From Parasutterella secunda (GTDB taxonomy: Bacteria; Pseudomonadota; Gammaproteobacteria; Burkholderiales; Burkholderiaceae_F), in the NCBI RefSeq assembly GCF_016901835.1, contig NZ_JACJKX010000009.1:1-64000 (forward strand): a stretch of 64,000 nucleotides of DNA, given 5' to 3'. The notes beneath the pieces are model-generated. The model was given only the letters and a program-made list of their open reading frames with translations, was not told where the DNA came from and did not search any database. Shown piece after piece: positions 1 through 64,000 of this stretch. The translations under genes were made by a program, and so were the position numbers. Numbering within the stretch: position 1 is the first letter of the stretch; each line of letters opens with the position of its first letter.

Positions 1-106
1 CAGATTCCACCTCGCAGTGGACACCCTTGCCGTTAGCTATGGGCTTGTCGCTACTTACCGCCCTCGGGACTTTCACCCGTTAGATTAAGTGCCATGCCAG
101 GCACAC
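1..106 (-). mobile_element. Group IIC intron, 5' end of the ribozyme (continues off the window)
   Basis: Read on the minus strand, the sequence begins at 106 with GTGTG, the usual bacterial group II 5' splice-site start. It continues with GTGTGCCTGGCATGGCAC, then a GGGTGAAAGTCCCG element and, further in, GGCAAGGGTGTCC followed by GGTGGAATCTG. From memory this closely follows domain I of class C introns such as the Oceanobacillus iheyensis intron. The 5' exon is a terminator hairpin plus a T-rich run, which is the insertion target known for class C introns. The rest of the ribozyme and any reverse transcriptase lie before position 1 and cannot be judged. Confidence 0.9.
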
Positions 107-142
107 AAAATAGAGCCCTGGCAGCGAGTTAACTGTCAGGGC
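107..142 (-). terminator. Intrinsic terminator of the amino acid ABC operon (intron target)
   Basis: A 10-bp stem (115-124 with 133-142, one G-U pair) and an 8-base loop, followed on the minus strand by TCTATTTT at 114-107. It ends the operon whose last stop is at 172. The intron starts on the very next base. The plus-strand side also has a T-rich run, so the element could work in both directions. Confidence 0.85.
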
Positions 143-171
143 CTTTATTTTGATTAAAAGTAGGGAAAGAG

Positions 172-909
172 TTAAAGAACCCGCTTCAAGAACGCGCGTG
201 TACGGGCTTCTTTCGGATTAACGAGCACTTCTTCGGGCGAGCCTTGTTCAACAATGACGCCGCCATCCATGAAAATGACCCGATCGGCGACTTCACGGGC
301 AAATGTAATTTCGTGAGTGACCACAATCATCGTCATTCCTTCTTCGGCGAGGCTTTTCATCACCGCCAACACTTCGCCCACTAATTCCGGGTCCAATGCT
401 GATGTCGGTTCATCAAACAAAATCACCTTCGGATCCATCGCAAGCGTGCGAGCAATCGCCACGCGTTGCTGCTGACCGCCTGAGAGGCGCACGGGATACT
501 GGTCGGCCTTATCGGCCAAGCCCACACGGGCGAGCGTTTCATGAGCGCGCTTTTCGGCCTCTTCTTTAGACTTGCCGCTCACCACCATTTGGCCCAGCAT
601 AACGTTCTCGAGCACGGTTTTATGCGGCCAAAGGTTAAAGCGTTGAAATACCATACCGAGGTGTTCACGCACCTTATTGATATTGATTTTTCGATCGGTA
701 ATTTCCTGACCCGAAACTTTAATTGAGCCTGAATCGGCGTCTTCCAGGGCATTGATGCAGCGAAGCATCGTAGATTTACCGGAACCCGAAGGTCCCAAAA
801 CCACCACTTTTTCTCCGCGACGAACCGTTAGGTCAATGCCTTTGAGAACTTCAAGATCGCCGTAGTTTTTATGAAGATCGGTAATTTGGACAACAATTTC
901 TTCACTCAT
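172..909 (-). CDS. Polar amino acid ABC transporter, ATP-binding protein
   Basis: This 245-residue ATPase powers uptake of a polar amino acid (GlnQ/HisP family) at the cytoplasmic face of the inner membrane. It shows Walker [10 protein letters not shown] at residues 39-47, the signature LSGGQ at 142-146, Walker B VILFDEP at 162-168 and the H-loop histidine at 199, so it looks fully active. The length is normal for the family. The start codon overlaps the end of the permease gene by 4 bases, which suggests translational coupling. It is the last gene of a binding protein-permease-ATPase operon. The substrate (Glu/Gln, Arg, His or cystine) cannot be settled from the sequence. Confidence 0.93.
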
Positions 910-1655
910 TTGTCATCTCCCTTGCCCAAACGTTTTTCCATTTCACGGATGAGATAAGCCAAAGCCAACGTCATGACCCAGTACATTAAGGAAATCGTGA
1001 GATACGGTTCCCAATAACGGGCCGAAGCACCCGCGACCGTACGGGCAGCGTAAGCCAATTCCGTCAAACCGATAGCGGAAACAAGCGAGGAGTCTTTCAA
1101 AATAGCAATAGCGTTGTTGCCGAGCGCAGGCAGCATCCGACGAAAAGCCTGGGGCATGATGATGTGACGCATGGTCTGCCACCAGGTCATACCGATTGAG
1201 CGGGCCGCTTCCGTTTGACCTTTGTCGAGCGATTGAATACCGGCGCGGAACACTTCACTCATATAAGCACCGGCGTTAAGGGTAATGGCCACAAAACCGG
1301 CAATAAACGCGCCGTAGTTGCTGCGAAGCTCACGAGCCAATTCGCCGTCAATGATTAAACCGTCGACCGGATGAATGAAAATCGGCAGCACGGCAAAGTA
1401 CATGAGAAAGATCTGCACAAAAAGGGGAGTGCCGCGGAAAAAACTCACCCAAATGGTCACAGGCCACCTTACGCCGTAGTAGAGAATCGACTTCCAGGGA
1501 TCGTGCCGAGCGCTCGCCATACGGGCCATACCCAAAATCATCCCGAGCACCACGCCGCAGCACACGCACCCGATTGTCAGTTCAATCGTAATCTGTGCGC
1601 CTTCGACAAACAGCGGCCAGTACTCAGCCAATACGTCAAAACGAAAACCGCCCAT
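906..1655 (-). CDS. Polar amino acid ABC transporter, permease
   Basis: A 249-residue inner-membrane permease of the HisMQ/GlnP type. It has several hydrophobic segments and a clear EAA loop near residues 150-180 ([18 protein letters not shown], then MPQAF), which docks onto the ATPase. The N-terminus has no signal peptide and the first membrane segment starts near residue 15. Only one permease gene is present, so the transporter probably uses a homodimer. It lies between the binding protein and ATPase genes, with a hairpin in the gap before it that may lower its expression relative to the binding protein. Confidence 0.92.
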
Positions 1656-1677
1656 CGTTTCTTACCTCTTATTCGAG

Positions 1678-1710
1678 AAAAGCCCGACAGCGCAAGAGGC
1701 GACTGCCGGG
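1678..1710 (-). terminator. Intra-operon attenuating hairpin
   Basis: On the minus strand, CCCGGCAG (1710-1703) pairs with CTGTCGGG (1690-1683, one G-U pair), followed by TTTTCTCG. It sits in the 78-base gap between binding protein and permease. Partial terminators at this place are common and give more binding protein than membrane components. Confidence 0.6.
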
Positions 1711-1733
1711 TTTTCATTTAACGTGTCTGCAAA

Positions 1734-2537
1734 TTACTTGATCGGCAAAACAGGAACGGGGGTGTTTTCACCGAACCACTTCTTGTAGACCTTGGCATAA
1801 GCGCCCGATTCAATGGTCTTCTTTAAGCCCGCATTGATCTGATCGAGTAATTCCTTGTTGCCCTTGCGGACAGCGATACCGAAGTATTGATCTTCAAAGC
1901 TCGGATCACGCGTCATATTAAATTGCTTATCGGGGTTTTGAGCAGCATAGTAGGCAAACACACCCACGTCACCGATAGCGGCATCGACGCCGCCTGCGGA
2001 CAATTCTTCAAGAGCCAAGGGCGTATTATCAAAGCGCTTGATGTTCTTGCTTGCCTTGCCGAAAACCTTCGTAGCAGCGATATCACCGGCAGAGTTGGCC
2101 ACCACGGAGATATTCTTGCCCTTTAAGTCATTAATCGAATTGACCTTGAGATTTTTTTGCGTCAGAATCAATTGGTGAGCAGCAAAGTAGGGGAGCGAAA
2201 AGTCCACCGCTTCCTGACGTTGCGGCGTAATCGTGATGCCGCTCATGATCATGTCGCGATCGCCGTTTTTAACCGATTCAAAAATCACACCGAAGAGCGT
2301 GTTGATGAATTCCACCTTAAAGCCTTGAGCCTTGGCGATTTCTTTCATCAAATCGATATCGAAACCGACGATTTCCTTGTTGGGCGTTTGGAATTCGAAG
2401 GGGCGATATGTTGCACCGGTGCCCACCGTATAGGTCGGAACCTTAGCTGCGGTTTCTTGGGCTGCGATCGCACCGCAAGAAAAACCCGCACACGCCAAAG
2501 CCACCGAAGCAGAAACGATAAAGTGTTTAAGCGACAT
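1734..2537 (-). CDS. Polar amino acid ABC transporter, periplasmic binding protein
   Basis: A 267-residue family 3 solute-binding protein (SBP_bac_3) that captures an amino acid in the periplasm. I chose the ATG at 2537, not the one at 2561. GGAG lies 8 bases upstream of 2537, and the protein then starts with a clean signal peptide (MSLKHFIVSASVALACAGF...) cleaved near AIAA. The mature part has the family pattern of a Y-R-P-F-E-F ligand loop followed by GFDIDLMKEIAKAQG. It is the first gene of the operon and its promoter must lie in the 2562-2881 gap shared with divergent rarD. Confidence 0.92.
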   Translation of the reverse strand: MSLKHFIVSASVALACAGFSCGAIAAQETAAKVPTYTVGTGATYRPFEFQTPNKEIVGFDIDLMKEIAKAQGFKVEFINTLFGVIFESVKNGDRDMIMSGITITPQRQEAVDFSLPYFAAHQLILTQKNLKVNSINDLKGKNISVVANSAGDIAATKVFGKASKNIKRFDNTPLALEELSAGGVDAAIGDVGVFAYYAAQNPDKQFNMTRDPSFEDQYFGIAVRKGNKELLDQINAGLKKTIESGAYAKVYKKWFGENTPVPVLPIK

Positions 2538-2561
2538 GTTGAAAACTCCAAGATTGGTCAT

Positions 2562-2881
2562 TTATAAATCCGATCGACAAACATTTTGTTTGTCCTGTCG
2601 GGAAAATTATGGTGATTTATAAAAATTGCTCAAGTGGAAATTTTTCTTACAGATCAAAAATTTAGGGAGTTTTGCCTAGGTCGGAAAATGAAAACAAATA
2701 GTCGATTTTTGTCGACTTTTTCGACTCTTTAGCCGTTAAATTATTTTGTTTTAAAAATGAATAGGTTAGCCTTCTATCTCTGTTATCCGAGTGCCATTGT
2801 TCGACAAATCTGTGCTACTGTGTCGACAATTCGAGATTGAATTTTTGAACGTTAAAACTGAAAACGTTCGAAAGAATTTTT
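2562..2881. promoter_or_regulatory. Divergent intergenic region with two inverted repeats
   Basis: This AT-rich 320-base gap separates the ABC operon (minus) and rarD (plus). It holds a palindrome GACAAACATTTTGTTTGTC at about 2575-2593, which would form a hairpin in the 5' leader of the binding protein mRNA. A second inverted repeat, GTCGACTTTTTCGAC, lies at 2711-2725 and is flanked by further GTCGA/TCGAC copies. These could be operators. No regulator gene is adjacent and I saw no riboswitch. Confidence 0.4.
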
Positions 2882-3796
2882 ATGGCTTCTCTGACAAATT
2901 CGGGCTACAAATCGGGCTTAGCTTCTGCAATCGGCGCGTACTGTATTTGGGGGACGATTGCGCTCTACTGGGCGTTGTTGTCGGCTGCGGGCGACGTGGA
3001 GATTTTGGCTCACCGCATCGTCTGGTCTCTGATATTTATCCTGGGCCTTTTGATAACGAAAAGACAGCTGGGAGCAACGTTTCGTCTTTTCATTGATCTA
3101 TTTAAAAATCCGCGCGAAAACAATACGTTCCTTTTGATTCTGGCAACATTGTTTGCCTCGGGCAATTGGCTTATCAATATTGTCGGAGTCACCTCAGGGC
3201 GAGTCGTGGAATTAGGCATGGGTACGTTTCTCACGCCCCTTATGACGATGGCGATCGGTATTGTCTTTTTCTCTGAGCGTGTGAGCAAAGTCCGGGCCGC
3301 CGCCATTGCCTTAGCGGCAATCGGTGTTGCCGTCCTTGTTGCAGGACTGGATCGTTTCCCCTGGATTGCGATCCTGGTTTCAACGACCTGGGCCACCTAC
3401 GGAGCATTAAAAAAGAAAATCATCATTGATCCGCTTAAAAGCGTCGGCATTGAACACATTCTGATGGTGGGCCCCGCGCTCATCTATCTTTTGAGTTTTG
3501 ATGGGGCGCTCGTGAGGCACTTCCTTGAGAGTTTCACCTCGGGCTTAAGCTGGGCGCTGATGGGAACGGGGATTGTCACCTCGGTTCCCATGATTTTGTT
3601 TTCGCTTGCTGCGCAACGCCTTCCCATGACCGTCTTGGGCATCATTCAGTTTTTAAGTCCGGTTCTGACCTTTTGCCTGGGCGTTTTCGTCTTTAAGGAG
3701 GCCGTAAGTTTTGCCGAAGTCATCGCTTTGGGCTTTATTTTATCCGCCGTCCTTTTATATATCCTTGGCAACGTCAAACATCACAGAGGTCCTTAA
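2882..3796 (+). CDS. rarD: RarD-type EamA family transporter
   Basis: A 304-residue inner-membrane protein with about ten hydrophobic segments, typical of RarD in the drug/metabolite transporter superfamily. The N-terminus (GLASAIGAYCIWGTIALYWALL) and the segment starting EILAHRIVWSL are characteristic. Physiological substrates of RarD are not well established; the name comes from chloramphenicol sensitivity work. The ATG at 2882 gives a normal length, though the ribosome binding site (GAAAG) is weak. Its stop codon overlaps the convergent autotransporter gene by 4 bases, so there is no room for a separate terminator between them. Confidence 0.85.
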   Translation: MASLTNSGYKSGLASAIGAYCIWGTIALYWALLSAAGDVEILAHRIVWSLIFILGLLITKRQLGATFRLFIDLFKNPRENNTFLLILATLFASGNWLINIVGVTSGRVVELGMGTFLTPLMTMAIGIVFFSERVSKVRAAAIALAAIGVAVLVAGLDRFPWIAILVSTTWATYGALKKKIIIDPLKSVGIEHILMVGPALIYLLSFDGALVRHFLESFTSGLSWALMGTGIVTSVPMILFSLAAQRLPMTVLGIIQFLSPVLTFCLGVFVFKEAVSFAEVIALGFILSAVLLYILGNVKHHRGP

Positions 3797-6700
3797 AACC
3801 GCCAGGTTGCTTCAACACCGCCCGCAACCGCATGGGTATCGCTTGATTCCCACTGACCGTCGACTCGGGCGTTAAATGACAGTCCTTCTCGGTTTTCAAT
3901 GCCGAGCTTCAAACCCGCACGGAATCGGTTCTTGCTGTCCCATTGAACCGTTCGGTCGAATGACCCCTTAAGATCAGAAGCCCTGAAAGCAGCTTTCATG
4001 TCGCCCGCGTCAGACAAAAGCTCTCGTCCATAAGAGGCATGTAAGCGCCAATAGGCCGTTTGCTCTGTGAAAGCAGCGCCTTCGGCTGTAACGCCCACTC
4101 TGGCTTCAAGCGTTCGATAAAGACCGGAATCCACGTCCAATGCAGCTAATCCCTCGGAATCTTCACTATAAGAGGGGGAGTACAGGAGGCTTCCTGCCAA
4201 TTGAGCATAGGGTTCAAAGCGGAAATTGTCATTGACATTGAACGTAAGCCCTGTCTTAACTGATGCGCCGAATGACCAGCGCTCGATATCGGCTTGAGTT
4301 GAATCGTAAAAGTCGCCGAATGTTAGCGCACGTTTTTCATCGGCATTCATATAGCCCAAGCGAAGAGCACTTTCCCAAAAAACTTCAGGTATCGCTTGAA
4401 CATCATTGCGAATGAAAGCAGATAACCAAAGCCCCTTGGCATCAAGTTCGTGCGCTTCCTGACTCTTGCCTTCACTATCTAAAGCGGCAACGGAGAAACC
4501 GACCGTACAGTGTTGAGACTTTTTAATCCAGCCGCCCGCAAGGCCCGCGACATCAAAACGGGTTTTATTGCCCGCCAGCACTGAAGCGGTTGCTCCGAAA
4601 GGATTCACCCAAACGTACTCGCCGTCGGCCTGAGCAAACGACAATTGCGGTCTCAAGGCCTCCTCAGCAATACGCTCAAGCATCAGGGTACCGGCTACGC
4701 CGTCCGTTACACCTTTACCGCTTAAAGCGTCTGCCGCCTCATTGATGGCTGCGCCCTCAGTATCAGACCAATCCATATAAGCAAAAAGCGTTTGAGTTAA
4801 ATCATTACTTAAAGTAGCAGCTGAAGCATCAAAAATTTGAGCCACTTCACGAGCTTCTCCGCTCACATACTGTGAGTACGCGTTGTCTTTCCTTTTAATG
4901 ACGAGACCGTCCGTTGTGTTCTCAATGCTCAGAGTCGGGGAGGGGGACACATTTTCTGCTGTAACCCAATCAAGCGTTATCTCTCCCAGGTTCATGTCAT
5001 CTGCATTAATGATCGGGGAGTCTGCATCAACACTGATCAGCCCGTCGGCATGCCATCCGCCTTCAGGCGTTGCAATGATGTGAGCGTTATCTTCAACAGA
5101 AGCTTTACCTTCAACGGTCATCGGGACAAACTTTCCGTCGCTCACCGAAAGGGTTAAAGAAGCACTTGAGCTTTGGTGATAATTGCCGCTGATGACAACC
5201 GGACTTTTAACCGTGGACACAACCGTACCTGAATTTTGGAGACTCCCGGAATCAGCAACATTTTCTTTTTCACTAAGATTGAAGTAACCGCCTTCAAGCG
5301 TCGCTCCGGGTTTGACGCTCACGCCCAATACCGTGGCTGCGCCATTGAATTTCAAAGTGGTGCCCGAGACATTCATCACCATACTCTGGTTACTCCAGAT
5401 GATGTCATTGAACTCAATGACTGACTCGTTTGATCTTTCCCTGGAATTTCCGAATGTCAAGGTGGTGATTAAGGGTTCCTTACCCTCATAGCCCATGTGT
5501 TCCGTCCCGTAAAGAGTGGAATCCGGGTTCCACAGCGACAAAATGTCGCCTTCGATCTCTGCACCCGGTGTCACAACAATCTCTTTTACATAGGCATTGG
5601 GGGAAATGTAAACGGAGGCCATGTCCCCTTTGACACTTCCGCTTAAAGTAAAGCTTTCAATGAGTGCGCCTTTTAATTCGTCGGGAATATAGTAGTTATT
5701 CTCAACAATACCCGTATCTTCGAAAAATCTCGTTGAAGTGTAAGAGCCCAGATAGTTCCAATTGTCACCTAATACATTGGAACCGAAATCAAAGGCAACG
5801 GCTACACCGTCTTCACCGAGTGCTGTCACAGAGGCTCCTTCTTCAATAGTGAGGCGATGATTCTTTCCCCAGGAAAAGAGGATCCCTTTGCCGCCGTAGC
5901 CGTTGGCTTCAACTGTTGTTCCGGAAGCAATCGTCAGATCGTTGCCCACACCGTCAACACGCACACCGATTCCATAGTGGCCGTCAGTCAGAATGTCAGC
6001 TCGTTGACGCACCGTATTGTCTGAGCCGTAAACATGAAGACCGATTCCCCAAGATTGATTGGAGGGCATTCCGTAGACCCAATCGGTTCCGTCTTCATTT
6101 CTTGCCCAATACCCGTGGTCATTGTCGATCGTAAGGCCGCTTCCGTAAACGGAATAACCGAAGAAGCGCTTACGATCAAAATTAAATCCCAGGTCCTGTA
6201 AAAGAGCGAGTTCTGCCTCCATGAGCACACCCCAATTTCTGTATGTCTGGTGGCTCATCAGACTGTTTTGAAGCTCTATATGTGAACCCTCAAAAAACAC
6301 CGATCCGTCATAATTTAACTCCAAGCCGTTGATGGGTAAGCCGGGAACCGAGGTCATTGCTTCCTGATAATCGGTCAGATCATAATCCACATCCGTCGCC
6401 GAACCGATTTTTGCACCGTCAAGCGCGTCAAGAACATTCGGACCTGAAAAATACATCCCGCTGTAGCGACCGCTTGAATAGATATAAAAGCAGTCGGGTT
6501 CTAGGGGCTCGGTCGGTATCTCATCGCCGAGATAGAGAACCTTTACCCGTATACGGCGATCGGTTGAATTCATCTTTGCCAGATCGGCAACACTTCGACC
6601 GTAAGCATCGTGTAACAGCAACGTGTAGCGATTAAGATCGTCTTTATCAAAAGAATCGCCTAGCAAAGTGGTTCCCAGTCCAAAAGCGTGGAAAAGCTCA

Positions 6701-7272
6701 TGTAGTATTGTTCCGGGCAAATCACTGTTGATTCCCTGAGCAGGCAAAACAGGCAATGTATCGGTATACCACTGATCGGCGTACATCGGCCTGTCGAGTC
6801 CGATCACTGCGACATTACCGTCCAAATCGGCTTCGCCCTTCCAAGCGGCTGCTAATTCAGTTAATTCAGAATAGTTCAGACTGAAAGCAAAAGCATTATC
6901 ATCCCTGACTGAATAAGGAACTATCAGAATTTGAACCGGCTTTTGTGCTTGAAAATCCCCCTTGAGAATATCCCAAAAGTAACTCAAGCCCAAATTCATC
7001 GCTGAAAGCTCATCTTCAGAGACCTCACGGTCGGCCGATCCTAAGTCCTGATCGAAGTATTTTTCATCGTATTCTCCGGGTTCGAGAATATTTAAATCAG
7101 CAAAGTGCACCCTATCTTCTGAATGGACAGGCACAGTAATGACCGCTTGGGAAGCTGCAGGGAGCATCAGCATGGGAATGAGCGCCATCCTTACAGCCAT
7201 TGAAACAGATTTCTTGTGGAATTTATTACAGAACATAAAACGACTCAGACATTTATCATCAATATTTCCCAT
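3793..7272 (-). CDS. Autotransporter (type V secretion) with zincin-like passenger motif
   Basis: A protein of about 1159 residues. I start at the ATG at 7272 (AAGG 9 bases upstream); the longer reading begins with TTG and adds only basic residues. The N-terminus has a long extended signal ending near ASQA (about residue 43), as in many large autotransporters. Residues 191-195 read HELFH followed by AFG, matching the zinc-protease HEXXHXXG core, although the third metzincin ligand is not evident. The middle is a repetitive beta-helix-like passenger rich in G, N and D. The last roughly 280 residues form an autotransporter beta-barrel ending in the outer-membrane signature ...ATWRF. Surface display or release of the passenger is expected. 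The protein target is unknown. Confidence 0.85.
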   Translation of the reverse strand: MGNIDDKCLSRFMFCNKFHKKSVSMAVRMALIPMLMLPAASQAVITVPVHSEDRVHFADLNILEPGEYDEKYFDQDLGSADREVSEDELSAMNLGLSYFWDILKGDFQAQKPVQILIVPYSVRDDNAFAFSLNYSELTELAAAWKGEADLDGNVAVIGLDRPMYADQWYTDTLPVLPAQGINSDLPGTILHELFHAFGLGTTLLGDSFDKDDLNRYTLLLHDAYGRSVADLAKMNSTDRRIRVKVLYLGDEIPTEPLEPDCFYIYSSGRYSGMYFSGPNVLDALDGAKIGSATDVDYDLTDYQEAMTSVPGLPINGLELNYDGSVFFEGSHIELQNSLMSHQTYRNWGVLMEAELALLQDLGFNFDRKRFFGYSVYGSGLTIDNDHGYWARNEDGTDWVYGMPSNQSWGIGLHVYGSDNTVRQRADILTDGHYGIGVRVDGVGNDLTIASGTTVEANGYGGKGILFSWGKNHRLTIEEGASVTALGEDGVAVAFDFGSNVLGDNWNYLGSYTSTRFFEDTGIVENNYYIPDELKGALIESFTLSGSVKGDMASVYISPNAYVKEIVVTPGAEIEGDILSLWNPDSTLYGTEHMGYEGKEPLITTLTFGNSRERSNESVIEFNDIIWSNQSMVMNVSGTTLKFNGAATVLGVSVKPGATLEGGYFNLSEKENVADSGSLQNSGTVVSTVKSPVVISGNYHQSSSASLTLSVSDGKFVPMTVEGKASVEDNAHIIATPEGGWHADGLISVDADSPIINADDMNLGEITLDWVTAENVSPSPTLSIENTTDGLVIKRKDNAYSQYVSGEAREVAQIFDASAATLSNDLTQTLFAYMDWSDTEGAAINEAADALSGKGVTDGVAGTLMLERIAEEALRPQLSFAQADGEYVWVNPFGATASVLAGNKTRFDVAGLAGGWIKKSQHCTVGFSVAALDSEGKSQEAHELDAKGLWLSAFIRNDVQAIPEVFWESALRLGYMNADEKRALTFGDFYDSTQADIERWSFGASVKTGLTFNVNDNFRFEPYAQLAGSLLYSPSYSEDSEGLAALDVDSGLYRTLEARVGVTAEGAAFTEQTAYWRLHASYGRELLSDAGDMKAAFRASDLKGSFDRTVQWDSKNRFRAGLKLGIENREGLSFNARVDGQWESSDTHAVAGGVEATWRF

Positions 7273-7443
7273 TGTAATCGGCCTTCGCGATCGTCTACAC
7301 AAAAAAGACTGAAAAGGTCGTTCGTATCAACCGTTTGGTGTAAGTGTTTTCCCACCTTGTATCTAAGCAAAAGTTCCTAGACAATAGTTCCGATCGGGAA
7401 CATATTTTTTACCCCGTCTCAACTCAACAAACGAGGAGCTTAT

Positions 7444-8505
7444 ATGATGAAAAAGACTTTGCTTGCAGCTGCTCTGGCTTTATCCCTGGCCGGCAGCGCT
7501 TTTGCCGCACAATTACCCAATGTGGCTATTCTCGCCACGGGCGGCACGATTGCCGGTACCGCCTCTTCCAGCACCCAAGTGACGGGTTACAAGGCCGGTG
7601 ACCTCGCCATTCAAACGTTGATTGACGCGGTTCCCGCTATTAAAGAATTTGCCAATGTCTCCGGCGAACAGATCGTGAAGATCAGCTCCAACAACATGAC
7701 CGATGAAGTGTTGCTCAAGCTTGCAAAGCGCTGCAACGAACTTCTGGCCGATCCGAAGATTTCCGGAATTGTGATCACGCACGGCACGGATACCTTGGAA
7801 GAAACGGCTTACTTCTTAAACCTCACGGTTAAGAGCAAGAAGCCTGTCGTGGTTGTAGGTGCCATGCGCCCGGCAACGGCCATTTCTGCTGACGGCCCGA
7901 TGAATCTCTTAAACGCCGTGAAACTCGCCGCTGACCCCAACGCTCAGGATCGAGGTGTGTTGATTGCCTTAAATGACCAAATCAATGCAGCACGAGAAGG
8001 CACCAAGACCAACACCACGAACGTCGATACGTTCCAGGCTCCAACCTTAGGTCTTTTGGGTGTTGTCGCAGGCGGCAAGAACTACTTCATGCGTGATACA
8101 ACGATGAAGCACACGCACGAAACGGAATTTGACGTGAGTAAACTCGATAAACTTCCGCGCGTCGATATCGTTTACTCGCACGCAAGCGATGACTCCGTAT
8201 TGGTCGATGCAGCAGTGGCTGCCGGTGCCAAGGGCATTATTTCTGCCGGTTCCGGTAACGGCTCCATTCACCAAGATGCTGAAGTCGGTTTAGCCAATGC
8301 CGTGAAGAAGGGTGTGGTGGTTGTTCGCTCAAGCCGCACGGGTAGCGGTATCGTCACCCCTGCCGGTGCTGACAGTGACTACGGTAAGGCAGGCTTCCTT
8401 GACGGTTATTCTTTGAATCCGCAAAAGGCTCGCTTGCTCTTGCAATTGGCCTTGACCAAGACCAACGATCCGAAGAAGATCCAGGAAATGTTCATGAAAT
8501 ACTAA
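7444..8505 (+). CDS. ansB: Type II (periplasmic) L-asparaginase
   Basis: This 353-residue enzyme hydrolyses L-asparagine to aspartate and ammonia in the periplasm. A strong ribosome binding site (GAGGAG) precedes ATG. The signal peptide ends near SAFA at residue 21. The two catalytic threonine motifs are present: ATGGTIAG at 31-38 (T35 is the nucleophile) and HGTDT at 113-117 (T115/D116). The lysine-containing loop normally written as KP...VGAMRPATAISADG follows. Length and order match E. coli AnsB. It is a single gene with its own terminator. In an anaerobe the product aspartate can feed fumarate respiration, which is consistent with the ammonia-lyase-type gene at 33.3 kb. Confidence 0.95.
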   Translation: MMKKTLLAAALALSLAGSAFAAQLPNVAILATGGTIAGTASSSTQVTGYKAGDLAIQTLIDAVPAIKEFANVSGEQIVKISSNNMTDEVLLKLAKRCNELLADPKISGIVITHGTDTLEETAYFLNLTVKSKKPVVVVGAMRPATAISADGPMNLLNAVKLAADPNAQDRGVLIALNDQINAAREGTKTNTTNVDTFQAPTLGLLGVVAGGKNYFMRDTTMKHTHETEFDVSKLDKLPRVDIVYSHASDDSVLVDAAVAAGAKGIISAGSGNGSIHQDAEVGLANAVKKGVVVVRSSRTGSGIVTPAGADSDYGKAGFLDGYSLNPQKARLLLQLALTKTNDPKKIQEMFMKY

Positions 8506-8540
8506 TTAAATCATATAGTTAGTATTTTATGCTATCACTG

Positions 8541-8570
8541 AAAGGGCTCGGAATCGAGCCCTTTCTTATT
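8541..8570 (+). terminator. Intrinsic terminator of ansB
   Basis: A perfect 10-bp stem AAAGGGCTCG/CGAGCCCTTT (8541-8550 with 8555-8564) with a 4-base loop, followed by CTTATT. It lies 36 bases after the ansB stop and just before the convergent gene ending at 8579. Confidence 0.85.
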
Positions 8571-8578
8571 TGAGAGTT

Positions 8579-9148
8579 TTAATTTTTAAGGAGCGATTTC
8601 TTTAAATCTGAATCAATGGCTTTTTCTCCAAGCCAGATTTTCAATACAGTCCGGTAGAGCGCTTCTCCGCCGATCTTCTCACCAATTAATTTTCCATTCA
8701 CAGTCACGCTGGTTTCATGTGTCTGTGAATAGTCGAAATCCACAATATCGCCTTTTTTAACGTCGCCGATTTTGTTCATCACTGCAATCAAGGATTGAAG
8801 TTCAGTACTTAATGCCTGACGTTCGTCTTCCGTTGTATTGTCGAGAATGCCTTCATTTAAGGCATCGACAAAGTCACCCGCATCCACATCACGCAAAAGT
8901 CCCAAACGAACGGTTTTGTTTCCGGCCATATTAATCACGTCCTCAGCTGTCGAGGAGCGCTGCGGGAGATAAAGGCCGGCCGCGTAGACATCGACTACAA
9001 AGATTTCACGAATACCGGCGCCGTTAAGCTGCAGTTGTGCACCGTCTTTTTTCAACGTATCGGCATAGACAATATCCGAAACAGTCGTTGAAGCCCAAAT
9101 GGGCGAGAGGCTTAAAAGGCAGCCCAATGCAAAAATAGTCTTTTTCAT
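8579..9148 (-). CDS. Exported chalcone-isomerase-like domain protein
   Basis: About 189 residues from the ATG at 9148, chosen because it starts a compact signal peptide (MKKTIFALGCLLSLSPIWAS). An upstream in-frame ATG at 9178 would add ten residues; neither has a clear Shine-Dalgarno. The mature protein fits the bacterial chalcone-isomerase-like family (Chalcone_3 type), with the typical opening about an overproduced variable and a Y-A-A-G-L-Y-L-P strand. Bacterial members bind fatty acids or have unknown roles, so no flavonoid chemistry is implied. It stands alone between two converging or diverging neighbours. Confidence 0.7.
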   Translation of the reverse strand: MKKTIFALGCLLSLSPIWASTTVSDIVYADTLKKDGAQLQLNGAGIREIFVVDVYAAGLYLPQRSSTAEDVINMAGNKTVRLGLLRDVDAGDFVDALNEGILDNTTEDERQALSTELQSLIAVMNKIGDVKKGDIVDFDYSQTHETSVTVNGKLIGEKIGGEALYRTVLKIWLGEKAIDSDLKKSLLKN

Positions 9149-9243
9149 ATTTTTTGAAATGTATTGAAACAAAGTCATGATTTTAGAGAGGTTTTAAGTC
9201 AAATTCTCTGTTCTACAATCCAAAAAAAGAGGAGGCCAATCGG

Positions 9244-9930
9244 ATGAGTACTCATCTTTTAGTGTCCGGGACACACTCGCAAAAAATTTCTCAATATACA
9301 ACAGGAGAGGAAATTGCCAATGCCGTCACGCACGGTGTGGCTGCTTTATTGAGTGTGGCAGGATTGGCCATACTGGTCGGTTTCGCCGTTGCTTACTCCG
9401 GTACTCCGACGGTTATAACCGCGGTCAGTGTCTTCGGCGCAAGCATGATTTTTCTATATGTCGCCTCAACGCTTTATCACGCGATTCCGAATCCAAAAGT
9501 CAAACCTATTCTGCAACGCCTCGATCATTCAATGATTTTTGTTTTGATTGCGGGTAGCTACACACCGTTTTGCCTGATCACTCTAAAAGGAGTGACGGGG
9601 ATTATGCTTTGCGTTGCCGTTTGGGTAATCGCCATCTTAGGCATCGCCTTGCAGGGTATTCTTCTTAAAAGGAGCAAGTGGCTTAATTCGCTTTTGTATT
9701 TAGCAATGGGCTGGCTCGTGGTTCTTGTCATTAAACCATTAATTAACAACCTTCCAACAGGGGGCTTGTGGTTGCTGGCAGCCGGCGGCTTAGCCTACAG
9801 TTTCGGCGTTATTTTTTATGTCCGGAAAGCGATTCCATTCAGCCATGCAATCTGGCACGTGTTTGTTTTTGTCGGAACAGTTTTGCAGTTCCTATCCGTG
9901 CTGTTGTACGTTATACCTGTATTTAGTTAA
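9244..9930 (+). CDS. trhA: PAQR/hemolysin III family membrane protein
   Basis: A 228-residue seven-helix membrane protein of the bacterial hemolysin III/PAQR family. AGGAGG lies upstream of the ATG. Family landmarks are visible: TGEEIANAVTHG near the N-terminus, STLYHAIPN and LDHSMIFVLIAGSYTPF in the middle, and HAIWHVFVFVGTVLQF near the C-terminus, giving the conserved histidines of the metal site. TrhA homologues are linked to membrane fluidity homeostasis. A decayed second copy of its C-terminal third is found at 11722-11923, beyond the AAA/PD-(D/E)XK gene. Confidence 0.88.
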   Translation: MSTHLLVSGTHSQKISQYTTGEEIANAVTHGVAALLSVAGLAILVGFAVAYSGTPTVITAVSVFGASMIFLYVASTLYHAIPNPKVKPILQRLDHSMIFVLIAGSYTPFCLITLKGVTGIMLCVAVWVIAILGIALQGILLKRSKWLNSLLYLAMGWLVVLVIKPLINNLPTGGLWLLAAGGLAYSFGVIFYVRKAIPFSHAIWHVFVFVGTVLQFLSVLLYVIPVFS

Positions 9931-9946
9931 GAATCGTTCTGACTAT

Positions 9947-11530
9947 TTAAACTGATTCCCAAGCAACAAAACGACGTTGTTCGGCAGAAAACACTAATGC
10001 AACGCGAATAAGTTCTTTGTTATCAGTTGTTTTGCCATAGTGATTGGATTGAACTTGAACAATCGCTTCTTTTAAAAGCCTGTCAGTTTCGTTAGATGAT
10101 CTGGCGTATTTAAACTCGAAAACCCAATGCCGCCCATTCACTTCTACCTCCATATCACTGCGACCGAAGGCGTTGTGTACCTCAACTCGAGGCACTAAGG
10201 CTGCTCCAATTAAAAGAACCTGTAAATATGCCCGACAGGCCGCCTCGCTATCAACAGGATAGCGGACATAATCAATAGAGGTGAGTGCACGATTGAAATA
10301 ATCGACCACTGTTTCCGGTGTCTCTGAAGTCAGAATTTTTGCAAGAATAGGAACGCCGGACTGGACGAGATTTTGTCCACGAAGCAGCTCAGACGCATAA
10401 AGTTGCGCCATTGAACGAGACACTTCTTCATTAGGATAACCTAAACGAACGTAATCACCGCCGACCTGTTCTTTAATAGTTAAATAACCAGCCTGAGTTA
10501 ACAGTGCTTCGATGGATATTTCATCATATTGACGGCTAGCGCCCAAATCCGATAAAGACACTAAGACCGGTTCGTCATAAACCGTTGGAGATTTCAGTGC
10601 GTGACTGGTCAAGTACTTCATTAGAACTGTGGGCTGTCCGCCGCTCGTATACCAATAATTCTGAAATCCTTCCGATGGTTTAGCAAAAAAATTCAAGACC
10701 GACCAAGGGCAGTAAACATGAGTTCGAGCCTGTCTATCGAACGAAAATCCGTCATACTGCTCACGCAACAATTCCAATAATTTTTCTTTGCTTAATTTAA
10801 GTTCGTGAGCTGCACTGTCAAGATAGGAAGAGAAGCAATGACTAATTTCTTCCTCTGTATAACCCAAAAGTGAGCCGAACTGAACATCAAGAGAAATGTC
10901 CTGAAGATTGTTAAATGCTGAAAAAATACTGGTATTACTGAACTTAGTAATCCCTGTCATAAAGAAAAAGCGCAGACAACCTTCGTACTGTTTGACAGCG
11001 GTGTAAAACTCACCGAGGCAGTCACGAATTGTATTAAAAACTTCAGGGTCATCGAGATGATTCGTTAAGGGTGCATCGTATTCATCGATCAACAACACTA
11101 TTGAGCTTGCCGGCAGAGAGGACAGCCACATTTTAAGTTGGTCAATGAAAAGAAGATCTTTATTGTCAGAGTTAAATTTAAAGCCTAGCGGAATAAAAGC
11201 TGATAACAGCAAACTGTGAAACGCTGTTTGAAACTGTTCCAAACTTTTGAATGTTTTTAAACTGGAAAAGTCCAGTCTGGCAACAGCGTAAGTTTTGTCT
11301 TCCCATTTATTTTCAATTGCAAGACCTTGGAAATGTGTAAGACCATTCTTAAATAACGATTCAAAAGTAGAGACTAAAAGCGATTTGCCGAAACGTCGGG
11401 GACGAGCCAGAAAAATTTTGCCGCGGTGTTGAGCCAAACGAAACACCAAATCCGTCTTATCGACATAAATTTCATTATTAATTCTCAAAGATCTGAAATC
11501 TGAAGTACCTAACGGCAAGGCTTGTTGCAT
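9947..11530 (-). CDS. AAA-ATPase-like / PD-(D/E)XK nuclease-family protein, copy 1
   Basis: About 527 residues. The N-terminal half is the AAA-ATPase_like domain (PF09820 type) with the P-loop ARPRRFGKS at about 44-52 and Walker B IVLLIDEYDAPLT near 145-157. The C-terminus carries a PDDEXK_9-like nuclease core: RSDMEVEV, then WVFEFKYA (D...E-x-K). The family is abundant in gut bacteria and its role is undefined; mobility or defence functions are speculation. I prefer the second ATG (11530) because it aligns with the start of the paralogue at 46915; the first ATG is at 11542. It is transcribed against trhA and lies between trhA and a trhA relic. Confidence 0.85.
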   Translation of the reverse strand: MQQALPLGTSDFRSLRINNEIYVDKTDLVFRLAQHRGKIFLARPRRFGKSLLVSTFESLFKNGLTHFQGLAIENKWEDKTYAVARLDFSSLKTFKSLEQFQTAFHSLLLSAFIPLGFKFNSDNKDLLFIDQLKMWLSSLPASSIVLLIDEYDAPLTNHLDDPEVFNTIRDCLGEFYTAVKQYEGCLRFFFMTGITKFSNTSIFSAFNNLQDISLDVQFGSLLGYTEEEISHCFSSYLDSAAHELKLSKEKLLELLREQYDGFSFDRQARTHVYCPWSVLNFFAKPSEGFQNYWYTSGGQPTVLMKYLTSHALKSPTVYDEPVLVSLSDLGASRQYDEISIEALLTQAGYLTIKEQVGGDYVRLGYPNEEVSRSMAQLYASELLRGQNLVQSGVPILAKILTSETPETVVDYFNRALTSIDYVRYPVDSEAACRAYLQVLLIGAALVPRVEVHNAFGRSDMEVEVNGRHWVFEFKYARSSNETDRLLKEAIVQVQSNHYGKTTDNKELIRVALVFSAEQRRFVAWESV

Positions 11531-11616
11531 GATTTTTTCCATTTAAGTCAAAATTGACTAACCTAGCCATTTTAACGAATTACAATCCTGGTGTTTAGCT
11601 AAAACAACTTTAATTT

Positions 11617-11706
11617 TTAGCTCTTCCCGCAAAAGTCAAGCAGCATTTCCGTGACTTCGCCGAGTCGGCGATTTTCCAACCAGATATCGACGACATCGGC
11701 CTCTAG
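11617..11706 (-). pseudogene. Possible C-terminal relic of an unrecognised gene
   Basis: An open minus-strand frame ends at a TAA at 11617-11619 and reads like a protein C-terminus (LEADVVDIWLENRRLGEVTE, then MLLDFCGKS). Its upstream part runs into the antisense of the trhA relic at about 11706, where the sense disappears. There is no start codon or ribosome binding site. I do not recognise the family. It may mark one side of an old recombination junction. Confidence 0.3.
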
Positions 11707-11721
11707 ACTAGGGAAGGAGCT

Positions 11722-11923
11722 TGTGATTCTCGTTATTAAGAAATTTCCCAATGGGGGATTGTGGCTCTTAACGGCAGGAGGACTTAGCTACAGCCTGGGA
11801 GTTATCTTCTATATCTGGAAGAGCATGCCATACAACCATGCGATATGGCATCTCTTCGTGTTTACCGGAACAATTTTGCAGTTTCTATCCGTACTGCTGT
11901 ACGTCATACCGGTTTTTCGCTGA
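11722..11923 (+). pseudogene. Decayed C-terminal fragment of a second trhA/hemolysin III gene
   Basis: This frame reads LVILVIKKFPNGGLWLL, then a stretch ending HAIWHLFVFTGTILQFLSVL and a final VIPVFR. It matches residues from about 160 to the end of the intact TrhA at 9244-9930, with a 4-residue gap after VIK. The N-terminal two thirds are missing and the frame before 11722 does not resemble TrhA. The nucleotide sequences have clearly drifted apart, so this is not a recent duplication. It is non-functional as seen. Confidence 0.8.
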
Positions 11924-11935
11924 CTGATACAATTC

Positions 11936-11961
11936 GGCCCGAACTTTTAAATGCTCGGGCC
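11936..11961. other. Hairpin between the trhA relic and nrdG
   Basis: A 7-bp perfect stem GGCCCGA/TCGGGCC with a 12-base loop. Neither side is followed by a good T-run, so it is not a textbook terminator. Its position between converging ends suggests that it could still limit read-through. Confidence 0.4.
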
Positions 11962-11970
11962 AAAATTAAA

Positions 11971-12435
11971 TTACTTTTCAGGATGAATCGGTATAACCCG
12001 TTGATTAGTACTACCGAAATACTGTCCTTGTTCTTTGACTTTGAGTTTTTCTACAAAAGGACCATCCACCAAGGTATCAATATACTGCATGATTTCATGG
12101 TCCTTAAAGTGTTCATACTTGCGACCTGTCCACACCCAAATCGTTTTACCCGGGCAGGCAGCTTTCACTTTTTTGCAAAGTTCGGTAACAGGTCCGATAT
12201 TGGCCTCTTCAAAAGGGTCGCCGCCCAAAACGCTCAAGCCTGACATGTACGGGCGATTGACAAGATCTGTTATTTTTTCAATCGTCTGATCCGTAAAATC
12301 CTCTCCGGCATTAAAGTCCCAGGACTCGGGGTTAAAGCAACCCTTACAGTGCAGGGTGCAGCCCGAGACAAAAAGCGAGACTCTGACGCCGGGGCCATTT
12401 GTTGTGTCAAATTCGCGCAATTGGGCGTACTTCAT
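11971..12435 (-). CDS. nrdG: Anaerobic ribonucleotide reductase activating protein
   Basis: This 154-residue radical SAM activase installs the glycyl radical on NrdD. The cluster-binding motif CTLHCKGC gives C26, C30 and C33 (CX3CX2C), the usual radical SAM spacing. The GGDPFEEAN segment is the next conserved SAM-binding region. The length is normal. It starts 15 bases after the nrdD stop and is surely co-transcribed with it. Both genes are needed for oxygen-free deoxynucleotide synthesis. Confidence 0.95.
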   Translation of the reverse strand: MKYAQLREFDTTNGPGVRVSLFVSGCTLHCKGCFNPESWDFNAGEDFTDQTIEKITDLVNRPYMSGLSVLGGDPFEEANIGPVTELCKKVKAACPGKTIWVWTGRKYEHFKDHEIMQYIDTLVDGPFVEKLKVKEQGQYFGSTNQRVIPIHPEK

Positions 12436-12450
12436 AGAAAAAGTTCCTTA

Positions 12451-14613
12451 CTACATTGAGACGCGGCGCTTGATTTCAGCCATCTTGCCGTCGTTCATGC
12501 GGGATTGACCGTTCACGTTACTGTAACCAAGGTAGCCGCAGACACGACTGATCACGGACAAATTATCGCTGCCGCAATGCGGGCACTTAAACATCACGTT
12601 TGTGGAGTGCTTGCCGCAATTGTTGCAGTAGGCCGCATCAAAATTCACGCCCTGATAGAAGCCCATTTCCATACCACGCTCGATAATCGCTTTGTCGGCC
12701 TGGTAATTTTCAGGGTTGGTGAGGCGCACATACTGGATGTGGCCGCCTTCGCACAAGTGGAAGCACTTGAATTCGTGATCCTGCTTTTCAAAGGGCGTAA
12801 TGTCCTCCGTTACGTTCAAGTGGAACGAATTCGTGAAGTACTCGGTGCTGTAGTGTTCAGCCGTTGCAAATTCGTTGACCAAGCCCATTTCCTTGCAGTA
12901 GTCATCGTACTGACGGGCCTGCGTGGCGCAAAGGCTTTCAGCAGGCGTGCCATAAATGGCATACAGGTAATGGTCTTCGGCCTTGAATTCGTTTAACTTT
13001 TGCTGCAGGTAACGCAGCACTTGAACAGCAAAGGCAGAATTGTCTTCAATCATGCGCTTACCGGTCCAAAGGTAAGTAGCATCATCCAAAGCGGTGATAC
13101 CGAAACTCGCCGTCATGTAGTCGACCAAGTCACCCACGCGGTCATCGGGATCCTTCGTGCCCTTATAGAAGCCACCCTGCGTAAAGGCGAGGGGGTTGGA
13201 GGAGCAACGTTGATTGCGGATCACGTCATAGCGCTTCTTTAAGAAGTCGCGAATGACTTGGAGACGGTCATCCAACAAATCCCAGAACTTTTCACGCCAA
13301 TCCAAGGGATGTTCGGTCATCGCCACCTTGATCATGAGCGGAATGTTTAAGCTCACGGCACCGATGTTGCAGCGGCCGATCGTTACATACTTGCCGGTTT
13401 CCGGATCCTTCCACGGAGAAAGGTAAGCGCGGCACCCCATCGGGCTCGTGATCACGCCTTCTTCACGGAAAAGACGCGAGACCGTACCGTATTCACTCGA
13501 AATACTCAAGTAGTCCGGGTACATGCAGGTCGATGAAGTCTTCACGGCTTCATCAAAAAGTTCGGCACTGTGCAGATCGTTTTGCACCTGGTTCTTGTCA
13601 TAGAGGTACACGAGCTTCGGGAAAACGACGGGCTTGTGGTCAGGACCGTGGCCGTTACGACGAACACGAAGCATCACGGAGTTGATCAAAGCCATCAAGC
13701 GCTTATCTTCTTCAGGCCACTTCACATCCCACTGACCGAAAGAGATCGTGGTAAACGCAAAGTCACCGCGGCTGCAGGGCACCGTATTGAGCTTTAATTC
13801 AAGCGATTGAAAACCCTGTTCCAATTCACGCAAAAGGGTCTTATCGGCATAACGGTGAGCAACATCTTCGTTCACACCGAGCTCATTAATTGCATCGTTA
13901 TAGGCTTTGTCCCAGGTCTTGTGTGCGTAGGGTAAGAGCACTTTATCGAGTTCAGCCAAGGTAAAGCCGCCGAACTGTTGAGCCGTGGCCACAAGCGTGA
14001 TGTCACCGATCACCTGAAGGGCAGACAAGACAGTCTTCGGTTCCGTGTACTGCACATTGGACATTTCAAAGCCGCCCTCAAGAACGTGCTTGATGTCAAA
14101 AAGGCAGCAGTTCACGCAACCCAGAATCATGTCGCGCAGGTCATGGATGTAAATGTCGCCGCGTTCAATAAGCTCTTTTTCCTTAGCAGAGAGATAGAAC
14201 TGCTTGTAGAGGCTCTTTGTTAAATAGCCTTTGATCAAGGAGCCCTTGGTGGAAACCAAGGAGCTGTCGAAATTGGCGTTTTCGCGGTCACCCAAGCGAA
14301 GCACGTCGTCGGCATCCTGGCGCAGCTTTTCAAAAGTCTTGGCGTAGTTGGTCTTATAGTAGCGGTACTCGGCGTAAGCCTTGGCTACGTCTTCAAAACC
14401 GGTTACGGACAAAACGGCAATCACCAATTCATGGAGTTCGGCCACGGTCACTTGATCGCGCTCTTTGATACGACGCAAAATCGCATCCACGATCTTTTGA
14501 CAAGACGCTTCATCGACCGTCTTATCGCAGCGCATAGCGGCTTTATTCACGGCAACCGAAATTTTTTGCGGGTTGAAATCTTCAAGCGTCTGATCTTTTT
14601 TCACGACTTTCAT
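12451..14613 (-). CDS. nrdD: Anaerobic (class III) ribonucleoside-triphosphate reductase
   Basis: This 720-residue enzyme reduces ribonucleoside triphosphates to deoxy forms using a glycyl radical and formate as reductant. The N-terminal roughly 90 residues form an ATP-cone allosteric domain (starts MKVVKKDQTLEDFNPQKI). The C-terminus has a zinc site CNNCGKHSTNVMFKCPHCGS (two CXXC pairs) and then RVCGYLG with the radical glycine. The full length indicates an intact enzyme. It is followed by nrdG. The upstream gap has a candidate NrdR box pair, which would mean repression when deoxynucleotides are plentiful. Confidence 0.96.
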   Translation of the reverse strand: MKVVKKDQTLEDFNPQKISVAVNKAAMRCDKTVDEASCQKIVDAILRRIKERDQVTVAELHELVIAVLSVTGFEDVAKAYAEYRYYKTNYAKTFEKLRQDADDVLRLGDRENANFDSSLVSTKGSLIKGYLTKSLYKQFYLSAKEKELIERGDIYIHDLRDMILGCVNCCLFDIKHVLEGGFEMSNVQYTEPKTVLSALQVIGDITLVATAQQFGGFTLAELDKVLLPYAHKTWDKAYNDAINELGVNEDVAHRYADKTLLRELEQGFQSLELKLNTVPCSRGDFAFTTISFGQWDVKWPEEDKRLMALINSVMLRVRRNGHGPDHKPVVFPKLVYLYDKNQVQNDLHSAELFDEAVKTSSTCMYPDYLSISSEYGTVSRLFREEGVITSPMGCRAYLSPWKDPETGKYVTIGRCNIGAVSLNIPLMIKVAMTEHPLDWREKFWDLLDDRLQVIRDFLKKRYDVIRNQRCSSNPLAFTQGGFYKGTKDPDDRVGDLVDYMTASFGITALDDATYLWTGKRMIEDNSAFAVQVLRYLQQKLNEFKAEDHYLYAIYGTPAESLCATQARQYDDYCKEMGLVNEFATAEHYSTEYFTNSFHLNVTEDITPFEKQDHEFKCFHLCEGGHIQYVRLTNPENYQADKAIIERGMEMGFYQGVNFDAAYCNNCGKHSTNVMFKCPHCGSDNLSVISRVCGYLGYSNVNGQSRMNDGKMAEIKRRVSM

Positions 14614-14676
14614 GGCACATCCTTGGTGATTCGGCAGGCAACGCCGATAGAAGAAAATTTACTCAACGAGAGTGTG

Positions 14677-14760
14677 ATTGTAATCGCATCGGCCCGAAAA
14701 TCAAAGCTAAAAAATACAAAATTTTGGAGCATAAAAAAGTCATACCACTATATGTAGGAT
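14677..14760 (-). promoter_or_regulatory. nrdD promoter region with candidate NrdR box pair
   Basis: Two sites resemble the NrdR consensus acaCWATATaTWgtgt. CCACTATATGTAGGAT at 14745-14760 matches about 12 of 16 positions and ATACAAAATTTTGGAG at 14714-14729 matches about 10 of 16. They are 31 bp apart start to start, the three-helical-turn spacing known for NrdR pairs. Just downstream on the minus strand, TTGATT (14704-14699), a 16-base spacer and TACAAT (14682-14677) make a plausible promoter. The rest of the 14614-14907 gap shows nothing else. Confidence 0.5.
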
Positions 14761-14907
14761 GTGTAGAAGTACTTCTTTTAGAAAAGTGAATGTGATCAAA
14801 GAGTTAGGTTTTTCGTTTAGTACCTAAAAATTTTTGTAACCGTCACCAAAACAGACCTTTGACTATCGAGTGCATAAGTCTTATCTATTGAGATAGCATT
14901 TTCACGA

Positions 14908-14936
14908 TTGACAGATTCGGCATTGTCTTCAATAAT
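14908..14936 (+). promoter_or_regulatory. Sigma-70-type promoter for the PLD/helicase gene
   Basis: TTGACA at 14908-14913, a 17-base spacer, and AATAAT at 14931-14936 (one mismatch to TATAAT). It lies 41 bases before the ATG at 14978 on the same strand. Confidence 0.6.
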
Positions 14937-14977
14937 AGTCTGAATGTATCTTAAAGCTTGATAACAGGTTGATTTTT

Positions 14978-15607
14978 ATGGATTCCGGTACCGTATCCAA
15001 CATTTTCAGTGCGATTCATCACGCTTTTATAGATCAAGACATTGAATGCCCAAACGAGGCTTATGCGCCGAGACTTATTGTCAATGATTCTCAAAGCGGT
15101 CAAAAACTACTCAGTGTCATTGAGCACGAACTCCAACACTGTACCGAATTTGCCTTTAGTGTGGCCTTCATTACCATGAGCGGGCTGGTCGGTCTGCTTC
15201 AAACGCTAGACGAGTTAAGAAAACAGGAAATCAAGGGTCGAATACTTACCACTGACTATCAGAATTTCACCGAACCCCGAGCGTTGGAAAAATTATTGGA
15301 ATTTCAAAATATTGAGGTACGTTTTTTCCAAACCGGGACTAATCTGGGCTTTCACACTAAGGGGTATCTTTTCGACGAAGGCGAGGCGTTAAAAATCATC
15401 ATCGGAAGCTCCAACCTGACCGATCATGCGCTCACTGTCAACAAAGAATGGAATATGCTGATGGTCTCCTCACACAAAGGAGCCGTAGCCTCAGCCATCT
15501 CAGACGAGTTTAATGAGTTATGGAATCATCCGGCCAGTGTTGAACTCACCCCAAAGATTATCGAGACCTATCGGGAGCGTTACATTCAAACTCAAAAACA
15601 AGGTTGA
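14978..15607 (+). CDS. PLD-like nuclease domain, N-terminal part of a split helicase gene
   Basis: A 209-residue frame starting at ATG 14978. It contains a phospholipase D-like half-site: HTKGYLFDEGEALKIIIGSS, then NLTDHAL (HxK...GSSN). Related proteins that I recall carry this domain at the N-terminus of one long polypeptide with a superfamily 2 helicase and DUF3427. Here the frame is closed by a single TGA at 15605-15607 and stays open in the same frame directly after it into the helicase gene. It is therefore either the N-terminal piece of a gene broken by a nonsense mutation, a read-through product, or a now separate small nuclease. A good promoter lies 41 bases upstream. Confidence 0.75.
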   Translation: MDSGTVSNIFSAIHHAFIDQDIECPNEAYAPRLIVNDSQSGQKLLSVIEHELQHCTEFAFSVAFITMSGLVGLLQTLDELRKQEIKGRILTTDYQNFTEPRALEKLLEFQNIEVRFFQTGTNLGFHTKGYLFDEGEALKIIIGSSNLTDHALTVNKEWNMLMVSSHKGAVASAISDEFNELWNHPASVELTPKIIETYRERYIQTQKQG

Positions 15608-15658
15608 AACGTTCTCCGAGAAGTTATCGAAAGCAGTCAAAGTCTGGTTCCGAACTCG

Positions 15659-17923
15659 ATGCAGCAGACTTTCATCAATGCGTTAAACGGATTAGTCATC
15701 AAAAAGGAAAAACGCGCGCTTTTGGTTTCTGCAACGGGCACCGGTAAAACCTATGCGGCAGCCTTTGCGATGCGAGACCTCGTCTATCCTCCCGAACGTG
15801 TTTTGTTTTTGGTTCACCGCGAGCAAATCGCCATTCAAGCTTTAAAGACCTTTTCCAAAGTGTTCCCGAAGGGGAAAAAACTCGGCTTGCTCAGCGGTAA
15901 TCACAAGGACATTGATGCCGATTTTGTCTTTGCGACCATGCAAACCGTCAGTAAAGAGGATGTCCTCAAGCTTTTTACGCCCGAAACATTCGATGTCATC
16001 ATTATTGACGAGGCGCATCGAGCGGGTTCTAAAAGCTACAGCGAAAAGATCATGCAATACTTAAAACCGAAGTTCTGGTTAGGCATGACAGCCAGCCCCT
16101 CGCGAACCGACGGTTTTGATATCTTCTCTTTATTTGATCACAACATCGCGCACGAAATTTCACTTAAACAGGCACTCGAAACCGATTTACTATGTCCATT
16201 TCATTATTTCGGTGTCACCGATCTGGATTTGGGAGAAAAAGAAGACGATCCTGAATACCGGGATTTCAATAAATTAACCAGCATTGTCCGGGTTGAACAC
16301 ATACTGTCAAAAGCGAAATATTATGGCCACGGTCAAGGACGACTCAAAGGACTGATTTTCTGCTCACGTAACGACGAAGCTCAGGAACTGGCGCGCCTGA
16401 TGCGTCAAAAAAATATTCGTTGTGAAGCTTTAAGCGGTTCAGACTCTCAGGAAAAGCGGCTTGAGGCCATTGATCGATTAACCGGTGATGACAAAGATGA
16501 ACAAGGTTTGGATTACATCATCACCGTGGATATCTTCAACGAAGGCGTAGACATTCCCGATGTTAATCAAATCATTATGCTGAGACCGACTCAAAGTCCG
16601 GTCATTTTCGTTCAACAATTAGGACGCGGTTTGCGAAAGGCTGAGAATAAAGATTTCTTAGTGGTATTGGACTTTATCGGAAATTACCGCAATAACTACA
16701 TGATTCCGATTGCCTTATCCAGTGATCGGACCTATAACAAGGACAATATGCGCCGCATCGTCGCGACCGGTAACAGTATTATTGCCGGGCCGTCCACCAT
16801 TCATTTCGACGAAATCGCACGAAAACGTATCTATGACTCCATTGATCGGGCCAAGACCAATGACACACGACTTATCCGTGAGGCCTACGAAAATCTCAAG
16901 TTTAAATTGGGTCGTATTCCAACACTTATCGATTTTGTTGAAAACGGAGCAATAGATCCGATTAAGATTTTCGATAAATTCGGGTCCTATTACAGTTTCC
17001 TATCTAAATTTGAAAAGGACTATGAGCTGAAAGGATCTCTGACAGACGATCAGGTTTTAATGCTGAAATGGGTCAGTCAGAAATTTGCCAAAGGTAAGCG
17101 CCAGACAGAATTACGACTGATTGAAGAAGCCATCTTCAAGGCACAAAGTCACGATGTTCGGCCTTTCAATTTCGCCCGTTGGGTGAATCAAATTGCGCAA
17201 CAATACGGTTTCAGAACAGGCGTAAACCACATTCTTTGCCACACAAAACAACTGCTCGGTGAATTTAACGGCAGTAAAGAGAAAGACTTGGCATTCATTC
17301 GCCGTAACATCAATGGCGATTACGAACTCGATAGTCACTTTACCTATTGGATTCAAAACAATTCAGTTTTCAAAGAGAATCTCATGGAAACTCTTCGCTT
17401 CGGGTTAAGGCGAAATCAAGACAATTTTTGCAATCTCTACAAAGATACAGATTTTGTTCTGTACGAAAAATACACCTACGAAGACGTGCAACGACTCCTG
17501 GGCTGGAATCGCAACATGAACGCTCAAAATATCGGCGGCTATTTTTACGACAAAGACACAAAAACTTTACCTGTCTTTATCAATTACGTAAAAGAGCATG
17601 ATGCCATCGCCTACGAGGACCGATTTATCTCACCTACAGAATTAATTGCCTTATCCAAACATCCTCGATCAAAATCATCTCCCGATGCTGATCATATGTT
17701 TAAACGAACAGCTGAGGATAGGGATAATCGGATATTTTTATTTGTGAGAAAGAATAAAGACGACAATGAGGCTAAAGAATTCTATTTTTTGGGAGAGATT
17801 AATGCGCATGGCGAACCCGAAGAGGTTACAATGCCGGCAACCCAAGACAAGGCCTTTGAAATCCAGTACAGATTAGAAGTACCTGTCCGAAACGACATTT
17901 ACCAATATATTACGGAAGGATAA
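15659..17923 (+). CDS. DEAH-box superfamily 2 helicase with C-terminal DUF3427
   Basis: 754 residues from the first ATG after the TGA stop. Helicase motifs are complete: I SATGTGKT, II DEAH, III TASPSR, and VI QQLGRGLRKA. The C-terminal part fits DUF3427 (FYFLGEINAHGEPEE near the end). The frame is the same as the PLD domain before it, and 17 sense codons precede the ATG. No Shine-Dalgarno lies before 15659, so independent translation looks poor. The whole 14978-17923 unit would be about 981 codons, the size I expect for intact PLD-helicase-DUF3427 proteins. Its role is not established; DNA repair or phage defence are the plausible settings. A Nudix gene follows after 8 bases. Confidence 0.85.
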   Translation: MQQTFINALNGLVIKKEKRALLVSATGTGKTYAAAFAMRDLVYPPERVLFLVHREQIAIQALKTFSKVFPKGKKLGLLSGNHKDIDADFVFATMQTVSKEDVLKLFTPETFDVIIIDEAHRAGSKSYSEKIMQYLKPKFWLGMTASPSRTDGFDIFSLFDHNIAHEISLKQALETDLLCPFHYFGVTDLDLGEKEDDPEYRDFNKLTSIVRVEHILSKAKYYGHGQGRLKGLIFCSRNDEAQELARLMRQKNIRCEALSGSDSQEKRLEAIDRLTGDDKDEQGLDYIITVDIFNEGVDIPDVNQIIMLRPTQSPVIFVQQLGRGLRKAENKDFLVVLDFIGNYRNNYMIPIALSSDRTYNKDNMRRIVATGNSIIAGPSTIHFDEIARKRIYDSIDRAKTNDTRLIREAYENLKFKLGRIPTLIDFVENGAIDPIKIFDKFGSYYSFLSKFEKDYELKGSLTDDQVLMLKWVSQKFAKGKRQTELRLIEEAIFKAQSHDVRPFNFARWVNQIAQQYGFRTGVNHILCHTKQLLGEFNGSKEKDLAFIRRNINGDYELDSHFTYWIQNNSVFKENLMETLRFGLRRNQDNFCNLYKDTDFVLYEKYTYEDVQRLLGWNRNMNAQNIGGYFYDKDTKTLPVFINYVKEHDAIAYEDRFISPTELIALSKHPRSKSSPDADHMFKRTAEDRDNRIFLFVRKNKDDNEAKEFYFLGEINAHGEPEEVTMPATQDKAFEIQYRLEVPVRNDIYQYITEG

Positions 17924-17931
17924 AAACAAAA

Positions 17932-18330
17932 ATGAAAACAATTGAAGTCGTCGCTGCGGTCATTCGCCATGAAGACAAAATTTTTGCCACTCAACGCGGC
18001 TACGGTGATTTCGAAGGCGGTTGGGAATTCCCGGGCGGCAAGATGGAAGCAGGGGAGACGCCTCAAGAAGCTCTTGTCCGCGAGATCATGGAAGAGCTCG
18101 ATACCGAAATTGAAGTGGGCGACTTAATTGACACAGTGGAATACGACTACCCGAAGTTTCATTTGAAGATGCATTGCTTTTTCTGCACCATCAAAAGCGG
18201 ACACCTGGTGTTAAAGGAACATGAAGCCGCCAAGTGGTTAACGCTTGAAACGCTGGATAGCGTCGCGTGGCTTCCGGCCGATCAGGGGCTTATTGAAAAA
18301 ATCCGCACTGTTTTGACAAAGAAAGCCTGA
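17932..18330 (+). CDS. Nudix hydrolase (MutT-like nucleotide pyrophosphohydrolase)
   Basis: This 132-residue Nudix protein is expected to hydrolyse a nucleoside triphosphate or diphosphate derivative, for example an oxidised dNTP. The Nudix box reads GKMEAGETPQEALVREIMEE followed by LDTEI. All metal-binding glutamates (REXXEE) are present, while the usual Gly after REUXEEX is Asp. It starts 8 bases after the helicase stop, so the two are almost certainly co-transcribed. I recall DUF3427 helicases often having such a neighbour. The substrate is unknown. Confidence 0.88.
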   Translation: MKTIEVVAAVIRHEDKIFATQRGYGDFEGGWEFPGGKMEAGETPQEALVREIMEELDTEIEVGDLIDTVEYDYPKFHLKMHCFFCTIKSGHLVLKEHEAAKWLTLETLDSVAWLPADQGLIEKIRTVLTKKA

Positions 18331-18491
18331 TTTTTGAAGTGAAAGAGGCTTTTTCAGATAAGTATTTCGCCCAAAAATGTGATTGACTTCAGAAAAGTCG
18401 CTTGGAAAACGTTAAAAATTAAAAAAAAGTCGCTTTAGATAACCTATTGAAAAAGCACTACTTTTTGTAAGGCAAAAAAAAAACACCGTTC

Positions 18492-18536
18492 GAATAATTA
18501 AAAACAGGCAGGAGACTGAAACAATCCGCCTGCCTG
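18492..18536 (-). terminator. Intrinsic terminator of dsbI
   Basis: A perfect 8-bp stem CAGGCAGG/CCTGCCTG (18505-18512 with 18529-18536) and a 16-base loop, followed on the minus strand by TTTTTAATTATT. It lies 23 bases after the dsbI stop. Confidence 0.8.
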
Positions 18537-18558
18537 ATCGGCTCAATAATACGACTGA

Positions 18559-20100
18559 TTATTGAAGAGACAACGTCACAATTTTGTTGTGATCAACGAT
18601 TTCAAAGCGATCACCTTTCTTGACCAAACCGCGAATATCGGTTAATTCAGCAGGCAAACCGTAGGCAGCCGTGACTTCTTCACGGGCAATATCAATGACG
18701 ATGAGCGTATTGAAGTTCTTAGAGACAGCATAGAGTTTGCCGTCTTCGTAAACCATACCCGTCACATACAGTTCGCCCAGCGTACGACCATCTTTGAGAT
18801 CAGCAGCAGGAACGAATTCCCCCGAGAGCATCCAGTCAGCCATCAAAGCCTTGGAGATCACGAAAGTCTTCTTATTCTTATTATCCGGCAAAGAGGCCGT
18901 AAAGATATAACGACCGTCGGTTGCTGAAGAATGGATGTAGGAATACTTTGCACGTTCGGTATCGATACGGGCGCGTCCTAAGCCGCCCACGGCTTCAACC
19001 TGCGTGCGACCGGCCGTAAAGTTAGCCCAGCCTTTGACATCATCAGCATTCGGATTCAAACGAGCACGCAAAAGTGATTTATTCATACCCATAATCACGA
19101 AAGCATCCTCTTGATACTCGGTAATACCGACGATATCAAGAACATTGGCAGAGAACCAGGGGTCAATAGCAGCAGAGACAACAGGCTTTAATCCATCATC
19201 GAGAACCCAAAAGTCGTATTTAGAAGCCACAAAGTACTGACCGCGAACTTCGCTGATCATGTTAATGGGCTTATCAATACCTTGGATTTCACGGCTTTGA
19301 ACCACTTTCATCTGTCCATTTAAAACGACAGGACTCTTGGCAGCATCATTATCAAAGGTAATACCAAGCTTTTTCGCATTGGGAGCATAGGCAAAGTCCG
19401 GATCCTTCACATCACGGCGACCCAGGAAGTTGATGCCACCCCACATGCCTTTCCAGCTCGAGTCGTCCCAGATGACGTATTTCGGGTTAAAGGAGAAACG
19501 CACCGGATCACCTTGACCCCAGTTAGGCGGAACACCGGTAGACCATAATGCCTGGAAGCAGTTGGAGGCAACGATGAAAGCCACAATTCCGAAAGACCAC
19601 TTGTAGAAAGCGGTGAGAGGACGCCATGGTTTGCCTTTCATTTCGGCCAACAAAGCGTCCACGCGGGGAGCGAGGAAGCAAGCCAGACCGAACAGCATCA
19701 CCACGCACCAGAAAACAATTTCAGCCCACATTTGGGTGTGAATGCCGAAAACGTCAAGACCGAAACCTTGACCGACGTCACGGGCGGCGTGATTACCCAA
19801 ATGGCGGAAGCTGGAATAAAGCCCCAAAGCGGCCATCACGAGCATCGTGGCGAGATACTTGGGCTTAAAGCCGTAGCGCACCATGAAAAGTGCAACCACA
19901 CCGATGTAGGCCATCTGTTGACGCTGCCCCCAGCAAAGTGTGCACGGACTGTCACCCATCATGTAACCTAAGATAATATTGGCAATACCGACAGGCAAGA
20001 GCACAATCAAAAGACCGCCCCAGCAGACAATATCGTAGAACGTTTTTGCTTTTTTCAAATCGCCATCATTAATCGGACGAGTATGGTCATACAAAGACAT
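18559..20100 (-). CDS. dsbI: DsbI-type thiol oxidoreductase: DsbB membrane domain fused to a periplasmic propeller-like domain
   Basis: 513 residues. The first about 170 form a DsbB-like membrane domain with the quinone/disulfide motif SPCTLC (C53, C56) and four to five helices. The remaining about 340 residues look periplasmic and repetitive, like a beta-propeller. This size and layout match the DsbI proteins of Campylobacter and Helicobacter. Unlike classical DsbB, the second periplasmic loop (about residues 97-120) has no cysteine pair. A GGAAG ribosome binding site precedes the ATG, and a small dba-like gene lies 20 bases upstream, as in the Campylobacter dba-dsbI operon. It probably hands electrons from a periplasmic thiol oxidase to the quinone pool; the partner is not in this window. 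Confidence 0.8.
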   Translation of the reverse strand: MSLYDHTRPINDGDLKKAKTFYDIVCWGGLLIVLLPVGIANIILGYMMGDSPCTLCWGQRQQMAYIGVVALFMVRYGFKPKYLATMLVMAALGLYSSFRHLGNHAARDVGQGFGLDVFGIHTQMWAEIVFWCVVMLFGLACFLAPRVDALLAEMKGKPWRPLTAFYKWSFGIVAFIVASNCFQALWSTGVPPNWGQGDPVRFSFNPKYVIWDDSSWKGMWGGINFLGRRDVKDPDFAYAPNAKKLGITFDNDAAKSPVVLNGQMKVVQSREIQGIDKPINMISEVRGQYFVASKYDFWVLDDGLKPVVSAAIDPWFSANVLDIVGITEYQEDAFVIMGMNKSLLRARLNPNADDVKGWANFTAGRTQVEAVGGLGRARIDTERAKYSYIHSSATDGRYIFTASLPDNKNKKTFVISKALMADWMLSGEFVPAADLKDGRTLGELYVTGMVYEDGKLYAVSKNFNTLIVIDIAREEVTAAYGLPAELTDIRGLVKKGDRFEIVDHNKIVTLSLQ

Positions 20101-20120
20101 TTTTTCTTCCTTTCGTTCGA

Positions 20121-20288
20121 TCAGAGGTTAAGAGAGCCCAAAATGGCGGTAGAGACGTGACCAACGTACATAAAGACAACTACAAACCAGCTGCCCACCG
20201 TAAGCCACCAGGCGAGTTTTTCTTTTTCCGGCTTCATAATGATTAACATCACGGCCGCAAAAAGAAGGAGAAATTCAAGAAATTCCAT
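20121..20288 (-). CDS. dba: Dba-like small membrane protein (55 aa)
   Basis: A short gene below common length cut-offs. From ATG at 20288 to TGA at 20121 it codes for 55 residues with two hydrophobic segments (MEFLEFLLLFAAVMLIIM and VGSWFVVVFMYVGHVSTAIL) around a charged KPEKEK turn. AAAGGA sits 8 bases upstream of the ATG, a good ribosome binding site. It ends 20 bases before dsbI. In Campylobacter a similar small gene, dba, precedes dsbI and is needed for its expression; position, size and topology all fit. The assignment rests on context rather than on sequence identity I could check. Confidence 0.7.
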   Translation of the reverse strand: MEFLEFLLLFAAVMLIIMKPEKEKLAWWLTVGSWFVVVFMYVGHVSTAILGSLNL

Positions 20289-20388
20289 CTTGACGATCCT
20301 TTCAATTAATAATAATTCTCACTTCTAAAAAGAAGTGGCCTGATTGTACGCTATTGGAAAGAAAAAGATAAAGCTTTTCTGAATAAGC

Positions 20389-21558
20389 TTAAAAAAGTTT
20401 TCGATTGCCGAAAGCGTATAGGGCCGATGCACCCCAGAGGAATACCGCCGTCAGCATAAAGGTGGCAACAGGCCACCAATGGCCGTCACCTTGATAAAGC
20501 AGGCCGCAAATAAAAGGACCGAAACCGGCCAAAATATAGCCGATTCCCTGAGCGAGACTTGAAATAACCAAGAGTTCAGAAAGATTATTGGTCTTTTGTG
20601 CCATGAGAATCATAGCCATGCTGAAAGTAATGCCTTGAGGAACCCCAGCTAAGACGCAGCCGAGAAATGACCAGACTCCGCCCATAAGCCAAAGCATAAT
20701 TCCTAGCGCAAAACTGACAGTCATGATGGCTGCTGCCTTTCGCTCACTGCCGACTACTTTGATAAAAGCAGCAGTCAAAATGCTTGCCGGTGCACTCACG
20801 AGTAAAAAGACCGCAGAGCCCAAACCCGCAGTGGAAGCAGAAAATCCTAAAGTACTCAGAATAGTCGGTAACCAGGCAACCGTCGTGTAAATGGTGAGCG
20901 ACTGCATTCCCATCACAAAAATAACTGCCCAGGTAAGGGGCTTTTTCAGAAGCGACCATTCAAAGGCGCCGCCCGCCACCGAGATTTTTTTACCGCGCGG
21001 AGTCAAAAACCAGGCAATCAATCCCAAAGTGGCCATCAGTACCCACAAACCCAAAGGAGCTCTTAAAGATTCAAAGGCGTTGAAAAGGGGAACGGAAAAA
21101 TACGCGCCGATTGATCCTGAAAATCCGATAAAGCCGGTGAAGACCCCCATCACGAGAGGGATATTATTCGGAAAGTAATCCCGAAGGAGGACCGGCATCA
21201 GTACATTGAGCACGGCAATACCAATTCCGATCAAAGCGGTGGCGATGAGCATCACGGGGTAGGAAAAAATCAGACGCCCCACCGCACCCAAAAGAATCAA
21301 CACCAGACAAATCAGTACGGTGGTAAGAAGACCGAAGCGTTTGCTCATTGCGGGCGCTGCGGCACAAAAAAGTCCGAAACAGGCAATGGGTAGAGCAGAA
21401 AGGAATCCGTAAGCGGGATAGCCGATATCAAGTGCACGAATAACTTCATCGGCAACGGCACCCACACAGGTAATCGGCCCGCGCATGACCAGAATGGTCA
21501 GAAGCAAGGCGACAAAAACAATAATCGGCGGGTAGATTCTTCGTTGCTGTTCGGTCAT
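20389..21558 (-). CDS. CynX/NimT-family MFS transporter
   Basis: A 389-residue protein with about 12 membrane segments of the major facilitator superfamily. The opening (PPIIVFVALLLTILVMRGPI) and the ALPIACFGLFCAAAPAMSKR loop are typical of the CynX/NimT group (cyanate and 2-nitroimidazole transporters). The length is normal. The substrate cannot be read. It is a single gene between the dba-dsbI operon and the tct terminator, all on the minus strand. The 20289-20388 gap before dba may hold that operon's promoter. Confidence 0.82.
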   Translation of the reverse strand: MTEQQRRIYPPIIVFVALLLTILVMRGPITCVGAVADEVIRALDIGYPAYGFLSALPIACFGLFCAAAPAMSKRFGLLTTVLICLVLILLGAVGRLIFSYPVMLIATALIGIGIAVLNVLMPVLLRDYFPNNIPLVMGVFTGFIGFSGSIGAYFSVPLFNAFESLRAPLGLWVLMATLGLIAWFLTPRGKKISVAGGAFEWSLLKKPLTWAVIFVMGMQSLTIYTTVAWLPTILSTLGFSASTAGLGSAVFLLVSAPASILTAAFIKVVGSERKAAAIMTVSFALGIMLWLMGGVWSFLGCVLAGVPQGITFSMAMILMAQKTNNLSELLVISSLAQGIGYILAGFGPFICGLLYQGDGHWWPVATFMLTAVFLWGASALYAFGNRKLF

Positions 21559-21564
21559 CGATTC

Positions 21565-21605
21565 AAAAAAACAAAAAGACCCCGAAAGTTTAATCCCTCG
21601 GGGTC
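21565..21605 (-). terminator. Intrinsic terminator of the tctBAC operon
   Basis: On the minus strand GACCCCGA (21605-21598) pairs perfectly with TCGGGGTC (21585-21578), followed by TTTTTGTTTTTTT. It lies 34 bases after the tctC stop. Confidence 0.88.
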
Positions 21606-21638
21606 ACGTTCTCAAAATGAACGGTTAATGTTCAAGCA

Positions 21639-22583
21639 TCAGTAGAGCTTGGAGATCACCTCACGGGCAAAAACGTCCTGAGACTTGATCAGTTCGCCCA
21701 ATTGCTTGTCATCCTTAAAGTCGATCGTCAGACCGCCTTTTTCGTGAGCTTCTTTCACAGCCGGGTCATTGAGCACTTTCTTAAAGGTGTTCACCCAATA
21801 CTCAAGCACGTCGGCCGGAACGCCGGCAGGCGCGACAATGGCGCGGGCAGAACCGTACCACTGATCGTAGTAGCCCAATTCACCGAGTGTCGGCACATTG
21901 GGATAAGCTTCCAAGCGCTTCGTGTCAAAGACACCCAAGATGCGAAGCACGGGCTTATCGCCTTCGACGAGCTTGGCAACGTCAGCGATCTTAGCGCAGG
22001 AGAAATCCACTTCGCCTTGGCGCAAAGCCATCAATTGGTCAGCCGTGCCGCCATAAGGAACCGCTTTGTACTTAAAGTTTGCACTCTGAGCCAGCAATTG
22101 AGCAGCGGTATGGTTGGAAGCCTTCACGCCGTTGGTGGAGCAGCGAAGCTTGTCATTTTTCTGAGCTTCGGCCACCAATTCCTTCAATGACTGCCACTTG
22201 CTGTCGGCACGCACCACCACAACACCGGTTTCAGTGAGGTGGTTGGCGATCGGCGCAATCTGCGTTACCTTAAAGGCAGCGTTCTTTTCATTGGCAAGTG
22301 TCGTAAACGTCGGCAGGTTGATGTAACCGATCGTGTAGCCGTCTGCCTTGGATTTCACCAAGCGGGTCCAGCCGATTTTGCCGTCTGCACCGGGAAGATT
22401 ATTGATGATCATGGCCTTGCCGATTTCCTTTTCGGTCAGGGTCATCAAAAGACGGGCTCCCGTATCGGTGCCGGAACCTGCCTTATAGGCCACAATCACG
22501 TTGACGTCCTTTTCGGGCGTCCAGGCCTGGGCAGAAAGCGGAATTGCCATGGCCACGGCCAATGCTAAGGCTAATTTTTTCAT
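21639..22583 (-). CDS. tctC: Tripartite tricarboxylate transporter binding protein (Bug family)
   Basis: A 314-residue periplasmic binding protein. The signal peptide MKKLALALAVAMAIPLSAQA is cleaved at AQA-W. The mature protein shows Bug-family features: a VIVAYKAGSGTDTGARLL loop at the start and PNVPTLGELGY near residue 230. It delivers a carboxylate or similar anion to the TctAB membrane complex. It is the last gene of tctB-tctA-tctC on the minus strand. Bug proteins vary widely in ligand, so citrate is only one option. Confidence 0.92.
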   Translation of the reverse strand: MKKLALALAVAMAIPLSAQAWTPEKDVNVIVAYKAGSGTDTGARLLMTLTEKEIGKAMIINNLPGADGKIGWTRLVKSKADGYTIGYINLPTFTTLANEKNAAFKVTQIAPIANHLTETGVVVVRADSKWQSLKELVAEAQKNDKLRCSTNGVKASNHTAAQLLAQSANFKYKAVPYGGTADQLMALRQGEVDFSCAKIADVAKLVEGDKPVLRILGVFDTKRLEAYPNVPTLGELGYYDQWYGSARAIVAPAGVPADVLEYWVNTFKKVLNDPAVKEAHEKGGLTIDFKDDKQLGELIKSQDVFAREVISKLY

Positions 22584-22681
22584 TTTTTAACTCTCCTTTG
22601 ATGAGTCATCAATTCATTCTTCCGGGCCTGAAATGAGAAGCGTGCGATGAAGGTCCGGTATTCATAGCACGCCGCAAAAAG

Positions 22682-24187
22682 TTATTTATGTTTTTCCACC
22701 ATGTCTTTTTCCACTCTGCCCATGAAGAGCGGCGAGAAGATACCGAGCACGCACAGAGCAATCAGCATCCAGCAAAGCGGTGTGGCAAAAAGAATGGAAG
22801 GATCGCCGTCACTGAGCATAAGCGAACGGCGCAGACCGTTTTCACCGATCGGGCCCAAAATGAGACCCAAGACGATAGCTGCAGCGTTTAAGTCAAACTT
22901 ACGAACCAGATAACCGATCACACCGAAGATGCACATAATGATGACTTCTACAATGTTATTGTTGATCGCGTAAGAACCGACTACACAGAGCACCACAATC
23001 GACGGAATCAGGATGCTGTCAGAAAGGCGCGCAATGTTGGCAAAAATCTTGCAGCCCCAAAGACCGATCGCAAGCATGGCAAACTGCACAAGCACAAAGC
23101 CTGCAAAGAATGTATAGGTCATGTCGGCGTAAGTCGTAAAGAGTTCCGGCCCCGGTTGCAAGCCGTGAATAATGAGACCGCCCATCAAAACGGCCGTCAC
23201 CGATTCACCCGGAATACCCAAAGTAAGCGTCGGAATGAGCGAGCCGCCCGTCACGGCATTGTTGGCAGCTTCGGAGCCCGCCACGCCTTCAATGGAACCC
23301 GTGCCGAACTCTTCTTTGTGTTTGGAAAAGCGCCGGGCTTCGTTGTAGCCCATAAAGCAAGCGATGGTGGCGCCGGCTCCCGGCAAAATACCCAGAATGT
23401 TGCCGATAATCCACGAACGGGTAATAGTTGGCATGATGCGTTTGACTTCACCCTTGGTAAGAGTGAGCTTATCTTTAATCTTGGCAGCCTTTGCGCGTTC
23501 CACAATCTTCTTTTCAGCCAGAATCAAAACCTGGGACATAGAAAAAAGACCGATCAAGGCGCAGGTCACATTGACACCGTTATAGAGGGTGCTCACGCCG
23601 AACATATAGCGCTCGACCCCTTCCATCGGGTCCATGCCGATAGTAGAAATGAGCAGCCCTAAAATACCGGACATCAGACCTTTAAGAATAGAGCGGCTCG
23701 AAACACCGGCAATGATAGTCAGACCGAAAATGGAGAGCCAGAAGTATTCCGGGCTCTTAAACTGCATCGTCAGTTCTGCCAACAGGGGCGAGAAGAAGTA
23801 AAGCGAAATGCAACTTAATAAACCGCCGCAGAATGAGGCAAAGCAGGCCACCGTCAGGGCTTTGGCTGCCTGACCTTTAAGCGTGAGCTTATAGCCTTCA
23901 ATAGCGGTCGCTGCAGAAGCGGGGGTACCCGGCGTATGAATCAGAATTGCACTGATGGAGCCCCCGAAAATAGCCCCGCAGTAGATGCCGCCCAACACGA
24001 TTAAACCCGTGGCCGGATCCATGCCGAATGTCACAGGCAATAAAAGTGCAACGCCCATGGCGGCCGAAAGCCCCGGCAAGCAACCGATCGTAATACCGAG
24101 AGCCGTTGAGGCGATCATCGCCAAAAGATTCATCGGAGAGCAGGCGCTGATAAAACCTGCACCCATCATGGATAAAGTCTCTAACAT
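22682..24187 (-). CDS. tctA: Tripartite tricarboxylate transporter, large membrane subunit
   Basis: A 501-residue protein with about 12 membrane helices. The TctA signature is clear near the N-terminus ([20 protein letters not shown]) and repeated in the middle ([20 protein letters not shown]), the two pseudo-symmetric PGxxA loops that form the transport site. It uses the ion gradient rather than ATP. It starts 12 bases after the tctB stop. Confidence 0.95.
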
Positions 24188-24199
24188 GTCCTGCTCCTT

Positions 24200-24649
24200 T
24201 TATCCGAAGAGAATGCCCGTCGGAAGCGGGACTTTGAGGAAATAAGAGAAAACCACGGCCACCATGATGATCATGACGACAATGGTCATCAGGTTGTAGC
24301 GAACCGGGACTTTGAGGAAAAGGAGTGAACCTGCCAGGTACAAGACCGTTGCAATGTAGTATCCGCAAAAATACATCAACACCAGATAGACGATGATTGA
24401 AAGGAATACTCCGAAAAATTGCTTGAACAGAAAACCGTTAAAGACAATCGGATAATCGTTTTCAATCCGGTGATCCTGACGGTACTTGAGGAATGTTCTG
24501 ATCAGGTAAAGCGTGTTGACAAAAATAAGGGCGGTAATCAAAACCATCGGATAGACTTGAGCCGCCTCAGGCAGGTTTAACGTCATGATTAAAAATGCAA
24601 TGGCAATTGCATAGATAATGCAAACGACCGGTACGTCAGATTTTTTCAT
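24200..24649 (-). CDS. tctB: Tripartite tricarboxylate transporter, small membrane subunit
   Basis: A 149-residue protein with four hydrophobic segments, the usual length and layout for TctB, the poorly conserved partner of TctA. It is the first gene of the operon. The region just upstream carries three 11-bp direct repeats (24708-24740) that may bind the operon regulator. Confidence 0.85.
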   Translation of the reverse strand: MKKSDVPVVCIIYAIAIAFLIMTLNLPEAAQVYPMVLITALIFVNTLYLIRTFLKYRQDHRIENDYPIVFNGFLFKQFFGVFLSIIVYLVLMYFCGYYIATVLYLAGSLLFLKVPVRYNLMTIVVMIIMVAVVFSYFLKVPLPTGILFG

Positions 24650-25043
24650 GATGACAAGAAAGAGTTGACAGGATTAAACATCGTATTCGCACATAGCCAA
24701 TTTCGATATATGACATGAATATGACACGAATATGACATTTGGGGCCCATTTTAGAGCAGTTTCGTGATGGATAACAGATAGATAACCCTAAAAGAAAGCG
24801 TAAAACATCCTCAATCACAGCTTCTTTGCCAAGAAAAATGTGAGTGAATGTTAAATCTTGTTACCGTCGCTACCAAAGAAAGAAGCTATAGAGACGCGTG
24901 ATATCCCGTTTTTCAGGCCATTGAGCAGATTTATTTGATTTATAAAATAAAGTTATCAATATCTATGTTTATAGATTATTGGACTAGATATCAGATTTTC
25001 AGCAAGATTAACTTAACGATTGGTTTTAAAGCGAGTCTTTGCT
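24650..25043. other. Intergenic region between tctB and the FGE-like gene
   Basis: A stretch of nearly 400 bases, AT-rich, shared by two divergent genes. Apart from the 11-bp repeats described separately, I see no coding frame with a credible start and no strong hairpin. A 61-codon minus frame at 24636-24818 overlaps tctB and has no family resemblance. Confidence 0.5.
24708..24740. repeat. Three tandem 11-bp direct repeats upstream of tctB
   Basis: ATATGACATGA, ATATGACACGA and ATATGACATTT follow each other without gaps, starting at 24708, 24719 and 24730. The 11-bp period puts the sites on one DNA face. They lie 59-91 bases upstream of the tctB start, a good place for an operator. Confidence 0.6.
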
Positions 25044-25879
25044 ATGAAAACAACAGTCTTAGTCCTATCCGCTTTGGCGGCGCTGTCCACCTCTGCCTTT
25101 GCCGAGCAAGCTCAGCCTACGGCTATTGAAATGGTCTCGATCAAAGGCGGGGAGTACATGATGGGCAGTCCCGATCAGGAATTTGAACGTCAAAAAGATG
25201 AAGTGCAACATAAAGTTAAAGTCAATGACTTCATGATTGCCCGCTACGAAGTCAGTCAAGCACTTTACCGTGACGTCATGGGCTCCAATCCTTCAGCGCA
25301 TTCAGGAAATAATTGCCCGTTGAAAATATTTCCTGGTTTGATGCCGTTCGCTTCTGCAATGCCTTAAGTAAACGCGAAGGCCTCACTGAAGCCTACACAA
25401 TCAACGAAAAAGACGGCCAGGTGGAAGTCAGTTGGAACCGCGCTGCCAACGGCTATCGACTGCCCACTGAAGCAGAGTGGGAGTACGCTGCACGAGCCGG
25501 AACGGCAACGCCCTTTAACACAGGGGAAAACATTTCTGCCCAACAGGCAAACTACTACGGTACCTACCCTTATAAAGACGGTCACTCGCAACTGTACCGC
25601 TCCGATACCGTTCCTGTAACGAGTTTTAAAGGCAACGCCTGGGGACTTTTTAATATGCACGGCAATGTCTGGGAGTGGTGTTGGGATCGATACGGGCGCT
25701 ACAGCGCTCAGACTCTTGCGGATAATCCGACCGGAGCCGAAAACGGGCGCTTTCGCGTCAATCGCGGGGGCGGTTTCAATGATTTCGGCAAACACTTAAA
25801 AAGTGCTTATCGCGCTGCTCACAATTCGGATAACAAAACATTTAATATCGGCATGCGCTTAGCTCGCAATGCTCAATAA
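25044..25879 (+). pseudogene. Formylglycine-generating-enzyme-like (SUMF1) secreted protein, frameshifted
   Basis: The protein starts with a signal peptide (MKTTVLVLSALAALSTSAFA) and a typical family opening (VSIKGGEYMMGSPDQEFERQ). The frame breaks at about 25316-25320: after NNCP the family sequence VENISWFDAVRFCNALS continues only in another frame, consistent with one missing base in TGCCCGTT. The second frame then carries the conserved GYRLPTEAEWEYAARAG and the HGNVWEWCWDRY, RVNRGGGF and MRLARN blocks to the stop at 25879. The fold is usually an oxygen-using enzyme or a binding module. No sulfatase gene is nearby, so a sulfatase-maturation role is not supported. Either a real mutation or a sequencing error is possible. 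Confidence 0.82.
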
Positions 25880-25892
25880 TGAAGGAAAGACC

Positions 25893-26462
25893 ATGAAAGC
25901 TACTCGTCGTCAATTTCTCAATATCGCTGCGGGTTTGAGTTTGTCTTGCGCCGCTGCTCCTTTGTTGGCACAGACCGCTGCATCAGGCAAAAAACTCATC
26001 GTTTATTTTTCCTGGTCGGGTAACACCCAATACGTGGCTAATCTGATTAAAGAGAAAACCGGAGCCGATATCGTTGAACTTGAACTCGTCAAACCTTATT
26101 CGAGTAACTACAGTCAGTGTCTTGATGAAGCCAAACGCGACCAACGGGCCGACGCCAGACCCGAACTTCGCACTAAAATTGACAACATTGCCGAGTACGA
26201 CACTATTTTTATAGGTTATCCGAACTGGTGGACCTCGATTCCGATGCCGATTGCCACCTTTTTGGAAAGTTATGACCTCTCGGGCAAAACCCTTGCGCCG
26301 TTTTGCAGTCACGGAGGGGGGCGCCTCGGGCAAAGTGTCACGGCAATCAGTAAACTCGCTCCGGCTTCAACCGTCACCGAAGGCCTCTCGGTACATTATC
26401 GGGGCGGATCTTCGTTACCGAACGATATCGATAAATGGCTCGCAGCCAATAAACTTTTATAG
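25893..26462 (+). CDS. Tat-exported flavodoxin
   Basis: About 189 residues from ATG 25893 (GAAGGA 8 bases upstream; an earlier in-frame start is not supported). The N-terminus has a twin-arginine signal, TRRQFLN, followed by a hydrophobic stretch and LLAQT. The mature domain is a flavodoxin: FMN phosphate loop FSWSGNTQYVA and the later loops GYPNWWTSIPMPIATFLESY and CSHGGGRLGQS. Folding with FMN before export fits the Tat route. It probably carries electrons in the periplasm. It is followed after 12 bases by a DUF4405 membrane protein that could be its electron donor. Confidence 0.88.
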   Translation: MKATRRQFLNIAAGLSLSCAAAPLLAQTAASGKKLIVYFSWSGNTQYVANLIKEKTGADIVELELVKPYSSNYSQCLDEAKRDQRADARPELRTKIDNIAEYDTIFIGYPNWWTSIPMPIATFLESYDLSGKTLAPFCSHGGGRLGQSVTAISKLAPASTVTEGLSVHYRGGSSLPNDIDKWLAANKLL

Positions 26463-26474
26463 GAATTAACCATC

Positions 26475-27158
26475 ATGTCAGGCAACGGGATGAATTGGGT
26501 AAAAACGGGGAGTTTTCTATTGCTTCTCTTTGTCCTTTTCATCCTTTGCCTGGGTGCTCGGGTCACCGGAATCATTGAGCACGAAATCTTGGGCCTGCTG
26601 CTCTCTGTCGGTCTTCTCTTACACGCCATCCGACACGGCTCGTGGTTTTTTAACTTCGGTCAGGGTCAATGGGGGCTGAGACGGTTGCTATCCACTGCAG
26701 TCAATTGGCTCTTGGCCGCAGGCTTTATCTTTTTGCTCGTGACCGGGATTGCGCTCTCTCCCGATCTCTTCAGTTTTTTAGGCATTGAGTCCGGAATGCT
26801 CACGCGCCAGCTCCATTCGGGCGTGGCTTTCTGGCTATTAGTGCTGATGTCCGTTCATCTCGGATTACATGGGAAGATGCTCGCCAAAAAAATGGGAAAT
26901 CTTCTCGGTCGCCAATGGCTTTTACCGCTGTCGATTTTTACTTTACTGCTAGGCGCCATCGGCTTTATTGACCGTATGCTTTTTGAAAAGCTCTTTTTGG
27001 GGTTTTCGTTCGACTTTTGGGATCCGGCCCGTCCTATCTCGCTTTATTTTATCTTCTATGCTGCAGTCGCTTTAGCGTTAACCGTCGTGGTTGACGTCTG
27101 CATTGCTTCACTTGAACCAAAAGATGCGCTTGTGCCTAAAAGTGCGAAGCATCACTGA
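26475..27158 (+). CDS. DUF4405-like membrane cytochrome b-type protein
   Basis: A 227-residue membrane protein with about five to six helices. Histidines lie in the pattern expected for haem ligands: HEILGLLLSVGLLLHAIRHG in one helix pair and RQLHSGVAFWLLVLMSVHLG in another, which resembles DUF4405 (a cytochrome-b561-like, flavinylation-associated family). It starts 12 bases after the flavodoxin stop and is likely co-transcribed. A role in passing quinol electrons to the exported flavodoxin is inferred from context only. Confidence 0.65.
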   Translation: MSGNGMNWVKTGSFLLLLFVLFILCLGARVTGIIEHEILGLLLSVGLLLHAIRHGSWFFNFGQGQWGLRRLLSTAVNWLLAAGFIFLLVTGIALSPDLFSFLGIESGMLTRQLHSGVAFWLLVLMSVHLGLHGKMLAKKMGNLLGRQWLLPLSIFTLLLGAIGFIDRMLFEKLFLGFSFDFWDPARPISLYFIFYAAVALALTVVVDVCIASLEPKDALVPKSAKHH

Positions 27159-27163
27159 AATCA

Positions 27164-28075
27164 TTAATCCTGTTTTTCTTCGGAGCTTAAAACCAACCGA
27201 CGGTTTTCCTCAATGATTTTCTTTCTCAGCGATTCGAGAAACACTTCAGTCACCAATCTTTTTGCACGTACCCGAGGCCAGGCAATCACACAACCGACCT
27301 GGAAAGCCGGCTCCAACGGCAAAAACATCAGCTCATCATCTTCACCGATAATTCCGTCCAAACATAAAGCGTGCTGTCCGCCCATCCTCACAATGCGCGA
27401 TACGTTATAGAGCAGGTTGTACCGACCGATGATATTGAGTTCAGCAAAGGGATGACCCAACCATCCGGCAAAACGGTTCTCAAACGGTTGACGTGAAAAG
27501 AATAGGGGAATATCCTTGAGATCCTCTGCGTGGATTCTTGTTCTCCCTTTAAAGCAACCGTCTCGTCGGGTTAGCACTCCCCATTGATTCAATCGAGGAA
27601 TTTCCAAATACTCAAAACCATCCAAATCCGAAGGCAACATCATTAATCCGAAGTCAGCCAGGCCCGTGCGAAGACGATCGGCCGTATCTTGAGAGTTGGC
27701 ACTGATAAAGCGATACTGCACGGATGGATGAATCGTTAAAAACTCATGAATCACTTCAGCCACGATATCAAAAGACGGGGTCTCGGCTGCGCAGATTACA
27801 AGTTCACCCATGAGTTCACTTTTACTCATCGCTTCTTTTTTTGTCCGATCGAGCAGCGCCAGGATCGACTCAGCTTGACGCAAAAGGTATAGGCCTTTTT
27901 CCGTTAAAGTCACTCGGCGAGTGCTGCGGTCAAACAAAACCTGCCCAAGCTCTTCTTCAAGTTCAGCAATTTGGCGCGATAGAGTCGGTTGCGTAACAAA
28001 AAGACGTTCAGCCGCCAAAGTGAAACTTTTTTGATGTGCAATTTCAACAAAGTAGCGCAGTGTGCGAATTTCCAT
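27164..28075 (-). CDS. LysR-family transcriptional regulator
   Basis: 303 residues with the N-terminal winged helix-turn-helix (MEIRTLRYFVEIAHQKSFTL, then ERLFVTQPTLSRQIAELEEE) and a C-terminal effector-binding domain. The length is normal. It is divergent from the decayed monooxygenase gene starting at 28185, its most probable original target, and convergent with the DUF4405 gene, from which it is 5 bases apart. The effector is unknown. Confidence 0.93.
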   Translation of the reverse strand: MEIRTLRYFVEIAHQKSFTLAAERLFVTQPTLSRQIAELEEELGQVLFDRSTRRVTLTEKGLYLLRQAESILALLDRTKKEAMSKSELMGELVICAAETPSFDIVAEVIHEFLTIHPSVQYRFISANSQDTADRLRTGLADFGLMMLPSDLDGFEYLEIPRLNQWGVLTRRDGCFKGRTRIHAEDLKDIPLFFSRQPFENRFAGWLGHPFAELNIIGRYNLLYNVSRIVRMGGQHALCLDGIIGEDDELMFLPLEPAFQVGCVIAWPRVRAKRLVTEVFLESLRKKIIEENRRLVLSSEEKQD

Positions 28076-28184
28076 AGCTTTATTTATAGAAAATCATTAT
28101 CAAATCTGTGATTAATAAATCATTGGTATTTATTCTAATCCACTTCTAAAATGGGTACAAAGGAAAGACTTCTTAGGAGAGACT

Positions 28185-28534
28185 ATGTTATTGAATCGTA
28201 TGATTTTTACAACCTTTTAGCCTTGGTATTTTTATCACCTTTGTCCGACGTCTCCGCCGCAAACAACTTGGAAACATCTCAAGGTGCAATCAACATCAAG
28301 CATTTGATTGAATCACAGATTGTGGCCGGTGAGAGCAAAGTACAGATTGCCGAAATCGATGTGGATCCGAGTCGTATTGAAGAATTCCGAAACCTTGTCT
28401 GGACAGTCGGCGAAATCAGCACACAAACCGAACCGGGCGTTTTGTTGCTCTTTGGCGCAAGCAGCAAGGAAAATCCCGCGCGATTTGTCGTGGTAGAAGT
28501 TTACAAGGATCAAAAGGCGTACCAATCAGAATAA
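28185..28534 (+). pseudogene. Secreted antibiotic-biosynthesis-monooxygenase-like protein, decayed
   Basis: A strong ribosome binding site (AGGAG) precedes ATG 28185, and the first codons encode a signal peptide (MLLNRMIFTTF). The frame then hits TAG. Adding one T in the TTTT run at about 28215-28218 restores it to LALVFLSPLSDVSAANN, a perfect continuation. The rest reads as an ABM (YgiN-like) domain, VQIAEIDVDPSRIEEFRNLV, then VVVEVYKDQKAYQSE, and stops where the family normally continues with a HLxTPHF segment. The gene therefore has a frameshift in the signal peptide and a lost C-terminus. It is divergent from the LysR gene. Confidence 0.75.
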
Positions 28535-28572
28535 CCTGCAGTCAAATGGATAATCAGGAGTTTGGTAGAGAT

Positions 28573-28647
28573 TGGCGGGGGCACTTGGAATCGAACCAAG
28601 ATACCTCGGTTCAGAGCCGAGTACACTAACCATTGTGCTATGCCCCT
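28573..28647 (-). tRNA. tRNA-Gln (anticodon CTG)
   Basis: The minus strand folds into a full cloverleaf of 75 bases including an encoded CCA. Acceptor AGGGGCA/TGCCCCC has an unpaired first position, as expected for glutamine tRNAs. The D arm is GCAC...GTGT, the anticodon stem CTCGG/CCGAG with loop CTCTGAA (anticodon CTG), and the T arm CTTGG-TTCGATT-CCAAG. The discriminator is G. It lies between the decayed ABM gene and the elaA-like gene. Confidence 0.93.
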
Positions 28648-28728
28648 ACCGGAGATCTAACGAACGTTAGGGCGAGAATTTTATCAGGTTACAAACCATT
28701 TTTGTGCATGCGAACGAAGTTTTTTTTC

Positions 28729-29166
28729 TCAAAGTTTTAAACGCATGCGAATATGCGGAATCCCGTCTTCGAGAAATTCTTCGGATTCAGCGACAAATCC
28801 CAAAGACTCATACATCTTTCTGACATAAGTCTGCGCTTCAATTACGATTTCTTTAGCCTGAAGTTTTTCCTGAGCTATGCGGATCCCTTGCGCCACGATC
28901 TTGGTGCCAAGACCACAGCGGCGCTTAACGGCAATCACGCGTCCCAGAGAGACTTCCTGACGAGCGACTCCTGCAGGAATCAGCCTCAAGTAGGCCTGGA
29001 TACCCTCATCGTCCTCGAACCACAGATGATAAGCCTGAGAATCGATATCATCGACTTCCTGATAGGCGCATTTCTGTTCAACCACAAAAACGGCCACCCG
29101 TAATTTGTAGATCTCAAAGAGCTCACGGGTGGTCAGTTCAGAAAAATGCTTGGCAAAAAATTGCAT
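28729..29166 (-). CDS. elaA: ElaA-like GNAT N-acetyltransferase
   Basis: A 145-residue GNAT protein. The opening (FSELTTRELFEIYKLRVAVF, then VVEQKCAYQEVDDID) is typical of ElaA. The acetyl-CoA loop appears as VIAVKRRCGLGTKIVAQGIR (R/Q-x-x-G-x-G/A). The natural substrate of ElaA proteins is not established. It is followed on the same strand, in transcription order, by the tRNA-Gln, and preceded by a flavoprotein gene 12 bases away, so the two proteins may share a transcript. Confidence 0.85.
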   Translation of the reverse strand: MQFFAKHFSELTTRELFEIYKLRVAVFVVEQKCAYQEVDDIDSQAYHLWFEDDEGIQAYLRLIPAGVARQEVSLGRVIAVKRRCGLGTKIVAQGIRIAQEKLQAKEIVIEAQTYVRKMYESLGFVAESEEFLEDGIPHIRMRLKL

Positions 29167-29178
29167 TTGAAAATACCG

Positions 29179-29727
29179 TTAACGAACCTGATCAGCAGCA
29201 TGAAGTCCCAAATGATACGCTTGCTCCAGGGCACCTGTTTCTTCAATACTTCTAACCGCCAAGCCGGTCGCCAAGGCATGACCGCCATCGCGCCAATGCA
29301 AAAAGCGAAGGAAGCAGTCAAACTGAATCACGATGCCGTTCATGCTCCAGGGAGCCGGGCCCCCGCAGTTAGCGAGCAAAATCGCAGCCTTCGATTGCTT
29401 CATCAACTCTTCTCGTTTTGAATTGAAGTGATCGAGCACGGCTTTAAGTTGTGCGGTCATCCCGTAGTAATAAAGGGGAGTGGAGAAAACGACAACTTGA
29501 GACTCAAGGATGCTTGCCAAAATCTTTTGCATATCCCCGGTATCGGCCTCAACGCCTGCCTCGATCTTATCAAAATAAGCCTTGGTACACGGTTCGATAT
29601 CCATTTCGGCAACGTTAAAACGCACGACTTCGTGACCGGCCTCCAAGGCACCTTTTGTAAAGGCACGAACCATTTTGTCATTGTTGCCGTCAACAAAGGG
29701 GCTACCCATTAACACGGTTATTTTCAT
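29179..29727 (-). CDS. Flavodoxin-fold NAD(P)H-dependent oxidoreductase
   Basis: 182 residues beginning with the FMN-binding pattern MKITVLMGSPFVDGNNDKMV (GSPxxxGNxxK). The PLYYYGMTAQLKAVLDHF segment is the second flavin-contact loop typical of the NADPH-dependent FMN reductase/flavodoxin_2 group. It has no signal peptide and is cytoplasmic. The family often reduces quinones or free flavin. It is divergent from the tautomerase-DUF362 pair at 29.9-31.1 kb. A distant relative lies at 37379-37918. Confidence 0.85.
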   Translation of the reverse strand: MKITVLMGSPFVDGNNDKMVRAFTKGALEAGHEVVRFNVAEMDIEPCTKAYFDKIEAGVEADTGDMQKILASILESQVVVFSTPLYYYGMTAQLKAVLDHFNSKREELMKQSKAAILLANCGGPAPWSMNGIVIQFDCFLRFLHWRDGGHALATGLAVRSIEETGALEQAYHLGLHAADQVR

Positions 29728-29898
29728 GATGACCTCCTGAATTGAACAGCTCTATTATGACTCTGTTGAATACTAAATTCTTCTCGTATTGCCTTTCAAA
29801 GACAAATAGGCAGAAATTGGATTGAATTCAAACATTTTTTAAGAGCAGGCTGCGTAATAATTTTTCAATAAATATCAATATGAGAAGGAGAAGGTACC

Positions 29899-30105
29899 AT
29901 GCCCGTGATTACTGTTGAAGCCATGCCCATGACAACCGATGCCAAACGAGAACTCGTCGCAACTTTAACGCACGACGCTTCCCGCATCATGCAGGTTCCT
30001 GAAACCTCAATCTATGTCTTTATTCGAGAAAATCCTTTTGACGACATCGGTGTAGCAGGAAAACTTTTAAGCGACATTAAAAAAGAGAACGCTTCAAAAA
30101 AATAG
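29899..30105 (+). CDS. 4-Oxalocrotonate tautomerase family protein
   Basis: A 68-residue small enzyme with the tautomerase start MPVITVEA; Pro2 becomes the catalytic N-terminal proline after Met removal. GAAGGAG lies upstream of the ATG. The fold predicts a hexamer (or trimer of dimers) that catalyses keto-enol tautomerisation. The substrate is unknown. The gene ends 9 bases before the DUF362 gene, so both are one operon. Confidence 0.88.
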   Translation: MPVITVEAMPMTTDAKRELVATLTHDASRIMQVPETSIYVFIRENPFDDIGVAGKLLSDIKKENASKK

Positions 30106-30114
30106 GAGAAAACC

Positions 30115-31068
30115 ATGAGTGGTATTTCTAAAAGAAACTTTTTGAAAGCGGCCGCCGCTGTTGGAGGCGTGGGGTGCTTAAATTCCGCTTTTGCCGCGGG
30201 CGCTCAAAAAGCCTTAGCCCAAGAACCGGCTACGGTCTACTACATTAAAGACTTGAGTGTAGAAAGCCTCATCAAAGCTTTTAATGCCGTTAAAGCGCCT
30301 CTGAACGGCAAAATTGCCGTCAAACTCCACACCGGAGAACCCAACGGTCCCAACATTCTGCCGAGAGCTTGGATTCAAAAGCTTCTGCCCCATGTCCCCA
30401 ATTCAACTATTGTAGAGACCAATGTTTTGTACGGCAGTCCCAGACAAACGACCGAAGGGCATAGGCAGACACTTAAAACCAGCGGCTGGACCTTTGCTTC
30501 AGTAGATATTCTCGATGAAGACGGAGACGTCAATTGGCCGATTGACGGCGGCAAACACTTAAAAGAAGTCGCTGTGGGTGCGCACTTGGCTAACTATGAC
30601 TCCATGCTCGTGCTCACCCATTTTAAGGGACACGCCATGGCAGGTTTCGGCGGTTCGCTTAAAAATATCGCGATCGGCTGCGCCTCCGGCCGCAACGGTA
30701 AGCGTCAGATTCATCGCAATTGGGATACGGGCAGTCAGTTCCTTGAGCGCATGGTTGAAGGCGGGAAAGCCGTCACCGATCATTTCAAGAACAAGATTGT
30801 GTACATTAATGTGCTTCGCCGCATGTCGGTTGATTGCGACTGCGCCGGTACCTCTGCAGCTGAACCTACTGCGCCTGACCTGGGCATTCTTGCTTCAACC
30901 GATATTCTCGCCATTGATCAAGCCAGCATCGACATGGTCTGGGCGCTCCCTGAAAAACAAAAGCACGATCTTGTCGAACGAATTGAGTCCCGCGAAGGCT
31001 TGCGTCAGTTAAGCTACATGGAAGAGCTGGGGATGGGCAAGAGAGCCTACAGACTCGTTAAGCTCTAA
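30115..31068 (+). CDS. Exported DUF362 protein, copy 1
   Basis: 317 residues. The N-terminus (SKRNFLKAAAAVGGVGCLNS) is a Tat-like signal with KR in place of RR, cleaved near AFA. The remainder fits DUF362: VKLHTGEPNGPNILPRAWIQ, then NYDSMLVLTHFKGHAMAGFG, GSLKNIAIGCASG, and a C-terminal CDCAG cysteine pair. The function of DUF362 is not known; some members carry iron-sulfur clusters. It is co-transcribed with the tautomerase. A paralogue with a perfect RR signal is at 40267-41244. Confidence 0.85.
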   Translation: MSGISKRNFLKAAAAVGGVGCLNSAFAAGAQKALAQEPATVYYIKDLSVESLIKAFNAVKAPLNGKIAVKLHTGEPNGPNILPRAWIQKLLPHVPNSTIVETNVLYGSPRQTTEGHRQTLKTSGWTFASVDILDEDGDVNWPIDGGKHLKEVAVGAHLANYDSMLVLTHFKGHAMAGFGGSLKNIAIGCASGRNGKRQIHRNWDTGSQFLERMVEGGKAVTDHFKNKIVYINVLRRMSVDCDCAGTSAAEPTAPDLGILASTDILAIDQASIDMVWALPEKQKHDLVERIESREGLRQLSYMEELGMGKRAYRLVKL

Positions 31069-31090
31069 ATAGTTTTCGTGATTTTCACTA

Positions 31091-31118
31091 GCGGCAAAGC
31101 GCTTTGAGACTTTGCCGC
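31091..31118. terminator. Hairpin after the DUF362 gene
   Basis: A perfect 9-bp stem GCGGCAAAG/CTTTGCCGC with a 10-base loop, 22 bases past the stop at 31068. No T-run follows, so if it ends transcription it is not a classic intrinsic terminator. Confidence 0.45.
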
Positions 31119-31220
31119 CTGAGTTGTCCTCAAATATTAAATCAGTGGTGTCCCTTGTCCTCATGGTTAACAATTTTGATTGCTATTTGCGTCAATGTTG
31201 CTAAAATTGAATTTAGATTC

Positions 31221-31239
31221 GTATTACATTTGTATTACA
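31221..31239 (+). promoter_or_regulatory. Candidate RelB operator
   Basis: Two copies of GTATTACA at 31221-31228 and 31232-31239, 11 bp apart, lie just upstream of the relB ATG at 31249. Antitoxins of this type usually repress their own operon through repeated sites at this place. Confidence 0.4.
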
Positions 31240-31248
31240 GAGATCGAT

Positions 31249-31494
31249 ATGGCTACTGCAATAATATCTTTTCGAATTCCCACCGAAATTAAAAATTCTG
31301 TGAAGCCGATTCTTGAGGCTAATGGAATGAGCGTTTCTGAACTCTGTCAGAGTGTTTTGGAATATGTCGCTGAAACGGGAAATATTCCTGTTAAAAAAGA
31401 GTTACTGAGTGAAGAGGACAGAGAATTGGTCAAGCTTGCTCGAGAGCGTCTGTCAGAGATTGGCTCGATTCCTGTCAAACTTGAGGATCTCTGA
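31249..31494 (+). CDS. relB: RelB/DinJ-family antitoxin
   Basis: 81 residues from ATG 31249. A longer frame from 31180 has no family similarity at its start. The N-terminus (ATAIISFRIPTEIKNSVKPI) is the ribbon-helix-helix DNA-binding part of RelB/DinJ antitoxins, and the acidic, flexible C-terminus should wrap the toxin. The stop TGA overlaps the toxin start ATG (TGATG), a usual coupling for such pairs. Autorepression is expected. Confidence 0.88.
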   Translation: MATAIISFRIPTEIKNSVKPILEANGMSVSELCQSVLEYVAETGNIPVKKELLSEEDRELVKLARERLSEIGSIPVKLEDL

Positions 31495-31778
31495 TGACTT
31501 ATTTGCTTGAATTTAAACCAACTGCACTTAAGGAATGGAGCAAGTTGGACAATTCTGTTAAATCAGCTTTCAAGAAAAAATTGAAAGAGATTTTGGAGAA
31601 TCCCAAAATTGAGTCGAATCGATTGTCTGGTTTACCGAACTGTTACAAAATTAAATTGCGTTCTGCTGGTTATCGGTTAGTCTATCAGGTCAATGATGAT
31701 CGGATCGTAGTTTTGATATTAGCAATAGGAAAAAGAGAGCGTTCGGAAGCTTATGAAAAAGCAATGCAACGCTTGTAA
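31494..31778 (+). CDS. relE: RelE-family mRNA interferase toxin
   Basis: A 94-residue toxin of the RelE/ParE fold. The opening MTYLLEFKPTALKEWSKLD and the blocks RLSGLPNCYKIKLRSAGYRL and VYQVNDDRIVVLILAIGKRE are almost textbook RelE, with the basic residues and the C-terminal region used for ribosome-dependent mRNA cleavage. The pair looks complete and functional. The window gives no sign that it sits in a larger mobile element. Confidence 0.92.
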   Translation: MTYLLEFKPTALKEWSKLDNSVKSAFKKKLKEILENPKIESNRLSGLPNCYKIKLRSAGYRLVYQVNDDRIVVLILAIGKRERSEAYEKAMQRL

Positions 31779-31833
31779 TATAGACAGAAAAACATCTGAT
31801 AAACATTAAATCAGATAGCTTTTTCCTTTGGAA

Positions 31834-32022
31834 TCAGTATATTACATCACTCGTATCCAAACCGAACTTTAAAAATGCAGCTAAATTCTGTTCGTCTCCG
31901 GTAAGGAAATTACGGACAGAAAAATGGCGGTTTTCTCTGTCGAGATTTTTGAAGTTTGTGAGGTTAAATCTTTTGAGGTATGAAAAATTAGATGTGTGGA
32001 TTAATCGCCCGGATTTTCGAGT
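31834..32022 (-). pseudogene. C-terminal relic of an unrecognised gene
   Basis: An open minus-strand frame of 62 codons without a start, reading ...IHTSNFSYLKRFNLTNFKNL and ending NLAAFLKFGLDTSDVIY. It looks like protein, is closed upstream by TGA at 32025, and matches nothing I recognise. A similar ending (QNLASFVAAF) appears in the frame at 32040-32126, as if two related genes had decayed here. The rest of the 31779-32217 gap shows no gene. Confidence 0.3.
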
Positions 32023-32039
32023 TCAGAAGCAATCTCTAC

Positions 32040-32126
32040 CTAAAATGCAGCGACAAATGATGCTAAATTTTGATTGAGATGATCGGGAGGACCTACTTTT
32101 AAAGGGATCTTAGGGAAACCATATGT
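32040..32126 (-). pseudogene. Second short C-terminal relic
   Basis: A minus-strand frame of 28 codons reads TYGFPKIPLKVGPPDHLNQN then LASFVAAF and stop. It resembles the end of a protein and shares a QNLA(A/S)F motif with the relic at 31834-32022. There is no start codon. The family was not recognised. Confidence 0.25.
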
Positions 32127-32217
32127 TTATCGAGAAGAGGCTCCCCAAACTACCCTACGCATATTTTTAATTTGGTCAGCACAGATATTAAATAGAGACA
32201 GTTTTCAAAAAAAACTC

Positions 32218-33189
32218 TTAACTGTCCGAAATCGAACGAATATGTTCAGATAGGCCCGAGTAAGTCAGATCCAACCAAGGTTTGATGTGGGAGTCCAAAA
32301 ACTTCAGTGACAACTGATGCATTTGATTAACTATCATTTCAAAGCCTTTTGAAGGCGTCACAATCCACTGAGTTCGCTCAATATTAACAGTGGGAATAGG
32401 CAAAACCTGTATCTCTCGCGTCCAATGTCTTCCTTGCCAAATCCCTAAAGCCGGCATCAATGCCCAACCCAACCCTTGAGCAACGAGCCCGACCATCGTA
32501 AAACTCGATTCGACCCCGATAGATTCCGTCTGTTCAATATTGAGTTTTCTGAAAATTCTCTCGCTTTGTACCCGGTCGGTGCTGTCAACGTTATATCGGA
32601 TATAGGCTAAACGTTGCGCTAAGTTTCTTAACTCTTTGAGTTGAGTCACCGGTTTTTCATTTTTCGGCAAAACCAAAAGATAGCGCTCAGACCATAAGGC
32701 TCGCCTGAAAAAACTTTGCTCATTATCGAATGACTCGGGAGAAATGAGGATATCGAGTTGCCGACTTTCCAGCTTCTCTTTCAATGTCTGAGTCATGGCG
32801 GTTTGTACGGAAAAGTTTTTGACTGTATTGAAAAGAGAGCCGCAAAGTAGGGGAGAGAGACTGTGACTGATTGATTCAGAAAAACCGATTTTCAAATGAA
32901 TATTTTCAAGATTACTTGTGCGAAGAGTATCGGTGAGGCGATAGGCATTTCTCAAGAGTATTTCGCCATCATTGAGAAGCATTCGTCCGGCTAGGGTCAG
33001 TTCCAAGGGGCGAACCTTTCGATTAAAGAGTTGTACGCCCAGCTGTTTTTCGAGGTTCGTGATAATTTGCGAAACCGCCGAGACAGTCAAACCAAAGTGC
33101 TCGGCGGTCTTTTTCATGCTTTTTCGAGAACTGAAGACCAGAAAAACTTTTAAGCCGTCCAGATCAATCAAGTGAGAACTAATACTCAT
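32218..33189 (-). CDS. LysR-family regulator divergent from the ammonia-lyase gene
   Basis: 323 residues from ATG 33189. A longer frame to 33366 would add 59 unrelated residues and run into the divergent gene. The HTH region (LDGLKVFLVFSSRKSMKKTA, then VSAVSQIITNLEKQLG) and effector domain are normal. The neighbour on the other side of the 101-base gap is the aspartase/fumarase-superfamily gene, so it is the likely regulator of that gene. Confidence 0.9.
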   Translation of the reverse strand: MSISSHLIDLDGLKVFLVFSSRKSMKKTAEHFGLTVSAVSQIITNLEKQLGVQLFNRKVRPLELTLAGRMLLNDGEILLRNAYRLTDTLRTSNLENIHLKIGFSESISHSLSPLLCGSLFNTVKNFSVQTAMTQTLKEKLESRQLDILISPESFDNEQSFFRRALWSERYLLVLPKNEKPVTQLKELRNLAQRLAYIRYNVDSTDRVQSERIFRKLNIEQTESIGVESSFTMVGLVAQGLGWALMPALGIWQGRHWTREIQVLPIPTVNIERTQWIVTPSKGFEMIVNQMHQLSLKFLDSHIKPWLDLTYSGLSEHIRSISDS

Positions 33190-33290
33190 ATTAAAAATTT
33201 TAAAGTCTAATTTAAGAATTATTAAAGTCAGTATACAGATCATTATCCGTTCAACACAATAGACATACCTGTTTAAAAAGGAACTCAACC

Positions 33291-34721
33291 ATGAAAACCC
33301 GAATTGAACGAGATTGTTTAGGCGAAATGGAGATTGATGACGCCTCCTATTTCGGTATTCAAACACACCGCATGATGAAGGTCTCCGGCGCCGCAGGCTA
33401 TCCTGTTATCGCTTATCCCGACCTGCATCGGGCACTCTTTCAAATCAAAAAAGCCTGTGCTAAGGCTAATGCTGAGGTAGGAGCGCTTGATGCACAGGTA
33501 GCTCAAGCCATTGTCAGCGCCTGCGATAAGCTACTTGAAGGCGGCTACGAAAAGGAATTTCCGCTTGATATGTTGCAAGGCGGCGGATACACGTGCGTTA
33601 ATATGAACGTCAATGAAGTGATCGGAAACCTCGCAAACGAAATTCTCACCGGCCACAAAGGCAGCGACCAAGTGCATCCGAATACTCACGTCAATATGGC
33701 GCAGTCGACCAATGACACCATCCCTTCGGCCACTCATTTGGCTATTGCTCCGAGGCTTGATGTAATCATTGAAAGACTTCAGGCTCTGCATTCAAGTTTT
33801 GAAAAGAAAGCCGATGAATTTAAGGACGTGGTTAAAGTGGGCCGCACCTGCTGGCAGGATGCTCTGCCTTTGACGCTCGGTCAGGAATTCGGCGGATACG
33901 CCTCCTTAATTGCAAGACTTATTAAAAAACTTCAGGCAGTCAGACCCGGTTGCTTTGAACTCGTGATGGGCGGCAGCGCGGTCGGCACCGGTTTAGGGGC
34001 TTCGAGCGGTTACATGCAGGCGTTCTATAAACATATCAGCTCAGATTTAGGTGAAAAAGTCAGCCCGCAGGCCAATATTTTTGACGGTTTTCAAAACCCT
34101 GACTTTTTTGTCACAGTCTCGGGATTGATTAAAGAAGTGGCGACATCGCTATCTAAAATCAGCAAAGATCTTCGACTGATGAGCTCGGGCCCTCGCTCAG
34201 GTTTTATGGAAATCACGCTTCCCGCATTGAGTCCCGGAAGCTCCATTATGCCGGGCAAAATTAACCCCACCGTTCCGGAAATGGTCATTCAGATTGCCCA
34301 CCAGGTAGTCGGAAACGATGTGGCGATTGCCATGGCCTACGATGAAGGGGAGCTCGACTTAAATGTTTGGGATGCGACCTTCTACAAGTGCCTTTTTGAA
34401 AACCTTCAGTTGGTCGGCGAAGAAATTTTGATTCTCAAGCGCGACTGTATTGACGGCATCACAGCCAACCGCGATCGCTGCCGGGATGAAGCCCAATCGA
34501 GTTTGGCCATATCCACGGTTGTCGCGGCGACCCAAGGTTATCCGTTGGGTGTTAAGGTGGCCCACTATGCTAAAGAAAAAGGTTTGACTGTCAAAAAGGC
34601 CGTGCTGGAGATGGGACTCATGACCAAAGCCGAGGCCGATCATTTACTTGATCCGATGCTACTGGTTGATCCGGAAAAGATGGCACAAGCCATTGCCGAA
34701 TGGAGAGCCGGAAAACATTGA
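33291..34721 (+). CDS. aspA: Aspartate ammonia-lyase-like enzyme (aspartase/fumarase superfamily)
   Basis: A 476-residue protein. The superfamily signature GSSIMPGKINP is at about residues 318-328, with the flexible serine loop. The YFGIQT start motif and STNDTIPSATH favour aspartase over fumarase (which has GAQT and GSSAMPYK). The reaction would be aspartate to fumarate plus ammonia, supplying fumarate as electron acceptor. The replacement of A by G in MPAK and divergence around the substrate loop leave room for a related lyase, so the exact substrate is not certain. It is regulated by the divergent LysR gene, by context. Confidence 0.78.
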   Translation: MKTRIERDCLGEMEIDDASYFGIQTHRMMKVSGAAGYPVIAYPDLHRALFQIKKACAKANAEVGALDAQVAQAIVSACDKLLEGGYEKEFPLDMLQGGGYTCVNMNVNEVIGNLANEILTGHKGSDQVHPNTHVNMAQSTNDTIPSATHLAIAPRLDVIIERLQALHSSFEKKADEFKDVVKVGRTCWQDALPLTLGQEFGGYASLIARLIKKLQAVRPGCFELVMGGSAVGTGLGASSGYMQAFYKHISSDLGEKVSPQANIFDGFQNPDFFVTVSGLIKEVATSLSKISKDLRLMSSGPRSGFMEITLPALSPGSSIMPGKINPTVPEMVIQIAHQVVGNDVAIAMAYDEGELDLNVWDATFYKCLFENLQLVGEEILILKRDCIDGITANRDRCRDEAQSSLAISTVVAATQGYPLGVKVAHYAKEKGLTVKKAVLEMGLMTKAEADHLLDPMLLVDPEKMAQAIAEWRAGKH

Positions 34722-34756
34722 TTGTGTCGGAGATACGACTTTAAATCATCCCATAT

Positions 34757-34783
34757 CTGAGAGCGGCACATGGCCGCTCTCAG
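34757..34783. terminator. Shared hairpin between convergent genes
   Basis: An 11-bp perfect stem CTGAGAGCGGC/GCCGCTCTCAG with a 5-base loop lies between the lyase gene and the convergent LysR gene and overlaps the latter's stop codon. It has no T-run on either side but is strong enough to act in both directions. Confidence 0.6.
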
Positions 34784-35667
34784 TCTGCCAGACCTAATTT
34801 GTTCTTATTTTTTGTAATGGTTTGACTCCACCAATCCAAAATTTCCGGACTGACTTCGCCTCTTTTACTGCGCAATACCAAACGTTCGGCTTCAAGCGAG
34901 AATGGGGAAACGATAGTCTTGACCGCTGCCCGGAAAGCAGACTGTCCGACCAAAAGAAATTTCGGCAATATGGCCCAACCGACCCCTCGAGCGGCCAGTC
35001 CCAACGCCCATAGACCGCTATCGACTTCCCAGTGATCGGTGTTCACAATGCGGGGCGCCACAGAGTCGGGGTCACGCGCATAGACCACAATCTGACGGTA
35101 CCGCCTTAAATCATCGACAGTGGGATTTTCCAGAGCTGCGAGCGGATGATTTTTAGCCACCACAATCGATAACGGGGAGTGACCGAGCACCCGTTCATCA
35201 CTTTCAAGTGCCGGTTCTGAGGAGAAAACCAAAGCCAGATTCATGCCGGTTTTCGTAAAAAACCAACGTGCCTCCGATGCTGAAATGTTTTCCACCTGCA
35301 ATCGTACTGATGGGAAACTCTTCGCAAAGAGTCTCAGCCAATCGATCATGACAGGGGCTTCAAGCGCCAAGTCAATCCCCATATATAGAGAGGGAGTTCG
35401 GGCATCGGACAAAGCCAGGGCACGATTTTGCAGACGATCGGCTTCAACCAGAACACGTCTGGCACTGATTAAAAGTTCCGCACCTTTTGCGGTCAGCACA
35501 GGCTTGGGTGTTCTTTCAAAAAGCTTATAACCGAGCTCGGCTTCAAAACCCGATATATGCATGGACACTACCGATTGAGCCCGGTGCAACAATCGGGCGC
35601 CAGCCGAAAATGAGCCCGTATCAGCCACGGCCACAAACGAGCGAATCTCATCAATTTTCATACTCAT
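34780..35667 (-). CDS. LysR-family regulator divergent from an MFS gene
   Basis: 295 residues from ATG 35667; a GTG at 35673 would add two residues. The HTH (MKIDEIRSFVAVADTGSFSA, then RLLHRAQSVVSMHISGFEAE) is typical. It faces an MFS exporter-like gene across a gap containing a perfect 24-bp palindrome, so this is probably a regulator-transporter pair responding to the transported compound. Confidence 0.92.
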   Translation of the reverse strand: MSMKIDEIRSFVAVADTGSFSAGARLLHRAQSVVSMHISGFEAELGYKLFERTPKPVLTAKGAELLISARRVLVEADRLQNRALALSDARTPSLYMGIDLALEAPVMIDWLRLFAKSFPSVRLQVENISASEARWFFTKTGMNLALVFSSEPALESDERVLGHSPLSIVVAKNHPLAALENPTVDDLRRYRQIVVYARDPDSVAPRIVNTDHWEVDSGLWALGLAARGVGWAILPKFLLVGQSAFRAAVKTIVSPFSLEAERLVLRSKRGEVSPEILDWWSQTITKNKNKLGLAD

Positions 35668-35679
35668 GACCACTTTTCC

Positions 35680-35703
35680 AATCTATCAATATATTGATAG
35701 ATT
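35680..35703. promoter_or_regulatory. Perfect 24-bp palindrome, candidate LysR operator
   Basis: The half-site AATCTATCAATA is followed directly by its exact reverse complement. It starts 13 bases upstream of the LysR ATG and 66 bases upstream of the MFS gene. Perfect symmetry over 24 bp between divergent genes is strong evidence for a dimeric or tetrameric regulator site. Confidence 0.75.
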
Positions 35704-35769
35704 CTAACTCGAATATTCAGATTTTTGATGAAATAATACCTCTCAAGATAAACTCCGTTTCAAGTGTAT

Positions 35770-37053
35770 ATGGCTCTCGACTCTTTAAAACGCAAACCGG
35801 CCGGTGTCTCCAGTGCCGTTGAGCACGACTTATCCGCTCTTCACACTCATCAAGATGACATTCCCTTCAGTGACAAAACCCATGCGGCTAACCGCTCCGC
35901 TTCTCAAGCAGTCTCAAAGCGCGAACTTTGGGCTGCCCGTATCGGTTTTTTCACAGGAGGCTTTACCGTTGCGTCCTGGGCTCCTTTAATTCCGTTTGTT
36001 CAATCCCACCTGGCACTCGAACCTTTTGTATTGGGGATTCTGCTCTTAGGCTTGGGAGTGGGCTCTTTTGTCGGCATGCCGTTAGCCGGAACCCTGACAC
36101 AAAAAATCGGCGCTCGAAATGCCATCGCAGCCTCAGGACTCCTTTCCTGCCTACTTCTGGTCCTATTGGCCCTCATGCCGGGGTTTTACTTTGAATGTGC
36201 AGCGCTTTTACTTTACGGTGTAAGCCTGGGCTGCCTGGAAGTGAGCGTCAACATTTACGGCACCTATCTGGAAAATCGCAACAAGGCCCGATTAATGAGC
36301 GGCTTACATGCGGCTTACTCAATAGGGGAAGTGGCCTCGGCCGCTGCGTTAACGGCACTTTTTGTGAGCGGTGCCACGCCCTTGGGTGCCGTCACCACGT
36401 TAATGCTGATCCTGGGTATTGCACTCATTACGATCCTTCGCCGGATTAAAAATCACAAAATTGACACCCCTAAAAAGGAAAAGAAACAAAAGAGCGCCTT
36501 ATCTTTAAAAGGTCCGGTCGGCATTTTGGCCATTATCTGCGCAGTCATTTTCCTGACCGAAGGCGCCATGCTTGACTGGAGCGCCATTTACCTTCGGGAT
36601 AACGCAGGTGTTCCCCAAGAAGCGAGCGCTTTCGGCTATACATTGTTTGTCATCGCCATGGCGATTTCGCGACTGATCGGCGATCGTCTCACGACCCGAC
36701 TCGGTGCTCTTAATATGCTTTTGATCGGTACGACGATCATGTTGGCAACGCTCTTGACCTTAGTTTTCATTCCCCATGCCGTGACAGCTTTTGCCGCGCT
36801 TTTTGTCATGGGACTGGGCATTGCCAATCTGGCTCCGATTTTGATTTCTGCAGCCTCAAGAAGCACGACTATGGATAGTGTGAAAGCCATTACGACTGTC
36901 ACCACGGTCGGCTACGGTGGGCTCCTTGCCGGTCCTGCTTTGATCGGTGCCATCTCATCGGCCATTTCTTTGCAAGGTGCGTTTCTCTTTATTTGTGCCC
37001 TGTTAGTAACGGGATTGGTACTGATTTCGCGCCATCGAACGGTTTTTAATTAA
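35770..37053 (+). CDS. MFS transporter (YbjJ-like)
   Basis: About 427 residues from ATG 35770 (an in-frame GTG at 35764 is possible). It has about 12 membrane segments after a hydrophilic N-terminus of some 50 residues, unusually long. The SGLHAAYSIGEVASAAALTA segment and the LLGLGVGSFVGMPLAGTLTQ loop resemble YbjJ/FucP-like members. The substrate is unknown; control by the divergent LysR gene is likely. A terminator follows at 37061. Confidence 0.83.
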   Translation: MALDSLKRKPAGVSSAVEHDLSALHTHQDDIPFSDKTHAANRSASQAVSKRELWAARIGFFTGGFTVASWAPLIPFVQSHLALEPFVLGILLLGLGVGSFVGMPLAGTLTQKIGARNAIAASGLLSCLLLVLLALMPGFYFECAALLLYGVSLGCLEVSVNIYGTYLENRNKARLMSGLHAAYSIGEVASAAALTALFVSGATPLGAVTTLMLILGIALITILRRIKNHKIDTPKKEKKQKSALSLKGPVGILAIICAVIFLTEGAMLDWSAIYLRDNAGVPQEASAFGYTLFVIAMAISRLIGDRLTTRLGALNMLLIGTTIMLATLLTLVFIPHAVTAFAALFVMGLGIANLAPILISAASRSTTMDSVKAITTVTTVGYGGLLAGPALIGAISSAISLQGAFLFICALLVTGLVLISRHRTVFN

Positions 37054-37060
37054 CGAACAC

Positions 37061-37094
37061 ATGGCTCTCTTTCTGATGATCGGGAGCCATTTTT
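37061..37094 (+). terminator. Intrinsic terminator of the MFS gene
   Basis: A 9-bp stem ATGGCTCTC/GGGAGCCAT with one G-U pair and a 12-base loop, followed by TTTT. It lies 7 bases after the stop codon. Confidence 0.75.
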
Positions 37095-37167
37095 CGATAC
37101 CTCTCTGATTCAGTTAACATTTCTAAACAACTTCAACAAAAAATAGCCTTTTGGTCAGCTTTTTAAC

Positions 37168-37196
37168 TTGGTACTAACCCTAATATTTTTTATACT
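37168..37196 (+). promoter_or_regulatory. Promoter without a following protein gene
   Basis: TTGGTA at 37168-37173, a 17-base spacer and TATACT at 37191-37196. Initiation near 37203 would transcribe only the small RNA candidate before its terminator. Confidence 0.6.
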
Positions 37197-37202
37197 AAAG
37201 GC

Positions 37203-37271
37203 AATGGAATGATCCAATTCCCCCTCATATGCCCCCAAAGTCAAGCGAAGCTTTGTCGGGGCATTTTTTTT
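37203..37271 (+). ncRNA. Candidate orphan small RNA of about 69 nt
   Basis: The transcript predicted from the promoter at 37168-37196 has a short 5' hairpin (GGAAT-GATCCA-ATTCC, 37206-37221), a single-stranded pyrimidine-rich linker CCCTCATA, and an intrinsic terminator. The terminator pairs TGCCCC (37230-37235) with GGGGCA (37258-37263) and CAAAG with CTTTG, followed by eight T. There is no room for a protein and the next gene is convergent. The layout is that of an Hfq-type regulatory RNA. I do not recognise a known family. Confidence 0.55.
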
Positions 37272-37378
37272 GAGCCTTCATAGTCTTCTGTTGGAGCTGA
37301 ATTTTCAAAATTTTCCCCAAAAATTAAACGACCGCCTCCTGCCGGAAACGCGGTCCCATTAAGAAAAAACAGACAAAT

Positions 37379-37918
37379 TCAATCCCGTACTGACAGACCG
37401 AAGCGTCGAGCAGCCTCAGGATAGCCGGAAGCTTTAGTCATGGAGGGCGTTCCGCAGCCGGCGCCCAGGATCATGCCTTCGTCCCTGAAGTTCAGATAGC
37501 GCACCAACGTTAGATAGTGCGCTTTAAGCGCATCAAAGGTCCAATCAGCGCTATTCCATTCTGCTGCAATCAGTGCCGAGCGCATATGCTTGGCGTGCAA
37601 CGAGGAATTAAACGCACAAAAGCGGTCAATTACGATTTTGAGTTGTGAAGAGAAGCCGTAGTAATAAAGTGGAGTGACAAAAACCAGCATATCCGACTTC
37701 AAAATGTCTGCTTTGAGTTTTTTCATGCCGTCTTTTTGTGCACAAGGTCCTTTGTATCCGCAACGAATGCAACCGAGACACGGATGAATATTGGCATGGG
37801 TCACGTCAACAAGACGCACGTCGTGTCCGGCTTCGCTCGCTCCGTCCGCAAAAGATTCGGCGAGTATCGCAGACGAGCCGTGGATATTCGGACTGCCTTT
37901 TAACATCAAGATTCTCAT
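37379..37918 (-). CDS. Flavodoxin-fold (iron-sulfur?) NAD(P)H oxidoreductase
   Basis: 179 residues with the FMN loop MRILMLKGSPNIHGSSAILA. A cysteine-rich segment follows: CLGCIRCGYKGPC (four Cys near residues 48-60), as in iron-sulfur flavoproteins and related FMN reductases. LYYYGFSSQLKIVIDRF is the second flavin loop. It has no signal peptide. It is the third gene of a minus-strand group (alcohol dehydrogenase, flavodoxin, this gene) and lies 18 bases after the flavodoxin stop. Confidence 0.82.
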   Translation of the reverse strand: MRILMLKGSPNIHGSSAILAESFADGASEAGHDVRLVDVTHANIHPCLGCIRCGYKGPCAQKDGMKKLKADILKSDMLVFVTPLYYYGFSSQLKIVIDRFCAFNSSLHAKHMRSALIAAEWNSADWTFDALKAHYLTLVRYLNFRDEGMILGAGCGTPSMTKASGYPEAARRFGLSVRD

Positions 37919-37936
37919 CGTCGCACCTCAAGCGAA

Positions 37937-38407
37937 TTAAATATCGAGCGACCGGACCCACTGCGCCGCCGCACGACTTGAAGTTAAAAGCTTGACGCTT
38001 TCAACATGGAGTTGGGGGTAGCGGGACTTAAGGTCTTTAAATGCCTCCGAAGAATCGCTGCCACCGGAAGTACAGAAAGCTATGACACGTTTTCCGTCCG
38101 TTTGAATACTGTCAAGGAATGTATCCACCGGACGGGGCGCCACGCCCCACCAAATCGGAAAACCGACGATCAACACGTCATAGTCGGTCAGGTCAGCCGT
38201 CTTAAAGGCCAGAGCCGGGCGACAGTCAGGATCCTTCATCTCTAAAGAGCTTCTGCTTTGAGGATTGGTCCAATTTAAATCAGCCGAGCTATAAGCTTGA
38301 GCAGGTTTGATTTCAAACAGATCCGCCCGACAAGCGTCCGCCACCGCACGAGCGGCTTTAGCCGTCGTGCCGGTCGCGGAAAAATAAGCAACCAAAATCT
38401 TGCTCAT
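37937..38407 (-). CDS. Cytoplasmic flavodoxin
   Basis: A 156-residue flavodoxin with the phosphate loop FSATGTTAKAARAVA and the tryptophan loop GFPIWWGVAPRPVDTFL. Its sequence parallels the exported flavodoxin at 25893, including the F-C-T-S-G-G-S segment, but it has no signal peptide. The start overlaps the stop of the upstream alcohol dehydrogenase gene by one base, so the two are translationally coupled. Confidence 0.88.
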   Translation of the reverse strand: MSKILVAYFSATGTTAKAARAVADACRADLFEIKPAQAYSSADLNWTNPQSRSSLEMKDPDCRPALAFKTADLTDYDVLIVGFPIWWGVAPRPVDTFLDSIQTDGKRVIAFCTSGGSDSSEAFKDLKSRYPQLHVESVKLLTSSRAAAQWVRSLDI

Positions 38408-39576
38408 CAGAGGCTTTCCTTTAAAACCTTAACGATTTCGCCATGATCGAGCACCTTGTAGCCGCCTTTGAGAATCAATGTAGCGCCCGCAATGCCTTCA
38501 ATCATGTCTTCAGTTGCACCCAATTCCGAGATGCTCATCGCCAGACCCAATTCACGCATCCAGCTTTCCATAGCTTTCAAACCTTCTTCGGCCACTGCCT
38601 CATCGGTCTTACCGTCAGCGCTGACACCCCAGACGTTGATGGCAAAGCGCTTGAATTTAGCCAAACCGTAAGGCAGGATGTGACGATAGTAAGGCAGTGA
38701 CACGGCAGCAAGCGTCATGCCGTGCGTAGCATTAGTATGGGCACCAACGGCCTGACCCAACATGTGAACCATCCAGTCCGTGCTCTTACCCTTGGCAATC
38801 AAAGTATTCAATGCCCACGTGGCCGTCCACATAATGTTGCTGCGGGCTTCATAGTTTTGGGAATCCTTATTGGCAATACGGCTTGAATGCACAACAGACT
38901 TCATTAAAGCTTCGGCAATGTAGTCGCTTGTATTGTCATCGGTGCCCGAAAAATATTGCTCACAGATGTGGTTGAAAATATCGTAGATACCGGCCACCAT
39001 CTGGTAGTGGGGCAGGGTGAGCGTGTAGCGGGGATTGAGGATAGAGAAGCGAGGCATGATTTTTTCATCAGAAAAAACATGACCGACTTTCATCTTCTTT
39101 TCGGTATTGGTAATCACCGAGCCCGCATTCATTTCTGAGCCCGTGCCTACCATCGTCAATACGCAACCCACTGGAATCGTTTCACAATCAGGCTCTTCAA
39201 AACGAACGAAATATTTTTCCCAAGGATCGTCAGAGCAATTGACAGAAACCGAGACGGCCTTCGCGTAGTCGCAAACAGAACCTCCGCCCACGGCGAGCAG
39301 TAAATCAGCCTTATGAGCACGGGCAATTTCAATGCCTTCATAAAGTTTAGCCAACGTCGGATTGGGCATTACGCCTGCAATTTCTGCAACATTTTTACCC
39401 TTAGCCTTCAGGATTTCGATCACTTCATCGTAAATGCCGTTTTTCTTAATCGAGCCGCCGCCGTAAACCAAAACCACATTCTGACCATACTTTGGCAATT
39501 CAGTATTCAGATATTGAAGAGATTGATCACCGAAATAAAGCTTGGTGGGATTGCAGTAAGAAAAGTTTCCTAACAT
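38407..39576 (-). CDS. Iron-containing alcohol dehydrogenase (butanol dehydrogenase-like)
   Basis: A 389-residue type III dehydrogenase. The NAD(P) region shows GGGSIKKNG and AVGGGSVCDYAKAVS, then GTGSEMN. Metal-ligand segments are GIYDIFNHICEQYF and a C-terminal HMLGQAVGAHTNATHG. It should interconvert an aldehyde and alcohol with NAD(P)H; the close group is YqhD/BdhA. It heads the operon with two flavodoxin-type genes and is divergent from the cyclophilin-like gene at 39824. Confidence 0.93.
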   Translation of the reverse strand: MLGNFSYCNPTKLYFGDQSLQYLNTELPKYGQNVVLVYGGGSIKKNGIYDEVIEILKAKGKNVAEIAGVMPNPTLAKLYEGIEIARAHKADLLLAVGGGSVCDYAKAVSVSVNCSDDPWEKYFVRFEEPDCETIPVGCVLTMVGTGSEMNAGSVITNTEKKMKVGHVFSDEKIMPRFSILNPRYTLTLPHYQMVAGIYDIFNHICEQYFSGTDDNTSDYIAEALMKSVVHSSRIANKDSQNYEARSNIMWTATWALNTLIAKGKSTDWMVHMLGQAVGAHTNATHGMTLAAVSLPYYRHILPYGLAKFKRFAINVWGVSADGKTDEAVAEEGLKAMESWMRELGLAMSISELGATEDMIEGIAGATLILKGGYKVLDHGEIVKVLKESL

Positions 39577-39823
39577 TGATTCTCTCCTAAAAAAACAAAC
39601 TCAATGACACTAAGAGACGCTGATTACTATAGTGCAAACTGCCAAATCAACTGTGACTGTTTCTCTAAATTGTTTGCACAAAAAAGGCATTTTTCCGGGA
39701 ATAATTTTTAAGTTATAGATGCTCAAAGAGAGAATTCATCAATAATTCGGTGCACTTATGGAAGAATGATTTCAGCTCTTAGGAGAAAATAAACTTGAAA
39801 ACGATCTCAATAGGAGAATTCTG

Positions 39824-40240
39824 ATGTTCAAACACATTCTCCCTATCGCTTTAGCAATGTCTTTAGCAGGAGAAACCATGGCTGCAACAATTGAAATGGT
39901 TGTAGACGATAAAGTCTATAACGTTGAATTAGCCGATCACGCTGCGGCTCAAGATTTAATGAGCCGGCTGCCGATGACGCTCACCTTTGAAAACTTCGGA
40001 CAAACCGAACGTATTGCTTATTTAGAAAATGCACTCAAGCTCGGCAATGCGCCGACTTCAACGACACCCGTCGTCGGTGATTTTGCCTACTACATTCCCT
40101 GGGGCAACGTTTGCGTATTCATTAAAGACTTCCGTCATTCTTCTGATTTAGTGCCGATGGGGAAGATGTCCGAAGAGGCCACCGAAGCCGTTCGTAAAAG
40201 CGAGGATCGGCCGGTGACTTTCAGAGCGATCCAAAAGTAA
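39824..40240 (+). CDS. Exported cyclophilin-like fold protein
   Basis: 138 residues with a signal peptide (MFKHILPIALAMSLAGETMA) and a mature domain of the cyclophilin-like type: DDKVYNVELADHAAAQDLMS, MTLTFENFGQTERIAYL, then VGDFAYYIPWGNVCVFIKDF. These proteins have unknown function and no proven prolyl isomerase activity. They often occur next to flavodoxins and oxidoreductases. It is followed 26 bases later by a DUF362 gene. Confidence 0.82.
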   Translation: MFKHILPIALAMSLAGETMAATIEMVVDDKVYNVELADHAAAQDLMSRLPMTLTFENFGQTERIAYLENALKLGNAPTSTTPVVGDFAYYIPWGNVCVFIKDFRHSSDLVPMGKMSEEATEAVRKSEDRPVTFRAIQK

Positions 40241-40266
40241 CTCTATAAATATAGAGGTCAAGAGCT

Positions 40267-41244
40267 ATGAAAAGAAGAACTTTCATTAAACAAACGGCCG
40301 GATTGGTTGCGGCAGCAGGACTGCCGGGACTGTCGTTAGCCCAGACGAAATTCACTGTTGATCCTATCGGTCTTACCCATAGGGTAACGGACGCCAAAGC
40401 GCCTGTCGTATTTTTTATTCCGGAAGTTTCTCAGTCAGCCATCGTTAAGGTCTACGATGCACTCAAACAATCCCTAAAGGGTAAAGTTGGTCTGAAAATG
40501 ACCTTTGAAACACCGGGTGGACCGCATTTGGATCCTCAGCTTGTCAAAGCTTTAGCTCAACATACCCAGGCAACACTTATTGACAACAATTGCTTCTCGC
40601 CCAGAGACACAACGGAAAAACACCTGGCGGTTGCTAAAGAAAACGGCTTTGACGCATCCATCGCTCCGATTGACATTTTGGACGCTGACGGCCATATGGA
40701 TCTACCGGTCTCCAAGGGCTACCACCTGAAGTTTTTGCGTACAGGCAGCCACTTTGCCAATTACGACACATTAATTTCAGTGGTTCGTTTCAAGGCTCAT
40801 TTCCTCGATTTCTACGGCGGCACACTCAAAAATCTCTCGATTTGTATGGGAACCGGGGTTGAAGGAAAGTGTCACATACATAGTGCCGGCGAAGTGATGG
40901 ATCATTTTTCTTCCCGTGACGATCAAACAGCCTGTGAATCCATGTCTGATGCGGTGAAAGCCTCGATGGAAGCTAAGCCCGGTCGCTGGGTCTTCATTAA
41001 TGTCATTGATGCCTTTGAACCGCAGGACGGTTGCCAAAGTGCACAAAATTTAGGCAATGTGGGTATTCTCGGAAGCTATGATCCCGTAGCTGTCGATCAG
41101 GCCGCCATTGACATTACGTTCGGCGCTGCACCCAATGCGGAAGTCAGAGCTCAGTGGGAAGAACATCATTCAACGATGCTCACAGCGATTGCTGAGCGTA
41201 ACGGTATAGGAAAAACTCATTATCGACTGAGTGTTATTCAATAG
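40267..41244 (+). CDS. Tat-exported DUF362 protein, copy 2
   Basis: 325 residues with a proper twin-arginine signal (KRRTFIKQTAGLVAAAGLPG) cleaved near SLAQ. The body parallels the copy at 30115: KVGLKMTFETPGGPHLDPQL, HFANYDTLISVVRFKAHFLD, GGTLKNLSICMGTG, and a cysteine in the C-terminal third (EPQDGCQSAQNLG) where copy 1 has CDCAG. Both copies sit next to flavin proteins. The function is unknown. Confidence 0.85.
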   Translation: MKRRTFIKQTAGLVAAAGLPGLSLAQTKFTVDPIGLTHRVTDAKAPVVFFIPEVSQSAIVKVYDALKQSLKGKVGLKMTFETPGGPHLDPQLVKALAQHTQATLIDNNCFSPRDTTEKHLAVAKENGFDASIAPIDILDADGHMDLPVSKGYHLKFLRTGSHFANYDTLISVVRFKAHFLDFYGGTLKNLSICMGTGVEGKCHIHSAGEVMDHFSSRDDQTACESMSDAVKASMEAKPGRWVFINVIDAFEPQDGCQSAQNLGNVGILGSYDPVAVDQAAIDITFGAAPNAEVRAQWEEHHSTMLTAIAERNGIGKTHYRLSVIQ

Positions 41245-41251
41245 GAGATAG

Positions 41252-41282
41252 GAGGTCGCGGATTTCCGGAATCTGCGACCTC
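41252..41282. terminator. Bidirectional hairpin between DUF362 and fsr-like genes
   Basis: GAGGTCGC (41252-41259) pairs with GCGACCTC (41275-41282), then a G-U pair and GATT/AATC extend the stem to 13 bp. It separates two converging genes. The T-run is poor on both sides. Confidence 0.65.
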
Positions 41283-41295
41283 TCTGCCTAACAAA

Positions 41296-42465
41296 TTAAA
41301 TTTCATCGCGTTGCGGTTCAGGCAAAAAGAACGCACCGATTGTGCAAAGAGCCGCAATCACTACCAACAACCACATCACGAGCGTAATACCGTAGGCGTC
41401 AGCCACCATACCAAGCAGGGGAGTGAAGATTCCGCCTAAACTGCTCGATAGTCCCAGCGTCACTCCGGAAGCAAGGCCGACATTTTTAGCCAAATAGGAT
41501 TGTCCCAACACTACAAAAGCGGCATAGGTACCGTTCAGCGTAAAGGCGATCACCACAATGATCGGATACACCCACCAGACAGACGGTGCAAATAAGAGCA
41601 TGGCAAAAGCCGGAGCCATCAGAATGTAACCGAATTTGCAGGCTCGAACCAAACCGATACGGTCAGTGATCCATCCGCCCAACACCGTCATGAAAATGCC
41701 GACAATGGAAAGAAACGACAAAAGGGTGCCGGCCATGCCTTCAGAGATTCCGAAGCGGTAAATACAAAAGAGGGGAAGGAAGGCCAAAATACTGGTGCTT
41801 GCCACACTTCTGAAAAGAATGGTGATTGCTAAACGGGAAAAACCATGCCAATCGTTTTTTGCACCTTCTCTGGCTTTTTGGATGGATGATCTTGTTTGAG
41901 TTTCAGCAGTCTGAACAAAACCGAGCATCTTGGGTACCGCCCAAAGCATCACCGCTGCCATCACAATACCAAATACGGCAAAAATCACTGTAGCCGGAGT
42001 TCCCCAGGCGGTTAAGGCCGCCGCAGCAATCAAGGGACCTACACCGAAACCGGCATTTCCGCCCACCGAGAATATTCCCATACCGGTCGCGCGGCGAGCA
42101 CCGGAGGTGCGATTGACAATGCGGGCCGCCTCAGGATGAAAGATTGAACTGCCGACTCCCATGAACGTAATAGCCAGAAAAAGGAACCAATAGTTGGTCA
42201 CTAAACCCGAAATACCTAATCCGATACCGCTCATGGCGATACCCAAAGCCATAAACCAGTGTTTGGAACTTTTATCGGCCCAATAACCAAAAGCCGGCTG
42301 AACAATTGAGGAGAGAAACGAGGAAGCAAACATGAGGCCTGCGACTTCTGTGTAAGTCAGGCCGTTGTGCAAAACGAAAAAGGGGAGGATTGCAGGCAGC
42401 GCTCCCGGAGCCAGATCAACGCATAAGTGTCCTAAAGACACCAAATAAACAAAAAACTTTTGCAC
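41296..42465 (-). CDS. fsr: Fsr-type MFS efflux protein
   Basis: A 389-residue 12-helix MFS protein. The opening (LVSLGHLCVDLAPGALPAIL) and FLSSIVQPAFGYWADK match the fosmidomycin-resistance (Fsr) group, and SSIFHPEAARIVNRTSGARR is the family's HPE segment. It is probably a drug or metabolite exporter. Its promoter lies in the 42466-42733 gap, divergent from the TPR gene; that gap shows no other feature. Confidence 0.85.
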   Translation of the reverse strand: MQKFFVYLVSLGHLCVDLAPGALPAILPFFVLHNGLTYTEVAGLMFASSFLSSIVQPAFGYWADKSSKHWFMALGIAMSGIGLGISGLVTNYWFLFLAITFMGVGSSIFHPEAARIVNRTSGARRATGMGIFSVGGNAGFGVGPLIAAAALTAWGTPATVIFAVFGIVMAAVMLWAVPKMLGFVQTAETQTRSSIQKAREGAKNDWHGFSRLAITILFRSVASTSILAFLPLFCIYRFGISEGMAGTLLSFLSIVGIFMTVLGGWITDRIGLVRACKFGYILMAPAFAMLLFAPSVWWVYPIIVVIAFTLNGTYAAFVVLGQSYLAKNVGLASGVTLGLSSSLGGIFTPLLGMVADAYGITLVMWLLVVIAALCTIGAFFLPEPQRDEI

Positions 42466-42733
42466 AGGTAAGCCCCTGATATAAATGACTCAATATTGCT
42501 AGCTTAGCAAAAATCACAAAAGAGAATGCATGTTTTTAAATAATTTCATCACATTCTAATAGAATGCTTAAATTTTATTTGACTTTTAAGATCGTCATAT
42601 GATACACTTCTATCAAAAGAAACAGGAAAAGAATAGTTTGAATCGGATGGATATGAAGAACAAATAATTTTCAGTCCGCTATGCGTACAATTGAACGGTA
42701 TCTTGAACTGAATCTGCCTGACTGCCATTTTGT

Positions 42734-43315
42734 ATGTCTAATATTAATAAGAGCCTTTTAACTGAAAGTTTTCGAAACCTGTCAGTTTGCCTTTGTTTGT
42801 TGCCGTTAAGCGTCGGACTATCGTTTGCGCAGACTTCAGAACCTCAAGCGGAGCCGTCAGAGGATGTCATTGAAGTCACGGTTCAGAATGCACCATCAAC
42901 GGTTTTCAATTTAATTAATACCAAAACGTACAAAAACTCTGAAGTTCGAGAACTTCTGGATTTGATTCTGACATTTCCAAGACCCGAAGTCGGAGAAATC
43001 CAAATGGCCGAACAATTAAATAGCTACGGAACAAAGGCTTTCAGTGAAAAGAATTATTCATTAGCCGCAAAACTTTTCACCCGTGCAGTAAAAGCCAATC
43101 CTTCGAGTACGGCCTTTTGGTGCAACCTGGCAACAGCCTCTATAAAGGCCGGAGATTTTCAGACAGCACAGTCTGCAGCTTTGCAAGCTCTGGTTTTACA
43201 TCCGTACCATCGAGACACTTGGGACTTGATGAGACAGGCTTGCGAGGGTACAGGCAATGAAACTTGTCGGAAAAATGCAGAGCTGATATTTCAAGCGATG
43301 CAACCGGTAAGTTAA
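42734..43315 (+). CDS. Exported TPR-repeat protein
   Basis: 193 residues with a hydrophobic signal-like segment near residues 16-32 ending SFA-Q, then an acidic linker and two clear tetratricopeptide repeats (YGTKAFSEKNYSLAAKLFTR and WCNLATASIKAGDFQTAQSA). TPRs mediate protein contacts. The cellular role is unknown. It is a single gene between divergent fsr and the convergent Fic gene. Confidence 0.7.
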   Translation: MSNINKSLLTESFRNLSVCLCLLPLSVGLSFAQTSEPQAEPSEDVIEVTVQNAPSTVFNLINTKTYKNSEVRELLDLILTFPRPEVGEIQMAEQLNSYGTKAFSEKNYSLAAKLFTRAVKANPSSTAFWCNLATASIKAGDFQTAQSAALQALVLHPYHRDTWDLMRQACEGTGNETCRKNAELIFQAMQPVS

Positions 43316-43446
43316 TACTTGATTATTGACATAGGAAAAAGTTTCCTACATACAATTAAAATATCTCCTAATTCAACGCAACATAATAATAGTTATGTTG
43401 AATTAATGATTGGATTAGTCCAACTCTCTGACGGTTTTTGAAATGA

Positions 43447-44277
43447 CTAACGTGCTGCGAGTATTTTTTTCAAAGCTTTGCTTTGGGCTTCTAATTGTTT
43501 CGGGGCCACACCCTGAAGTTGTTTAATTGTGTGCTCGTATTCTGTCAAAAAAAGCTCTTTGTACTGTTTAAAGTCGCCGGTTTCATAATAGTTCAGCAAC
43601 GAGATTAAGTAGCCCTGCACAGCCCCTTCTCTTAAAAAAATGGGAGTAACTTTATGTGCAGCCATGATTGCTGTTTGAACCAATCTCGCTGTACGCTTGT
43701 TGCAGTCTTTAAAATACTGCAGATAAGCTAAATTGCAGTGAGCAAACACTGCCTGTTCAAACGGATCATTAATCGTTAAAGCCACATCCAGCAAACGTTG
43801 CAACTGTTCTTCCAATAAGTAGGGATTATCCAACGGCACATAGTCGGATCCGGATATTGTCACGTAATTTCGGCGAACTTGTCCCCTATCATGAGACTGC
43901 AAAAGCTTGTCAGATACTTTTGAATGTATTGTACAAACGTAGTGTTTAGTTAAAACGGATTCAATTTTTTCGTCGGACGACAATGTAACGTCAACAAAAG
44001 CATCCCTCAAATTGATCAGCATCATTGCGTCTTGCATCGTTTTACCGTTCTCGGTAAACCCGTATTTCAACAGTAACGTAGCACCTTTTTTCGAATACTG
44101 ATTACCTTCAATCTTGCTGGAGACAAAAGCATAATAGATAGAACGTTCTTCAAACGTTTGATGATCTGAAACAAACTGTTCAAGTGAATACTGTTTTGAC
44201 AATGCCCGCAAATATTGTTTCTCTTCAGAAGAGAAAATCGGACGATAGTCAAAATACTCGGGAGAAAATTCCATCAT
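43447..44277 (-). CDS. Fic-family protein with degenerate active-site motif
   Basis: 276 residues. The Fic core is recognisable: an inhibitory-helix motif SSKIEGN at 53-59 and the signature region FAHCNLAYLQYFKDCNKRTA at about 178-197. However, the catalytic histidine of HPFx(D/E)GN(G/K)R is replaced: the motif reads Q187-Y-F-K-D-C-N-K-R, so both His and the first Gly are missing. AMP transfer by the usual mechanism is therefore doubtful. I recall a Fic subgroup with an LQPF-type motif, so this may be a conserved variant, not decay. AAGGA lies just upstream of the start. Confidence 0.75.
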   Translation of the reverse strand: MMEFSPEYFDYRPIFSSEEKQYLRALSKQYSLEQFVSDHQTFEERSIYYAFVSSKIEGNQYSKKGATLLLKYGFTENGKTMQDAMMLINLRDAFVDVTLSSDEKIESVLTKHYVCTIHSKVSDKLLQSHDRGQVRRNYVTISGSDYVPLDNPYLLEEQLQRLLDVALTINDPFEQAVFAHCNLAYLQYFKDCNKRTARLVQTAIMAAHKVTPIFLREGAVQGYLISLLNYYETGDFKQYKELFLTEYEHTIKQLQGVAPKQLEAQSKALKKILAAR

Positions 44278-44458
44278 TCTTTCCTTAAAACGCTCCGCAC
44301 ACTATCGTAACTTGTTTGAATGTACTTTGTCTTGAGGTCTATTTCATTTTAATTTGAAATCAATTTTGCAGACTTCACTACAATAATGGGACATATCAAG
44401 ATTGCTACTTTTGCGAGCGAAAATAACTCTGATAGGAACTTTTTGGGAAGGTTATGAA

Positions 44459-45100
44459 ATGAGAATCCTGATCACCGGTTTTGATCCGTTTGGCGGAGAG
44501 AAGATTAATCCCGCCTGGGAAGCTGTCAATGCTCTACCCGAAAAAATTGACGACGTTGAGATCATCAAAGTTCAGTTGCCTACAGTTTTTAAAACCTCTA
44601 CGTTAAAGCTTTTTGAGTCAATTAATCAGCTCAAACCTGACGCTGTCATTTGTGTCGGTCAGGCCGGCGGTCGCTACAACTTTAATGTTGAACGTGTTGC
44701 AATCAATATTGATGATGGCCGAATTCCCGATAACGAAGGCTATCAACCGATTGATGAAACTATCTTTGCAGACGGAGAAAATGCCTATTTTTCCAACCTT
44801 CCGATCAAGGCGATGGTTGAAGAAGTTAAAAAAGCCGGCATCCCCGCCTCCGTTTCCAATACAGCCGGGACCTACGTCTGCAATCACATTATGTATTCTC
44901 TTTTGTACTATATCCAGAAAAATCAATTACCTGTACGAGGAGGGTTTATCCATGTCCCCTATATTGCTCAACAGGTCATTGGCAAAAAGAACGTACCTTT
45001 CATGGAATTGACGACCATTACAAAAGGCCTTGAAGCAGCCATCCGTGCTATTAAAAATTACGAAGTTGATCTTAAAGTCTCCGGTGGCAAGGAGTGCTAA
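44459..45100 (+). CDS. pcp: Pyroglutamyl-peptidase I
   Basis: 213 residues from ATG 44459 (GGGAAGG upstream); an earlier in-frame start at 44402 adds residues outside the family. This cysteine peptidase (family C15) removes N-terminal pyroglutamate from peptides. The triad is visible: E79 in NVERVAINIDDGRIPDN, C141 in SNTAGTYVCNH and H165 in GGFIHVPYI. The length is standard. It is cytoplasmic and a single gene. Confidence 0.95.
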   Translation: MRILITGFDPFGGEKINPAWEAVNALPEKIDDVEIIKVQLPTVFKTSTLKLFESINQLKPDAVICVGQAGGRYNFNVERVAINIDDGRIPDNEGYQPIDETIFADGENAYFSNLPIKAMVEEVKKAGIPASVSNTAGTYVCNHIMYSLLYYIQKNQLPVRGGFIHVPYIAQQVIGKKNVPFMELTTITKGLEAAIRAIKNYEVDLKVSGGKEC

Positions 45101-45118
45101 AGAGCAAAGACATTAAAT

Positions 45119-45148
45119 CAACGGCCTTCAAACTTCGGAGGGTCGTTG
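45119..45148 (+). terminator. Weak hairpin after pcp
   Basis: CAACGGCCTT pairs with GGGGTCGTTG-type sequence (45119-45128 with 45139-45148, with G-U pairs). No T-run follows, so termination is uncertain. Confidence 0.4.
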
Positions 45149-45340
45149 AAAGGCGGATAGAGATTTTTCTAATTCAAAAGTGGGAAAAGACTGTTTTGAA
45201 AACTATCTAACCACGTTTTTCGGTTCTCTTATTTGCTCAGGCGAAAATGTCTTGTCTGAAAACATCTGCCCCTCCCCCTTGCTGAGATTAGCACTGCACA
45301 CACAGTCTACCGAGGTTAGTATACCAAGATTGCGTTTTTC

Positions 45341-46915
45341 TCAAAGTGTGCGCCAAGCTTTAAATCGCCGTTCTTCTTCAGAAAAGACCAACGCTACTTG
45401 AATGAGTTTCTTACCATTAACATTTTCTCCATAGTGCCTTGATTTGATTTGATCAACTGCAATGGCAAGTAATCGGTCTACTTCAGAAGATTTCTGAGCA
45501 TACTTAAACTCAAAGACCCAATGTCGGCTACCCACTTCGACTTCCATATCGCTACGTCCTAAAGCGTTGTGCACTTCCACTCTGGGTATCATCGCTGCAC
45601 CAATCAAAAGTACTTGAAGGTAGGCTTTACAACTAGCCTCATCGGTGATTGGATAACGTTGATAATCAATGGCGTTGACCGCGTTATTAAATTGCTCGAC
45701 AACTTCGTCAGTCGTTCCTTGAGCCATCACAGTTGAAAGAGGAGAAGTGCCTGGAATACGAAGACGTTTGCCGTTGAGCAATTCATCGGCATAGAGTTGA
45801 GCCATAGAGACTGCGACCTCTTCATTCGGATAACCTAAAACGGCATATTGATCCTCAGTAACTTCCTTAATCGTGTAGTAACCTGCTTGAGTTAACAGAA
45901 CATCTAAACCAATTTCTTCGTACTGTCGTGCAGAACCTAACTCAGAAAGTCTCAACTCTTTATGTTCGCCGTAAGAAATGGGTCTGGCCAAAGCATGATT
46001 GACAAGATACTTCATGAGTACAGCAGGTTGACCACCACTCGAGTACCAGTAATTCTGAAAACCACGATCCGGGCGATTAAAGAAATTCAAAACCGACCAA
46101 GGACAATAGACGCGATGTTGTGCTTTTTCATCAAAACAAAACCCATTGTAATTTTGTTTGAGTTTGTTTAAAACGTCCTCTACTGATGTCTGCAAAGTTG
46201 ACGATGCATTTAAGAGATAGTCGTGAAAATTCGTTTTAATTTCTTCTTCGGTGTACCCGAGCAATGAGCCATAGAGAGGATCTAAAGAAATATCTTGAAG
46301 ATTGTTAAAAGCCGAAAAGATACTGGTATTGCTGAACTTAGTGATCCCCGTCATGAAGAAAAAACGTTGGCAACCTTCGTTAGATTTCAAAGTCAGAAAA
46401 AATTGACTCATAAGCGAACGCACGCCTGCAAATAATTCCGGTTGATCCAGGCACGCCGTAAGAGGCGCATCATATTCATCAACGAGAATCACCAATGAGC
46501 TTGGTTTAAGACCGGAGAGCCAGTTGGAAAGCTTAAGGATTAAGAAAGGTTCATTTTTCTCACACAGAAAACCTGCAGCAGAGAATTTCAAACGAAGCAT
46601 TTCAGTAAAGTTCGTTGAAAATTGGGCCACACTGTTAAATTCTTTAAGTTCCGAAAAATCTAACCGGACTACTGGATAGGTTTTATCGTTCCAAAGCTTT
46701 TCAATAGCTAAGCTCTGGAAGTCTTTGAGACCACTTTTAAACAAGGACTCAAAGGTAGAGACTAATAACGACTTACCAAATCGTCTTGGTCGAGCTAAAA
46801 AAATCTTCCCTCTGGTTTGAGCTAAACGGTAGACCAAGCTGGTTTTGTCTACATAAATCTCGTTGTTTTCTCTCAGGGTGCTAAAACTTGATGTTCCAAG
46901 AGGAAGGGCTCTCAT
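45341..46915 (-). CDS. AAA-ATPase-like / PD-(D/E)XK nuclease-family protein, copy 2
   Basis: 524 residues from ATG 46915 (the longer TTG start at 46930 is less likely). It is a paralogue of the gene at 9947-11530 along the whole length: P-loop ARPRRFGKSLL near residue 40, Walker B VILVDEYDAPLT, the block MTGITKFSNTSIFSAFNNLQ in the middle, and a C-terminal DMEVEV...WVFEFKYAQ nuclease core. Both proteins keep the catalytic-looking residues. The nucleotide sequences differ considerably, so this is an old duplication or independent acquisition. There is no obvious operon partner. Confidence 0.87.
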   Translation of the reverse strand: MRALPLGTSSFSTLRENNEIYVDKTSLVYRLAQTRGKIFLARPRRFGKSLLVSTFESLFKSGLKDFQSLAIEKLWNDKTYPVVRLDFSELKEFNSVAQFSTNFTEMLRLKFSAAGFLCEKNEPFLILKLSNWLSGLKPSSLVILVDEYDAPLTACLDQPELFAGVRSLMSQFFLTLKSNEGCQRFFFMTGITKFSNTSIFSAFNNLQDISLDPLYGSLLGYTEEEIKTNFHDYLLNASSTLQTSVEDVLNKLKQNYNGFCFDEKAQHRVYCPWSVLNFFNRPDRGFQNYWYSSGGQPAVLMKYLVNHALARPISYGEHKELRLSELGSARQYEEIGLDVLLTQAGYYTIKEVTEDQYAVLGYPNEEVAVSMAQLYADELLNGKRLRIPGTSPLSTVMAQGTTDEVVEQFNNAVNAIDYQRYPITDEASCKAYLQVLLIGAAMIPRVEVHNALGRSDMEVEVGSRHWVFEFKYAQKSSEVDRLLAIAVDQIKSRHYGENVNGKKLIQVALVFSEEERRFKAWRTL

Positions 46916-47131
46916 GACTAATCTCAACAAACAAAAGTTATCATCGCCTCAATTGTATCGTAGCTGATTTGAATTATGAACTAGCTTGATTATGAGGATT
47001 GAGATAACCTGACATCGAAATCCAATTTCGACTAAAGACAAAAATAACTAATGTTTAATGCCAACCAATTCAACGCAATGCAAATGTTTAATTTTTTTTT
47101 GACATTTGATATTTCTAGCAAATCTCAAAAA

Positions 47132-47884
47132 TTAATTTTTCCACAATTTTGCCTTAATACAAGCATTTTTTACGAAAGAATTCTCATTTTTTTGAATTTT
47201 TTCAATACGTTGGGCCCGTTCACATTCCCAAGCGTCTACCGGATACATTTTGTCCCATGCCGTCATAAGTTTTCTTTGTTGATCACTTAACCGGAATCTC
47301 GGATAAGCTGCCGCCATATAAAGATGTGTTCTGGCAATCTGTCCTCGAGCTCTTTCGGGCGGCTCGGCACGTCTTCCTTCGATTTTCATTTCACACGTAC
47401 CGAAACTACTCTTGGCGTGAGGCAGCATTTGGAAATTGTAATTTTGACGGGCTGCATTCACCGCCCCGATGGCCGGATAGAGGTTATACATATCCGCCTG
47501 CATAAAACGATAGTCAAGATTGGCTCGTTCTGCGCATCGCCGACCCTTATAAGCCTTCCCCTTATTGTTGATGCAAACCGGATCACCCTCTCGCCACTCT
47601 TTAAAGAAACGCCCGAAGTTTTCCGCTGCAACAACGTGTTCCCATTCGACTCTTGTTGCCCGCTTCTGATGCTTTTGTGCAATAAAGCCGGCAGGCAACG
47701 TTATATTTTTCTTTTCGTCAAATTCCGCTCCGCAATAAAGTGTGACACGATGATCGTAATAAACCTGACGCTCAAGCAACTGCTTGGCTTTGTTAAAGGA
47801 ATCATTAACTGTATTGCCTTGGGAAAAACTTAGTGTCGGAATAAGCGCAAAGACAAATGCGGCTAGTTTTAAAGATGATTTCAT
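47132..47884 (-). CDS. endA: Endonuclease I (periplasmic/secreted)
   Basis: A 250-residue nuclease of the EndA/NucM family that cuts double-stranded DNA non-specifically in the periplasm. The signal peptide MKSSLKLAAFVFALIPTLSFS is clear. The active-site block EWEHVVAAENF and the DMYNLYPAIGAVNAARQNYNF motif are present, with paired cysteines (CINNKGKAYKGRRC) for disulfides. It may be linked to nutrient use of DNA or defence against incoming DNA. Confidence 0.92.
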   Translation of the reverse strand: MKSSLKLAAFVFALIPTLSFSQGNTVNDSFNKAKQLLERQVYYDHRVTLYCGAEFDEKKNITLPAGFIAQKHQKRATRVEWEHVVAAENFGRFFKEWREGDPVCINNKGKAYKGRRCAERANLDYRFMQADMYNLYPAIGAVNAARQNYNFQMLPHAKSSFGTCEMKIEGRRAEPPERARGQIARTHLYMAAAYPRFRLSDQQRKLMTAWDKMYPVDAWECERAQRIEKIQKNENSFVKNACIKAKLWKN

Positions 47885-47995
47885 TTCAAATATTTTAAAC
47901 TTTTCAAATGGTTATACAATTCAACCCAAAGCAAAGAATCGTTGAGCGATCCGTGTTTATTACGATCGATCGGCCGTCCGAAGACGGCTGAGATT

Positions 47996-49270
47996 TTAGT
48001 CGTCATAGGTGGAAATAGCCGTAAACAGTACTTCCGTTCCTAACATGAAATCATCCAACTTCATCTTCTCCTTCCAATTGTGCGAACCGTCCTGATTGGC
48101 CACAAAAATCATCGTGATGGGAACACCCATATCGGCCATAACTGCAGAATCGTGTCCGGCGCCGCTCGGAATATCCATGACTTCAATGTCGGCTTTTTTG
48201 GCGGCAGCCTTTAAGTGTTCAAACAGTTCCGGATCCACATCGGCCGCTTTGCAAACAAGCGTACGGTCAAATTCAAATGTGACGCCCCTGTCAGCCCCCG
48301 TTGCATTAGCTTCAGCAACCAAAAGCTTATGGAAGCGATCAAGCGTATCCATGGATAGACTTCTCATGTCCACACTGAAGCTCACCTCTCCGGGGATAAT
48401 TGCAATGGCTGCCGAAGGTGCAGTATTAAAGACGCCGACCGTGAATACCAGATCCTCACCTCTGACCAACCACTCCGCCCAGTGACGCTCCATCTTCATT
48501 AAGAGATCACTCATGGCCAACACCGCATCATGTCGATATTGTTTGTCCACCGCACCGGAGTGCGCCGTCACACCGATACAACGACACGTTTTGTGCCGCA
48601 GGTTACCGCGAATACCCGTCACGATACCGACGCGGGCTTTCTTTTGAGAGTCCAGGGTCGGTCCCTGCTCGATATGAAGTTCAGTGAAAGCTGCGATCTT
48701 AGAAAAATCGATAGCCGGATCCGTGCGGACCATATCCTCCGGATTAAAGCCTGCTTCACGCACGGCCTCAGCCAAGGTCTGATCTTTTGAACGATGTTTC
48801 AGAGCCAAGTCTTCTGCAGTCAATTGACCGGCCATAGCTAATGAGCCGACATAGGCTTTGCCGAACCAGGAACTTTCTTCCATACGGAAGACAACCATTG
48901 TCACGTCGCGTTGAGGCTCAAAACCGATCTTTCTCATCCACCACAGAGTGGTTATTGCGGCCACAACTCCTGCCAGACCGTCATAATGTCCGCCTTGCGG
49001 CACACTGTCGGCGTGCGATCCGGTCATATAGCAAGGAAGCGATCGATCTTTACCCGGCAGAGTTAAGAATAAATTGCCGCAACGATCAACCTTAATTTCC
49101 AGGTTGAGCTCTCGGGCTATATTTTTCAGGTATTCATGAGCCTGATTTTCAAGAGGCCCATAACCTTGGCGGGAAATGCCTCTGACGGGATCCTTGGAAA
49201 ATTCACGGATATCGTTAAATACCTTCTCAGCAAAAGCGCGTGCACCTTCGCGCAAACGTTGTTCAGACAT
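47996..49270 (-). CDS. M20 family amidohydrolase (AllC/N-carbamoyl-amino-acid hydrolase type)
   Basis: 424 residues from ATG 49270 (GGAG 7 bases upstream; an earlier frame from 49312 lacks support). The zinc-ligand blocks are GSHADSVPQGGHYDGLAGVV, then EESSWFGKAYVGS and ELHIEQGPTLDSQ, a pattern typical of allantoate amidohydrolase, beta-ureidopropionase and L-N-carbamoylase. The exact substrate cannot be chosen. It is cytoplasmic and a single gene. A 124-base AT-rich gap follows on its far side. Confidence 0.88.
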   Translation of the reverse strand: MSEQRLREGARAFAEKVFNDIREFSKDPVRGISRQGYGPLENQAHEYLKNIARELNLEIKVDRCGNLFLTLPGKDRSLPCYMTGSHADSVPQGGHYDGLAGVVAAITTLWWMRKIGFEPQRDVTMVVFRMEESSWFGKAYVGSLAMAGQLTAEDLALKHRSKDQTLAEAVREAGFNPEDMVRTDPAIDFSKIAAFTELHIEQGPTLDSQKKARVGIVTGIRGNLRHKTCRCIGVTAHSGAVDKQYRHDAVLAMSDLLMKMERHWAEWLVRGEDLVFTVGVFNTAPSAAIAIIPGEVSFSVDMRSLSMDTLDRFHKLLVAEANATGADRGVTFEFDRTLVCKAADVDPELFEHLKAAAKKADIEVMDIPSGAGHDSAVMADMGVPITMIFVANQDGSHNWKEKMKLDDFMLGTEVLFTAISTYDD

Positions 49271-49436
49271 AGCGGCTCTCCGCAGAAAGAAAAAACACCT
49301 TCTATTGTCCACGCAAAAAAGATCAAATACAAGTACTCGACTGCGTTGACTTCTCTAGGTTCTTATTTCTTAGGAAAGACATCCTCTAATCTCAAAACAA
49401 TATTAATTAAATATCAAATAACTGTTTAATTAATAG

Positions 49437-50138
49437 TTAATTAATATCTAGAATCTTTTTAATTTCTGAGAGATGCTCAATTTCAAAATCAGGTTTGATA
49501 TCCGTCGTGTTTGGTTTGTGACTTGGGTTATACCAACAGGATTGAATCCCGGCGTTTTTAGCGCCCAATATGTCACTTGTGAGTGAATCGCCGACAATCA
49601 GAATACGTTCACGATCGACGGTCGGGATCGTCTCAAACACCTTGTCAAAAAACAAAACAGAAGGCTTTTCTGCGCCCAGTTTCTCTGAAAGGAAAACACC
49701 GTCAAGAAGATGAATCAAACCGGAACGCGTGAGTTTCCCGGTTTGAGCAACAATGGTGCCGTTAGACGCTGCGTATTGAGGAATAACCCCCTTGAGGGAC
49801 TTCACCAATTCGTAACTGTTGTCACGGAAAACGACAGTCTCCCCCAGCCGCTTTTGATAAGCTTTGTCAAATGCGTCGCAATCAACCGAACGAATACCCA
49901 CCTGACTGAAAAAAGTTTCAAAGCGCTTGACGAGTATCTCCTTTTTGCTCATCTCGCCTCTTTCCAAACGTTTCCAATAGTCTGCATTAATGGCGCTGTA
50001 GAGACAAAGCATCTCATCGGTGCACACACCTAAATCAAAGTCTTTAAATAATGAGCGGATGGAAATGTCCTCGGCTGCTAGAAAATCGAGCAACGTTCCG
50101 TCAACGTCCCAAAGCAGGATATCAAAGGGTTTGGTCAT
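49437..50138 (-). CDS. yjjG: YjjG-like HAD nucleotidase
   Basis: A 233-residue haloacid dehalogenase-type phosphatase. The nucleophile motif I is DVDGTLLD (about residues 11-18), motif II is AASNGT and motif III/IV is VGDSLTSDILGAKNAG. The helical cap between them fits the YjjG pyrimidine 5'-nucleotidase group, which clears non-canonical nucleotides. The stop lies in an AT-rich TTAATTAATA repeat stretch at 49400-49447. Confidence 0.85.
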   Translation of the reverse strand: MTKPFDILLWDVDGTLLDFLAAEDISIRSLFKDFDLGVCTDEMLCLYSAINADYWKRLERGEMSKKEILVKRFETFFSQVGIRSVDCDAFDKAYQKRLGETVVFRDNSYELVKSLKGVIPQYAASNGTIVAQTGKLTRSGLIHLLDGVFLSEKLGAEKPSVLFFDKVFETIPTVDRERILIVGDSLTSDILGAKNAGIQSCWYNPSHKPNTTDIKPDFEIEHLSEIKKILDIN

Positions 50139-50199
50139 CGGTGGGAATCCTTTCCTGAAAGATACCGACTATTGTACTGAGCGTTGAGAAGATTTTGTC

Positions 50200-50227
50200 T
50201 CGGGAGGCTCACCAGGCTGCCTCCCGA
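50200..50227. terminator. Hairpin between esterase and yjjG genes
   Basis: A perfect 9-bp stem TCGGGAGGC/GCCTCCCGA with a 10-base loop, 5 bases past the esterase stop on the minus strand. The following minus-strand bases are not T-rich. Confidence 0.55.
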
Positions 50228-50232
50228 AAATT

Positions 50233-51264
50233 TCAATGCCAAACGCGTTTTAAGAAATCCGCTAATAGGCGATAATGTTGAGCGGTTTCCGGTGCTTTCG
50301 GATTCAGATAATACTGAACGTGAGATTGAGCCTCGTAAACGATGAGTTCACTGGGCACATGATTGAGCAACAGGCGTGTATGCATTCTTACCGTGTTACT
50401 TAAGAAAAGATCACGCGTACCGGACAAAAGAAGCGTCGGAGGAAATGATTTCAGAGCAGAATCAGCAGCATAGACCGGAGAAATCAAGGGATCTTTCAAA
50501 TTGTGTCCGTTGGCGTAAAGTCGAGCGGCCGTTTTAATCAGACGGTCATAACTTCCGAGGACATTATCCACGCCATCGTTGACCCAATAGCTGTCACCGA
50601 TCTTATCCATATCCGCCCAGGGGCTGCCCGCAATCAGCGCAGCGGGCATCTGAACGCCTGCGGCATGTGCTTGAAGCGCCAAAACCAGCGTCATGGCGCC
50701 GCCCGTGGAGCTGCCGAACACAGCAATATTGTCCGCACCGTAAAGTTTGACCGCTTCCCGATAGGCCGCAAAAGCATCATCGATAGCGGCCGGGAACGGA
50801 AATTCAGGCGCCATACGGTAGTCAACGCAGATCACCTTATAACCGTTTTGTGCTGCCATCGGAATGGCTTCGCCGATACAGGACACGCCGTGCCCTAATA
50901 TATATCCGCCACCGTGAATATAGAAAATGACTTTGTTTTGAGCTTCCTTGGCAATTGTTTTAGGTGTGAGGACGAATACCGGAATACCAGCTAGTTTGCT
51001 TTCCTCGACCTTTACCCCTAACGCTCGGGCCGATGCCAAATAAGCCTGCCCGGCACTCTGGGCATAATTTTTAGCTATCTGATGAACCTCTTCGGCAGTC
51101 TGGACTTTTGACTGCCACAAATCGGGAGCCGGAGCATTGACCGAGGCGGCCATTTCCTCACTTAGGGTTGGAGGAGCCGGAAAGTGACGGTTCTGAGGAA
51201 GAGCGACAGCTACCGCTGTCAACGATAAGCAACTGACGGCTACTAAAATTTGATTGATACGCAT
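50233..51264 (-). CDS. Exported alpha/beta-hydrolase esterase (HSL family)
   Basis: 343 residues with a signal peptide (MRINQILVAVSCLSLTAVAV, then ALP). The hormone-sensitive-lipase features are the oxyanion motif HGGGYILGHG and the nucleophile elbow FGSSTGG (S in G-x-S-x-G). A late histidine near SHVQYYL completes the triad. It probably hydrolyses small esters in the periplasm. Confidence 0.85.
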   Translation of the reverse strand: MRINQILVAVSCLSLTAVAVALPQNRHFPAPPTLSEEMAASVNAPAPDLWQSKVQTAEEVHQIAKNYAQSAGQAYLASARALGVKVEESKLAGIPVFVLTPKTIAKEAQNKVIFYIHGGGYILGHGVSCIGEAIPMAAQNGYKVICVDYRMAPEFPFPAAIDDAFAAYREAVKLYGADNIAVFGSSTGGAMTLVLALQAHAAGVQMPAALIAGSPWADMDKIGDSYWVNDGVDNVLGSYDRLIKTAARLYANGHNLKDPLISPVYAADSALKSFPPTLLLSGTRDLFLSNTVRMHTRLLLNHVPSELIVYEAQSHVQYYLNPKAPETAQHYRLLADFLKRVWH

Positions 51265-51374
51265 ATCGACCTCCTGATATCAGGAAACAATGTAGCAGAT
51301 GTTTGCTTTTGTATTGAGTCAGCAAGTGCTTGTTTTTTGCCTATTTCAGGAAACTGATGTTACAGACAAGACAA

Positions 51375-51397
51375 AGGCCTGAGTCTGACTCAGGCCT
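51375..51397 (-). terminator. Terminator after the RHH gene
   Basis: A perfect 10-bp stem AGGCCTGAGT/ACTCAGGCCT with a 3-base loop, followed on the minus strand by TTGTCTTGTCT. It lies 12 bases after the RHH gene stop at 51409. Confidence 0.7.
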
Positions 51398-51408
51398 CGG
51401 GAAACACT

Positions 51409-51666
51409 TTAGCGGGTTAAACCGTTTTTGAGCGCCGTCGATACGGCTGCATTGATATAGGCTGCGCGAGACAGTCCCAGTTCGTGAGCAGCTTCATCAA
51501 CCGAATGCAAGAGCGACTCTGAAATGGTGAGCGTGATTTGCTTTTTCTTTTTAGAGACAGCTTCCTTTTTGACGCCGGAGGCGGAATCTAAAAATTGATC
51601 AACCGCTTTCTCGTCGAGCTCTTTTCTGTCACCCTGCGGCTTTTTACGCAACATAGTAATGGCCAT
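51409..51666 (-). CDS. Ribbon-helix-helix partition partner (ParG-like)
   Basis: 85 residues. A basic, flexible N-terminal half (LRKKPQGDRKELDEKAVDQF...KKKKQ) is followed by an RHH fold (ITLTISESLLHSVDEAAHEL, then SRAAYINAAVSTALK). This is the usual organisation of ParG/CopG-type DNA-binding partners of small ParA proteins. It lies 68 bases downstream of parA on the same strand; an identical 17-bp repeat precedes both genes and is a likely operator or centromere. Confidence 0.75.
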   Translation of the reverse strand: MAITMLRKKPQGDRKELDEKAVDQFLDSASGVKKEAVSKKKKQITLTISESLLHSVDEAAHELGLSRAAYINAAVSTALKNGLTR

Positions 51667-51702
51667 ATCAAACCTCTAAGTAACCATTAATTCAGAATGG
51701 TT

Positions 51703-51719
51703 TTAATATTAAATTAATC
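51703..51719. repeat. 17-bp direct repeat, copy 1 (upstream of the RHH gene)
   Basis: TTAATATTAAATTAATC, identical to 52408-52424. It contains the palindrome TTAATATTAA. It lies between parA and the RHH gene and is probably bound by the RHH protein. Confidence 0.65.
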
Positions 51720-51734
51720 ACATTTAAATATCAA

Positions 51735-52376
51735 TTAGAGATTGTATATTGCCTCAGCCAGCGCCTTTAATTCAGAGCAGGCTTTCGGATCTTTCGGGCG
51801 CATTTCAAAAACGCTCAACCCGGCTCCGCCCGCAGTCGCAAAGGCTTTTCGTCTGCCGATTGCGCGATCCAGGAACTTCATCTCCTCGCATTGCTTCATC
51901 ACCTCGGCGGCTTCCTGGTTATCGGCCCCCTGACTGTCAGCACACGAGAGGAAACAATAGGCATCAAAATCCGCGCCGATATCCCTTGCATCACGGATGA
52001 TATCTTCAAGCTTTGACAGGGCCCAGACGTCATAACTTCTAGGTTGCACCGGTACCAACAAAATATCGCAGACCAAAAGTGCCGCACGAAGAGCTCCAGT
52101 GTCACGACCGCCCACATCAATAATGATGTCTTCCCATTTATTGATCTGGGTCTCAATCTGGGATTTGAGCGTTCTCGCGTCCGAATACGCCGAACAGGCC
52201 AAGGCGGGTTTCACTCCGTTTTCAGAGCGGATGCTCACGGCCGTCAGAGCCGACTGCTGCTCGTCCCCGTCCACAAGCCAGACCTCATGTCCGAGACTTT
52301 GGCGGTAAAGAGCAAGCTGAACAGCGGTTGTGGTTTTACCCGTTCCGCCTTTGGTATTCGCAACTGCAATAATCAT
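51735..52376 (-). CDS. parA: ParA-family partition ATPase
   Basis: A 213-residue deviant Walker ATPase of the small ParA/ParF type. The deviant Walker A is KGGTGKTT at residues 9-16, and later motifs IIIDVGGRDTGALRAAL and LLVPVQPRSYDVWALSK match the family. The short N-terminus without a DNA-binding domain fits class Ib plasmid partition systems with an RHH partner. It is not the longer chromosomal ParA/Soj type, so a plasmid or integrative-element origin is likely. No replication or integrase gene is present nearby. Confidence 0.88.
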   Translation of the reverse strand: MIIAVANTKGGTGKTTTAVQLALYRQSLGHEVWLVDGDEQQSALTAVSIRSENGVKPALACSAYSDARTLKSQIETQINKWEDIIIDVGGRDTGALRAALLVCDILLVPVQPRSYDVWALSKLEDIIRDARDIGADFDAYCFLSCADSQGADNQEAAEVMKQCEEMKFLDRAIGRRKAFATAGGAGLSVFEMRPKDPKACSELKALAEAIYNL

Positions 52377-52407
52377 AATTGTCTTCCACTATTTATTTAA
52401 TTGTGAA

Positions 52408-52424
52408 TTAATATTAAATTAATC
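52408..52424. repeat. 17-bp direct repeat, copy 2 (upstream of parA)
   Basis: TTAATATTAAATTAATC, identical to 51703-51719. It overlaps the last codons of the glycerate kinase gene, whose stop lies at 52419. Shorter relatives TTAATATTA recur at 53609-53617 and 53664-53672. Confidence 0.65.
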
Positions 52425-53558
52425 TTGTTTTAATTTTTTTATTGCCCATTGGCGAGCGATGGAAAAAAGAATGTCGGAAGCCTTATCCATGCTCTCGGAG
52501 CGACTCGTCGCAAAAGATGTGAGCGCAAAAGCTTCGGAAAATCCCAACTTTTTGACCTCACGAGAAGGAGTCAGTATTTGCCCGGCAACCAAAATGACAT
52601 CTTTGCCCAGTAAGCGCGACCGCTTTAACACCCCGAGTGGCGCTTTCCCGCCCAACGATTGAGCATCAAAAGAGCCCTCGCCCGTAATAACATAATCCGC
52701 ATCAGCGGCATACCGATCAAAAGAAAGCGTATCCAAAACCGCCTCAATACCCGACCGGGTCCGGGCGTTAAAAAACCACATTAAGGCTGCGCCCATGCCG
52801 CCCGCAGCACCGGCTCCGCGTTGATCGGCCACGCTGTGCCCAAAATGAGAAGTCAAAACTTCCGCCACATGGCTCATGGAGGATTCCAGTTGATCGAGTT
52901 CGTCTTCACGGGCACCTTTTTGAGCCCCGAACACACGTGTTGCTCCCCGCATACCCAAAAGCGGGTTATCAACGTCACACACGGCGGTGACATTAATGTT
53001 GGGATAGCGGCGATTGAAAAGATCGGTTGAAAGGGATCGGATTTTAGAAAGATCTCGCGCTTTAATGGGAGAGAGAAGTTCTTTTCCTTCAGAATCGAAA
53101 AACCGGACACCCAACGCCTGCATGCACCCCAAACCCAAGTCATTCGTGGCACTGCCTCCCAGACCGATGCGAAGCTCGGTTGCCCCCGCATCAATGGCAG
53201 CGGCTATGGTCTCTCCCAGACCGAAAGAGGTTGCCTCCAAAACGTGTCTTCGCTGATTGTCAACCAACATCAGGCCGCTAGAGCGTGCCATTTCAAGAAC
53301 TGCTTCGTTGCCCTTTATCAAAAAAGAGGCCGTCACCTCTTTTGCATCCGGGCCGGTTACTTTTACCTTGTGCTCTGACCAACCTTGAGGCAAAAGAGAG
53401 TCTTTGAGACAGTCAATCAATCCCTCACCGCCATCGGCAATCGGCATTTCAATGACGTCAACGGAACTTACCGAGCGTACCCCCTCGGCAAACGCATGAC
53501 AGGCATTGCGGGCAGAAAGGCTGCCTTTAAAAGAATCCAGGACAATCAAAACCGACAT
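52419..53558 (-). CDS. garK: Glycerate 2-kinase (GarK/GlxK family)
   Basis: 379 residues from ATG 53558 (GGAG upstream; the earlier frame from 53585 is not supported). The opening VLIVLDSFKGSLSARNACHA and the block MPIADGGEGLIDCLKDSLLP are hallmarks of type II glycerate kinases. GLGGSATNDLGLGCMQALG is the nucleotide-binding loop. It phosphorylates D-glycerate in the cytoplasm. Whether the product is 2- or 3-phosphoglycerate cannot be read here. Confidence 0.93.
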   Translation of the reverse strand: MSVLIVLDSFKGSLSARNACHAFAEGVRSVSSVDVIEMPIADGGEGLIDCLKDSLLPQGWSEHKVKVTGPDAKEVTASFLIKGNEAVLEMARSSGLMLVDNQRRHVLEATSFGLGETIAAAIDAGATELRIGLGGSATNDLGLGCMQALGVRFFDSEGKELLSPIKARDLSKIRSLSTDLFNRRYPNINVTAVCDVDNPLLGMRGATRVFGAQKGAREDELDQLESSMSHVAEVLTSHFGHSVADQRGAGAAGGMGAALMWFFNARTRSGIEAVLDTLSFDRYAADADYVITGEGSFDAQSLGGKAPLGVLKRSRLLGKDVILVAGQILTPSREVKKLGFSEAFALTSFATSRSESMDKASDILFSIARQWAIKKLKQD

Positions 53559-53737
53559 AAATAACTCCTTTCGGAATCGTACCAATGCGAAAGCGAGAGC
53601 ACAAGAAATTAATATTATGTCAATATTGTTTTAATAGATATTATCGATTGAAATAGTTAAAAGTTAATATTAAAAAGGCAATTGTCTTAAAAGATCGCTC
53701 TTCTCGTACAATTAAGAAAACGGTATCGGAGGCCGAT

Positions 53738-54133
53738 ATGGTTCGGGAAGATTTTTTCAAAATGGTGCACGATCAATTTCAGGTTGAACCCGATTGTCCT
53801 TTTGAGGGCGATTTTGTCAGTACCGTTTTCAGACGTCCTGACAATCTCAAATGGTTTGCCATCGTTTTAACCGTTGATGCACAAAAATTAGGCATTGGTG
53901 CTTTCGGCGATCTGGATATCGTCAATCTGAAAATTTCTCCTGAAGATCGGGAGAAATTCCGATATTACGAAAATGTTCTGCCTGCTTATCACATGAGCAA
54001 AAAGCATTGGATCAGTATTGTTTTGGATGAGCAGGAAGATTTTGATGAACAGCTAATCGATTTAACACGAAAAAGTTTTCTGTTGACGGCGCCGGCTGCA
54101 AAAAGAAGAAAAGACTCTTCAAAAGCGGTGTAG
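53738..54133 (+). CDS. MmcQ/YjbR-family protein
   Basis: 131 residues; GGAGG lies upstream of the ATG. It fits the MmcQ/YjbR group (CyaY-like fold): FQVEPDCPFEGDFVSTVFRR, then LKWFAIVLTV and a KKHWISIVLDE segment near the C-terminus. Often called DNA-binding, but its biological role is unclear. It is divergent from glycerate kinase and precedes the aldolase-type gene by 26 bases. Confidence 0.82.
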   Translation: MVREDFFKMVHDQFQVEPDCPFEGDFVSTVFRRPDNLKWFAIVLTVDAQKLGIGAFGDLDIVNLKISPEDREKFRYYENVLPAYHMSKKHWISIVLDEQEDFDEQLIDLTRKSFLLTAPAAKRRKDSSKAV

Positions 54134-54159
54134 GATAGGTTTAAAAGTTCTCCGGGAGA

Positions 54160-55293
54160 ATGACTGTGGATTTACTGAACATCGATACACCTGCTTTGAT
54201 ATTGGATGAAACCAAGATGGATGCCAACATCGCCCGAATGAGGGACAAAGCGAGATCCTTGGGCGTAACGTTAAGGCCACACCTTAAGACAAGCAAATGC
54301 TGGGAAGTCGCCAAGCGCCAACTTTGGACTCCGCAAGGCCCTGCAACAGTTTCGACGCTGAAAGAAGCCGAAGAGTTTGCGCTGCACGGGGTCAAAGACA
54401 TGATTTATGCCGTAGGGATTGCCCCGCAGAAGCTTCCGAGGGTTGCTGCGCTCGTCAGACGCGGAGTTGATTTGAAAATTATTCTCGATAGCGTTGAAGC
54501 TGCAAGACTTGTGACTCAGTACTGTCAGAAAGAATCCCTTGAAATCAAAGTGTTAATCGAAATCGACTGCGACGGACACCGTTCGGGACTCACTCCGGAT
54601 AGTGCAGAAATCATCAATGTCGCTCGTGCTCTTGAAGCCCCGGCCAGACTGGTCGGCGTTCTCACCCATGCGGGAGGCTCCTATGATGTCGACACGCACG
54701 AGGCTCTTTTAGTGCGATCCAGAGGAGAAAGAGACGGGATTTGTCGGGCGGCCAAGAAGCTCAGAGACGCAGGCTATGAGCTTTCCATCGTCTCAGTAGG
54801 CTCTACCCCCACGGCGCTGACCGATGAAGACTTAACGGGCGTCACGGAATTAAGAGCCGGCGTTTATGTCTTTTTTGATCTGTTCCAGGCCGGTGTCGGT
54901 GTATGTCAAATCAGTGATATCGCGCTTTCATTATTGGTTACCGTCATTGGGCATCAGATGGAAAAAGGATGGGTGATTACCGACGGAGGATGGATGGCTT
55001 TGTCACGTGATCGAGGAACAGCCAATCAAAAAATTGACCAAGGCTATGGCCTCGTTTGTGATGTGCATGGTCACTTGATTGACGACTTGTGGGTAAGCGG
55101 TGCCAATCAGGAGCACGGCATCATTTCTGCCAGAAACGGCAGAAAAATTAACCCCAAAGATTTCCCGATCGGGATGCGTTTGAGAATTCTACCCAATCAT
55201 GCTTGTCCGACCGGCGCACAACATCCTTGTTATTACGTAGTCAATAACAGTTTGGAGATTAAAGACTGTTGGAAACGTTTCTACGGTTGGTAA
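54160..55293 (+). CDS. DSD1/D-threonine-aldolase-type PLP enzyme
   Basis: About 377 residues with an alanine-racemase-type PLP barrel. The PLP lysine lies in LRPHLKTSKC at about residues 40-49 (HxKT). The C-terminal metal-binding motif PNHACPT (H...C) is the zinc site of D-serine dehydratase/D-threonine aldolase (DSD1) proteins. Activity on D-threonine, D-serine or a related D-hydroxy amino acid is expected. The start is ambiguous: the ATG at 54160 has its GGGAG too close, whereas the in-frame GTG at 54166 has ideal spacing. A strong terminator follows. Confidence 0.88.
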   Translation: MTVDLLNIDTPALILDETKMDANIARMRDKARSLGVTLRPHLKTSKCWEVAKRQLWTPQGPATVSTLKEAEEFALHGVKDMIYAVGIAPQKLPRVAALVRRGVDLKIILDSVEAARLVTQYCQKESLEIKVLIEIDCDGHRSGLTPDSAEIINVARALEAPARLVGVLTHAGGSYDVDTHEALLVRSRGERDGICRAAKKLRDAGYELSIVSVGSTPTALTDEDLTGVTELRAGVYVFFDLFQAGVGVCQISDIALSLLVTVIGHQMEKGWVITDGGWMALSRDRGTANQKIDQGYGLVCDVHGHLIDDLWVSGANQEHGIISARNGRKINPKDFPIGMRLRILPNHACPTGAQHPCYYVVNNSLEIKDCWKRFYGW

Positions 55294-55326
55294 AATCGTC
55301 ATAACAAATCTTTCATTTTGATTTCA

Positions 55327-55363
55327 GACCGGACAAAAAACATATTGTCCGGTCTTTTTTTTT
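55327..55363 (+). terminator. Strong intrinsic terminator after the PLP enzyme gene
   Basis: A perfect 10-bp stem GACCGGACAA/TTGTCCGGTC (55327-55336 with 55345-55354), followed by nine T. Confidence 0.93.
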
Positions 55364-55697
55364 GTCAATCATTATAATTTAATTCAATGATATTTTTTGA
55401 ATTTTTATTTCTATTTTTATCATATCTAAAACTTTAATCGGTCGTTGATTTTTTTCATCCGGCCAGAGCAATAGCTTTTTTCAATTTACATTTATTCAAA
55501 TTATCCTTTCATTTATTGTATCAATCGTCCGTTGATTTTGAAGATCACTATTTAAAGTAAACAATCGGATCATACGCCGAGGCTTTGGAACAAAAATTAG
55601 ACCTTTAAATTTTTGTTTAGTCGTCTTATATTGAGTGTTATTTACGTTTTATCATTATTATCTTGCGTTTTATCGTTAACTTAAAGTAATAAAAATA
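55364..55697. other. AT-rich intergenic region upstream of the HipB/HipA pair
   Basis: About 330 bases, unusually rich in A and T, with no coding frame. It has two imperfect copies of a TCGTTGATTTT-like element (about 55441 and 55530). Such low-GC DNA next to a toxin-antitoxin-type pair is consistent with horizontally acquired DNA. Confidence 0.5.
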
Positions 55698-55763
55698 GGA
55701 TTTTAAATCCCTTGACTTTAAAAAGATGATCCTCTTGACAATAGAAGTTTTAATCATCATAAT
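55698..55763 (+). promoter_or_regulatory. hipBA promoter and candidate operators
   Basis: TTGACA at 55735-55740, a 17-base spacer and CATAAT at 55758-55763 form a good sigma-70 promoter 44 bases before the ATG at 55807. An inverted repeat GGATTTTAAATCC lies at 55698-55710, and ATTATTTTGAGAATAAT surrounds the ribosome binding site. HipB proteins usually bind symmetrical sites with GG/CC ends of this kind. Confidence 0.6.
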
Positions 55764-55806
55764 AATGGGTATTAAATGACTATTTCACCATTATTTTGAG
55801 AATAAT

Positions 55807-56115
55807 ATGCGTCCGTCTTTAGCCGTCGAAACCTCTTTAAAGGCTCTTGGAGCAAATCTAAAAATTGCCCGACTGCGCCGTCGTTTGCCGCAATCGCAGG
55901 TTGCAGAACGTGCCGGCATCTCGCTCAACACCCTAGCGAAGGTAGAAGCCGGTGACCCCGGTGTGGCTATCGGTAACGTTGCCGCGATCATGCAGGCTAT
56001 CGGTTTAGGGGTTCCTATGGCCGATATCGCCTCTCCTTCTGATGACACTTCGGGATTACGCCTCGAATCCGAGCGTTTACCCAAAAGAGCGAGAGCGCCT
56101 CGTCGCCTGATATAA
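55807..56115 (+). CDS. hipB: HipB-like XRE-family antitoxin/regulator
   Basis: A 102-residue XRE-type helix-turn-helix protein (ARLRRRLPQSQVAERAGISL, then NTLAKVEAGDPGVAIGNVAA). The layout and the downstream neighbour identify it as HipB. The C-terminus is basic (ERLPKRARAPRRLI). It ends one base before the HipA gene. It should repress its own operon. Confidence 0.85.
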   Translation: MRPSLAVETSLKALGANLKIARLRRRLPQSQVAERAGISLNTLAKVEAGDPGVAIGNVAAIMQAIGLGVPMADIASPSDDTSGLRLESERLPKRARAPRRLI

Positions 56116-56116
56116 A

Positions 56117-57292
56117 ATGGCCTCTCAATTATTAAACCTTTACTTTAAAAGTTCTCTCAATCCCCTGCCAATCGGCCAATTGAGCATTGAGGATACGAGT
56201 CGTGAGGATTCTGTCTGCTTCTTTGTATACGATTCCCAATGGCTTGAATGCGGCTACAGTCTGAGCCGTGACTTACCTTTAATAGCCAAGGTTTTTAAAA
56301 CTGATCTCGCTCACCCCTATTTCGGGTTCATGTATGACTTGATTCCGGGCCTCGGAGCCCGTAAGGCTACTCGTTTTATCTATAAAAAAGACTTAACAAA
56401 CATACAGTTATTGCTTTTATCTCAAGAAGTACTTCGCCCGGGTGCCATAGGCTTTAAAGAACCCCTTGAAGAAGCCCTCCAATACCGTCAGGTAGGTCCG
56501 GTTGCACTCGATTTAGAGCGTTTGATGATGGGTCACTTGAATATTTCCGACATAGATTCACTCTATCGAGGCCTTTCCTCGCTCCCCGGTACCCGTTTTA
56601 AGCTCGGTTATCAATCTGGTAAAAATAAAAATTTTATTTCAAAATTTAATATTCCCGATCCGCAACGCAATTTAGTGGTCTGGGAAGGCATTGCGTTGAG
56701 TTTAGCCAAACGTCTTGGATTGAAGACGGTCTCCGCAGAGCTCACCTCAACGCGCGGAATGGATACTTTGATCAGTTCCCGCTTTGACCGAAACAAGGAC
56801 GGCAACCCCATCGCAGCAGCGACCGCCAAAGCGCTTCTTGCTGCTCACAATGATGAACATTCTTATTTGGAAGTCGCCGATATTCTCAATCAGGAAGGCA
56901 CCAAACCGAAAGAAGATCTGCTCGAATTGTGGCGCCGCATGGTCTTTAATATGTGTATCGGTAATGTCAATGACTCGCTAGATAACATCTCTTTTATCCG
57001 AGTCGACGACGGCTGGCGCCTGGCTCCGATTTATTCTCTTAAACCGGAGCCCGTCTCGGTAAACCGCCGCCATCATGCCACGGCCGTTACCGATGACTGT
57101 GACAGGCCTGACCTCTCCAAAGCCGTTGAAGTGGCCCGCTATTTCGGCTTAAGTAAACGACAGGCTGAAGAAGAAGCACTCAATATTTCGTCTTTTTGCG
57201 CCCACAATTGGGAAAAAGTTGCTCACGAATTCCAGGCCGATCCTCTGGAAATCGACAATATGCGTAAGGCTTTTGAGCAGCTTGACCTCTAA
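56117..57292 (+). CDS. hipA: HipA-like protein with missing catalytic residues
   Basis: 391 residues with both HipA parts: an N-terminal lobe (LLNLYFKSSLNPLPIGQLSI...YSLSRDLPL) and a kinase-like C-lobe (FKLGYQSGKNKNFISKF, then RFDR at 222-225). The catalytic loop, normally G-x-T-D-G/D-H-x-x-N, reads GNVNDSLDN at 282-290, so the catalytic Asp is Asn. The Mg-binding Asp of the YD motif is Ser (IYSLKP, S307). The serine/glycine-rich loop used for autophosphorylation is also altered. It may be an inactive kinase that still binds HipB, or a kinase with a different mechanism. It is full length and co-transcribed with hipB. Confidence 0.8.
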   Translation: MASQLLNLYFKSSLNPLPIGQLSIEDTSREDSVCFFVYDSQWLECGYSLSRDLPLIAKVFKTDLAHPYFGFMYDLIPGLGARKATRFIYKKDLTNIQLLLLSQEVLRPGAIGFKEPLEEALQYRQVGPVALDLERLMMGHLNISDIDSLYRGLSSLPGTRFKLGYQSGKNKNFISKFNIPDPQRNLVVWEGIALSLAKRLGLKTVSAELTSTRGMDTLISSRFDRNKDGNPIAAATAKALLAAHNDEHSYLEVADILNQEGTKPKEDLLELWRRMVFNMCIGNVNDSLDNISFIRVDDGWRLAPIYSLKPEPVSVNRRHHATAVTDDCDRPDLSKAVEVARYFGLSKRQAEEEALNISSFCAHNWEKVAHEFQADPLEIDNMRKAFEQLDL

Positions 57293-57518
57293 ATTCAGTA
57301 CGAACCCTTAAGCATTTTGATTGTCGGCAAGAGTTCACTCAACATTAACCCTTGCCCTTACGGCTTGTTACACATTGCAGAGATTTCCCTAAATCGAAAA
57401 TATCTCCACGGGGAGCAAAATGCCTCCCGTCAAGGACTTCGTCTGATGCCGATGAAGCCCTGTGACGGTGTTTTGTTTTAAAGCACCTGACTATAGATAT
57501 ATGAAAGGAGCTACTGCT

Positions 57519-59369
57519 ATGAAACTGCGTGCATCTCTGATGGCCTGCGCCATCTCGAGCGCCATGATTGCCTTACCGCTTTCTGCGATGGCCTGCTCGA
57601 CCGTTATCGTTGGTAAAGATGCCTCTGCCACCGGTCAAGTGATCGTCGGTCACAACGAAGACAACGGCGGCCGTGTCTTTAATCCGCAATATTATGTTCC
57701 GCCTGCCAAGCACAAGGCCGGCACCATGATCACGTTCGAACCGACCGCTGCCAAGATCCCGCAAGTTCGCGAAACCTTGGGCTTTTACTGGTCTCAAACG
57801 CTTGACCCGAACGGCTCCTCTTTCTCCGACGGCTTTGTCAATGACGCCGGCGTGGTGATCGTTTCCAACGCCTGCTCGAACATTTTTGACAAAGACCAAA
57901 AATTGAAGGACGGCGGTATCGGTTACGGTATTCGTCGTTTGATGGCCGAACGCGCTCACAGCGCCCGTGAAGCCGTCAAGATCGCGACCGATCTTTTGAC
58001 GAAGTACGGTTACTTCTCCGAAGGCCGCACCTACACGATCGCCGATACGAAGGAAGCCTGGCAAATTGCTATACATAAGGGCAACACCTGGGTGGCTCGC
58101 CGCGTCAAAGACAATGAAGTGATCTACATTCCGAATAACTTCATGATGGATAAGGTTGACGCCACGGACACCGAAAACGTGATCGTCTCCCCGGGTCTGA
58201 TCGAACGCTCCATCAAGAACGGTCGCTACAAACCCGCAACCCCGGGCGTGTACAACGACTTTAATTTCCGCGAAGCCGTTCAACCTGCTGAACAACGCTC
58301 TGTCGGCTACAACTTCGGCCGCAACCAAGTCGCTTGGAAGTACATCACCGGTGAAAAGATCACCGATGCTGAAAAGTTCCCGTACTCCTTCACGCCTGAT
58401 AAGAAGTTCACGGTTGAAGACGTCAAGAACATTCTTCGTCTGCATGAAGATCAAATCGGCGATGACAAGGACGGTTGGTATCACCACTTAGGCTTCGGCC
58501 CGTGCCGCGTGACCACGCACGAATCCGTTGTCTTTGAAATCAATGACATTCCGGAACTCATCACGAGCTACCGTGCATTGGCTCGTCCGTGCGAAACCCC
58601 GTACATCCCGTTCTATCCGTTGGCCAAGCCCGGTGCCAGCATGAGCTTCATGAGCGCCGCCACGGCTACGAAGGAACACTTCAACTCTCGCGACAGCCGC
58701 TTTGACTACCATCCTGAATGGGCCTCCGTCACCTTCATCAACAACGCCAACACGCTTGAATTCCAACGTGATGACCGTGATGACAACTTCGACATCATCG
58801 AAGATCTCGAAGAAAAATGGGACGGCGAACAAGCTGCTCTGCGCGAACAAGCCAAGGCTGCTTTCAAGGTGAGCAAGCAACACGGCCTCGACATCCTGCA
58901 CCGCTACAACGTAGCCAAGTTGCAGGAAGCCCAAGGCACCATCCAAGCTCACTTGGATGAAATCGCTCCGCATAAGGTTGTGATTTTGGCTGATTCCATC
59001 GATCCGAAGAGCACCGAAACGGTTAAATTTGCCCTCTTGAGCGATGAAGACCTCGACGCCACGAAGATCGACCAAACGAAGACCTACGGTGGTGTGGGCC
59101 GCTCGAGCCTGACGACGTCCGGCGTGATGTCTGACCTCGCTCAACCGGTCAGCTACGCAACCGAAGACGTCAACGGTGACGGCAAGTTGGATATGGTCAT
59201 GACATTCGTTCAAAAGGATCTCGCCCGCTTCATGTTGGCCGGTGCCGTTTATGACACGTGGCTCTACACGCGCGACGGCGGTGACCGTATTGCCGCTTTC
59301 GACACGGTGAAAATCGAAGGTCAAACCAACCGCAAGTACTCCTCCAAGGAACGCGGCCACGACAGGTAA
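57519..59369 (+). CDS. Secreted C69-family dipeptidase
   Basis: 616 residues from ATG 57519 (AAAGGAG upstream). An Ntn-hydrolase dipeptidase of family C69. The signal peptide ends AMA-C, so C26 becomes the N-terminal nucleophile after cleavage, and the mature protein starts CSTVIVGKDAS as in family members. The conserved VGHNEDNGG and NDAGVVIVSNACSN blocks follow. Codon use is strongly biased towards a few codons, suggesting very high expression. It has its own terminator. Peptide or amino acid scavenging in the periplasm is a good fit for an amino acid user. Confidence 0.92.
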   Translation: MKLRASLMACAISSAMIALPLSAMACSTVIVGKDASATGQVIVGHNEDNGGRVFNPQYYVPPAKHKAGTMITFEPTAAKIPQVRETLGFYWSQTLDPNGSSFSDGFVNDAGVVIVSNACSNIFDKDQKLKDGGIGYGIRRLMAERAHSAREAVKIATDLLTKYGYFSEGRTYTIADTKEAWQIAIHKGNTWVARRVKDNEVIYIPNNFMMDKVDATDTENVIVSPGLIERSIKNGRYKPATPGVYNDFNFREAVQPAEQRSVGYNFGRNQVAWKYITGEKITDAEKFPYSFTPDKKFTVEDVKNILRLHEDQIGDDKDGWYHHLGFGPCRVTTHESVVFEINDIPELITSYRALARPCETPYIPFYPLAKPGASMSFMSAATATKEHFNSRDSRFDYHPEWASVTFINNANTLEFQRDDRDDNFDIIEDLEEKWDGEQAALREQAKAAFKVSKQHGLDILHRYNVAKLQEAQGTIQAHLDEIAPHKVVILADSIDPKSTETVKFALLSDEDLDATKIDQTKTYGGVGRSSLTTSGVMSDLAQPVSYATEDVNGDGKLDMVMTFVQKDLARFMLAGAVYDTWLYTRDGGDRIAAFDTVKIEGQTNRKYSSKERGHDR

Positions 59370-59402
59370 TCTGATTACAACAAAGTCGTAATTTGATATC
59401 CG

Positions 59403-59445
59403 GCCCCGGGAAGATTTCTTTTCGGGGCATTTTGTTTTCTTATAT
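59403..59445 (+). terminator. Intrinsic terminator of the C69 dipeptidase gene
   Basis: GCCCCG/CGGGGC (59403-59408 with 59423-59428) with an inner GAA/TTC extension, followed by ATTTTGTTTTCTT. It lies 34 bases after the stop. Confidence 0.8.
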
Positions 59446-59601
59446 CGCTATCAACCGATTAACCGACACACACACTTTTAAATGGCCTTTTCAAAAAGTA
59501 ACACGACAGCCTGCAGAACTCCTTTAGCATTTCCTGAAAATAACTTAACGAGAGCGTGACTCTGCACGCGTCGTCTGAAGAGCAAAAAATGATCGACTCC
59601 C

Positions 59602-59757
59602 GATGCTGTTGACGTTGTTTATTTATGGTGCGACGGCAAAGATCCGGCTTTTAGGAGACGTGTCAGTCAAAAAACAATCACGGCAGTTGTTGCAGGAGCT
59701 CTTCCCCCACCCCTTCACCTTATGAAAAAATTGAAGACCACCTCTAAAATCATTTGA
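59602..59757 (+). pseudogene. Possible relic of a Stealth-type polysaccharide phosphotransferase N-terminus
   Basis: An open frame reads DAVDVVYLWCDGKDPAFRRR, then VSQKTITAVVAGALPPPL and a stop at 59757. The first part resembles the I-D-x-V-Y-x-W-V-D-G-x-D-P start of Stealth/capsule phosphotransferase proteins. A stop codon precedes it and no ribosome binding site is present, so it is not a working gene. The rest of the 59446-60081 gap holds the aldo/keto reductase relic. Confidence 0.4.
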
Positions 59758-59776
59758 AAATCAAAAAATTAAAAAA

Positions 59777-59972
59777 TCAAGTATCTTCCGGTGCATTGTC
59801 CGCATCGACGCAAAAGCCTCCGCATGGCGGCATATTGTCGATGATATCCATATCGCTCTTGTTCAACTCAAAATCAAATATCTCAGTGTTTTCAACAATG
59901 CGGTTTTCGTTGGAGGATTTGGGCAACGGAACAATAATTGTGAGGTCTTCGGGAAATTGGCATCTAACCCTT
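59777..59972 (-). pseudogene. C-terminal fragment of an aldo/keto reductase gene
   Basis: The minus-strand frame ending at TGA 59777-59779 reads IIVPLPKSSNENRIVENTEI then FDFELNKSDMDIIDNM. This is the standard aldo/keto reductase C-terminal block (IPKSxxxxRIxEN...FDFELxxxDMxxID). About 65 codons remain; the barrel and catalytic Tyr/Lys are absent. It is a 3' remnant. Confidence 0.8.
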
Positions 59973-60081
59973 TAAGTTGCAATTGAAATCCAATTTTTTT
60001 TGAACACAGGCTAAAAATATCAACCATTTCTTTTTCTGATTTTATATACTTATCTGATGGCTTCTGAATGAAGGAATAAAA

Positions 60082-60711
60082 ATGCAGCAAAACAACACGC
60101 CTTTGGTACGCATCGTTGATGATGATGAAGGTATCCGCAACTCCATGGCTTTTTTGCTCGAAGGAGAAGGCTGGGAAGTAAAGACCTATCGTGACGGCTC
60201 GCAGTTTTTAGCCAGTAACGACTTTACGCGCCCGGGCTGCATCATTTTAGATGTCCGCATGCCCAATATGAGCGGTCTGGGATTGCAAACCCACCTCAAT
60301 GAAATGGGGGTGGATCTGCCGATTATCTTCCTGAGCGGTCACGGTGATATTGACATGGCCGTTCACACCATGAAAAACGGTGCGGTGGAATTCTTACAAA
60401 AGCCCGTTCGTGAGGAACGCCTTTTCAAGGTGGTGCACGATGTCATCACGGAATACATGAACCGCCAGGAACAAATGGCTGATGTCATCGAATTCAAGAA
60501 TCGCCTCAAAAACCTCACGCAACGTGAACGTGAAGTCGTCAACCTCATCAGTTTAGGTAAATCCAATAAGGAAGTAGCCGAACAGTTGGGTATTTCTGAA
60601 AAGACGGCTCAAGTTCACCGCGGAGCGGCTTACCGTAAGCTTGAAATCCATAATGCTACGGAAATTGCGCGATTACTCATGCGTGCAAAGGAAGATCCCC
60701 AAATTCAGTAA
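60082..60711 (+). CDS. FixJ/LuxR-family response regulator (orphan)
   Basis: 209 residues. The receiver domain shows the acidic pocket (VDDDEG), phosphoacceptor D57 in LDVRMPNMSG and the lysine in LQKPV. A LuxR-type HTH lies at about residues 145-190 (LTQREREVVNLISLGKSNKE, then SEKTAQVHR), as in FixJ and TodT/TutC. No histidine kinase is adjacent. Its position just before the aryl-polyene-like genes suggests but does not prove that it controls them. Confidence 0.93.
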   Translation: MQQNNTPLVRIVDDDEGIRNSMAFLLEGEGWEVKTYRDGSQFLASNDFTRPGCIILDVRMPNMSGLGLQTHLNEMGVDLPIIFLSGHGDIDMAVHTMKNGAVEFLQKPVREERLFKVVHDVITEYMNRQEQMADVIEFKNRLKNLTQREREVVNLISLGKSNKEVAEQLGISEKTAQVHRGAAYRKLEIHNATEIARLLMRAKEDPQIQ

Positions 60712-60737
60712 CCACTGAATGCTTCGGTTTTACTGTA

Positions 60738-60764
60738 CGCCCGCTTTTTGCGGGCGTTTCTTTT
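60738..60764 (+). terminator. Intrinsic terminator after the response regulator gene
   Basis: A perfect 7-bp GC-rich stem CGCCCGC/GCGGGCG with a TTTTT loop, followed by TTTCTTTT. Confidence 0.9.
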
Positions 60765-60824
60765 GGTGTGGTCCACAGCTTTTTAAGTTAAAATGAGAAA
60801 TACTCTCGCTTTTTGGAGACTATC

Positions 60825-61280
60825 ATGCAACATCTTCGCCTGCTTTGCGCTGCCGCCTTAACTTCAGCTCTTCTGTTAACAGGCTGCGGCACCACGACAC
60901 CGGTTGTCAACCCCGGACAACAATATGCTCCGACCAAAGTCAACGCCAAGCAAATGCACGAGGCAATTGTTATGGCGGCTCATCAGCGCAAATGGCGCAT
61001 TATCAGCGACAAACCCGGTGAAATGTTGCTCGCCTACCCGGGCTCGGCCAAAGCTGTCAAATTTGAAGCGAGAGTTAAAGTCGATTACACGGCCAATAAT
61101 TATCAGGTCAGCTACGTTTCAAGCCGTGGGTTGGATGAACGCAAAGGGTGCGTCAATACCAAGGCAACCGGTGATGACCGCTTTGTTGAAGACGCAATTT
61201 GTGCTCACCGCAATGTCAATCGCTGGATGAACAATTTAAGCGCAGACATTATGGATAATCTCTACAGAAGACCGATTTGA
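60825..61280 (+). CDS. Lipoprotein of unknown function
   Basis: 151 residues from ATG 60825 (GGAG 7 bases upstream; a TTG 12 bases earlier is unlikely). The signal ends in a lipobox LLTGC with C21 as the lipidated residue. The mature part (AIVMAAHQRKWRIISDKPGE, then KVDYTANNYQVSYVSS) is a small alpha/beta domain that I do not recognise by name. It lies 15 bases before the ketosynthase-like gene and may be in the same transcript. Confidence 0.8.
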   Translation: MQHLRLLCAAALTSALLLTGCGTTTPVVNPGQQYAPTKVNAKQMHEAIVMAAHQRKWRIISDKPGEMLLAYPGSAKAVKFEARVKVDYTANNYQVSYVSSRGLDERKGCVNTKATGDDRFVEDAICAHRNVNRWMNNLSADIMDNLYRRPI

Positions 61281-61295
61281 TCGTGAAGCTGTACC

Positions 61296-62042
61296 ATGGG
61301 TAAGGGCCTCTTTCCCGTTGATTATTCCTTTTGGGTAGACGGTATCACCGACACGGAAGAACTTTTCAGTCAAGAGTCTCCTGTCGGTGAAGCTACTGAT
61401 GGGCCGGTGATTCCTAAGCTTCAGGAGTTACCCCTTATGCAGCGTCGCCGTCTAAGTAGGCTTGGGAAAATTGCCCTTTCCACGCTGTTGCCTCTATTTA
61501 AAACCCATCCCGGTACAGAGTCGGACAGCGCTTTTGTTTTTGTATCCCGCTGGGGTGACATTCAACTGACAGTTCAATCGCTCGAAGAGCTCACCCGAGA
61601 AAAAACGATTTCCCCTACTGTTTTTTCCACGTCCGTTCACAACGCAATAGGCGGGCTCTTCTCGTTGTTCACTCAATTTCACGGTAATGTCACCTCGCTT
61701 TCGGGTGGCGCGGATTGCTTCGGTACGGCGCTGACTGAAGCACAAGCACTGCTTAGTGAATACCGTCAGGTCTTTGTCTGTATTTATGAAGATCAGACGC
61801 CAGAGGTTTTTAAACCCTACCGTGACGATTTTTTACCGCCCTTTGCGGTCAGTGTTTTGTTCACTCAAGAAGATAACGATCAAAGCACGATCGTTGAGAC
61901 AGCGATTCAAAGCCCCGCGCCTCGAACAGAATTTGATGAGCTCATGGATTTCTTAAAGTTCATCACCGATCAAAGTGATACGGTCACCTTTTCATCAGGC
62001 CGAACCTGGAAACGGACATCTTCGCAAGCTCAGTCATGTTGA
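61296..62042 (+). CDS. Beta-ketoacyl-synthase-like protein (chain-length-factor type), aryl polyene-like cluster
   Basis: 248 residues. It fits the short N-terminal ketosynthase-like family (Ketoacyl-synt_2) found in aryl polyene clusters: PLMQRRRLSRLGKIALSTLL, FVSRWGDIQLTVQSLEELTR, then SPTVFSTSVHNAIGGLFSLF. It is too short for a full ketosynthase and has no clear catalytic Cys-His-His set, so it probably acts as a partner subunit. It overlaps the acyltransferase gene by 7 bases. Confidence 0.8.
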   Translation: MGKGLFPVDYSFWVDGITDTEELFSQESPVGEATDGPVIPKLQELPLMQRRRLSRLGKIALSTLLPLFKTHPGTESDSAFVFVSRWGDIQLTVQSLEELTREKTISPTVFSTSVHNAIGGLFSLFTQFHGNVTSLSGGADCFGTALTEAQALLSEYRQVFVCIYEDQTPEVFKPYRDDFLPPFAVSVLFTQEDNDQSTIVETAIQSPAPRTEFDELMDFLKFITDQSDTVTFSSGRTWKRTSSQAQSC

Positions 62043-62803
62043 AATTAGGCAAACTCTATCGGATTGCGGCCACGGGCCTCGCGTTCACCGTCTTCGGTGG
62101 AATAGGGGTATTTTTCCAGTTTCTGATCTTTCCGGGAACCGTTTTACTGATTCGTAATACCCAAAAGCGCAAGCTTCTTGCCCGAAAAATCATCCACTAC
62201 ACCTTTGCTGCGTTCATCGCTTTTATCAAGACCATCGGTATTTTGAACTGGGAAGGTAAGGATTTAGAGAAACTTCGTCGACCCGGGCTTTTGATTCTCG
62301 CCAATCACCTCACGCTGATTGACGTCGTGTTTTTATTTTCGTTTGTGCCTAATGCCTGTGCAATCGTAAAGTCGACACTTGCAAAAAATCCTTTTACCTG
62401 GGGGGCGCTCTACGCATCAGGCTACATCACCAATGACGGCGGTCCCGCATTGATTGAAGACTGCGTCAAAGAGTTAAAAAGCGGTTCAAGTCTCATCATT
62501 TTCCCTGAAGGAACACGCACGCCGCCCGGACAACGCCCCAAATTCAAACACGGTGCGATGCTCACAGCGCTTGAGAGCGGTATCAACCCCACGATTGTCA
62601 AAATTACCTGCGAGCCTCGCAGTCTCACAAAGGGGGCTCATTGGTGGGAAGTGCCCGATCAGCCCATGTACTTTACTTTTTCGGTTTTGGGTGACATTGA
62701 TCTTGAACCCTTTAAAAATCTCTATCGAAGCGCCCCGCCTAAGGGGGTTCGCGCATTAAGCCGTAAAATTTTTAGTGTATTATTTCCAGATCTGTCCGAA
62801 TAA
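62036..62803 (+). CDS. Lysophospholipid-acyltransferase-like protein (PlsC family)
   Basis: 255 residues with an N-terminal membrane segment and the acyltransferase box NHLTLID (H91, D96), followed by FPEGTRT at about 156-162. PlsC family enzymes move an acyl chain to an alcohol. In aryl polyene-like clusters this position is held by an acyltransferase proposed to attach the product to a membrane lipid. The start overlaps the previous gene. Confidence 0.88.
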   Translation: MLKLGKLYRIAATGLAFTVFGGIGVFFQFLIFPGTVLLIRNTQKRKLLARKIIHYTFAAFIAFIKTIGILNWEGKDLEKLRRPGLLILANHLTLIDVVFLFSFVPNACAIVKSTLAKNPFTWGALYASGYITNDGGPALIEDCVKELKSGSSLIIFPEGTRTPPGQRPKFKHGAMLTALESGINPTIVKITCEPRSLTKGAHWWEVPDQPMYFTFSVLGDIDLEPFKNLYRSAPPKGVRALSRKIFSVLFPDLSE

Positions 62804-62824
62804 TTGGCATTTAAACGATCGACT

Positions 62825-63091
62825 ATGTCTGATGCTTTAAAACAAGAACTGAAATCTCTTATTATTCAATCGCTTAATCTTGAAGACCTGACAGTCGACG
62901 ATATCGAAGACGATATTCCTCTGTTTTCAGAAGAGGGGCTCGGACTCGACAGCGTCGACGGCTTGGAGTTAGGTCTGGCATTAAAGAAAAAATACGGCAT
63001 CAGTTTGAGCGCTGAGGCCGCTGAAACGCAGCAGTATTTCAGTACGATCAATTCTCTGGCTCAGTGTGTGGAAACGTTTCGCGTCAAATAA
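62825..63091 (+). CDS. Acyl carrier protein 1
   Basis: 88 residues from ATG 62825 (an in-frame TTG at 62804 is not needed). A four-helix ACP with the phosphopantetheine serine S43 in GLGLDSVDGLELGLAL. The acidic composition is normal. It carries the growing chain. Confidence 0.92.
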   Translation: MSDALKQELKSLIIQSLNLEDLTVDDIEDDIPLFSEEGLGLDSVDGLELGLALKKKYGISLSAEAAETQQYFSTINSLAQCVETFRVK

Positions 63092-63100
63092 ATTAATACC

Positions 63101-63361
63101 ATGACTATTACTAAAGAACAGATTTTCGAGAAGTTGCAAACGGCTTTGCACGAAACGTTTGAAATTGAATTGGACAAAATCACCCTTGAGGCCCGCCTCA
63201 TGGAAGATTTGGAAATCGACAGCATCGACGCGATTGATCTGTTGGTTCAACTCAAGCCCCTGCTTGGGAAACGCAAAATCGATCCTTCCTACTTCTATAA
63301 GATGCGTACGGTAGGCGACGTCGTTGACGGCTTGTACGAGCTTTTAATCAAACCTGAATAG
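63101..63361 (+). CDS. Acyl carrier protein 2
   Basis: 86 residues with S41 in DLEIDSIDAIDLLVQL. Having two different ACPs side by side is characteristic of aryl polyene-type clusters. It starts 9 bases after the first ACP gene. Confidence 0.92.
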   Translation: MTITKEQIFEKLQTALHETFEIELDKITLEARLMEDLEIDSIDAIDLLVQLKPLLGKRKIDPSYFYKMRTVGDVVDGLYELLIKPE

Positions 63362-63371
63362 GCTTTTTGTT

Positions 63372-63914
63372 ATGTGGCGGCGGATTGCGAGCATTGTCTT
63401 ATCTGTCGCCTACCCTTTCCTTGTCTGGGCGGGGCTTCAGTACTTCGGACTCAATGCTTTAATCGTACTGATTACCCTGCTGTGTCTGATCAATCTCTTT
63501 TTAAGACCGATCAGGATCAATGGCCTTTTCTTTGTCATTGTCCTGTGCCTGGGGGCTGCAAGCTTCCTCTCTGAAGTCTCTTTGCCTTTAAAACTTTACC
63601 CGGTCGCAGTCAACGGTGTGCTTTTGTGCACCTTTGCCTTCAGTCTGATGAATCCCCCGAGCGTCATTGAGCGCCTCGCAAGACTTAAAGATAAAAATTT
63701 ACCTGACAAGGCTATTGCCTACACTCGAAAATTAACGATTATCTGGTGCGGCTTTTTCATTGCAAACGGTCTGATCGCCCTATGGACGGCACTTGCCGCA
63801 ACAGATGAAATCTGGGCCTTATACAATGGCTTCATCGCCTATGTTTTAATCGGGTTGCTCTTAGGCGGAGAAGTGATTGTCAGGCGGTTTTTCATCGCCT
63901 CGGATCAAAACTGA
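63372..63914 (+). CDS. COG4648-type membrane protein of the aryl polyene-like cluster
   Basis: 180 residues with about five hydrophobic segments. It fits the uncharacterised COG4648 membrane family that follows the ACP genes in such clusters (VAYPFLVWAGLQYF at the start; ALWTALAATDEIWALYNGFI near the end). Its role is unknown. It starts 10 bases after ACP 2. Confidence 0.8.
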   Translation: MWRRIASIVLSVAYPFLVWAGLQYFGLNALIVLITLLCLINLFLRPIRINGLFFVIVLCLGAASFLSEVSLPLKLYPVAVNGVLLCTFAFSLMNPPSVIERLARLKDKNLPDKAIAYTRKLTIIWCGFFIANGLIALWTALAATDEIWALYNGFIAYVLIGLLLGGEVIVRRFFIASDQN

Positions 63915-63952
63915 ACCTATTCACCGATCCCCTCTTACATTAAAATTAACGG

Positions 63953-64000
63953 ATGCATGTCGCCTATTGCGCCTTAGGCCGTCAACACGGAGCAACTTGG
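63953..64000 (+). CDS. Possible start of the next gene, cut by the window end
   Basis: An ATG at 63953 opens a frame of 16 codons (MHVAYCALGRQHGATW) running to the window end. There is no clear ribosome binding site. The expected next gene in such clusters is an acyl-AMP ligase, but this fragment is too short to judge. Confidence 0.25.
   Translation, partial: MHVAYCALGRQHGATW

Follow-up and report, generated by a model that had tools for sequence, protein, structure and literature searches.

Does the spacer between two convergent genes in this 64,000-nucleotide stretch of DNA (the window) encode an orphan small RNA with its own promoter and terminator, as an earlier note had proposed from the letters alone? 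The spacer (37054–37378, 325 nt) separates the gene for an MFS transporter (35764–37053, + strand) from that for an NADPH-dependent FMN reductase (37379–37918, − strand). The elements of the candidate have the coordinates and sequences that the note had given, and its statement that no protein gene is present holds as well: an ORF scan of the spacer yielded nothing plausible, and a small protein was rejected, the single frame that is open across the element (24 codons from the ATG at 37210) continuing through the terminator. tRNA and Rfam scans detected neither a tRNA nor an Rfam family at the candidate. The MFS gene ends at a separate terminator of its own (about 37061–37095, + strand, −16.0 kcal/mol, z −4.5), ∼140 nt upstream of the candidate's hairpin, so the candidate's terminator is not needed for that gene. 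The FMN reductase has an FMN-reductase-like paralogue elsewhere in the window (29197–29727), the two being 34% identical.

Alone among the candidate's elements, the terminator clearly exceeds chance. Its hairpin (37229–37264), built from an AUGCCCC/GGGGCAU outer stem and an inner stem, runs into eight T at 37264–37271 (i.e., a U8 tail), and the complete intrinsic terminator (37229–37271, + strand; −16.9 kcal/mol, z −4.0) was not equaled by any of 200 shuffles, which bears out the strong terminator with eight T described earlier. The hairpin begins 32 nt past the −10 element of a sigma-70-like promoter candidate (TTGGTA, 17 nt, TATACT; 37168–37196, + strand) that agrees with the consensus at 9 of 12 positions. 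If this promoter is used, the positions of promoter and terminator predict a transcript of ∼68–70 nt (37202–37271, + strand), and the terminator contributes most of the fold energy calculated for the whole RNA (−21.5 kcal/mol, z −3.2). A 5' hairpin, which the note had also described, is indeed predicted (GGAAU/AUUCC with a six-base loop; 37206–37221, + strand), but it is weak (−4.6 kcal/mol, z −0.8 to −1.35) and within chance, 12–20% of shuffles folding equally well or better. As to the CCCTC-rich single-stranded linker, seven bases, CCCUCAU (37222–37228, + strand), are free in the predicted fold, whereas two of the five C in the CCCCCTC run are paired in the 5' hairpin.

The promoter had been called a good one with 17-base spacing. 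Site and spacing are as described, but 23% of dinucleotide shuffles of the spacer contain a promoter of equal grade, which places the candidate's own start for a primary transcript (9/12 positions) within the range of chance; between 35 and 39.5 kb, three promoter-like sites were found versus 4.5 expected. Promoter and strong terminator in this order occur in 0.1% of spacer shuffles, a rarity that comes nearly all from the terminator (0.6% of shuffles). In 455 kb of the genome, the sample on which the genome-wide counts are based, 11 intergenic pairs of promoter and terminator no more than 150 nt apart satisfy loose criteria. An arrangement of this kind is therefore not unusual, and the number suggests several dozen such pairs genome-wide.

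No homologue of the candidate was found in 8 further genomes of the same genus and 66 of the same family by blastn, pattern search, or covariance model. Blastn against 61 genomes returned, besides the candidate itself, just scraps of 15–31 bases, and both a 22-base pattern with 3 mismatches allowed and a single-sequence covariance model, each run on 67 genomes, returned the candidate's own copy only. The best other match of the covariance model has an E value of 0.02 for one genome and about 1 over all, and the weak additional matches were rejected as terminator-only or as alignments with broken pairs. Plasmids and viral contigs gave no match, and Rfam at gathering and lax thresholds gave chance matches only (e.g., Hrs1 or RsaJ on the opposite strand, NsiR1 at E 4). 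The same tool served for a positive control: with a covariance model made from seven family sequences of a double-hairpin sRNA type, that sRNA was recovered in 23 genomes (E 1e-21 to 7e-8), so the method detects conserved short sRNAs of this family where they are present. It should be noted that seven of the 23 control matches are the build sequences, which match by construction, the other 16 being new, and that control and candidate are not fully equal, a model of seven sequences being compared with a model of one. Conservation in close relatives, on which the earlier note had let its proposal stand or fall, was not seen: the candidate is absent from every genome searched, and it has no seed conserved in related species of the kind expected of an Hfq-dependent trans-acting sRNA.

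Judging by named relatives, the window belongs to the Parasutterella secunda / Candidatus Aphodousia group. The gene neighborhood differs between lineages. In P. secunda (L048) and Ca. A. faecigallinarum (L050), an MFS orthologue (78–79% identical) is followed by a terminator, ∼180–200 nt, and a cyclophilin-like gene that is the counterpart of the gene at 39824 in the window. The candidate is absent from both of these homologous junctions, the spacers do not align, and the genes for Fe-ADH, flavodoxin, and FMN reductase (37379–39576, all on the − strand) are missing there. Window positions 37100–39823 are a lineage-specific block between MFS and cyclophilin-like genes that are neighbors in the sister species. 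Fe-ADH is found elsewhere in the family (68–84% identity), with the flavodoxin gene adjoining it in both loci read, and a search around further copies of the Fe-ADH/flavodoxin operon turned up no candidate-like element. Nor did 398 other genomes of the order yield a close relative of this FMN reductase, and no direct repeats were seen to flank the inserted block. The candidate lies at the margin of the block, where leftover regulatory signals would be expected.

The reading that we favor, with a probability approaching one half, is that of a short non-coding transcription unit of an ordinary kind, restricted to a single lineage. In this reading a ∼70-nt RNA would start from a moderate sigma-70 promoter and end at the strong intrinsic terminator, in a convergent spacer that may have arisen as the Fe-ADH/flavodoxin/FMN-reductase block came between the MFS and cyclophilin-like genes. 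A serious but more tentative possibility is that the hairpin is a spare terminator, either an additional one downstream of the MFS gene or the remnant of a gene that the rearrangement removed; the promoter-like site would then match by chance in DNA that is AT-rich, and no separate RNA would be produced. The terminator being the one clearly non-random element, the promoter being of a grade expected by chance, and the spacer lying at the edge of a lineage-specific segment all fit such a spare terminator, but a good terminator of the MFS gene is already present upstream, and a 17-nt-spaced promoter stands at just the right distance. We estimate that there is about an even chance that the candidate is transcribed and consider a selected regulatory role rather doubtful; the element would at best be a commonplace short noncoding transcript of one species and at worst a chance promoter ahead of a spare terminator. 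The proposed orphan sRNA is partly supported, a promoter-like site and a strong terminator both being present in the right order, but it is a weak candidate: it is unconserved, and its promoter is within chance.

In its layout the candidate agrees with a short orphan transcription unit, and Hfq is encoded in the genome, so an sRNA is possible, and the U8 tail agrees with the run of at least six U on the intrinsic terminator that characterizes Hfq-dependent sRNAs. If the lineage-restricted unit is transcribed, its U8 tail and short C-rich linker might allow Hfq binding and weak pairing with G-rich mRNA starts. That it is instead a trans-acting sRNA of a conserved type, the C-rich linker of which pairs with ribosome binding sites and represses mRNAs, is unlikely: Hfq, the predicted unpaired linker, the U8 tail, and precedents in Burkholderia cenocepacia (PMC5688073) and Bordetella pertussis (PMC11722255) speak for it, but there is no homologue in the searched genomes, and the pairing is no better than that of shuffled sequences. 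With RNAduplex, the C-rich part was paired with 396 start regions (starts assigned by a simple rule, mRNA accessibility ignored, about a quarter of the genome) and compared with 60 shuffles; the mean energy was −10.3 kcal/mol versus −11.0 kcal/mol for the shuffles, and the ten best targets averaged −20.2 versus −20.3. GAGGGG, the complement of CCCCUC, stands upstream of just 2 of the 396 starts. The C-rich bases thus match Shine-Dalgarno regions no better than their composition predicts; the idea that the linker is suited to ribosome binding sites did not hold up, target prediction with it gave no target signal among the 396 start regions, and a trans-acting role by such pairing is unsupported. 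If transcribed, the candidate would add a further unconserved intergenic sRNA to a gut genus that has been little studied and would be mainly of value for annotation; it has a larger value as a caution that promoter, terminator, and C-rich linker together do not suffice to infer a regulator where the sequence is missing from sister species.

The sRNA that served as the control is itself CU-rich, belongs to a branch of RF02278 (mostly below the Rfam gathering score), and has a near-invariant loop, CCCCCTCTCCTC. It is present in 23 of 67 family genomes at the E values given above (L160, L162, L168, L176–L179, and L184–L206; match about 1493–1575), at many loci immediately downstream of a gene whose end resembles that of an RpoH-type sigma factor (SAERIRQIEAKALRKMR), and it seems to be under-annotated. 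In the window's genus (L209–L216), hardly any DNA separates the sigma factor gene from the next reading frame, so there is no room for the sRNA at that place; the family model finds no confident copy in this genus, and the absence is apparently genus-wide. The genome that contains the window has its best RF02278-like match at L180 (G000:C67:62617-62662), with 24.9 bits, far below gathering; there, a TTTCTCCTTG stretch precedes a terminator-like hairpin with T8. It is conceivable, at a very low probability, that the candidate is an Hfq-binding sRNA of recent origin and limited to one species, which arose at the border of a redox operon that had newly arrived and which, in a genus where the rpoH-linked sRNA was lost, took on a similar C-rich role directed at ribosome binding sites.

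How, then, does the candidate compare with known RNAs? RF02278 (Betaproteobacteria toxic small RNA) comprises double-hairpin RNAs such as ncS03, ncS05, ncS27, and ncS62 of B. cenocepacia, in which CU-rich members are predicted to cover ribosome binding sites (PMC5688073). The candidate is not a member: it lacks the UCUCCUCC motif, a CU-rich stretch that would be expected either 5'-terminally or within the hairpin 1 loop, and the RF02278 covariance model gives nothing at its position at gathering (50 bits) or up to E 10, nor is it among the RF02278 matches listed for its own genome. That it might be a strongly diverged or relocated member, as its size class, its pair of hairpins, a TCCCCCTC word common to both, and a terminator of similar form (GCCCC..GGGGCATTTTTTT) could suggest, is the least probable reading of all, given that the RF02278 model does not detect it, that its CU-rich stretch comes after hairpin 1 and not before it or in its loop, and that the family-branch model reaches only 8.5 bits, on the terminator only, a score by which a relocated copy of the rpoH-linked sRNA was rejected as well. 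S17S of B. pertussis, from an organism of the same order, is a C/U-rich sRNA that represses its targets, is generated by RNase E processing, and is reported to contain a 27-nt stretch that is conserved across Betaproteobacteria (PMC11722255); the candidate resembles it in length (∼70 nt), in its C/U-rich single-stranded region, and in its long T-run terminator, but has no such conserved sequence, and S17S is a processed RNA. A screen in Sinorhizobium meliloti (PMC2573895) used sequence similarity in relatives, which is absent here, as one of its features, but likewise looked at intergenic pairs of orphan promoter and intrinsic terminator. The nearest known architecture is that of the RF02278 double-hairpin type: although the candidate's hairpin 1 is short and weak and its C-rich bases follow it, the two have in common a length of ∼60–70 nt, an intergenic location, C/U-rich unpaired bases, and two hairpins, the second of which is an intrinsic terminator.
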